21,074 bases of DNA from the IMG/VR virus record IMGVR_UViG_3300024520_000571, positions 1-21,074 of that record; one strand, given 5' to 3'. This DNA comes from a virus. Positions within the stretch are counted from its first letter, which is position 1. Each line of letters starts with the position of its first letter. Shown piece after piece: positions 1 to 21,074 of the stretch. The notes beneath the pieces are model-generated. The model was not told the origin of the DNA. It made no database searches and saw nothing but the letters and a program-made list of their open reading frames with translations. Position numbers and translations under genes: made by a program.

Positions 1-410
1 CTAGACGCCGAAGCGCCGGCAAGGCCACGGCGAGCGTCGGACGCAAACCCTCGGTCCTGCGCCAGATTGAACGAGGTGTTGATTGCTCGTGACGACGAAC
101 CGAAAATCCGGTCGAATTCAGACTGCCGCAACTCATTCGCCTGCTCTGGCGTGAGCCCCTGGTTGGCCGCAACTGCCCCGAAAGCCCCCGTCTGCAATGC
201 GCGCTCCTCTGGGGTCAGATCGCGCAGGTGCATCTGGCTGGTGCCGGTCGTGTTTGTAGAACTGGTGGCGGTGTCGCCTCCGGACTGAAACCCAGCCAAG
301 CCGCCAGCTATACCGCCAAGAGGATTCCCCCCGCTCGCCACAAATCCGGTTGCCGCTCCAATGCGAGCATTGAGGCCCTTTTTCCCAAAGAAATCACCCA
401 GAAAGCCCAT
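1..410 (-). CDS. Probable internal/ejection virion protein, N-terminal part (partial)
   Basis: This reading frame stays open from an ATG at 410 to the left window edge, giving 136 codons, so the C-terminus is missing. The start is set by AAGGAG placed 5 bases before the ATG, only 2 bases after the stop of the acetyltransferase gene. The visible protein begins MGFLGDFFGKKG. It then has a Gly/Ala-rich stretch (about residues 17-47, GGxxGGxAG pattern) like a glycine zipper or membrane-seeking segment, followed by a Ser/Thr-rich linker and a hydrophilic helical region containing LTPEERALQ and LTPEQANELRQ. Its position at the end of a short-tail module, after the tail nozzle gene, is where podoviruses keep internal core or DNA-ejection proteins. 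That role is inferred from position and composition; I do not recognise the family by sequence. Confidence 0.75.
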   Translation of the reverse strand, partial: MGFLGDFFGKKGLNARIGAATGFVASGGNPLGGIAGGLAGFQSGGDTATSSTNTTGTSQMHLRDLTPEERALQTGAFGAVAANQGLTPEQANELRQSEFDRIFGSSSRAINTSFNLAQDRGFASDARRGLAGASAS

Positions 411-412
411 GA

Positions 413-934
413 CTACTCCTTTTTGGGCAGCATACCCATAATGACCATATCCTCAAGGTCGCGTCCAGAAAACTTTACAGCATCCCGCATCACGCCCTCT
501 TTCCTAAACCCACAAGCCCTGAGAGCTTTGAAAGTCCGACTTCTCGACTTCGGAACCGTTGCGGTAAGCCTGTTCAACCCGCGGCCCTCCATGAGGCGCT
601 CGAACACCGGTCGCATGACGTCCTCGGCCATGCCAAGGAAATCCTCTGGATTTCGTGACCCATCCTTCAGGATTGGAGAAAAAAACTGCGGCCGGGGAAT
701 GAAATCGACCCGGGCCGAATCGCCATCAACAATGCTGCTCACAATCAGGCTTCCAACATTTTCACCAGTGTCCTCGGTCTCAACTTGGATCAAGGCACAA
801 CACCCACTCAGATCGCGGTAGTGGTCTACGGCATTAGAAACGTTTTCAGGGATGAGCCGGTGCTTCTTAGCCAACTCAAACAGAGCCTCCGCGGTGACTT
901 CTTCTGGTGGTACAGGTACAGCAATCCAACTCAT
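413..934 (-). CDS. GNAT-like acetyltransferase in tail module
   Basis: A protein of 173 residues. Residues 121-153 (NRLTATVPKS, then RSRTFKALRACGFRKEG) match the late part of the GNAT fold, where 'N..a....Lek.GF..eG' packs against the acyl-CoA pantetheine arm. The following MRDAV...GRDLEDMVIMGM resembles the C-terminal strands of RimJ/RimL-like members. The N-terminal half, including the acetyl-CoA P-loop region, is poorly conserved and I see no clear RxxGxG/A motif, so catalytic competence is uncertain. The ATG at 934 overlaps the TGA of the tail nozzle gene (ATGA), with AAGGA 8 bases upstream, so the two are probably translationally coupled. GNAT-like proteins occur near tail genes in several podoviruses. 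The substrate is unknown; a virion component or a host protein are both possible. Confidence 0.72.
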   Translation of the reverse strand: MSWIAVPVPPEEVTAEALFELAKKHRLIPENVSNAVDHYRDLSGCCALIQVETEDTGENVGSLIVSSIVDGDSARVDFIPRPQFFSPILKDGSRNPEDFLGMAEDVMRPVFERLMEGRGLNRLTATVPKSRSRTFKALRACGFRKEGVMRDAVKFSGRDLEDMVIMGMLPKKE

Positions 935-2625
935 GGTCGTGATCCTTCCTGTCTCATTTCGAGACGATAACCCATTACCTCAAAGCCCTTATGGCTCGTC
1001 TTCGCAAACTTAAACCTGATGATATTGAAAAGGTCGTCAAGCTCGAACCGGCGCATGGACCTGCCAGTGATCCCCCAAGCGGCAGAGCCCCATGCGAAGT
1101 TTCCCCAGGCTGTCCCAGTGCCACCCATGACACGCTCCAAGCGAGTAATAGGTATCCAGTCGTCGTTTAGGTCCGTCTGGTAGTAGATGTCCACTTCCGG
1201 CCCGTCGTCACCGAACATAACGTCCAGCCACAGTACGCGAGTGGCGTCTGATATCTCACCAGAGTTGATCCAGTTGGTGACGTACTCGGCGTCGATGTCG
1301 GCAGCAATGTCGTACTTCGTAGACTGCAACAGCACCATGCCATCTTCGTAGGTCCCACCAATGGCCCGGTCTGCATTTGAAGCGTTCGAGGTGATGCGCT
1401 GAACGTCCATCATCTCAGATGCCGAACCGGTCCACTTCGCCCACTTCTGAGTGTTGTAGTAATAGACGTAAGCCGCGTTGTTGTACGCGCTCCCGTTCTC
1501 TGGTACATACCAGATCACCCGCATATTTGTTACGTCATGGAACGAGCAGATCCGTTCGTAATTTCCAGGTGCAATAGAAGCCACTTCGTCGTTGATCTTG
1601 AAGCCCAGATTGGCCTGAGCCAAGTCGCCATACTCCTGCACGGCGGCCAGCGACCTTGGGCCATCCTCGCTCCAGAACAGGATGTCGTTTCCGACCTTTT
1701 GCCATGCCCTGTCACTCACACAGCCGATGCCAATTTCACCTATGGGGTTCCAGTAGTTGTCTGCCGCATCGGACGGGTCACCAGTAAACAGGTAGGTCCG
1801 GTGGCGTTTAAAGACCACCGTGTAGGCATACATATCAATGACCGACACCACAACGCCGCCATCGCCCCGGTTGACGTAGTAGAACCCACCGTCTATTTCG
1901 CTCGCAACAAAGTTATCTATGTCCATGTCGATATCGTTCGGGCCGTAGTGCCAAGGGATATCCATTGCCGTGTAGTAAATCTTGTTGCGGTCGTCAGCAA
2001 TACCCCAAGCGTGCATCCTTGAGCCCCGCCCGCTGTTCATCATCCTCATGTGGGTTGGCCAGTGTCCGGCGCCCCACGATGCAGGATACCCCAGCGTCCC
2101 TGAACCAACGGCAGGCACCCCGACCGTACCTGTCCCTTGGGCGTACTGCACAAGCGCCTCAGTGTCGCCAGTTGGCGTAGCCAGGCCCTTAGCCACGATA
2201 GGCGCCCCGTCGTTGCGACAGATATACAGGCAGGCAACGTACTCAGTGCCATTGTTGAACCTAGCGTTCTCTCGACCGTAGCTCTGTTGTGTCGGCATGG
2301 TGAAAGCGGTGGTCGGAGTTTCCCACGACCAGACAGCGGGCTCCAAGGTGCGGTAGATAATTCCGTTGGAGATAATGTAGACCCAGCCGCGGCCCTCTTC
2401 TGGCTGATCCAGCCGCATGACCGCTCCAATAGGGTTGGTCCCAACAGCGGCCGGGGTCGTCTCGGCCGCGATGCCCGCCCTCTGCTTCGCTGACCCCTCT
2501 GGGTGCAGGTCCACATTCCTCATGCTCGGACTGTCGTTGCCGGGCAGGCCGATCTCAGAGTCGCGGGTGTTTAGCCCACCGAACTGGCGAATCACTGGTT
2601 GCTGCGGACGTTTCTCGTATCCCAT
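931..2625 (-). CDS. Tail nozzle / DNA-stabilization beta-propeller protein
   Basis: A protein of 564 residues opening with a conserved-looking phage motif: FGGLNTRDSEIGLPGN (about residues 15-30), then SPSMRNVDLHPEGSAKQRAG. This is the usual N-terminus of podovirus tail proteins that form a beta-propeller nozzle, analogous to P22 gp10 or T7 gp12. The rest is dominated by short strands with W/Y/G-rich turns, for example AWGNFAWGSAAWGITG near the C-terminus, fitting propeller blades. The expected role is to close the tail below the adaptor ring and retain packaged DNA. The start at 2625 has only a weak AGGCG site but lies 5 bases after the stop of the adaptor gene, suggesting coupling. Function rests on motif, size and gene order; sequence similarity was not tested. 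Confidence 0.78.
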   Translation of the reverse strand: MGYEKRPQQPVIRQFGGLNTRDSEIGLPGNDSPSMRNVDLHPEGSAKQRAGIAAETTPAAVGTNPIGAVMRLDQPEEGRGWVYIISNGIIYRTLEPAVWSWETPTTAFTMPTQQSYGRENARFNNGTEYVACLYICRNDGAPIVAKGLATPTGDTEALVQYAQGTGTVGVPAVGSGTLGYPASWGAGHWPTHMRMMNSGRGSRMHAWGIADDRNKIYYTAMDIPWHYGPNDIDMDIDNFVASEIDGGFYYVNRGDGGVVVSVIDMYAYTVVFKRHRTYLFTGDPSDAADNYWNPIGEIGIGCVSDRAWQKVGNDILFWSEDGPRSLAAVQEYGDLAQANLGFKINDEVASIAPGNYERICSFHDVTNMRVIWYVPENGSAYNNAAYVYYYNTQKWAKWTGSASEMMDVQRITSNASNADRAIGGTYEDGMVLLQSTKYDIAADIDAEYVTNWINSGEISDATRVLWLDVMFGDDGPEVDIYYQTDLNDDWIPITRLERVMGGTGTAWGNFAWGSAAWGITGRSMRRFELDDLFNIIRFKFAKTSHKGFEVMGYRLEMRQEGSRP

Positions 2626-2630
2626 ATCGC

Positions 2631-3386
2631 CTACTCGTTGTAGTTGATCTGCTGATTATGGTTCACGTCTGTATCCTGATCCTCGGTGCGGCCGGCAACG
2701 CGCTCGTCCAATAGCCGCAGGCCCTCAATCTTCTCATCGCGCCAGTCGCTCTGCTCCAGCCCCTTCTTCATGCGGGAGCTTGCCAATAGGTCATGGGCTG
2801 ACCACAACTCACGCGGCAGGCCGATGTCGTCGTTGTCGCTGGTCAGGATCGGGGCGTCTTTCCAGTAATGGGCAAACAACGATCCCTCGTCAGCCACAAA
2901 GTCGGTGTCCGGTACACGCATAAAGCCCAAGTAGTCCTGTTGCCAAATGGTGTAATTGTCCGGCTCTCCAAGGGTGTCTGTCTGGGCGGCGAACTGAGCC
3001 ACCGTAGAGGCGTCGCCAACCCCAGATCCGGGCGGGAACGACCGCAGGAACGGCCATGCCTTCAGTAGGTTGTCATAGGACATATAGGTGATCATTTTAT
3101 CGGCCCGGTTCATCGACAGGGGCGAAGCCATCTTGTGATAGTCACCCGGTAACTCGTACCACATCTGACCAACTGCCAAGTCGATCTCAAAATGCTCAAG
3201 GCGCCATTGCCACAACTTCTTGTAGAAGATGTCGTCTCGTGCGTCCTGCACGGCATTGATCGCCATTGTGACGTGGCGCGTCGGGCTGGCCACCGAGATG
3301 ATGGTCCCCTTGCCGGAGTTGTTCATAACCCTGACCACTGCTTGCAGCAGCGTGCGCTCATTTCCTGTTGATCCTACGACTACCAT
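2631..3386 (-). CDS. Head-tail adaptor (tail tubular protein A-like)
   Basis: A protein of 251 residues. The segment AINAVQDARDDIFYKKLWQWRLEHFEIDLAVGQMWYELP (about residues 42-81) fits the helix-then-strand core of T7 gp11/P22 gp4-type adaptors, which sit between the portal ring and the tail nozzle. In that family an 'A...A..ei....w.f......' helix leads into 'y.LP.dy..'; here this is YELPGDYHKMASPL. The C-terminus is hydrophilic (EDQDTDVNHNQQINYNE) and probably disordered. AGGAG lies 5 bases before the ATG. It follows the tailspike gene by 8 bases and precedes the nozzle gene, the normal order for adaptor and nozzle. The overall assignment is moderately secure; which adaptor subfamily it belongs to is not. 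Confidence 0.7.
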   Translation of the reverse strand: MVVVGSTGNERTLLQAVVRVMNNSGKGTIISVASPTRHVTMAINAVQDARDDIFYKKLWQWRLEHFEIDLAVGQMWYELPGDYHKMASPLSMNRADKMITYMSYDNLLKAWPFLRSFPPGSGVGDASTVAQFAAQTDTLGEPDNYTIWQQDYLGFMRVPDTDFVADEGSLFAHYWKDAPILTSDNDDIGLPRELWSAHDLLASSRMKKGLEQSDWRDEKIEGLRLLDERVAGRTEDQDTDVNHNQQINYNE

Positions 3387-3394
3387 TTCAACTC

Positions 3395-5479
3395 CTAGTT
3401 CACCCTGTAGGCTGTCAGATTCGCATGATTCACTGTTAGCGTGGTGGTGTCCGTCTCGTTCCTCACAACCAGCTTTATTGCTTGCCCGGCAGTCACCGAC
3501 ACGATGGCCGTTCCACTGGCTGTCCTGTCAGACGTTGTGGCCGTAACCCTGAATTGCTGAGACGAACTTACTTGGGCAACATCATTCACCGACACGGCAA
3601 ATTCATAGTCCTTGTTTGCAGTTCCCGTCTGTGCAGATATGCCCCAATTCACAAGGTACACGCCTGTTGACCCGGCTATGAGCGCTCTTGACGCCGCGCC
3701 GAAAGTGAAGTCAGAAACGGTCCCTGTCGTCCAGCCACCGATTATCGAGTCCGCGTTAGCCGCCCCGAACGTGATGGAGGTTCCCGTGTCGTGCTGGTAC
3801 ATCGCACCGTATGCGAGGCCCGTTCTCACAGCCCCCCAGCCGGTGTTTCCCGCTCCCGACTCTTTGAGATAAGATATTGACCCGGCAGCGCCGTCATAAT
3901 CAGAATATCTAAAACCAACAGGGGCGGTGAAAACACCCTCGGGGCTACCGGAGCCATAAATCTCACCAACAGAGTTTGTGCCGGTATGGAGGAACGTAGC
4001 AGAAACAGATTCAAGGCTATTGCTGTGTACGTTAACCAACGTAGACGACTCAACTACAATCCCGTGCTTCTGGTTGTTCCCGCTCGCGCCGATGGATGAC
4101 ACATTACCGCTTACCTGTATATTGTCGCATGACGAAATAAACTGATATGCGTAATAGGTGTCGTCAGCGGCCAGTCCCGCCTGATGCACCGTGTTTCCGG
4201 TGATCGTGCAGTCAGTGGATGTCTTAACATAGACACCCTCAATCTGCGTATTGCTTACGGAGTTATTCGAAACACTGCACCGCGACGAGGTATCAACCCT
4301 GATGCCTTGGTTGTCCGAGTCCATTATCGTGTTGCCGGTTATTGATACGTTTGGCGCCGTGAAAACCTTGATTGCCGCACGAGAGGTTGTCTCGGATGCG
4401 TTACCAGAGAACGTGCAACCAATGATGGTGATGTCGCTCGCCGTTCCGGTGGTCCCCGTGACCAAAACCCCATCACCTTCGTTGTCCAGGAAATGACTGT
4501 TTGCGATCCTTACGTTCGTGACCGTCTCTCCGGCATTGGGCTCAATGTCTACACCGCTTTGCGCGGTGGCTACAATAGCATTGCCGTTCGTGCTGTCAAA
4601 CGTACAGCTTGAAAACACTACGTTGTCAGCGTGGGTCAGCGACGCGCCCTGCCGCCTGTTGTTAAAGAAGTAGCAGTTGTCTACGAAGACGTTGGTGCTT
4701 TGAGTACCACTGGACGTGCCGATGTACAGTCCATCGCCCCAAGCGTATGACATATTCGCACCAGAGATTTTGACATTATCAGAACCTCGAATACTGATGC
4801 ACATTCCAGACTGGCCTGTAGTTCCTGTGTGGTCTGTCCTTTCTCCGTAAAAGTTTCCACCAAGAACAGTGACGTTGGACTTAGCTTCAATTCGCAAGAT
4901 ATCGTAAGACGAATCGGTGCCGGGTATGGCTTGAAGCTTGGCACCAGAAGTGAGATCGAACGTCATGTAGTCGCCAGAAAGAATAGCCGTAGAGGCATCA
5001 ATGCTGTAATTGCCGCCGGGGAAGTAGACAACAGAGAAGCTGTCCACGTCTGCCGCCGCTATGGCTGCCTGAATTGATGCAGTATCGTCCAAGTCGTCGT
5101 CCACAACAGCCCCATAATCCGTCACGTCATACCACGGCGTATCGTAAGCCGCCCCAAACACCCGGATGTCCTCGACCGTGTAGGTCGTGATGTTCGGTCC
5201 GGAAACAACCACGTCGTAGTTGCCCTCAATGACATAGAAAGAATACCTGCCGTATCCATCGGTGGCCGTAGGATTGGTGATCTCCGGAAAAGCGTCCGTC
5301 ACGCCCGAGTACAGCGTGACGAGGTTGGTGGTGTTGGCCGAATAGACCGTGACCGTAGCGCCGCCCAGTGCGTCACCACGGACTGTTTGCACAACATCGC
5401 CATACCGATAGGTCGTGGCGCCGAACGCCGTACCAGCGACCAGCAGGGCCACCAACAGAAACAGCAGGATCTTCTTCAT
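3395..5479 (-). CDS. Tailspike with right-handed beta-helix and N-terminal signal peptide
   Basis: A protein of 694 residues. Residues 1-20 (MKKILLFLLVALLVAGTAFG) form a textbook Sec signal peptide with a likely cut before ATTYR. Residues 21-108 form a carboxypeptidase-regulatory-like sandwich (TATDGYGRYSFYV...GNYDVVVSG). A pectate-lyase-3 entry motif follows at 117-160 (YDVTDYGAVVDD, DDTASIQAAI, VVYFPGGNYSI). About 200-500 is a parallel beta-helix with repeated 'N(V)xIxGNxxxx' turns. Residues 505-553 carry the SPEGVFTAPVG...ESGAGNTGW module common in phage fibres, and about 555-694 looks like a C1q/TNF-type jelly roll for trimerisation or binding. Such spikes bind or cut surface polysaccharide. 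AGGAG lies 7 bases before the ATG. The signal peptide is odd for a virion protein assembled in the cytoplasm. Catalytic residues cannot be assigned by eye. Confidence 0.88.
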   Translation of the reverse strand: MKKILLFLLVALLVAGTAFGATTYRYGDVVQTVRGDALGGATVTVYSANTTNLVTLYSGVTDAFPEITNPTATDGYGRYSFYVIEGNYDVVVSGPNITTYTVEDIRVFGAAYDTPWYDVTDYGAVVDDDLDDTASIQAAIAAADVDSFSVVYFPGGNYSIDASTAILSGDYMTFDLTSGAKLQAIPGTDSSYDILRIEAKSNVTVLGGNFYGERTDHTGTTGQSGMCISIRGSDNVKISGANMSYAWGDGLYIGTSSGTQSTNVFVDNCYFFNNRRQGASLTHADNVVFSSCTFDSTNGNAIVATAQSGVDIEPNAGETVTNVRIANSHFLDNEGDGVLVTGTTGTASDITIIGCTFSGNASETTSRAAIKVFTAPNVSITGNTIMDSDNQGIRVDTSSRCSVSNNSVSNTQIEGVYVKTSTDCTITGNTVHQAGLAADDTYYAYQFISSCDNIQVSGNVSSIGASGNNQKHGIVVESSTLVNVHSNSLESVSATFLHTGTNSVGEIYGSGSPEGVFTAPVGFRYSDYDGAAGSISYLKESGAGNTGWGAVRTGLAYGAMYQHDTGTSITFGAANADSIIGGWTTGTVSDFTFGAASRALIAGSTGVYLVNWGISAQTGTANKDYEFAVSVNDVAQVSSSQQFRVTATTSDRTASGTAIVSVTAGQAIKLVVRNETDTTTLTVNHANLTAYRVN

Positions 5480-5489
5480 TGCATCGCTC

Positions 5490-5963
5490 CTAAACGGTTG
5501 CGCTGGGGAAAGTCTCCCAGAAAAAACGCCGACGGGTAATGGTGGACGTTTCGATCTCTTCGCCCAAGCGGACCTTATTGCTATCCCAGTTCGTCAGGTG
5601 TTCCGTTTCCACGGCGTCCTTCAGCGAAATCAGGATCTCCGGCGGAGCGTCAACCCAGCGGTCCAAAGGAACCTCATAGATATTCCCACCCAGCGGGAAT
5701 ACAACCGGGTCGATCTGCTTGTCCCGGTTCTTCATGATGTTCAACTGCACCCAGTCAGGCCGGTAGTTCTTGGCGCGGTCGATGCAGAAATGCCCCGGGT
5801 CGCCAATGGGCGGGTTCTCGAAGTCCTCTGGCAACGGGTGGTTCTTGTGGATGTTGAAATTTGTCGGGTCAGACGGGTCCAGCTTGGTCCTCGCCTCTCT
5901 GGCCAACTCCTGCGAGGCCAGTGCCTCAACTTCTTTTTGGGTCAGGTCGGTTTTGCTTGTCAT
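5490..5963 (-). CDS. Conserved-looking virion module protein of unknown function
   Basis: A protein of 157 residues, soluble, with no signal peptide or membrane segment. The N-terminal 30 residues are charged and helical (TQKEVEALASQELAREARTK). The remainder is rich in Pro, Asn and aromatic residues (HPLPEDFENPPIGDPGHF, PVVFPLGGNIYEVPLDRWV) and ends TRRRFFWETFPSATV. The start at 5963 has GGAGA 7 bases upstream. It sits between the decoration-like gene and the tailspike and is preceded by a strong RNA hairpin in an 81-base gap. It resembles the short virion-associated proteins that sit next to N4-gp56-type capsid genes, but I do not recognise a named family and give it no function. Confidence 0.7.
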   Translation of the reverse strand: MTSKTDLTQKEVEALASQELAREARTKLDPSDPTNFNIHKNHPLPEDFENPPIGDPGHFCIDRAKNYRPDWVQLNIMKNRDKQIDPVVFPLGGNIYEVPLDRWVDAPPEILISLKDAVETEHLTNWDSNKVRLGEEIETSTITRRRFFWETFPSATV

Positions 5964-6012
5964 TTGAAAGTCTCCGTAGTTTGCGCCCCGGCGGGCGAAG
6001 TGATTGTTGGTT

Positions 6013-6036
6013 GAGGGAGCGCCGAAGCGCCCCCTC
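6013..6036 (-). terminator. Strong UUCG-tetraloop RNA hairpin between capsid and spike genes
   Basis: In the minus-strand transcript the arm GAGGGGGCGC and the arm GCGCUCCCUC are separated by UUCG. They form a 10-bp stem (one G-U pair) capped by a C(UUCG)G tetraloop, an exceptionally stable loop type. It lies 8 bases after the stop of the decoration-like gene and 50 bases before the next start. The bases after the stem (UCAACCAACAAUCAC) are not U-rich, so a full intrinsic terminator is unlikely. A block to 3' exonucleases, a processing site or partial attenuation, keeping capsid mRNA more abundant than downstream tail mRNA, fits better. Confidence 0.6.
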
Positions 6037-6044
6037 TCTCTCGT

Positions 6045-6434
6045 CTATCGGTGCGCTTCCCAGACCCAGGTATCCGCGTCCGTCAGCAGAGCCGCCGGAA
6101 TCGAGAACCCGTGACCGTCAGCGGTACTGTCGCCACCAGTGCCGTCCCAAGTGTCGTCCTCGGTGTCGCCGTAAAGAGCAACAGCCGTAACGCCCTTGGT
6201 GATGAACCCGGTAGACCCGGTGATCAGAAGGCAGTTCGACACGGCCAAGCCCTTGACCCAGATGTAGACATCGGGGTTGGTGGCATCGGTCATGTTGTAA
6301 AGCACGATCTTGGACGGGACAAACCCGATCAAGAACGTCGCAATCGTTCCGTCAGAAGTCAGCAGGCCAGACGCCATCGCCTTCGCCGAAGATTCGCCGC
6401 CGGGATTGCTATAAGTGATCGCTTCAGTCGCCAT
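6045..6434 (-). CDS. Probable capsid decoration / minor head protein
   Basis: A protein of 129 residues starting MATEAITYSNPGG, from an ATG at 6434 with AGAGGTG 5 bases upstream. An in-frame start 18 bases further up has no comparable site. The protein is Thr/Gly/Ala-rich with alternating hydrophobic strands (IATFLIGFVPSKIVLYNMTDA, NCLLITGSTGFITKGVTAVALYG) and a C-terminus TWVWEAHR, giving an all-beta impression. It lies directly after the major capsid gene and was probably produced at similar level, since both sit upstream of the stable hairpin. This position and composition suit a head decoration or cement protein. No family was recognised, so the role is inferred. Confidence 0.65.
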   Translation of the reverse strand: MATEAITYSNPGGESSAKAMASGLLTSDGTIATFLIGFVPSKIVLYNMTDATNPDVYIWVKGLAVSNCLLITGSTGFITKGVTAVALYGDTEDDTWDGTGGDSTADGHGFSIPAALLTDADTWVWEAHR

Positions 6435-6461
6435 TGTTTTCACCTCTTTCAAGGATTGGTG

Positions 6462-7550
6462 TTACCACTGTGCCAGAACTTCGATACGAGCCATGTAGGT
6501 CTCGTTGAGAATGACACTCGTTTTTGCGAACTTCCAGCCCGCGGTCGAGCGCTGGTGCAAAGCATCGGCGTTGCCACCGGCTTTGTTGAAGTACGTTGCC
6601 GAACTTCCAGCCAGCTTCACGACACCGTAGGCGTCCTTGGCCAAGCACAGGCACGAGTAAACGTCGCCCAGCGTGGTTCCAGTCGTCGAACGGTAGACAG
6701 CGGTTCCGTTGTTGGTCGTGCCAACAGTGGTGTTGCCGCCAGTGTCAGGCCAGACCTTGGCCAGCGTGGAGGTCAGGATACGGAAGCCGCGATAGCTACC
6801 GATCTCCGTCGGGTACGCCACGTTGCCGGCGGCATACCGCTCACGCGGGGTCCAATCCTCACCCATAGCAGCCAAGGTGTTCAGCTTTTTCAAGCTGTGA
6901 GCCACATGGGGGTGAACGATCATGATGTAAGCCGGCGCCAAGGGTTCCGTGGAAATCTTGGTGCTGGCGTTCATCTGGCCGTGGAACATGGTAGCGTTCG
7001 CAGCCTCGAACATCGTCAGGATCGAATCCATCGCCGTGGCAGTCAGGACGCCATTGACGGTGGTACGAACGCCGACGCCAACGGTCGGGCTAGCGCCATC
7101 AGCGGTGACCCGCAGGAAGCTGGTGCCAGCGTTGATCACGTCTCGCGTGATAACGTCAGCGGTTTCAGCAGACTGCTCGGCCAGGCGCCGGGTCGCGATG
7201 CTCAGGACAGGATCAGGAGAGAAGAACTGCACCTGATCGGTGATTCCCACCCAGTCGCCGTACCATTTGACAGCGCCAGTGACGTTCTCGTAGGCCAGCT
7301 TTTTGCCGGGAGGGGTGATGCCGTCGGCCAGCGGGGTGGTGTTGATGGCGAGCTTCAACCAGCGCCGCCAAACAACGGTTTCGCCATTGCCCTTGGGCAA
7401 GGTCGCCTTCATTCCGAAGCGGTCGTGGACCAACTTCGGCATTGCGACACTAAGGTAGGTCTTGAAGTAGAAGCCCTGAGTCAACAGGGGCATCGTACCT
7501 GAATCACTACCAGAGGCCCGCAATTCGGCCATAGTGTTAAAACCGGACAT
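6462..7550 (-). CDS. Major capsid protein, N4-gp56 family
   Basis: A protein of 362 residues with several signatures of the N4-gp56-type HK97-fold capsid family: GETVVWRRWLKL near 56-67, ADGITPPGKKLAYENVTGAV near 75-94 with the following YGDWVGITDQ, the IVHPHVAHSLKKL helix (211-223), a GSYRGFRIL strand (251-259), DAYGVVKLAG (306-315), and ADALHQRSTAGWK (328-340), which matches the family's 'DPLNQRGTVGWK' element. It builds the icosahedral shell. AAGGAG lies 7 bases before the ATG at 7550. The gene follows the scaffold gene by 17 bases, the usual order. This is the most secure structural assignment in the window besides the terminase and portal. Confidence 0.92.
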   Translation of the reverse strand: MSGFNTMAELRASGSDSGTMPLLTQGFYFKTYLSVAMPKLVHDRFGMKATLPKGNGETVVWRRWLKLAINTTPLADGITPPGKKLAYENVTGAVKWYGDWVGITDQVQFFSPDPVLSIATRRLAEQSAETADVITRDVINAGTSFLRVTADGASPTVGVGVRTTVNGVLTATAMDSILTMFEAANATMFHGQMNASTKISTEPLAPAYIMIVHPHVAHSLKKLNTLAAMGEDWTPRERYAAGNVAYPTEIGSYRGFRILTSTLAKVWPDTGGNTTVGTTNNGTAVYRSTTGTTLGDVYSCLCLAKDAYGVVKLAGSSATYFNKAGGNADALHQRSTAGWKFAKTSVILNETYMARIEVLAQW

Positions 7551-7567
7551 TTTCGGACTCCTTCAGG

Positions 7568-8494
7568 TCAGCCCAGTCCCATTTTCTCGCTTTGCGCGAG
7601 GAACGCCTCTGGGTCCATATTCATGAGCGTTTGCAGCTTCGCCTCGTCACTCAATTCAGCAGCTTGCGACGGGGCAGGCCCGCCGGCTTCGCTGTGGTGA
7701 CGAGCAGCCAACCTGCTCGGTGTTTGCTTTTTGGTCGGTTTGTCATCAGCGAACGCGCCGCGATTCACCATCTGACCAGCGAGTGCAATTGCCCCGCCAA
7801 AACTGTCGCCAAATATGGCCTTGTCTTCTTCGGACATTCCGTCCAGTTCCTTGTAAAGGTCCTGTACGTTCTCAGCTTTGAATCCTTCGACACGCTCGGC
7901 AATTGCTTCACCCATCATGCGGTCCTGCTTCTCCTTCAACAGGGGAGCCGCGGCCTCTTTGAGTTGCGCAATCTCTTCTCGCAGGTCCGCGGTTGCCGCG
8001 TCAGTGTAGGGCTGCATATAGTCCTTCACGTCGTCGTTCAACTCGCTGGCCGGGTCGGCTTCCGATTCGGTCCCGGGCGCTGTCGCCGGCTCCTGCAAGG
8101 CGCGTTTCGTCAGAATATCAACCTGCTCGCGAAGTTCCTTTTTCTCTTTCGCCAACTCGGCAAGACGGTCCTCAACGCTGGAAGTCTTCGGCTCGACAGC
8201 TTCCTCGGTCGCATTACTCGCGGCCGGCTCCTGTTCTTCTACTGGCGACGATTCCCGGCCATTGAGGCCCAAAATGTCGTCAACAGTCACAGGTGCATCT
8301 TCCTTGACTTCCAGTGCATCGGCCAGCCCGCCGGACGATTGTTCTTGCTCTTGAACTTCACGCTCAACGACTTGCTCCTGCTCGACCTCAACCTCGGGCT
8401 TTACAGCCGGCTCTGGTTCGGCCAAAGCATCAGGATTTGCATCCATCATCTCGGCAATATCGTTCAATTCTCTGACATCATCGAAGTTACCCAT
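7568..8494 (-). CDS. Capsid scaffolding protein
   Basis: A protein of 308 residues, very acidic and Glu/Gln/Ala-rich. Residues 22-105 are a low-complexity acidic tract (PEVEVEQEQVVEREVQEQEQ). Probable coiled coils lie near 105-133 (VEDRLAELAKEKKELREQV) and 167-200 (ADLREEIAQLKEAAAPLLKEKQ). The C-terminus is helical and includes SDEAKLQTLMNMDPEAFLAQSEKMG, a plausible coat-binding tail. Composition, coiled coils, size and position between portal and major capsid protein are all typical of phage scaffolds that guide procapsid assembly and leave before maturation. GGAGG lies 7 bases before the ATG. Sequence in this class diverges quickly, so the evidence is architecture rather than motif. Confidence 0.85.
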   Translation of the reverse strand: MGNFDDVRELNDIAEMMDANPDALAEPEPAVKPEVEVEQEQVVEREVQEQEQSSGGLADALEVKEDAPVTVDDILGLNGRESSPVEEQEPAASNATEEAVEPKTSSVEDRLAELAKEKKELREQVDILTKRALQEPATAPGTESEADPASELNDDVKDYMQPYTDAATADLREEIAQLKEAAAPLLKEKQDRMMGEAIAERVEGFKAENVQDLYKELDGMSEEDKAIFGDSFGGAIALAGQMVNRGAFADDKPTKKQTPSRLAARHHSEAGGPAPSQAAELSDEAKLQTLMNMDPEAFLAQSEKMGLG

Positions 8495-8496
8495 TG

Positions 8497-8760
8497 TTAG
8501 TCCTCCGTGTTTTGCGCCCCGTCAGGCGAAGGTTTACTGTGTCTTTCGATCCACCGGATGATCTTTGAGGCCATCCTGGCTTCTCCGTCCTTCTCTGCTC
8601 TTTTGAACGGCCACTCTCCGCCCGTCACCTCAAGAGGCTTCAGGGCTTCGTCAAGCTCGCTGTTCAAAAACTCGTTAAGCGGCCCCAGGTGTCCCTGTGA
8701 CGCCGCCGCCGCCGTCTTGGCCCGCGCCTCCGCCGGCTTGATCCGTTCCTTGCTGGGCAA
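8497..8760 (-). CDS. Small hydrophilic protein with TTG start, overlapping portal 3' end
   Basis: A protein of 87 residues read from TTG at 8760, chosen because GGGAGG lies exactly 6 bases upstream and no ATG is available at the proper distance. The first 86 bases overlap the 3' end of the portal gene in another frame, so the portal's Gly/Ala-rich tail (GGGAGQDGGGGVTGTPGAA) is shaped by the double coding. The product is helical and charged: an N-terminal KPAEARAKTAAAASQG, LNEFLNSELDEALKPL, then ARMASKIIRWIERH. Two bases separate its stop from the scaffold's start. It may be a small head-assembly accessory protein; no family was recognised. Confidence 0.7.
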   Translation of the reverse strand: MPSKERIKPAEARAKTAAAASQGHLGPLNEFLNSELDEALKPLEVTGGEWPFKRAEKDGEARMASKIIRWIERHSKPSPDGAQNTED

Positions 8761-10645
8761 GTGCAGCCTCCCTTAGTTGGGCTTCAATCTGTTTCTGTTC
8801 AAACTCAGCCAACTTAGCCTCGAATTCTTCCTGAGACATGACCAGCGATCCGCTGATGTCCCCGAGGATCTCTTTCATAGTCAGCGTCCACAATTCGGCC
8901 TCGCGAACCGGGGTTGGCCTGCCAGAGGCCGCTGCGCCGTCGACCATCTGCTGCGCCATGAGCAACTGCTGTATCCTCTGGTCCTTCTCTGCGAGGTGCT
9001 TGGACCCTGCAGAATAGACGTACCAGCCCCGCCGTATGGCGGCTGGGTCGATTTTTAACTGAGACAAACTGCCGTCCTGAGTAATCGAGATAATCTGCTC
9101 ATCGGTCAAGTATTGAGCGTTCATCTCGAAAGAGATATTCATGGACTCATTCAGGAACTCATCCTCGAAATCTACGACATGGCTCCCCAGCTTGCCGGCA
9201 ATGACATTGGTGTTCCGCGCCGTGCGCGTGGCCGACTCGTCAGACCCGCCAGAGGTGTTAATCGCCCCGGTGATTCGCTCGTGACGGGCAATGGACGCAC
9301 GTTCAGCCTCGAACCCCATCGGGATACCCTGGAAGTTTTTAACGATAGGCGTGATCGTATTTGCCCGCTCGACCATGTGGTGAACCCCGGGGCCGCTGGG
9401 CTTCATCTCGCCGTCGGTCAGGTCAACCTCCACGACCTCCATTTCCGGCTGAATCACGGTGTTTACCGCGTCGATGTTCTGGTTATGGATCGCGTTGGCG
9501 GTGTCCTGTTCGTCCAGGGCCTTCTCGATTATCCCCGTGCCATACGGGTCGCCATCCAGCTTGATCAGCCGCGCATTGTTCAACTGCGGGCGCCCCGAAT
9601 ACATCGGAGACGGCTCACAGCGGATCAGGGTGTTGCCGGCGATGGTGGCAATGTAATTCTCGTAGAGTCCCTTGTTTCCGTGGGCACCACTCAATTCAAA
9701 GGTGCCGTGCATCTCTTTGACCTCGTTCTTGTCAACGCCGTGTGGCATTTCCAAACCCATAGCCATTTTGAACAGGGCCTCGGCCTCGTTGTCTGATTCG
9801 CGTTCCTCACTACTGGTTTCGTTGATCTTTTCGATGTTCTCGTACAGCCGGTATCCGTCTTCGTCTGGCTTGGCCAGCTTCTTCAGATACTCGGTGGTCC
9901 TCCAAGACCGGCCTATCCGCAGGCTGGAGAAATCGTCGTTCGGGTGCTGCTCTTGAACATAGTTGAAAATGCTCATGATCTGAAGGACCGGGCCCTGGAA
10001 GATAAGGTCAGTCTCGACAGGCGGCCGCGGGGGTTCCTCGAACTCGGGCGGTGGGGGCGGCGGCTGACCAAGCAGTGCCAACTGCTCCTTTACCTGAGTG
10101 TACTCACTCTTTATCTGCTCGAATTCAACGTGATATTCAGCTATATCCTCCAGCCACTTCTCCATCGCCTCGTTGGTCCGCAGGTAGTCGGGCGCACTCA
10201 TGGTCTTCCACGCCATCGTCCACGGGCAGTTACCGGTGATCATCATGGACTTGAGCCCAAGACTTGCGGTCTGCCGGTACTTGCCGAACATCATCTGGTA
10301 CTTGGCCAACTGCTTCATCTGCTCGGCGTATTTATCATCGCTCTGGTCGAAACCCGGGACCAGCGGCCGCAACTGCAGCCAGTCCTCAACACCGAACACC
10401 GCGTCAATGATCTGGGGTGTGACCGTCTCAACTGCATCGCCATTGAGGTTTACGAACCGATGGGAGCGATTGGCTTGCTTGGCGAACTGGACCCACTTCT
10501 TGTCATGCTCGCACAGGTAGGACAATACGCAGCGTTTCCATGTTTCCTCGCGGACAGAGCGCTCGTCCTTCATCTGCTTCCAGTTGTCACGAACAAGATC
10601 CCTGATCTCGTTCTGTGCGGCCCGTGATTTCACAACAATAGCCAT
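8675..10645 (-). CDS. Portal protein
   Basis: A protein of 656 residues from an ATG at 10645 whose A is shared with the terminase stop (TGATG), with GGAGG 6 bases upstream; a TTG one codon earlier is too close to that site. The portal ring is the DNA entry channel at one capsid vertex and docks the terminase. Evidence: size, position directly after the large terminase, and the typical podovirus portal run of VTPQIIDAVFG (75-85) near the N-terminus. A coiled segment and a Pro-rich insert (195-209, GQPPPPPP) follow, then the central DPYGTGIIEKALDEQDTANAIHNQNIDAV, the clip/stem-like helix pattern found in long portals. The C-terminus is a Gln/Ala-rich helix (EEFEAKLAEFEQKQIEAQLR) with a Gly-rich tail. 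Confidence 0.88.
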   Translation of the reverse strand: MAIVVKSRAAQNEIRDLVRDNWKQMKDERSVREETWKRCVLSYLCEHDKKWVQFAKQANRSHRFVNLNGDAVETVTPQIIDAVFGVEDWLQLRPLVPGFDQSDDKYAEQMKQLAKYQMMFGKYRQTASLGLKSMMITGNCPWTMAWKTMSAPDYLRTNEAMEKWLEDIAEYHVEFEQIKSEYTQVKEQLALLGQPPPPPPEFEEPPRPPVETDLIFQGPVLQIMSIFNYVQEQHPNDDFSSLRIGRSWRTTEYLKKLAKPDEDGYRLYENIEKINETSSEERESDNEAEALFKMAMGLEMPHGVDKNEVKEMHGTFELSGAHGNKGLYENYIATIAGNTLIRCEPSPMYSGRPQLNNARLIKLDGDPYGTGIIEKALDEQDTANAIHNQNIDAVNTVIQPEMEVVEVDLTDGEMKPSGPGVHHMVERANTITPIVKNFQGIPMGFEAERASIARHERITGAINTSGGSDESATRTARNTNVIAGKLGSHVVDFEDEFLNESMNISFEMNAQYLTDEQIISITQDGSLSQLKIDPAAIRRGWYVYSAGSKHLAEKDQRIQQLLMAQQMVDGAAASGRPTPVREAELWTLTMKEILGDISGSLVMSQEEFEAKLAEFEQKQIEAQLREAALAQQGTDQAGGGAGQDGGGGVTGTPGAA

Positions 10646-12045
10646 CAAGATCCTCCGTATGGAAGGTCGCTCGCCTGAACGTATTTATTCCTTCGGTTGC
10701 GACGCTGCTGGGCACGTCTCCGCAACTCGTCTCTTGAACGCACCCTCATCGTCAGCCCACCTCGCCACATATCGTACATGTGGTCTTCAGCGTTAGTGTT
10801 TACGTCCTCAAGGTTCTTTTTGTCAACAGGCAGCGACGGGATCGTCCTGATGAAGTGGTGGCAGTGGCGCATCACCTTGAACCGAGACTTCCCGTTGGTC
10901 ACCGAAAGATACTGGTGGCAAACCTGCTTCTGTTGGACGCGGCTGTGTGGGCCTTTAGGCCATGCCTTCCAGCCCATGTCGCGGCCGCCCAGAAGTTCGT
11001 ATACCGACCCTCCGCCGTGGCCCTTCTCTTCCATTACCTGGCCATCAACCAAGCCCACTGGGATATAGAGGTCGTTAAGTTGCTCAAAGCTCTCCATTTT
11101 CCGGCGTAGTTCTTCAGGCGGCATCTCGCAACCAACGTTGGGCTTTCCGCCCCAGCCGTACATCTCGCTTCCCAAGATGATATCGCCGTCGTACTCAAAC
11201 ATATACCCAAGCGCAAACGGCTCTTTGTATCCCCAGTCAAGCGCCCGCCAGATCTTTTTGTCCGTTGGGATCGGGTACGGATCTATGATATGGACGTCTG
11301 GGTCCCACTCGGTAAACGCAGCGCCGGCCACGATGTCCCAGCGGCCCTCGACCAATGCGGCAGCCAGCACCGGGTCAAGGTTCTCGCTAACGCGATCTGC
11401 GTAATCGGGGTCGGCCTCATCAAGGATCTTGTTGTCCGATAGCTTCGCCGGGATAAATACCCGATGGGAAACCTTCTCCACGCCCTTGCGCTTTGTTCTG
11501 ATGACCTGAGCCACCATCGGCGCTACAGGGTCAACAAAGCGAGCCTTTACCCAGTGATGCCCCAGGCCGCCCGGGTTGCTTGCGCACCTGATACGCGGCT
11601 GTACGCCCTTTGCGGAGCGCAAACGGGAGATCATGTATGTGTACTGGAAGTCAGTTGCCCACTGGGTCAACTCGTCAAAACCAACCCACTGGTAGTCCTG
11701 CCCCTGGTAATGGTCCACGTCATCATCGCGCTCAAGATGGCGGAACTGAAGCACGGCGCCATTTGGGAACCGCCACTCGTTCTTCGAGGCATTGAAGCAC
11801 CGCGGGCCGTAGATCGGCAGGAATATCTGCTTCGACCGGCGAATAACAGCGTCCATGTCATTAATGTGCCGGCGGAAGAATACACCAATCCAGCCCTCCC
11901 CGTTGGGGATACCGCGGGCATAGTCACCAAGCAGAGCGTCGGTCTTGCCGCCACCAAGGGCGCCACCATAAAGGACCTCGAACGCTGGGCAGCGCACGAA
12001 TAGTTCCTGTGGTCCTACTTGGGGTTGCCATGCAACTTGCGCCAC
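10645..12045 (-). CDS. terL: Terminase large subunit (packaging ATPase/nuclease)
   Basis: A protein of 466 residues that pumps and cuts phage DNA at the portal. N-terminal ATPase: Walker A at 27-35 (GGALGGGKT), Walker B with catalytic Glu in VGFDELTQW (FDE 123-125), and coupling motif CASNPGG (154-160). C-terminal RNase H-like nuclease: first Asp in RALDWGY (D270), second in GLVDGQV (D334), third cluster in AEDHMYD (419-425). All three acidic positions expected for metal-dependent cleavage are present. The C-terminus is strongly basic (RRRAQQRRNRRNK). Translation starts at GTG 12045, overlapping the preceding TAG by one base. Length and motif order match the Terminase_6-type large subunits of podoviruses. 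Packaging strategy cannot be read from these data. Confidence 0.95.
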   Translation of the reverse strand: MAQVAWQPQVGPQELFVRCPAFEVLYGGALGGGKTDALLGDYARGIPNGEGWIGVFFRRHINDMDAVIRRSKQIFLPIYGPRCFNASKNEWRFPNGAVLQFRHLERDDDVDHYQGQDYQWVGFDELTQWATDFQYTYMISRLRSAKGVQPRIRCASNPGGLGHHWVKARFVDPVAPMVAQVIRTKRKGVEKVSHRVFIPAKLSDNKILDEADPDYADRVSENLDPVLAAALVEGRWDIVAGAAFTEWDPDVHIIDPYPIPTDKKIWRALDWGYKEPFALGYMFEYDGDIILGSEMYGWGGKPNVGCEMPPEELRRKMESFEQLNDLYIPVGLVDGQVMEEKGHGGGSVYELLGGRDMGWKAWPKGPHSRVQQKQVCHQYLSVTNGKSRFKVMRHCHHFIRTIPSLPVDKKNLEDVNTNAEDHMYDMWRGGLTMRVRSRDELRRRAQQRRNRRNKYVQASDLPYGGS

Positions 12046-12266
12046 TACTTTTTCCTTCTTATTGCGTTGAGCCCGCCAGACAGGGCCGGGTTCTGCCTCG
12101 GTGCCGAAAACTGCTTAATGCGCTTCGGCGTCTTTCCCTTGAATGACTTTGTGCCGGTCCCTTTGCCTGGGGAAAATGGCAGTATCGACTGCGAGCCTCC
12201 CCGCAGTTTTTTCATCAGAGCCGACATCGCGGCCGACCCCTTGATCTTTACCAGATCAATTGCCAT
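12045..12266 (-). CDS. Small basic protein upstream of terminase
   Basis: A protein of 73 residues, strongly basic with many Lys/Arg in the second half (GKGTGTKSFKGKTPKRIKQ, ending NAIRRKK). It begins with a short amphipathic helix (MAIDLVKIKGSAAMSALMKKL). The ATG at 12266 lies inside the end of the membrane-protein gene (11-base overlap) with only a weak purine-rich site (GGAAAAGAG), so reinitiation is probable. Its stop overlaps the terminase GTG. A position just before the large subunit suggests a packaging or DNA-binding accessory, but the protein is short and lacks a visible helix-turn-helix. I assign no function. Confidence 0.65.
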   Translation of the reverse strand: MAIDLVKIKGSAAMSALMKKLRGGSQSILPFSPGKGTGTKSFKGKTPKRIKQFSAPRQNPALSGGLNAIRRKK

Positions 12267-12513
12267 CAGCGTTTCTCTTTTCCATTTCGGCCACAGCGGC
12301 CTCATATCCTTCTCGACGAGCCCGCCACACTTCACCAGTAGTCAGCCTCTTGTTAAAATCTTCATGTTGAGTTGCATTGGTTTCCAGTAATACCTTTTGC
12401 GATTCGGCGACGCTCTCAAAGATCACCGCCCGCTTAACCTCGCCAACAACCAACGCAGAAACTACACCAAATGCGGCGACGATGATCACCCAGTATTTTC
12501 TAATATTTTCCAT
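12256..12513 (-). CDS. One-pass membrane protein with coiled-coil tail (holin- or spanin-like?)
   Basis: A protein of 85 residues. Residues 7-24 (YWVIIVAAFGVVSALVVG) form one transmembrane helix after a short MENIRK head. The rest is hydrophilic and helical (ESVAESQKVLLETNATQHEDFNKRL, RREGYEAAVAEMEKRN). This suits a small lysis-associated or membrane-tethered protein such as a holin or inner-membrane spanin, but no endolysin gene is adjacent and the topology alone does not decide. The start is unusual: the nearest GGAGG is 20 bases upstream of the ATG, inside the end of the preceding gene, with the palindrome TTGATATCAA between. Reinitiation after that gene's TGA, 13 bases before the ATG, is the simplest reading. 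Confidence 0.65.
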   Translation of the reverse strand: MENIRKYWVIIVAAFGVVSALVVGEVKRAVIFESVAESQKVLLETNATQHEDFNKRLTTGEVWRARREGYEAAVAEMEKRNADGN

Positions 12514-12526
12514 TGTGATATTGATA

Positions 12527-13627
12527 TCAATTTCCTCCGGTTGCAGTAAGATCTGTCGGTGGGTCGGTAATGTCTCCCGGTCCTTCAACAAGGCCGCCGC
12601 CGGACTGCCCCACAACTATCGGGAACCCGGCGGACTTTACGCCATTCTCATCCACTACGAAAATGTACGCATCGGCCTCGCCATCGAAAGACCCGGTGTT
12701 CACGGTGAATGAAATTTCGTCATTGGCCCAAGCTGTCGGGATCTGCACCTCGCGGTGCGTGCACGAGTTATAGTCAACGTTGTCCCCCACTTCAACCCGC
12801 GCCAGAGAGGTGTCGATATACACATCGTCAATGTAGAAGTCGTCACGGTCAGTACCGCCATCTATCCAAGAGTTGAAGAACCCAAGGATCAGCGGATACT
12901 TGTAGGTGGCGAGATTCTGGCGGGTCATAAAGGTGGTGTTGTTGACAACCCTGTATCCGTTGTGCCACCACCTGAATGTCCCATTTGCCACTCCAATATC
13001 GCTTGAGATAAACTCAAACTGAAAGCATTGCCACACGCCGGGGGTGAAGTTGCTTCTGGAATAGAAATCTCGCTGTTGCTGCGGCGGCTCAATAAGCTCC
13101 ATGCTGTATTGCATAAGGCCGTTTCTCCAAGAAGCAAACGAGAGGTTTTCCTGCCCCCCGGCGTGCCACAACCTAAACATCTTCACGTTGGCTAAATTAG
13201 CGTCGGCACTACCAGCCGGGCCTGCGCCCCAGTTCCAGTTTGTGTCCAGCTTGAACCAATACTGGCAAAACCATGTTGCGCTTCTCGTATCGCTGGGGGC
13301 TTCAAAGGCCCCGTAGTAACCGTCACCACCACTGCCCTGAAAGTTGTGGTTGCCATTATAGGCTGAATTCCCGTGCCTCGCGTCACTGGTGTTAATTCTG
13401 GCTACGGACACACCGCCCCAGTTAGGGTGGAAACCCCCGGTCTCCATGTTGTCCCAGATGTGGGGTGGGACAGTACTTTTTGTTCCCGGGTTCGTGACAC
13501 TGATTGTGGCAGATGTGCCGTGGTCAAAGATGGAGGTGCCGAGTCCGGTTACGACCGGGGCGGCAACGGCCACGGTGGAGAGGCAAAGGAAAGCAGCGGC
13601 GATTGTCAGTTTACTCAAACGTAACAT
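12527..13627 (-). CDS. Exported jelly-roll protein (lectin/polysaccharide-lyase-like)
   Basis: A protein of 366 residues. Residues 1-23 (MLRLSKLTIAAAFLCLSTVA, then VAA) are a Sec signal peptide. Residues 24-52 look like the first strands of an IPT/TIG-like sandwich (VVTGLGTSIFDHGTSATISV). About 55-280 is a jelly roll of the LamG/concanavalin or polysaccharide-lyase type, with FQYWFKL-like strands (WFCQYWFKLDTNW), GVWQCFQFEF and the terminal DDFYIDDVYID. Residues 291-340 (EVQIPTAWANDEISFTVNTG, FVVDENGVKSAGFPIVVG) look like the remaining sandwich strands. The protein ends PPTDLTATGGN, the start of a fibronectin-III domain that is not there. GGAGGT lies 9 bases upstream; the start overlaps the deacetylase end by 17 bases. 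Probable glycan binding; a lyase active site cannot be claimed. Confidence 0.78.
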   Translation of the reverse strand: MLRLSKLTIAAAFLCLSTVAVAAPVVTGLGTSIFDHGTSATISVTNPGTKSTVPPHIWDNMETGGFHPNWGGVSVARINTSDARHGNSAYNGNHNFQGSGGDGYYGAFEAPSDTRSATWFCQYWFKLDTNWNWGAGPAGSADANLANVKMFRLWHAGGQENLSFASWRNGLMQYSMELIEPPQQQRDFYSRSNFTPGVWQCFQFEFISSDIGVANGTFRWWHNGYRVVNNTTFMTRQNLATYKYPLILGFFNSWIDGGTDRDDFYIDDVYIDTSLARVEVGDNVDYNSCTHREVQIPTAWANDEISFTVNTGSFDGEADAYIFVVDENGVKSAGFPIVVGQSGGGLVEGPGDITDPPTDLTATGGN

Positions 13628-16600
13628 AGGCCGAGAACCTCCGGTTGGTGTAGGTAGTTGGGGTCGTTAGGCTCGCGGGCGGGAACGATCCATAGTTGAG
13701 TTGGATATATTCGCCTATCAGGGTCGGCGTGTTTTCTTCGCTGTCGAACCAGACTATTGCGCTGGTTGTACTGGTCTCATCAACTGATAACATCAGGTAC
13801 AACTCTTCCCCGATTGTCGCTGCGTATGGGGTGTCGAACGTGACTACGTGATACCCGGTGAGCCCCACACTGAGCGCCGTGCCGCTGGCCTTTAGCGCGT
13901 CATCAGTCCCGTATAGCCCCATCTTTATGTTGAAGTCGTTATCCAGTGTTTCGATGTACCAGCTACCACTGACCACACTGCTAGTGCTGGGCATGACAAT
14001 CTTTCCAGCGTAGCAGTCGTCACTGTCCACGTTCCTCGAAAAATCCGTGGCGATGGTGCCGTAACCAACTGAGTCATCGTCAGCAGGGTCGAACCTCGTA
14101 AATACCGATTGGTGCAGGCTCCACCCGCTCACGTTTGGCGTACCCTCTGTATCTCGCAGGCGAAACCGTGTGAAGATCTCTACATTGGCCGCACCTGCTG
14201 GGTTTATGTCATCAAGGGCTAGTGTGGTAAAGATGGTGTCGCCAACCGTGGACGATGCGGGCTCGCTCCAAACGCCGTCACCGTAGTACCCAGAGTTGAC
14301 ATCATTGGACCACTGGAACTCAACCTGCCCAATCTCATTGATGGTCATATCAGTGAGCGTGAGTTTTATGTTACTCCCATTGGTGGTGTCCACAACAACG
14401 CCAGCGAACACGCCAGTAGTATCGGGGGGTGTGGTATCCGGGCCAGTGTCCGCAACGCTTGTATAGACCGACAACGCCTCCACAGTGGCTACCGGGGTCT
14501 CGGTTCCGGCATAATAGGCGTCAGTGTCCTTGACTGCGTGTATGCTGGTATAAACCCCTACGGTCTGATTGTAGAATATGGAATCTATGACCGCAACGGC
14601 GCTCAGTAAATCATCAGCGGTGGCCCCGAATATGCGGTACAGCATCCTGTCACGGGTTGGTGGGTTGAGCGACCCAGTGGCGTCATGATCATAGGTTGTG
14701 GCGCCACCCGCAATAGTGGTGTCTACGTCTGACCACGACCCCCCGGAGGGTTGCATTTGCATGTGGTAATGGTCCTGTCCAACCCCGGCTACCCATGTTA
14801 GGTCAATGCCGCCGACATCTGCATTGTACCCAGATTCAGCGACTCCCGAGTCATAGAGGCCGTTCCAATTCGCCGACTTCGTGGCTGTCCACGCAGCGCC
14901 CACAGTGTCTATCGCTGCATCGTGCCTACGGTGCACTATACGAACAAAAGCAGGGGTATTTAGGCTGGCATCAGCTATGTCTACTATCACATTGCCAGAA
15001 GACATCGTTGGCTGATCCAACTGAAAGCCAGTGAAGGAGACAACCGGGATCACGGTTGGGGTTGACGTTGCCTCCCCACTAAAACCAGACTCATTAGAGT
15101 CATCGTCTACGGCAGTCACCTTGTAATAGTAAGTCGCAGAATCAGCGGCGATGGAGATATCGTTGTACCATGCCGAAGGGATGTTGTCTTTATACAGGGC
15201 GTAGGCGCCAGCGTCAATCTTGCGATATACGCTGTACGAGGCAAGGTCGCCCTCGGTGTTGGCCTCCCACGACAGATACGCCGAGGTGGGCTCAGTTCCC
15301 ACGTCAAGCCCGGTAGGGGCCTCGGGGACATCAATGGCAGCCGCCTCTGCCCTGGTGGTGCGCACCCCACGTATGTGTCTCTCGTCAACACCGTTTGGGA
15401 TATACCACACCCGGTCACCCAGGCTAAATTTCAAACTATCGTTTGCCGCGTACCCGTAAGGAGTCGTGACCTCCACAGCACCAGACCGACGGTGCCGGCC
15501 AAGCTCGCTGGCCCGCATAGTGGGGATTCCGTACTCGTCCAGCACATCACAAATGACTTCTAGTTCGTCTGGGTCCACGCCCTCGTCATACCAATCGGGA
15601 CCGTAGGACTTGGTTTCATGCCAGAACAAAACAATCTCGCCACGGTCCTGCCCGCGGATCTGATTGACTAAACGGCGCATGTTGTGAGCAACGGAATCCA
15701 GGTCAAACGTGACGCTATCCTTGGCTCCAACGATTTGTTTTACCTCAACAGTCGGGGCAACGCCAAGCATATTTCTAGCCCTGCGTCCATACTGAGACGG
15801 GGCCCCTGACATGGAAGAGTCTGCCCTTGCTGGCGCGAATACACCGACTGATTGGTAGTAAAAGTCCCTCGTATACAAGTCCATCGAACCGGTGCGCATT
15901 GTCAGATAATCGTGATCAACAATGGCGTTCATAACCTCGCCGCTGTACCTGTTGTTCGGCAGGGCTATTGACTTGCCAAAATAAAGGTCGTCAGCCCTAC
16001 TGTCGCCGTCTGCAGAATCAGCAAGCGCGTAGAGCCAATCAGGGCGCGAGTCGGCTACGATGGAGTCCACGACCGCCTGTGTGATCTCCCCGGCAACCTG
16101 TTGCCAGTGAGGCAACCCCTCGGTTCCGACATCGTTCTTGTGGTGCCAAGAGTGTGTCCCAACCTCCATATCGTCATCATCACGCCACGACAGGATCTTG
16201 GCCATATCGGCCTGATAGATATTCGCAGCGTCGACATGAATCCGCGCGCCGAATATTGTGTATTTCATATTGTGGCGATCAAACACCGTAATGAACGAGT
16301 CGTTGTCGGCCGCAATGAAGTCGTCCGTTGAAAACACCGCAACGGCGTCCGAGTTGCCGGGGTACGGCGCAACGTACCGTTTGGTCAGGTACTTGATTTT
16401 AATATATGGCTGGCGGCCTATGGCGCTGCTATAGGCGTCCCAGCCAAAGATAAGTGCCTGCCTTGCTGTGTTCTCAGACTCCTGATATATCGACATGATG
16501 CCATTGTTTACGTTCCCGTTTACGGCCGACTGAACGCAGTCTGTAATATCAAACTCGATCTGCCGAGGGCGCTCTGTCCCGCTGTTGTAGGCTGGGAAGA

Positions 16601-17390
16601 AGTTGTCTTCGATGCTGCCAGACCAGTCATTGCAATCCCCTAAATCCCAGTATGGAACCGCAGACAGATCCACCGACCACGGGAACCCCTGTGAGACATC
16701 AGACCACGAGCCGCCATTGGTATCCTGCTGAAAATCCCACGACGCCTTGGCATAGTTCGGGGAGTTGGTCACCCCAACGCCGCCTTTGTTCTCATACCAA
16801 GCCGAGTCACCTGGAGCATCAAGCATCACGGAAATAACCGTGTCCACAAAGTTCAGGTAGAATGTGTTGAAATTGGAATAGTAATTCGTAGCATCAACAA
16901 TAGTAGAACGGTCCGGAATAATATCCTCATAAGGGACGTAGAAAACAGGCACCTCGCGCCCAGCGGCGGTATTCCCCACATTCTGTTTCAAGTAGTTAAC
17001 CGAGTCGATTACCTGCCGGACATCAGCGGTTGAGTAAATGAACTGGGAACCATAGAACCCGTCGGTGTCGTTTTCCTTGAGAATTGTCCACGCGAATTCT
17101 GGGATATCCTTGCCGGTGCCAAGTTCGTAAACCTCGTCGGCTGCGGCTATATCAGCCAGGAATTGTTCAGTGTATAACGAGTCGTTGTGCGTGGCCGAGG
17201 CGGGGTATGTCATGCTCGCGTTCGGCGTCAGGATGATGGTTATTTCTTCCCACCCAGCCCCGGGCTGCTGGCCGCCGGGCTGCTTTGACAAGCCAACCAT
17301 CTCGACCGGCCCTACACGAGACGGGTCCACGTTGCCCATAAGGGACAGCACGGCACAGATGATCACCAATGGCCACAGTAGCCGCTTCAT
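13611..17390 (-). CDS. Giant exported polysaccharide deacetylase (CE4/NodB-like) with glycan-binding domains
   Basis: A protein of 1259 residues. Residues 1-19 are a signal peptide (KRLLWPLVIICAVLSLMG). About 170-340 resembles a DNRLRE/CBM96-type carbohydrate-binding domain (WDFQQDTNGGSW, FDITDCVQSAVNGNVNNGIM). About 345-630 is a NodB-homology deacetylase: AVFSTDD with D356/D357, the metal motif HSWHH (H413, H417), ALPNNRYSGEV as the motif-3 region, LTMRTG, and VLFWHE with H591. About 687-779 is a fibronectin-III domain (SAYLSWEANTEGDLASYSVYRK). Two or more FN3-like sandwiches follow, then a C-terminal sandwich (1105-1259). CE4 enzymes remove N- or O-acetyl groups from polysaccharides using a metal ion. 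The start overlaps the preceding stop (TAATG). It may act on the virion or as a secreted enzyme; the signal peptide favours export. Confidence 0.85.
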   Translation of the reverse strand: MKRLLWPLVIICAVLSLMGNVDPSRVGPVEMVGLSKQPGGQQPGAGWEEITIILTPNASMTYPASATHNDSLYTEQFLADIAAADEVYELGTGKDIPEFAWTILKENDTDGFYGSQFIYSTADVRQVIDSVNYLKQNVGNTAAGREVPVFYVPYEDIIPDRSTIVDATNYYSNFNTFYLNFVDTVISVMLDAPGDSAWYENKGGVGVTNSPNYAKASWDFQQDTNGGSWSDVSQGFPWSVDLSAVPYWDLGDCNDWSGSIEDNFFPAYNSGTERPRQIEFDITDCVQSAVNGNVNNGIMSIYQESENTARQALIFGWDAYSSAIGRQPYIKIKYLTKRYVAPYPGNSDAVAVFSTDDFIAADNDSFITVFDRHNMKYTIFGARIHVDAANIYQADMAKILSWRDDDDMEVGTHSWHHKNDVGTEGLPHWQQVAGEITQAVVDSIVADSRPDWLYALADSADGDSRADDLYFGKSIALPNNRYSGEVMNAIVDHDYLTMRTGSMDLYTRDFYYQSVGVFAPARADSSMSGAPSQYGRRARNMLGVAPTVEVKQIVGAKDSVTFDLDSVAHNMRRLVNQIRGQDRGEIVLFWHETKSYGPDWYDEGVDPDELEVICDVLDEYGIPTMRASELGRHRRSGAVEVTTPYGYAANDSLKFSLGDRVWYIPNGVDERHIRGVRTTRAEAAAIDVPEAPTGLDVGTEPTSAYLSWEANTEGDLASYSVYRKIDAGAYALYKDNIPSAWYNDISIAADSATYYYKVTAVDDDSNESGFSGEATSTPTVIPVVSFTGFQLDQPTMSSGNVIVDIADASLNTPAFVRIVHRRHDAAIDTVGAAWTATKSANWNGLYDSGVAESGYNADVGGIDLTWVAGVGQDHYHMQMQPSGGSWSDVDTTIAGGATTYDHDATGSLNPPTRDRMLYRIFGATADDLLSAVAVIDSIFYNQTVGVYTSIHAVKDTDAYYAGTETPVATVEALSVYTSVADTGPDTTPPDTTGVFAGVVVDTTNGSNIKLTLTDMTINEIGQVEFQWSNDVNSGYYGDGVWSEPASSTVGDTIFTTLALDDINPAGAANVEIFTRFRLRDTEGTPNVSGWSLHQSVFTRFDPADDDSVGYGTIATDFSRNVDSDDCYAGKIVMPSTSSVVSGSWYIETLDNDFNIKMGLYGTDDALKASGTALSVGLTGYHVVTFDTPYAATIGEELYLMLSVDETSTTSAIVWFDSEENTPTLIGEYIQLNYGSFPPASLTTPTTYTNRRFSAYVTFE

Positions 17391-17869
17391 TACCGCACCG
17401 AGTCGTAGGCTTCAATCACTATCGTATCGGTCGCGGCCGGCGCGAGCGCCCAATAAAAATTGCCGTAGAACGTCTCTCCGGCCGCGGAAACAGGCACCGC
17501 CCCAAAGCTGTCACCAACCCCCTGATCGAACAAGGTGTCCTTCTGGGCTGCTGACAACGCCGTGGTGATCAAATCAGAATTGGTGTCGTCATCAAGCCCG
17601 ACGCCGACAGTCCACTTCGTCTGGATCATTCGCAAGCGGAAATCCGTGCCAGATGATCCAAGGTGGGATCTGACGATGATTAGATCAGGAATAACCCCAA
17701 ACAGGGCCGGCAGGTCCAGTAGTTGGTTGGCGCCCGTATCGGGGACCCACATATAGGTGCCCTTGTGGACGTAGCCAAACGGCTCGGCCTGAACGTCCTT
17801 GACGACAGCGAACGCCGCCAGGATGAATAGAACCAGCATGATCAGGGCGAATTTGTGTTCGGTTTTCAT
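17390..17869 (-). CDS. Exported protein of unknown function
   Basis: A protein of 159 residues. Residues 1-28 form a clear Sec signal peptide with a long hydrophobic core (FALIMLVLFILAAFAVV) and a probable cut after VQA. The mature part begins EPFGYVHKGTYMWVPDTGANQ and is rich in alternating hydrophobic residues and Asp/Thr, suggesting a small beta-sandwich (IPDLIIVRSHLG, FRLRMIQTKWTVGVGLDDD, ATDTIVIEAYDS). It is coupled to both neighbours: ATGA with the zinc-ribbon gene upstream and TAATG with the deacetylase downstream. This tight linkage suggests it works with the deacetylase, for example as a binding partner or virion anchor. No family was recognised. Confidence 0.75.
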   Translation of the reverse strand: MKTEHKFALIMLVLFILAAFAVVKDVQAEPFGYVHKGTYMWVPDTGANQLLDLPALFGVIPDLIIVRSHLGSSGTDFRLRMIQTKWTVGVGLDDDTNSDLITTALSAAQKDTLFDQGVGDSFGAVPVSAAGETFYGNFYWALAPAATDTIVIEAYDSVR

Positions 17870-18186
17870 TTCTTTCCGCCCTTCTTGGTCGACTTCTTTG
17901 TTCCACGTAGAGCGCTCTTGACCTTGCCCATCTTGCCAGGCTTGGCCTTGGCGGGCTCCCGCGGGATCTCCGCCACCCTTGCCTCAACAGGGGGATCATC
18001 TGGCTCAACCGGCGCTAGCGGCACTACAGCGGCCTTGAACTTCGCAGAAGCAGCCAGCGTCTCGGTCTTCTCCTTCGTCACCACATAGCCGCACGAACGG
18101 CAATAGTACGGACCCTTCGGGTCACCGGGCCGCAGTACGGTCAACTTCTCGCCAGTGTCGCAAAACTGATTCGGACACGAAATCAC
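17866..18186 (-). CDS. Zinc-ribbon protein with basic Lys-rich tail
   Basis: A protein of 106 residues starting at GTG 18186, chosen because GGAGGT lies 6 bases upstream and no ATG is nearby. Two Cys pairs, CPNQFC (residues 4-9) and CRSCG (about 29-33), are spaced to make a four-Cys zinc ribbon of about 30 residues. A Pro/Val-rich linker (VVPLAPVEPDDPPVEARVAEIP) follows, then a very basic tail (KAKPGKMGKVKSALRGTKKS, KKGGKK). Nucleic-acid binding or a protein-interaction scaffold is plausible from the zinc ribbon and tail. It is embedded in the exported-protein cluster but has no signal peptide itself. I do not know its function. Confidence 0.75.
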   Translation of the reverse strand: MISCPNQFCDTGEKLTVLRPGDPKGPYYCRSCGYVVTKEKTETLAASAKFKAAVVPLAPVEPDDPPVEARVAEIPREPAKAKPGKMGKVKSALRGTKKSTKKGGKK

Positions 18187-18201
18187 GACTCAACCTCCAA
18201 T

Positions 18202-18603
18202 TTAAACCTTCGACTCGTCCAATTTGTGGTCGCCGCACCAGTCGTGCGGAAACACAACAGGGAAGCCTAGCTTCTGGCCCGCGGCCGGCGAGTGACGGCG
18301 ACAGCGCCCCAGCTTGGCCTCGCCATCGGGCCCCTGGTTCGAAATCGCCACCTTGGTGACGAACCACATACACGTCCGGCACTGCATACCGGTGGAGCGG
18401 TGGGCCCAAGGGTCGCCCATGAGCGGCGCAGCCAAGTGCTTGCCCTCAACAGAGTCAACAGGACAATCAAGCGTGTGAGAGAACCCGTTCGGGGCGCCGC
18501 AGGTGCAGTTAGAACATGAATCCTCATGCAACACGCCATCAGGTCCGTTCGGGCACTGAGGACAATGATAATCGTTCAAACAGCCACATTCCGTACAAGG
18601 CAT
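18202..18603 (-). CDS. Cys-rich putative metal-binding protein
   Basis: A protein of 133 residues with 13 cysteines, from an ATG at 18603 with GGGAGG 6 bases upstream; an in-frame ATG 27 bases earlier lacks a site. The N-terminal part has CTECGCLNDYHCPQC (two tight Cys pairs) and CSNCTC. The C-terminal part has QCRTCMWF...GRCRRHSP...FPVVFPHDWCGDHK, a pattern seen in small phage proteins where four Cys probably hold zinc or an iron-sulfur cluster. The two halves look like separate metal sites. The gene is preceded by a 16-bp palindrome ending 32 bases before the ATG, the same as the one before the neighbouring exported protein. The molecular role is unknown. Confidence 0.75.
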   Translation of the reverse strand: MPCTECGCLNDYHCPQCPNGPDGVLHEDSCSNCTCGAPNGFSHTLDCPVDSVEGKHLAAPLMGDPWAHRSTGMQCRTCMWFVTKVAISNQGPDGEAKLGRCRRHSPAAGQKLGFPVVFPHDWCGDHKLDESKV

Positions 18604-18635
18604 CAGGCACCTCCCAGTTAAGCTATCCACCTACT

Positions 18636-18651
18636 GTGTCCAAATGGACAC
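18636..18651. promoter_or_regulatory. 16-bp palindromic operator, copy 2
   Basis: Perfect inverted repeat GTGTCCA-AA-TGGACAC in the 57-base gap between the 170-residue exported protein and the Cys-rich gene. It matches the copy at 19200-19215 except for the two central bases. Arms of 7 bp with a 2-bp centre suit a homodimeric DNA-binding protein. TTGACG lies just upstream in the minus direction (18656-18661) and could be part of a promoter that this site overlaps. Confidence 0.65.
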
Positions 18652-18660
18652 TACGTCAAA

Positions 18661-19173
18661 TCAGTAACCAAGATCCAACTGAACAGAGTCGCCGCCGGCC
18701 TCGGCAATGTAAATCGAGTCCGGATACGATACAATGGCCCAACAGGGGTACTCCAGGCCGGGGGTGCCGTTACCAGACATATATGTGGTAGTATCAGCTA
18801 CGTCAAACCACGTCCGGGGCGTCTCACCGTTCGCAAATGCACGATAAGTGAAAGGAACCCGGGAATACAACAGCGCCGTCTTGACAGGACGCTTGATCGT
18901 CAGAACCTCGCCAGTATAATTCGCGCCAACAGGAACCTGCTTCGGGGGATGCCACGCGGAAATCTCAGCCGCGGCCAAGCCGTCAAAATCAAGGCCGGCG
19001 CCGGCATTGGCCTGGGAGGCCGTAAACCACAGCGTATCAAGCGTCACACCGGCCCCAACGACCGACTGGTGGAACGTGCAGTCGTCAAACACAGCAGACC
19101 GGTCAGGACCACCAAGAGCCACCACACCCACAAAAAGAGCCAACACCAAGAAGAACGAACCAACAAAACGCAT
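18661..19173 (-). CDS. Exported protein of unknown function, first gene of the accessory cluster
   Basis: A protein of 170 residues from an ATG at 19173 with GGGAGGT 7 bases upstream; the longer in-frame version would run through the control region and is rejected. Residues 1-20 (MRFVGSFFLVLALFVGVVAL) are a Sec signal peptide, likely cut before GPDRS. The mature protein has a beta-rich appearance (VLTIKRPVKTALLYSRVPFTY, YPCWAIVSYPDSIYIAEAGG) and two Cys that could form a disulfide outside the cytoplasm. It resembles the small exported protein at 17390-17869 in size and composition only. It is the promoter-proximal gene of the minus-strand cluster and is controlled from the palindrome-bearing region upstream. 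No family recognised. Confidence 0.78.
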   Translation of the reverse strand: MRFVGSFFLVLALFVGVVALGGPDRSAVFDDCTFHQSVVGAGVTLDTLWFTASQANAGAGLDFDGLAAAEISAWHPPKQVPVGANYTGEVLTIKRPVKTALLYSRVPFTYRAFANGETPRTWFDVADTTTYMSGNGTPGLEYPCWAIVSYPDSIYIAEAGGDSVQLDLGY

Positions 19174-19199
19174 ACCAGCAACCTCCCTAAAAAAACTAT

Positions 19200-19215
19200 G
19201 TGTCCAACTGGACAC
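19200..19215. promoter_or_regulatory. 16-bp palindromic operator, copy 1
   Basis: Perfect inverted repeat GTGTCCA-AC-TGGACAC, ending 26 bases before the start codon of the 170-residue exported protein. It begins 4 bases after a candidate -10 box (TATGAT) in the minus direction, so it would cover the transcription start. Repressor binding there is the simplest reading. Confidence 0.7.
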
Positions 19216-19219
19216 ACCA

Positions 19220-19248
19220 ATCATAACACACAAAAACCCTCCCGCAAA
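19220..19248 (-). promoter_or_regulatory. Candidate sigma-70-like promoter for the accessory cluster
   Basis: In the minus direction TATGAT (5 of 6 consensus bases, 19225-19220) has a weak -35 candidate TTTGCG (19248-19243) at 17-base spacing. A perfect TTGACA exists further upstream but at an unproductive distance. The weak -35 and dense half-sites upstream suggest an activator-dependent promoter. This is inference from pattern only. Confidence 0.35.
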
Positions 19249-19253
19249 GCTAA

Positions 19254-19278
19254 TGACAAATTGTCAACGCCTTGACAA
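19254..19278. promoter_or_regulatory. Array of three TTGACAA half-sites (overlapping dyads)
   Basis: TGACAA-A-TTGTCA (19254-19266) overlaps TTGTCAA-CGCC-TTGACAA (19261-19278), giving three half-sites in alternating orientation. A further small dyad, ATGGC-AAAA-GCCAT, follows at 19280-19293. The cluster sits just upstream of the candidate promoter and could be an activator or repressor array. Confidence 0.5.
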
Positions 19279-19316
19279 AATGGCAAAAGCCATAACTGCA
19301 GGCATTTGGATGTGTG

Positions 19317-19328
19317 GTGAAAATTCAC
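19317..19328. promoter_or_regulatory. GTGAA-AA-TTCAC dyad
   Basis: A 12-bp dyad (5-bp arms, 2-bp centre) lies in the control region before the accessory cluster. A closely related dyad, GTGAA-CT-TTCAC, lies at 20305-20316 before the 122-residue protein gene. Both are followed on the plus strand by CACACCTGTT. A shared regulator is plausible. Confidence 0.4.
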
Positions 19329-19440
19329 ACCTGTTATCTTTTTACGCGGAGTGTCATAATGTGGGCATCCCCTCAGACAGATCCGTCCAGTAACAGCGCC
19401 CCTGGCGCCCGAGGCCGCTGGACAGTTCAGGCGGGCGAGG

Positions 19441-19641
19441 TCAGCGTCTCCTGCTGCTCCGACGAACGCTGCGCTTAACAGATCGCTCCACACTATCGAC
19501 GCCATCAGCAGCATCAGACAGTGGACCACTCAACAGCCGCTCGTCGCGATTCGTAGTCCCACCCATACCACAGGCATGACTCAACACCTCGTCGGCTACC
19601 ACCAACGGCAAGTTTACCAACCGTATCAGAGTACCAAACAT
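19441..19641 (-). CDS. Small conserved-type phage protein (66 residues)
   Basis: A protein of 66 residues starting at ATG 19641, set by AGGAGGT 7 bases upstream. It begins with a hydrophobic helix (MFGTLIRLVNLPLVVADEVL), continues SHACGMGG, then LLSGPLSDAADGVDSVERSV and a basic tail (RRSSRRR). The pattern 'MF..l.rlv..P..vadev....' followed by 'lL..pl..aad.vd' recurs in small proteins of phages and mobile elements whose role is not known. It stands alone, with 240 bases without a convincing gene before it and the control region of the accessory cluster after it. A membrane-associated amphipathic role is possible but unproven. Confidence 0.65.
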   Translation of the reverse strand: MFGTLIRLVNLPLVVADEVLSHACGMGGTTNRDERLLSGPLSDAADGVDSVERSVKRSVRRSSRRR

Positions 19642-19881
19642 CGACTTGACCTCCTGTGAGAATGTGACGAAAACGCAAAGCCAAGAATATTGGGCAAAAT
19701 AGGGGGAGGGGGCATGAAAGGTAGTAAATCCCAAGACCAAGACCCCCCACCACCCCTTAAACCCATACGGCCACGCCTGCGGCGCGACTCTACGTGTTTG
19801 GTATCAGAGAACCTCGTTGCCTCCCGCAACCATTCAGAGGCCCTTGAACGAGCCAACACGTCCGCCCTCGCGGCCGAAGGT
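19642..19881. other. Gap without a convincing gene; G/C-skewed homopolymer runs
   Basis: No frame has both a good ribosome-binding site and plausible composition. The plus strand carries GGGGGAGGGGG at 19702-19712 and, about 30 bases later, C-rich runs (CCCCCC, CCCC near 19743-19756), so the two strands are strongly skewed over a short distance. These could pair imperfectly or form guanine quadruplexes. Confidence 0.5.
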
Positions 19882-20250
19882 CTACCCGTCACCATTGGGC
19901 CCCCTGCTTGGGTCGCGTGCTGGTAGGGCCAGTTCGGCGCCCTGGCTCATGAGCTTCAGGGCCTGGGCCTGCCAATCGGTCATGTCTTCGCACGGTACAG
20001 GGATCAGCACCACCGCCGGGGCTTTGGTCGTCTGGTCGTTGAACCCGTGAGCCTTGGCCTCGAGTTCGTGCAACACCTTGGTCGACCGGGCGAGGTGGCC
20101 GATGTCGCTGGCGTCCAGTCCGCCCTCCTTCACCCTGCCGGCAATCGCCTGCTGTAGCTTGTCAAGGTCGCGCACCTGCCGGCGGACCACCTGCCCTACC
20201 TTGTTCTGCTTCGCTGTCGCCCTGGTCAACTCCTGCTTCTTGCCTGCCAT
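19882..20250 (-). CDS. Helical protein, possible terminase small subunit
   Basis: A protein of 122 residues starting at ATG 20250, set by AGGAGGTG 6 bases upstream; a longer in-frame version would run through the operator region and has no site. The N-terminal half is basic and helical (AKQNKVGQVVRRQVRDLDKLQQAI). It is followed by DASDIGHLARSTKVLHELEAKAHGFND, then a strand PAVVLIPVP and MTDWQAQALKLM. A helical DNA-binding half, an 'ELE.KA.G' helix and a 'VV.IPVP' oligomerisation strand resemble small terminase subunits, which bind phage DNA and hand it to the large subunit. Against this, it lies about 8 kb from the large subunit gene. The gene is secure; the function is a hypothesis. Confidence 0.7.
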   Translation of the reverse strand: MAGKKQELTRATAKQNKVGQVVRRQVRDLDKLQQAIAGRVKEGGLDASDIGHLARSTKVLHELEAKAHGFNDQTTKAPAVVLIPVPCEDMTDWQAQALKLMSQGAELALPARDPSRGPNGDG

Positions 20251-20304
20251 CGTATGCACCTCCTGTTGACTGAAGGATAACACACTAGGGGCATCCAGGC
20301 ACCT

Positions 20305-20316
20305 GTGAACTTTCAC
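20305..20316. promoter_or_regulatory. GTGAA-CT-TTCAC dyad
   Basis: A 12-bp dyad with 5-bp arms, 54 bases before the start codon of the 122-residue protein gene. It is related to the dyad at 19317-19328 and is joined to one copy of the CACCACACCTG direct repeat. Confidence 0.4.
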
Positions 20317-20324
20317 CACACCTG
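20314..20324 (+). repeat. CACCACACCTG direct repeat, copy 1
   Basis: An exact 11-base repeat of 20633-20643. A shorter match (CACACCTG) lies at 19326-19333. The copies flank the divergent intergenic region. Confidence 0.5.
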
Positions 20325-20339
20325 TTGGATTTGTTGTGA

Positions 20340-20357
20340 GTGTACCGTGAGGTACAC
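20340..20357. promoter_or_regulatory. 18-bp operator-like palindrome A
   Basis: GTGTACC-GTGA-GGTACAC, with perfect 7-bp arms. Compared with the reverse complement of palindrome B at 20402-20419, 16 of 18 bases agree. It lies 90 bases before the start of the 122-residue protein gene. Confidence 0.65.
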
Positions 20358-20361
20358 CAGG

Positions 20362-20379
20362 TGCAACATTTATGTTGCA
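20362..20379. promoter_or_regulatory. Palindrome between operators A and B
   Basis: TGCAACAT-TT-ATGTTGCA, with perfect 8-bp arms and a 2-bp centre, 4 bases from palindrome A. Its sequence differs from A and B, suggesting a second binding protein. Confidence 0.6.
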
Positions 20380-20401
20380 GTAGACGAGCGGGCGGCGGCA
20401 T

Positions 20402-20419
20402 GTGTACCTCAGCGTACAC
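20402..20419. promoter_or_regulatory. 18-bp operator-like palindrome B
   Basis: GTGTAC-CTCAGC-GTACAC, with perfect 6-bp arms. It is spaced 62 bases from palindrome A start to start, close to six helical turns, so a protein bound at both would face the same side of the DNA. Confidence 0.65.
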
Positions 20420-20527
20420 CGTCCCCAAATCCACATCCCCGAATAGACCGCCCTTCTAAGTAGACAGCACAACGCACCGCGCCCCTCCTGCTCTTGGTTC
20501 GGAGGTAGTATCTTTCTAGCCTAAGAG

Positions 20528-20546
20528 ACGCGCGCGCACGCGCGTA
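20528..20546. repeat. Alternating purine-pyrimidine CG tract
   Basis: Nineteen bases alternate purine and pyrimidine, nearly all C and G, and contain the inverted repeat ACGCGCG-CGCA-CGCGCGT. This can form a small cruciform or left-handed Z-DNA under supercoiling. Confidence 0.55.
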
Positions 20547-20632
20547 GTAGTGGCCCTGGTTCTTGGTATGTCCTGGCTGTTGTGTTGTGGTCAATAATTA
20601 GCCACCCTGCGGCAAAGTAGTAGTATCGTTAC

Positions 20633-20643
20633 CACCACACCTG
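20633..20643 (+). repeat. CACCACACCTG direct repeat, copy 2
   Basis: An exact 11-base match to 20314-20324 in the same orientation, immediately before the TTGACG at 20646-20651. Confidence 0.5.
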
Positions 20644-20754
20644 AATTGACGATTAGGGCCAATATTGAAGAAAGATAAAATAAACCTCAAGCGCGTCTCT
20701 ATATGGTCTATATTGACTGTAGTACCGATACAAACCACGACAACGAAAGGCATT

Positions 20755-20937
20755 ATGATGTTAAGCGACTTCGCCGAGTTCCTGATTAGCCAAGCGATGG
20801 AGAGTGAGCGCCGCGCAGCCTATTACAAGTCCCAGCGCAAAAGCTCGCAACATCAATACCACCGGGGACAGGCGGAGGCCTACCGCGAGGCTGCCCGACT
20901 CTACGAGTTGAACCACACTAACAAAGAGGCGACATGA
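20755..20937 (+). CDS. Small helical phage protein (60 residues)
   Basis: A protein of 60 residues. Two adjacent ATGs (20755 and 20758) are possible; AAAGG lies 4 bases before the first and 7 before the second, so the second may be the one used. An upstream in-frame TTG lacks a site. The sequence is helical and hydrophilic: LSDFAEFLISQAMESERRAA, then YHRGQAEAYREAARLYEL. Short proteins with a 'G.aeAYReAArL' helix are common in phage early regions, but none has a known role that I can cite. The stop overlaps the next start (ATGA), so the two plus-strand genes form an operon. The strand change marks a transcription unit separate from the structural genes, probably early. Confidence 0.65.
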   Translation: MMLSDFAEFLISQAMESERRAAYYKSQRKSSQHQYHRGQAEAYREAARLYELNHTNKEAT

Positions 20938-21074
20938 TGTCCACCAAACACACGCCGACACCCTGGACCTGTGACACGCAAGCCATCTACCAGCCACCGT
21001 TGGGACCGGGGCGCGGCCCCGTCATGCTCGCGTCAAGCCCCACCCGATACCCAGAACGTGACGCGAATATGGCC
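20934..21074 (+). CDS. Small phage protein with HTPTPW N-terminus (partial)
   Basis: Open from ATG 20934 (or the adjacent ATG 20937) to the right edge, 47 codons, C-terminus missing. The start KHTPTPWTCDTQAIYQPP matches the 'KHTPGPW....' opening of a widespread family of small phage proteins of unknown function. These usually continue into an 'NA.lI..APelL.aL' segment; the visible YPERDANMA may be the beginning of that part. It overlaps the preceding stop by the ATGA pattern. Family membership rests on the short motif only. Confidence 0.65.
   Translation, partial: MMSTKHTPTPWTCDTQAIYQPPLGPGRGPVMLASSPTRYPERDANMA

Follow-up and report, generated by a model that had tools for sequence, protein, structure and literature searches.

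Genes at the locus and in its relatives

The window analysed here, a 21-kb fragment (21,074 nucleotides) of an IMG/VR virus record, carries its genes on the minus strand. In the order of transcription, these comprise a small-terminase-like gene, a cluster coding for predicted exported proteins, the gene of the terminase large subunit (TerL), the portal, scaffold and major capsid protein genes, small head genes, a tailspike gene and tail genes (Table 1). The capsid protein has matches in phages in whose records it is termed N4-gp56 family or podoviral, and by sequence the window phage is a member of a clade of uncultured podoviruses with an N4-gp56-type capsid protein, sharing 54–62% identity in that protein. 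A genome scan for the host with the capsid protein returned only Clostridia-type contigs at about 30% identity, matches too distant for a host to be named. Neither RNA families nor tRNAs were found in the window. A sequence-only reading of this DNA had placed seven adjacent genes between a control region and the terminase; all seven are present on the minus strand and adjoin the TerL side, but their other border is the small-terminase-like gene rather than a control region.

Table 1. Positions of the features discussed, in window numbering
Feature	Coordinates	Strand	Basis
Small-terminase-like gene, 122 aa, opening the conserved order	19882..20250	-	named by position; homologues in G001 and G003
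First copy of palindrome TGTCCANNTGGACA, ahead of the 170-aa gene	19201..19214		exact repeat
170-aa putatively exported protein, predicted signal MRFVGSFFLVLALFVGVVALG	18661..19173	-	signal scorer and homology
Second copy of palindrome TGTCCANNTGGACA, in the gap separating the 170-aa gene from the 142-aa gene	18637..18650		exact repeat
142-aa Cys-rich protein, no signal	18202..18630	-	ORF and scorer
106-aa zinc-ribbon-like protein, Lys-rich C-terminus, no signal	17866..18186	-	Cys pattern by eye
159-aa small putatively exported protein, predicted cleavage VQA↓EP	17390..17869	-	scorer and homology
1259-aa putatively exported modular polysaccharide deacetylase with FN3-like region	13611..17390	-	scorer, active-site pattern and homology
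366-aa putatively exported lectin/lyase-like protein, predicted cleavage AVA↓AP	12527..13627	-	scorer and homology
One-pass protein (85 aa), N-terminal membrane segment, charged tail	12256..12513	-	ORF to 12615; ATG start likelier
Basic protein of 72 aa, directly preceding TerL; about 50% conservation within the clade	12045..12263	-	
TerL (context)	10645..12045	-	family match
694-aa tailspike (beta helix), predicted signal MKKILLFLLVALLVAGTAFG↓ATTYR, conserved N-terminal domain	3395..5479	-	scorer and homology

The cluster is readable in four relatives, all uncultured: G001 (IMGVR 3300009506_000114), G003 (3300024518_003049), G005 (IMGVR 3300037657_000018) and L050 (3300049479_000205); L003, L038, L046 and L051 are further fragments of the clade. 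The TerL proteins of G001 and G003 are 53–54% identical to that of the window. Because it has a 127-bp terminal direct repeat, G005 is probably complete, and its large protein of 1914 aa can be read across the contig ends. The same clade member encodes a sigma-70-type factor (36306–37163; L105:2307–3164), which may drive late genes. The conserved order starts with the small terminase, (the 170-aa protein), the zinc ribbon, the small exported protein and the large exported protein, and continues with (an extra protein), a small membrane or coiled-coil protein, the basic 72-aa protein and TerL; losses occur.

The 170-aa protein has a homologue in G003 (b177, 34%), and the two Cys residues conserved in this family would fit an oxidising compartment. 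The two exact copies of the palindrome flank its gene (as many matches arose in 0 of 100 shuffles), and an exact copy is absent from the relatives read; the element is possibly operator- or hairpin-like, or a cassette boundary. For the 142-aa gene, the ATG at 18603 is the likelier start, giving 133 aa, and a Cys-rich protein similar by eye is encoded in the same position in G005 (42910–43347). The 106-aa protein has positional counterparts in G001, G003 and L050, whereas the 159-aa protein has a homologue in G001 (E 2e-11) and positional counterparts in G003, L050 and G005. Profile comparisons of the small exported proteins with the head protein encoded after the major capsid protein, and with the 170-aa family, were negative for kinship. 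The labels "jelly-roll" and "beta-rich" earlier given to cluster proteins found no confirmation in structure, since the AlphaFold models of the 366-aa and 159-aa proteins were of low confidence (mean pLDDT 45 and 51, respectively).

Export-type N-termini and their conservation

N-termini were evaluated with our own rule-based scorer of n, h and c regions, following the criteria for Sec and signal peptidase I (a positive n-region, a hydrophobic core of 7–15 residues and small residues at -3 and -1), with a threshold of 6.5 and a calibration on eight textbook signal peptides that scored 6.9–9.0. The 170-aa (9.6), 159-aa (11.2), 1259-aa (8.3) and 366-aa (8.4) proteins and the tailspike (11.7) all fell within or above this positive-control range, and none of the five has a further hydrophobic or membrane segment. 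The remaining window genes stayed below the threshold, with the exception of the one-pass 85-aa protein. Shine-Dalgarno sequences or, for the 1259-aa gene, TAATG stop-start coupling support the starts that include the signals. Thus, the Sec signals that the sequence-only reading had assigned to the four cluster proteins and to the tailspike are borne out, and all five have Sec-type export N-termini, with export and cleavage as predictions.

These N-termini are conserved. Across the five genomes, window included, an export-type N-terminus was found on the small protein, the large protein and the tailspike in 15 of 15 cases, as well as on both known members of the 170-aa family; altogether, 18 of 18 clade proteins pass the scorer. 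The related contigs, in which that reading had advised looking for the same cluster, keep both the cluster and its signals, that of the tailspike being present in all four. Downstream of TerL, 61 genes were called in the five genomes, among which only the five tailspikes score (0 of the other 56). That chance hydrophobic N-termini had been picked out by a reader and by a home-made, rule-based scorer, which also scores the one-pass protein, is scarcely credible in view of this 15/15 conservation and of the controls: shuffled versions of the five proteins exceeded 6.5 in 0.1–1.6% of trials, and 8 of 209 genes from six other phage or prophage records passed, lysis genes, host genes and mis-calls among them.

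Good small-X-small sites are present in most of the clade proteins (VQA↓EP, ARA↓AE, AVA↓AP, ALA↓DG, AMA↓ST), and for the large protein the predicted site is ambiguous in three genomes (window, L050 and G005). Some large-protein signals hold a Cys, but by eye it lacks a preceding Gly, Ala or Ser, and lipoprotein signals were rejected.

Tailspike and 366-aa protein compared with their relatives

The body of the tailspike matches the PHROG tail spike family (E 2e-33) and Pfam Beta_helix (E 1e-24). Its N-terminal domain, about 90 aa long, has homologues at the front of tail fibres or spikes from six cultured phages. In a search with an 88-aa query, based on L050 and hand-edited towards the clade consensus, this domain matched Oceanospirillum phage GJ44 (E 3e-7), Klebsiella phage KA2-1 (E 3e-4), several Serratia phages and, more weakly, others, whereas a search with the window's own spike N-terminus gave nothing at E 0.01. 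The cultured phages sharing the domain are GJ44, KA2-1, the Serratia phages MyoSmar and MTx, Marinomonas phage P12026 and Escherichia phage ECO1230-10, and in them it is often followed by a pectin-lyase-type beta helix. Unlike the window's spike, their fibres and spikes have no signal peptide: in the six relatives read, a few residues at most precede the domain, and with an in-frame stop codon no more than about 16 bases upstream there is no other start from which a signal could be added. The five clade members, by contrast, have about 20 hydrophobic residues ahead of the domain, and removal of these residues gives the same N-terminus as that of the signal-less spikes.

The 366-aa protein offers a similar comparison within the clade. 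It corresponds to the C-terminal part of the signal-bearing 1914-aa protein of G005 (E 6e-24), and as a stand-alone gene product it bears a signal of its own. The local alignment between the two, computed on uncut sequences and unguided, begins at residue 24, and cleavage is predicted after residue 22. Its match to PF14099 (E 0.02) is under the cut-off, and its family has no sequence match in the PDB.

These two contrasts, with the signal-less spike relatives and with the G005 counterpart of the 366-aa protein, agree with export signals that are cleavable and maintained by selection, and make both the chance reading and membrane anchoring awkward. Anchoring, raised by the sequence-only reading as well, would mean that the hydrophobic N-termini stay uncleaved and keep the spike and the enzymes on the inner membrane while virions assemble or the cell lyses. 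The ambiguous cleavage sites of the large protein in three genomes and the real one-pass protein encoded next to the set speak for it; nevertheless, we consider it unlikely, because most signals have good small-X-small sites and predicted cleavage would restore the N-terminus of the signal-less spikes, and the homology of the 366-aa protein starts at the predicted site. More improbable still is a structural role in the virion, in which these N-termini stay in the cytoplasm and only secondarily resemble signal peptides. In its favour are the grouping of spike and head genes and the cytoplasmic assembly that is normal for tailed virions. However, the same type of N-terminus occurs on proteins with unrelated mature parts, it is added to the free-standing 366-aa protein, and the signal-less spikes with the same domain do without such a segment.

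The spike itself poses a difficulty for export. Its mature N-terminal domain is 59% identical in the clade, the remainder of the protein varies and is nearly absent in G005 (303 aa), and in each of the five genomes the gene lies with those for head and tail. This suggests that the domain looks like a virion anchor, which is hard to reconcile with export. Both could hold if the spike were exported, folded and trimerised in the periplasm, and attached to virions by its N-terminal domain only once lysis had brought the compartments together. The conserved domain followed by a variable remainder, the usual pattern of a virion anchor, and the position of the gene favour such late docking, but the literature searched contains no precedent and nothing in the sequence speaks of docking after lysis, so we regard it as doubtful.

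Putative polysaccharide-active proteins, lysis-like neighbours and proposed role

The large protein is composed of an N-terminal domain and a NodB-type deacetylase, followed by FN3 and lectin- or hydrolase-like parts. The catalytic Asp-Asp, the H-x3-H metal site and the distal catalytic His are invariant in four genomes, and G003 has a BNR-like large protein in place of the deacetylase. Scores against Pfam PF01522 remained below the curated cut-off of 23.1 bits (21.3 bits, E 3e-4, for the window; 22.8 bits, E 9e-5, for L050), and we therefore use "NodB-type" for the active-site pattern and not for confirmed membership of CE4. The L050 homologue aligns with the 1259-aa protein over 716 aa (E 1e-86), and FN3 domains follow the deacetylase in L046 and, going by similarity, also in G005 and the window. 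G001 has an FN3-like piece after the deacetylase in a different frame (L002:5434–5721), suggesting a split or frameshifted large gene. The G005 protein also has a part that we interpret as hydrolase-like, with no family match and no PDB sequence match, and a lectin-like C-terminus. As judged from these modules, the domain layout is that of secreted polysaccharide-active proteins. Deacetylase-plus-hydrolase proteins of the PgaB type are secreted and act on biofilm polysaccharides, and the G005 protein may likewise join a NodB-type deacetylase with a hydrolase-like domain, a likeness that we offer as a lead only. Scans of viral contigs and named phages found no kin of the 1259-aa and 366-aa proteins, except that the FN3 region weakly matches two Streptomyces phages.

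The one-pass protein, whose ORF spans 12256–12615, had been counted as a fifth member of the exported group. That it is a one-pass membrane protein stands, but from its position it more probably belongs with the lysis genes, as a holin/spanin-like protein, than with the exported set. Its counterparts gave weak matches only, to an Rz-like spanin in G001 (E 6e-5) and to a holin in G003 (E 0.003), and the window's own protein gave none. None of the cluster proteins matched an endolysin in Pfam or PHROG. In phage Y3, a lysozyme, an inner-membrane subunit and a holin are encoded directly upstream of the terminase genes. From the holin/spanin-like neighbours and this layout, we infer that the cluster is likely expressed late, together with lysis genes. 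In the probably complete genome of G005, no endolysin was recognised among the proteins scanned with Pfam.

Taken together, the best explanation, to which we give about an even chance (0.5), is that the cluster and the spike form a late, Sec-exported, polysaccharide-modifying set. The export-type N-termini in five of five genomes, the intact deacetylase residues in four of five, the FN3 and lectin- or hydrolase-like modules, and a spike signal absent from the signal-less relatives all fit the secreted polysaccharide-modifying set proposed earlier, while cleavage, timing, substrate, purpose and the spike's route to the virion are what we infer. According to this explanation, the deacetylase, its small partner, the lectin/lyase-like protein and the tailspike would cross the inner membrane by means of their signals, which signal peptidase would most likely remove there. 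The deacetylase and lectin set would probably alter a surface or matrix polysaccharide on and around the infected cell and, released at lysis, could aid the exit of progeny. The spike might either dock on virions once outside the cytoplasm or act as a free enzyme. Late docking is the stronger form of this explanation; at its fullest, it would describe a tailed phage with an extracytoplasmic last assembly step, in which a Sec-exported spike joins the virion at or after lysis and co-exported enzymes open the polysaccharide, a scenario that we put forward very tentatively.

The assembly of tailed phages is regarded as a wholly cytoplasmic process. A clade with cleavable-looking signals on its spike would thus be either a departure from cytoplasmic assembly or a case of a structural protein turned secreted enzyme, and the signal-less homologues make the question of an exported spike directly testable. 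The clade would also be an additional source of modular secreted polysaccharide-active proteins. What appears new here is the predicted Sec signals on tailspikes of tailed phages, for which the open-access literature searched contained no report (weak evidence of absence); exported endolysins and a phage deacetylase were already known. The exported endolysins, among them Lys44 of Oenococcus phage fOg44, the SAR endolysins and LysA of mycobacteriophage Ms6, likewise pass the host Sec system during infection (PMC6116005). They target peptidoglycan, whereas the window's predicted cargo is a tailspike together with polysaccharide-active proteins, and its cluster showed no endolysin. For the polysaccharide deacetylase of Campylobacter phage vB_CcoM-IBB_35, the authors propose a help in progeny release or infection, in a part of the published text that makes no mention of a signal peptide (PMC3322345). 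That phage is of a different type, and its deacetylase is neither modular nor clustered as in the window.

Signal peptides were also observed on other phage proteins. Three related viral contigs encode, among structural genes, a 279-aa protein that begins with a signal peptide and ends in a PEP-CTERM-like tail, VPEPGSLALLGSGLIGFGLIRRKRS (L022:17842–18681, plus strand; L008:9640–10479; L009:17474–18313), which is possibly sorted by a host exosortase. Another phage, found through its TerL, encodes a 256-aa protein with a strong signal peptide among head and connector genes (L004:10022–10792, plus strand).

Follow-up and report, generated by a model that had tools for sequence, protein, structure and literature searches.

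A putative NodB-type deacetylase with a signal-peptide-like start, encoded in a slot of variable content next to the terminase genes of a phage

Main finding

A large gene (P0001) was identified in a stretch of viral DNA of 21,074 nucleotides (IMG/VR record IMGVR_UViG_3300024520_000571, positions 1 to 21,074; referred to here as the window). P0001 is a single open reading frame at 13611-17390 that encodes 1259 amino acids; the initial annotation had reported an open reading frame of this size, which was found again and lies on the minus strand. On balance, P0001 probably is a Sec-exported enzyme that modifies host-surface glycan and whose gene sits in an exchangeable slot next to the terminase genes. 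The reading draws on a NodB-type domain, on the variable contents of the slot in related phages and on signal-peptide-like starts that recur in the proteins of this clade.

The predicted NodB-type domain

Residues 345-640 of P0001 (15471-16358, minus strand) are best read as a predicted NodB-type metal-dependent deacetylase domain. The Pfam profile PF01522 (Polysacc_deac_1), which has a cut-off of 23.1 bits, matches residues 351-436. The score is 21.3 bits for the whole protein, under the cut-off, and 24.3 bits for the fragment 341-650 and 23.8 bits in the genome search, both over it. Since the whole-protein score is only 21.3 bits, the match is judged real but marginal. It is not put down to chance, because a phage relative (L090) encodes a homologue with 32% identity to residues 306-785 (E 3e-53) and because D356, D357, H413, H417 and H591 are all among just 13 invariant columns of 200 ungapped columns in an alignment of four divergent phage NodB sequences.

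These five residues belong to motif 1 (D356-D357, base and metal ligand), motif 2 (HxxxH with the metal ligands H413 and H417) and motif 5 (catalytic H591), and the positions given earlier for D356-D357, H413-S-W-H-H417 and F-W-H591-E were correct. In the predicted site, D357, H413 and H417 would hold the metal, D356 would act as the base and H591 as the acid, and the domain may strip acetyl groups from the capsule, O-antigen or matrix glycan of the host. Alignment with hhalign placed motifs 1 and 2 of both NodB subtypes found in these phages in register with bacterial PF01522 proteins, at probabilities of only 19% and 1%. AlphaFold2 models built from four sequences for residues 44-690 and from three for residues 338-640 had mean pLDDT values of 29.4 and 34.3, respectively, too low to judge the distorted beta/alpha barrel that such a domain would have.

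Motif 3 (RxPY/RxPW) is replaced in P0001 by ALPNNRYS at residues 476-483, and strict membership in family CE4 is therefore not claimed; of the earlier description as a CE4-type deacetylase, the NodB-type assignment of residues 345-640 with motifs 1, 2 and 5 stands and the strict family assignment does not. Motif 4 (DxxDW) is not recognisable in P0001 or in the L090 protein, and DQW or DW occurs near that place in the proteins of L005 and L172. With motif 3 degenerate, the domain could be a catalytically inactive NodB fold that only binds glycan. The loss of RxPY, the unrecognisable motif 4 in two of the proteins and the marginal Pfam score agree with such a loss of function, but invariance of all five expected catalytic and metal-binding residues in four divergent proteins makes it improbable.

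Other regions of P0001

The hydrophobic N-terminus (residues 1-20; 17331-17390, minus strand) is a candidate Sec signal peptide or signal anchor. It passes a crude Sec signal-peptide rule, but a clear AxA cleavage site is not seen, and a signal anchor is for that reason possible. Through this N-terminus, P0001 would enter the Sec pathway and act extracellularly or in the envelope of the host.

Residues 48-340 (16371-17249, minus strand; boundaries approximate) form a DNRLRE/CBM96-like region that may bind polysaccharide. The profile NF033679 matches residues 264-316 with an E value of 0.0014 and 18.7 bits, below its cut-off of 34 bits, so that the domain named in the initial annotation is detected at a sub-threshold level. 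The same profile matches the L005 protein (25.1 bits) and the L165 protein (29.3 bits), both under 34 bits, and is the sole NCBIfam match in these three proteins. It did not match the L172 or L086 proteins.

A conserved sequence, RVWYxPxGxDxRxIRGVR, was identified by alignment with the L090 protein at residues 660-677 (15360-15413, minus strand), between the NodB-type domain and a fibronectin type III (FN3)-like unit. The latter, at residues 689-775 (15066-15326, minus strand), resembles a repeat of the L090 protein (E 7e-10) and two Salinibacter plasmid proteins. Several FN3-like sandwiches had been proposed; this one unit was recovered, whereas the remainder, residues 790-1259, gave a weak DUF4082 match alone (residues 1133-1205; 13776-13994, minus strand; E 0.076).

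The gene run between the terminase genes

P0001 is part of a coupled run of three minus-strand genes. The upstream gene, P0011 (17390-17869), encodes a small protein with a signal-peptide-like start, has a homologue at the same place in L005 and overlaps P0001 by one base. The downstream gene, P0010 (12527-13627), overlaps P0001 by 17 bases and encodes a protein with a signal-peptide-like start, an IPT-like part and a lectin- or lyase-like part. P0010 matches the C-terminus of the fused giant proteins of L090 and L084; its PF14099 match is weak (E 0.02), and a search of PDB sequences with it gave no meaningful match. P0001 would be made together with both neighbours. Upstream of the run, a further minus-strand gene (18661-19173) encodes a small protein with a signal-peptide-like start that resembles, by eye, L173:10685-11317 (L086 contig).

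The run is flanked upstream by a TerS-like gene (19882-20472, minus strand), assigned by its by-eye resemblance to L005:2061-2555, and downstream by P0009, the terminase large subunit gene (TerL; 10645-12045, minus strand). P0001 thus lies apart from the tail genes, as had been stated before. A beta-helix tailspike with a signal-peptide-like start is encoded by P0002 (3395-5479, minus strand). The capsid gene has a long plus-strand open reading frame opposite it (6051-7502), which was dismissed as a mirror frame.

The exchangeable slot in related phages

The place beside the terminase genes holds different proteins in different relatives, two of which are apparently complete phages of about 45 kb. 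Its contents include NodB proteins, giants that fuse NodB, FN3 and P0010 parts, or a propeller-like protein. In L005, a P0011 homologue is followed by a NodB-like protein that begins like a signal peptide and then by TerL. L084 and L090 contain the giant fused versions with the P0010-like domain at the end, and L086 contains the different, propeller-like protein. Nothing of the NodB-slot kind is present at that place in L006, L007 or L008; L006 and L007 may be one phage species in two samples. The NodB version is carried by only four phages and comprises two subtypes that BLAST does not join. A barrel-like part in the L090 and L084 proteins, the propeller of L086 and an SGNH-like protein of L165 were assigned by eye; none of them is supported by Pfam, nor is the barrel-like part of L090 by PDB sequences. 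The slot would be exchangeable, with relatives placing other export-signalled proteins there.

Between P0001 and the L005 protein, BLAST similarity is confined to the N-terminal 26 residues (54% identity, E 1e-4); beyond these the sequences have diverged or been swapped. A motif noticed after inspection of the data, [SRK][VIM]G[PG] following the signal stretch, occurs in all six large slot proteins compared with 19 of 2045 background open reading frames; P0011, P0010 and the 18661 gene do not contain it. A shared start on otherwise different proteins would also suit a putative second virion spike, in which the hydrophobic stretch and a DPxxxGPV sequence serve, in the manner of tailspikes, as an anchor for swappable enzymatic cargo, mounted inside the cell or at lysis. 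The beta-helix spike begins in a similar way, and the capsid of the archaeal virus HFTV1 is described as bearing a carbohydrate-binding-like and NodB-like protein (PMC12494034). This alternative is possible though less likely than not: the P0001 gene is outside the tail block, and a working signal peptide would take the protein out of the cytoplasm, the site of head and tail assembly.

The slot also bears on whether P0001 serves as an auxiliary metabolic CAZyme, with which an infected host could better exploit polysaccharide in its environment. The giant relatives join NodB, FN3 and other sugar-active-looking parts in the manner of bacterial secreted CAZymes, and the moron/AMG predictions from acidobacterial vOTUs include similar genes (PMC11924767). 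Such a role has a low probability, as the slot is coupled to structural genes and its content turns over fast among closely related phages, and the predicted export signal is common to the tailspike too.

Signal-peptide-like starts in the clade

Signal-peptide-like first starts, called by a crude script rule and not by SignalP, were found in all seven distinct homologues of the beta-helix tailspike. Duplicates and open reading frames open at contig ends were left out of this count, whereas an earlier count of 11/11 spikes included copies: L087 is the L005 contig, L091 the L008 contig, and L166 and L167 the L090 contig, and the L088 and L089 spikes were removed as duplicates of the L090 spikes. 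An A-x-A or A-x-G site is present in the same alignment column in six of the seven spikes, with VCG in the seventh. Among homologues of five neighbouring genes (P0003, P0004, P0005, P0007 and P0008) no such start was found (0/44), and the rule was positive for 1/67 major capsid proteins, 1/100 TerL proteins and 82/2206 background frames. The count of 3/3 for P0001 was not used, because it is made up of P0001, its cut copy (L001) and a small FN3 protein of L007. With a looser rule applied to 88 loci, 15 of 160 downstream frames were positive against 3 of 128 upstream frames, and several of the 15 (e.g., L158, L101 and L168) look false. The earlier remark, that a version with a signal peptide is unusual when encoded away from the tail genes, was supported and extends to a property of the clade, which combines a variable export-signalled slot with a tailspike of similar start. 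P0001 may act alongside this tailspike.

Spikes are usually pictured as being synthesised and attached to the virion in the cytoplasm, with virus assembly inside the cell. The retention of signal-peptide-like starts on tailspikes throughout this clade is at odds with that picture. A broader and unlikely model is that this clade, which has short-tail-type adaptor and portal genes, sends its host-facing glycan-active proteins, the tailspike included, through the host Sec pathway. Spikes and deacetylase would then reach maturity outside the cytoplasm and be added to virions only on lysis or later, and exported glycan enzymes would be exchanged at the terminase-side slot.

Homologue searches, host and lifestyle

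Searches of the viral_contigs collection with P0001 and with residues 331-663 yielded no direct homologue, and a DNA pattern for GTHSWHH found two loci, neither related. A search with the NodB alignment returned only the contig of L090 itself, and an alignment that included FN3 matched FN3 repeats only; a search of plasmids gave FN3 matches alone. No match to P0001 was found in INPHARED (tblastn) or among PDB sequences, and none to residues 346-424 in genome_contigs. Bacterial homologues were found in 0/198 genomes from the phylum to which a Nitrospirae MAG belongs, an empty answer that shows nothing. The capsid relatives in genomes are just 27-36% identical, and for this reason no host is named.

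An integrase is absent from all six records, several of which are fragments, and this weakens a reading as lysogenic conversion. It agrees, together with the signal-like start and the position in the late gene block, with a free exported late enzyme that alters the coat of the dying cell against trapping of progeny or further phage adsorption. The purified deacetylase of phage Aristophanes blocked adsorption (PMC8471582), and coat deacetylation can therefore abolish a receptor. This version of events is likewise possible though less likely than not, and in a diderm host the enzyme would need another system for passage of the outer membrane. For the favoured reading of P0001 as a Sec-exported, glycan-modifying enzyme, a benefit to adsorption or to release would be expected.

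Comparison with known systems

Where phage deacetylase activity has been tested in the literature consulted, the enzymes are SGNH tailspikes; of the NodB-like proteins of viruses, a single one has a structure, and it forms a capsid turret on an archaeal virus. If true, the placing of a NodB-type protein in an exchangeable slot with export signals would give phages another route to acetylated coats.

Gp31 of the archaeal tailed virus HFTV1 is a turret head protein of 413 residues that has been seen as a capsid turret (PMC12494034). As in P0001, a carbohydrate-binding-like domain is followed by a NodB-like deacetylase domain, for which action on host glycan has been proposed (PMC12494034); P0001, in contrast, has 1259 amino acids and is known here from its sequence. 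The term signal peptide did not come up in a text search of the HFTV1 article (PMC12494034).

Aristophanes gp41, Possum gp66 and G7C are SGNH deacetylating tailspikes or fibres (PMC8471582, PMC9569702), and polysaccharide deacetylation by the Aristophanes and Possum proteins was tested by NMR (PMC8471582, PMC9569702). All three deacetylate host polysaccharide, as predicted for P0001, but they are SGNH and not NodB proteins, have an N-terminal virion-binding part and are encoded with the tail genes. A signal peptide was not mentioned for these spikes in the parts of both articles that were consulted.

Genes annotated as polysaccharide deacetylase are also carried by the Campylobacter phage IBB_35 (gene 3-23) (PMC3322345) and by acidobacterial vOTUs (PMC11924767). 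These are annotations only, with no export signal or slot described in the parts consulted, and it is by description that they are set apart from P0001.

Bacterial secreted PF01522 deacetylases share with P0001 motifs 1, 2 and 5 and an export signal, which in P0001 is predicted. P0001 differs from them in the absence of RxPY, in its large N-terminal region and FN3 part, in its location in a phage structural block and in an hhalign probability of 19%.

Gene organization

The NodB-type protein P0001 is encoded by an open reading frame of 1259 aa at 13611-17390 on the minus strand of the 21,074-base IMG/VR record. In transcription order, the run consists of a TerS-like gene (19882-20472, recognized by eye) and genes encoding a small signal-started protein (18661-19173), a product rich in Cys (18202-18630), another that resembles a zinc ribbon (17866-18186) and P0011 (17390-17869), directly followed by P0001. 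P0010 (12527-13627) comes directly after P0001 and is followed by TerL (10645-12045), the portal, the scaffold, the major capsid protein (6462-7550), P0005, the beta-helix tailspike P0002 (3395-5479), the SU10-type adaptor P0004 and P0003. The P0011 stop and P0001 start have one base in common, P0010 overlaps the end of P0001 by 17 bases, and a GGAGG-like site precedes P0010; because of these features, the three genes look translationally coupled. The related phage contig L005 likewise has a zinc-ribbon-like or Cys-rich small gene (2755-3162, by eye) separating its TerS-like gene from the signal-started run. A plus-strand open frame of 483 codons (6051-7502) opposite the capsid gene was taken for a mirror frame.

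NodB domain and flanking regions

The polysaccharide deacetylase model PF01522 (cut-off 23.1 bits) matches residues 351-436 of P0001. The score is 24.3 bits with the fragment 341-650 as query and 23.8 bits in the genome search, both above the cut-off, whereas the whole protein (21.3 bits) falls below it. No match to P0001 was found in PHROGs, NCBIfam (whole-protein query) or PDB sequences. A protein of L090 (contig IMGVR_UViG_3300044950_000361) shows 32% identity over residues 306-785 (E 3e-53). Further NodB-like proteins occupy the same genomic position in L005 (3614-5452) and in the L084 contig, where the 5' part is L172:7777-9414. The four proteins form two subtypes, P0001 with L090 (34.6%, E 3e-49) and L005 with L172 (33.8%, E 1e-23), between which BLAST found no meaningful link. 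PF01522 does not match the L005 protein, and no Pfam model matched the L172 protein at E up to 1, so the assignment of these two as NodB-like rests on motifs and place.

The four-sequence alignment has 200 columns without gaps, and only 13 of them are identical throughout; these include D356, D357, H413, H417, H591, P478, Y495 and R499. The first five would correspond to the base, the metal-binding residues and the acid of the NodB family; they had been named in the initial annotation and are borne out by their invariance in four divergent proteins. Alignment by hhalign with six bacterial PF01522 proteins brought motifs 1 and 2, together with the G-Y stretch that comes after them, into register in each of the two subtypes (P-values 0.0012 and 0.042; probabilities only 19% and 1%). 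In AlphaFold2 models of the region, mean pLDDT was 29.4 with four input sequences and 34.3 with three, too low for a fold to be judged. The proposed CE4-type deacetylase is supported in part, as a NodB-type domain, by a marginal PF01522 match and conserved motif residues, but motif 3 (RxPY) of strict CE4 is absent, with ALPNNRYS in its place; an inactive NodB domain serving binding only remains a rival. P0001 is best described as a marginal, conserved NodB-type protein.

The flanking domains proposed earlier were retained in part. NF033679 (DNRLRE) is the sole NCBIfam match of the N-terminal regions, in three of five: P0001 (E 0.0014), L005 (1.6e-5) and a protein of the L008 phage (L165:16018-16941; 7.7e-7), all under the curated cut-off; the L172 and L086 regions gave none. 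Of the FN3 units proposed, one (residues 689-775) is supported, by its resemblance to an L090 repeat (E 7e-10). The conserved element RVWYxPxGxDxRxIRGVR sits between NodB and FN3, and the C-terminal 470 residues, left unassigned, show just a weak DUF4082 hit (E 0.076).

The slot upstream of TerL

Relatives were located via TerL and capsid alignments. Contigs with a TerL at least 50% identical to that of the window and >2.5 kb upstream were each counted once (n=8: window, L005, L084, L086, L090, L006, L007 and L008); L002, L085 and L176 also exceed 50%, but end upstream of TerL and were left out. A NodB protein lies directly upstream of TerL in four of the eight (window, L005, L090 and L084). 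In L086 the slot is taken by a signal-started protein of 1178 aa whose repeats look propeller-like by eye, and no large signal-started protein was found directly upstream of TerL in L006, L007 or L008.

L090 and L084 each encode a single protein that joins NodB to FN3 repeats, to a region resembling a barrel by eye and to a C-terminus like P0010. The L084 frame, running on in frame from L172, spans about 1,914 codons as computed across the joined contig ends. P0010 matches the C-termini of these proteins (35%, E 2e-51 for L090; 28%, E 2e-22 for L084), so the window carries a split version. A P0011 homologue precedes NodB in L005 as in the window (E 1.6e-8), and BLAST joins P0001 to the L005 protein over the first 26 residues only (54%, E 1e-4), the pattern seen where the head is kept and the cargo behind it swapped.

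The two ends of the L084 contig (IMGVR_UViG_3300037657_000018) are identical over 127 bases and those of the L005 contig (IMGVR_UViG_3300009506_000114) over 55 bases, which suggests that both, each of about 45 kb, are complete. The L008 phage carries three adjacent signal-started genes (small, DNRLRE-like and SGNH-like, by eye) at L165:15534-18689, downstream of a 2781-aa giant gene and away from the terminase genes. Giant proteins of about 2,600-2,800 aa are encoded in relatives (L171:260-8014, L174:693-8507, L165:6459-14804) and not in the window. A far more distant phage (TerL 36%) has two adjacent signal-started genes upstream of TerL (L075:3277-5459); the second of these begins like an FN3 domain and contains numerous short internal repeats.

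Signal-peptide-like starts

Signal peptides were scored by a crude script in place of SignalP, requiring a positive n-region, an uncharged hydrophobic stretch and small residues at -3/-1. Applied to the first start codon, the rule passes 82 of the 2206 complete ORFs without overlaps in all loci compared. It passes P0001, P0010, P0011, the L005 NodB and P0011 proteins, and all seven distinct, complete tailspike homologues, whose beta-helix genes occur in the window and in L005, L084, L086, L090, L008 and L092. None of 44 homologues of neighbouring proteins pass (P0003, 0/9; P0004, 0/8; P0005, 0/9; P0007, 0/7; P0008, 0/11), and one of 67 capsid and one of 100 TerL homologues do. In the aligned spikes, A-x-A or A-x-G occupies one shared column in six of seven (VCG in the seventh), immediately preceding the conserved N-terminal domain. 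In a comparison of 88 loci that encode a capsid homologue, spikes with a convincing start of this kind occurred only in this clade and in a few of its relatives (L008, L092, L096). This clade-wide, signal-peptide-like tailspike start is the most surprising part of the analysis.

The motif [SRK][VIM]G[PG], picked out only after the data were seen, follows the signal stretch in all six large slot proteins examined (background, 19 of 2045 ORFs). The P0001 N-terminus has a good hydrophobic core without a clear cleavage site, so it may be a signal anchor. Attachment of P0001 to the virion and a free late enzyme both remain rivals here.

Proposed function and known systems

On the observed slot, motif conservation and recurring signal-like starts, the best-supported reading is that P0001 would be a polysaccharide-binding deacetylase of the host surface in a cargo-swapping slot. 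We infer export, activity, substrate and benefit: P0001 would leave the cytoplasm via Sec, bind polysaccharide at the host surface and then deacetylate it, while the slot would carry glycan-active cargo exchanged among related phages, like spike swapping in phages. A metabolic CAZyme remains a rival. An integrase was not found in any of six records, some of which are fragments.

Searches of open-access literature listed no publication on signal peptides of tailspikes or fibres. The deacetylating proteins of Aristophanes (a spike) and Possum (a fibre) belong to the SGNH type (PMC8471582, PMC9569702), a capsid turret head protein of the archaeal virus HFTV1 combines carbohydrate-binding-like and NodB-like domains (PMC12494034), and polysaccharide deacetylases are annotated in Campylobacter phage IBB_35 (PMC3322345) and acidobacterial vOTUs (PMC11924767). 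Beside these, the P0001 locus is, as predicted from its sequence, an unusual, export-signalled and exchangeable phage locus with a marginal but conserved NodB-type protein.
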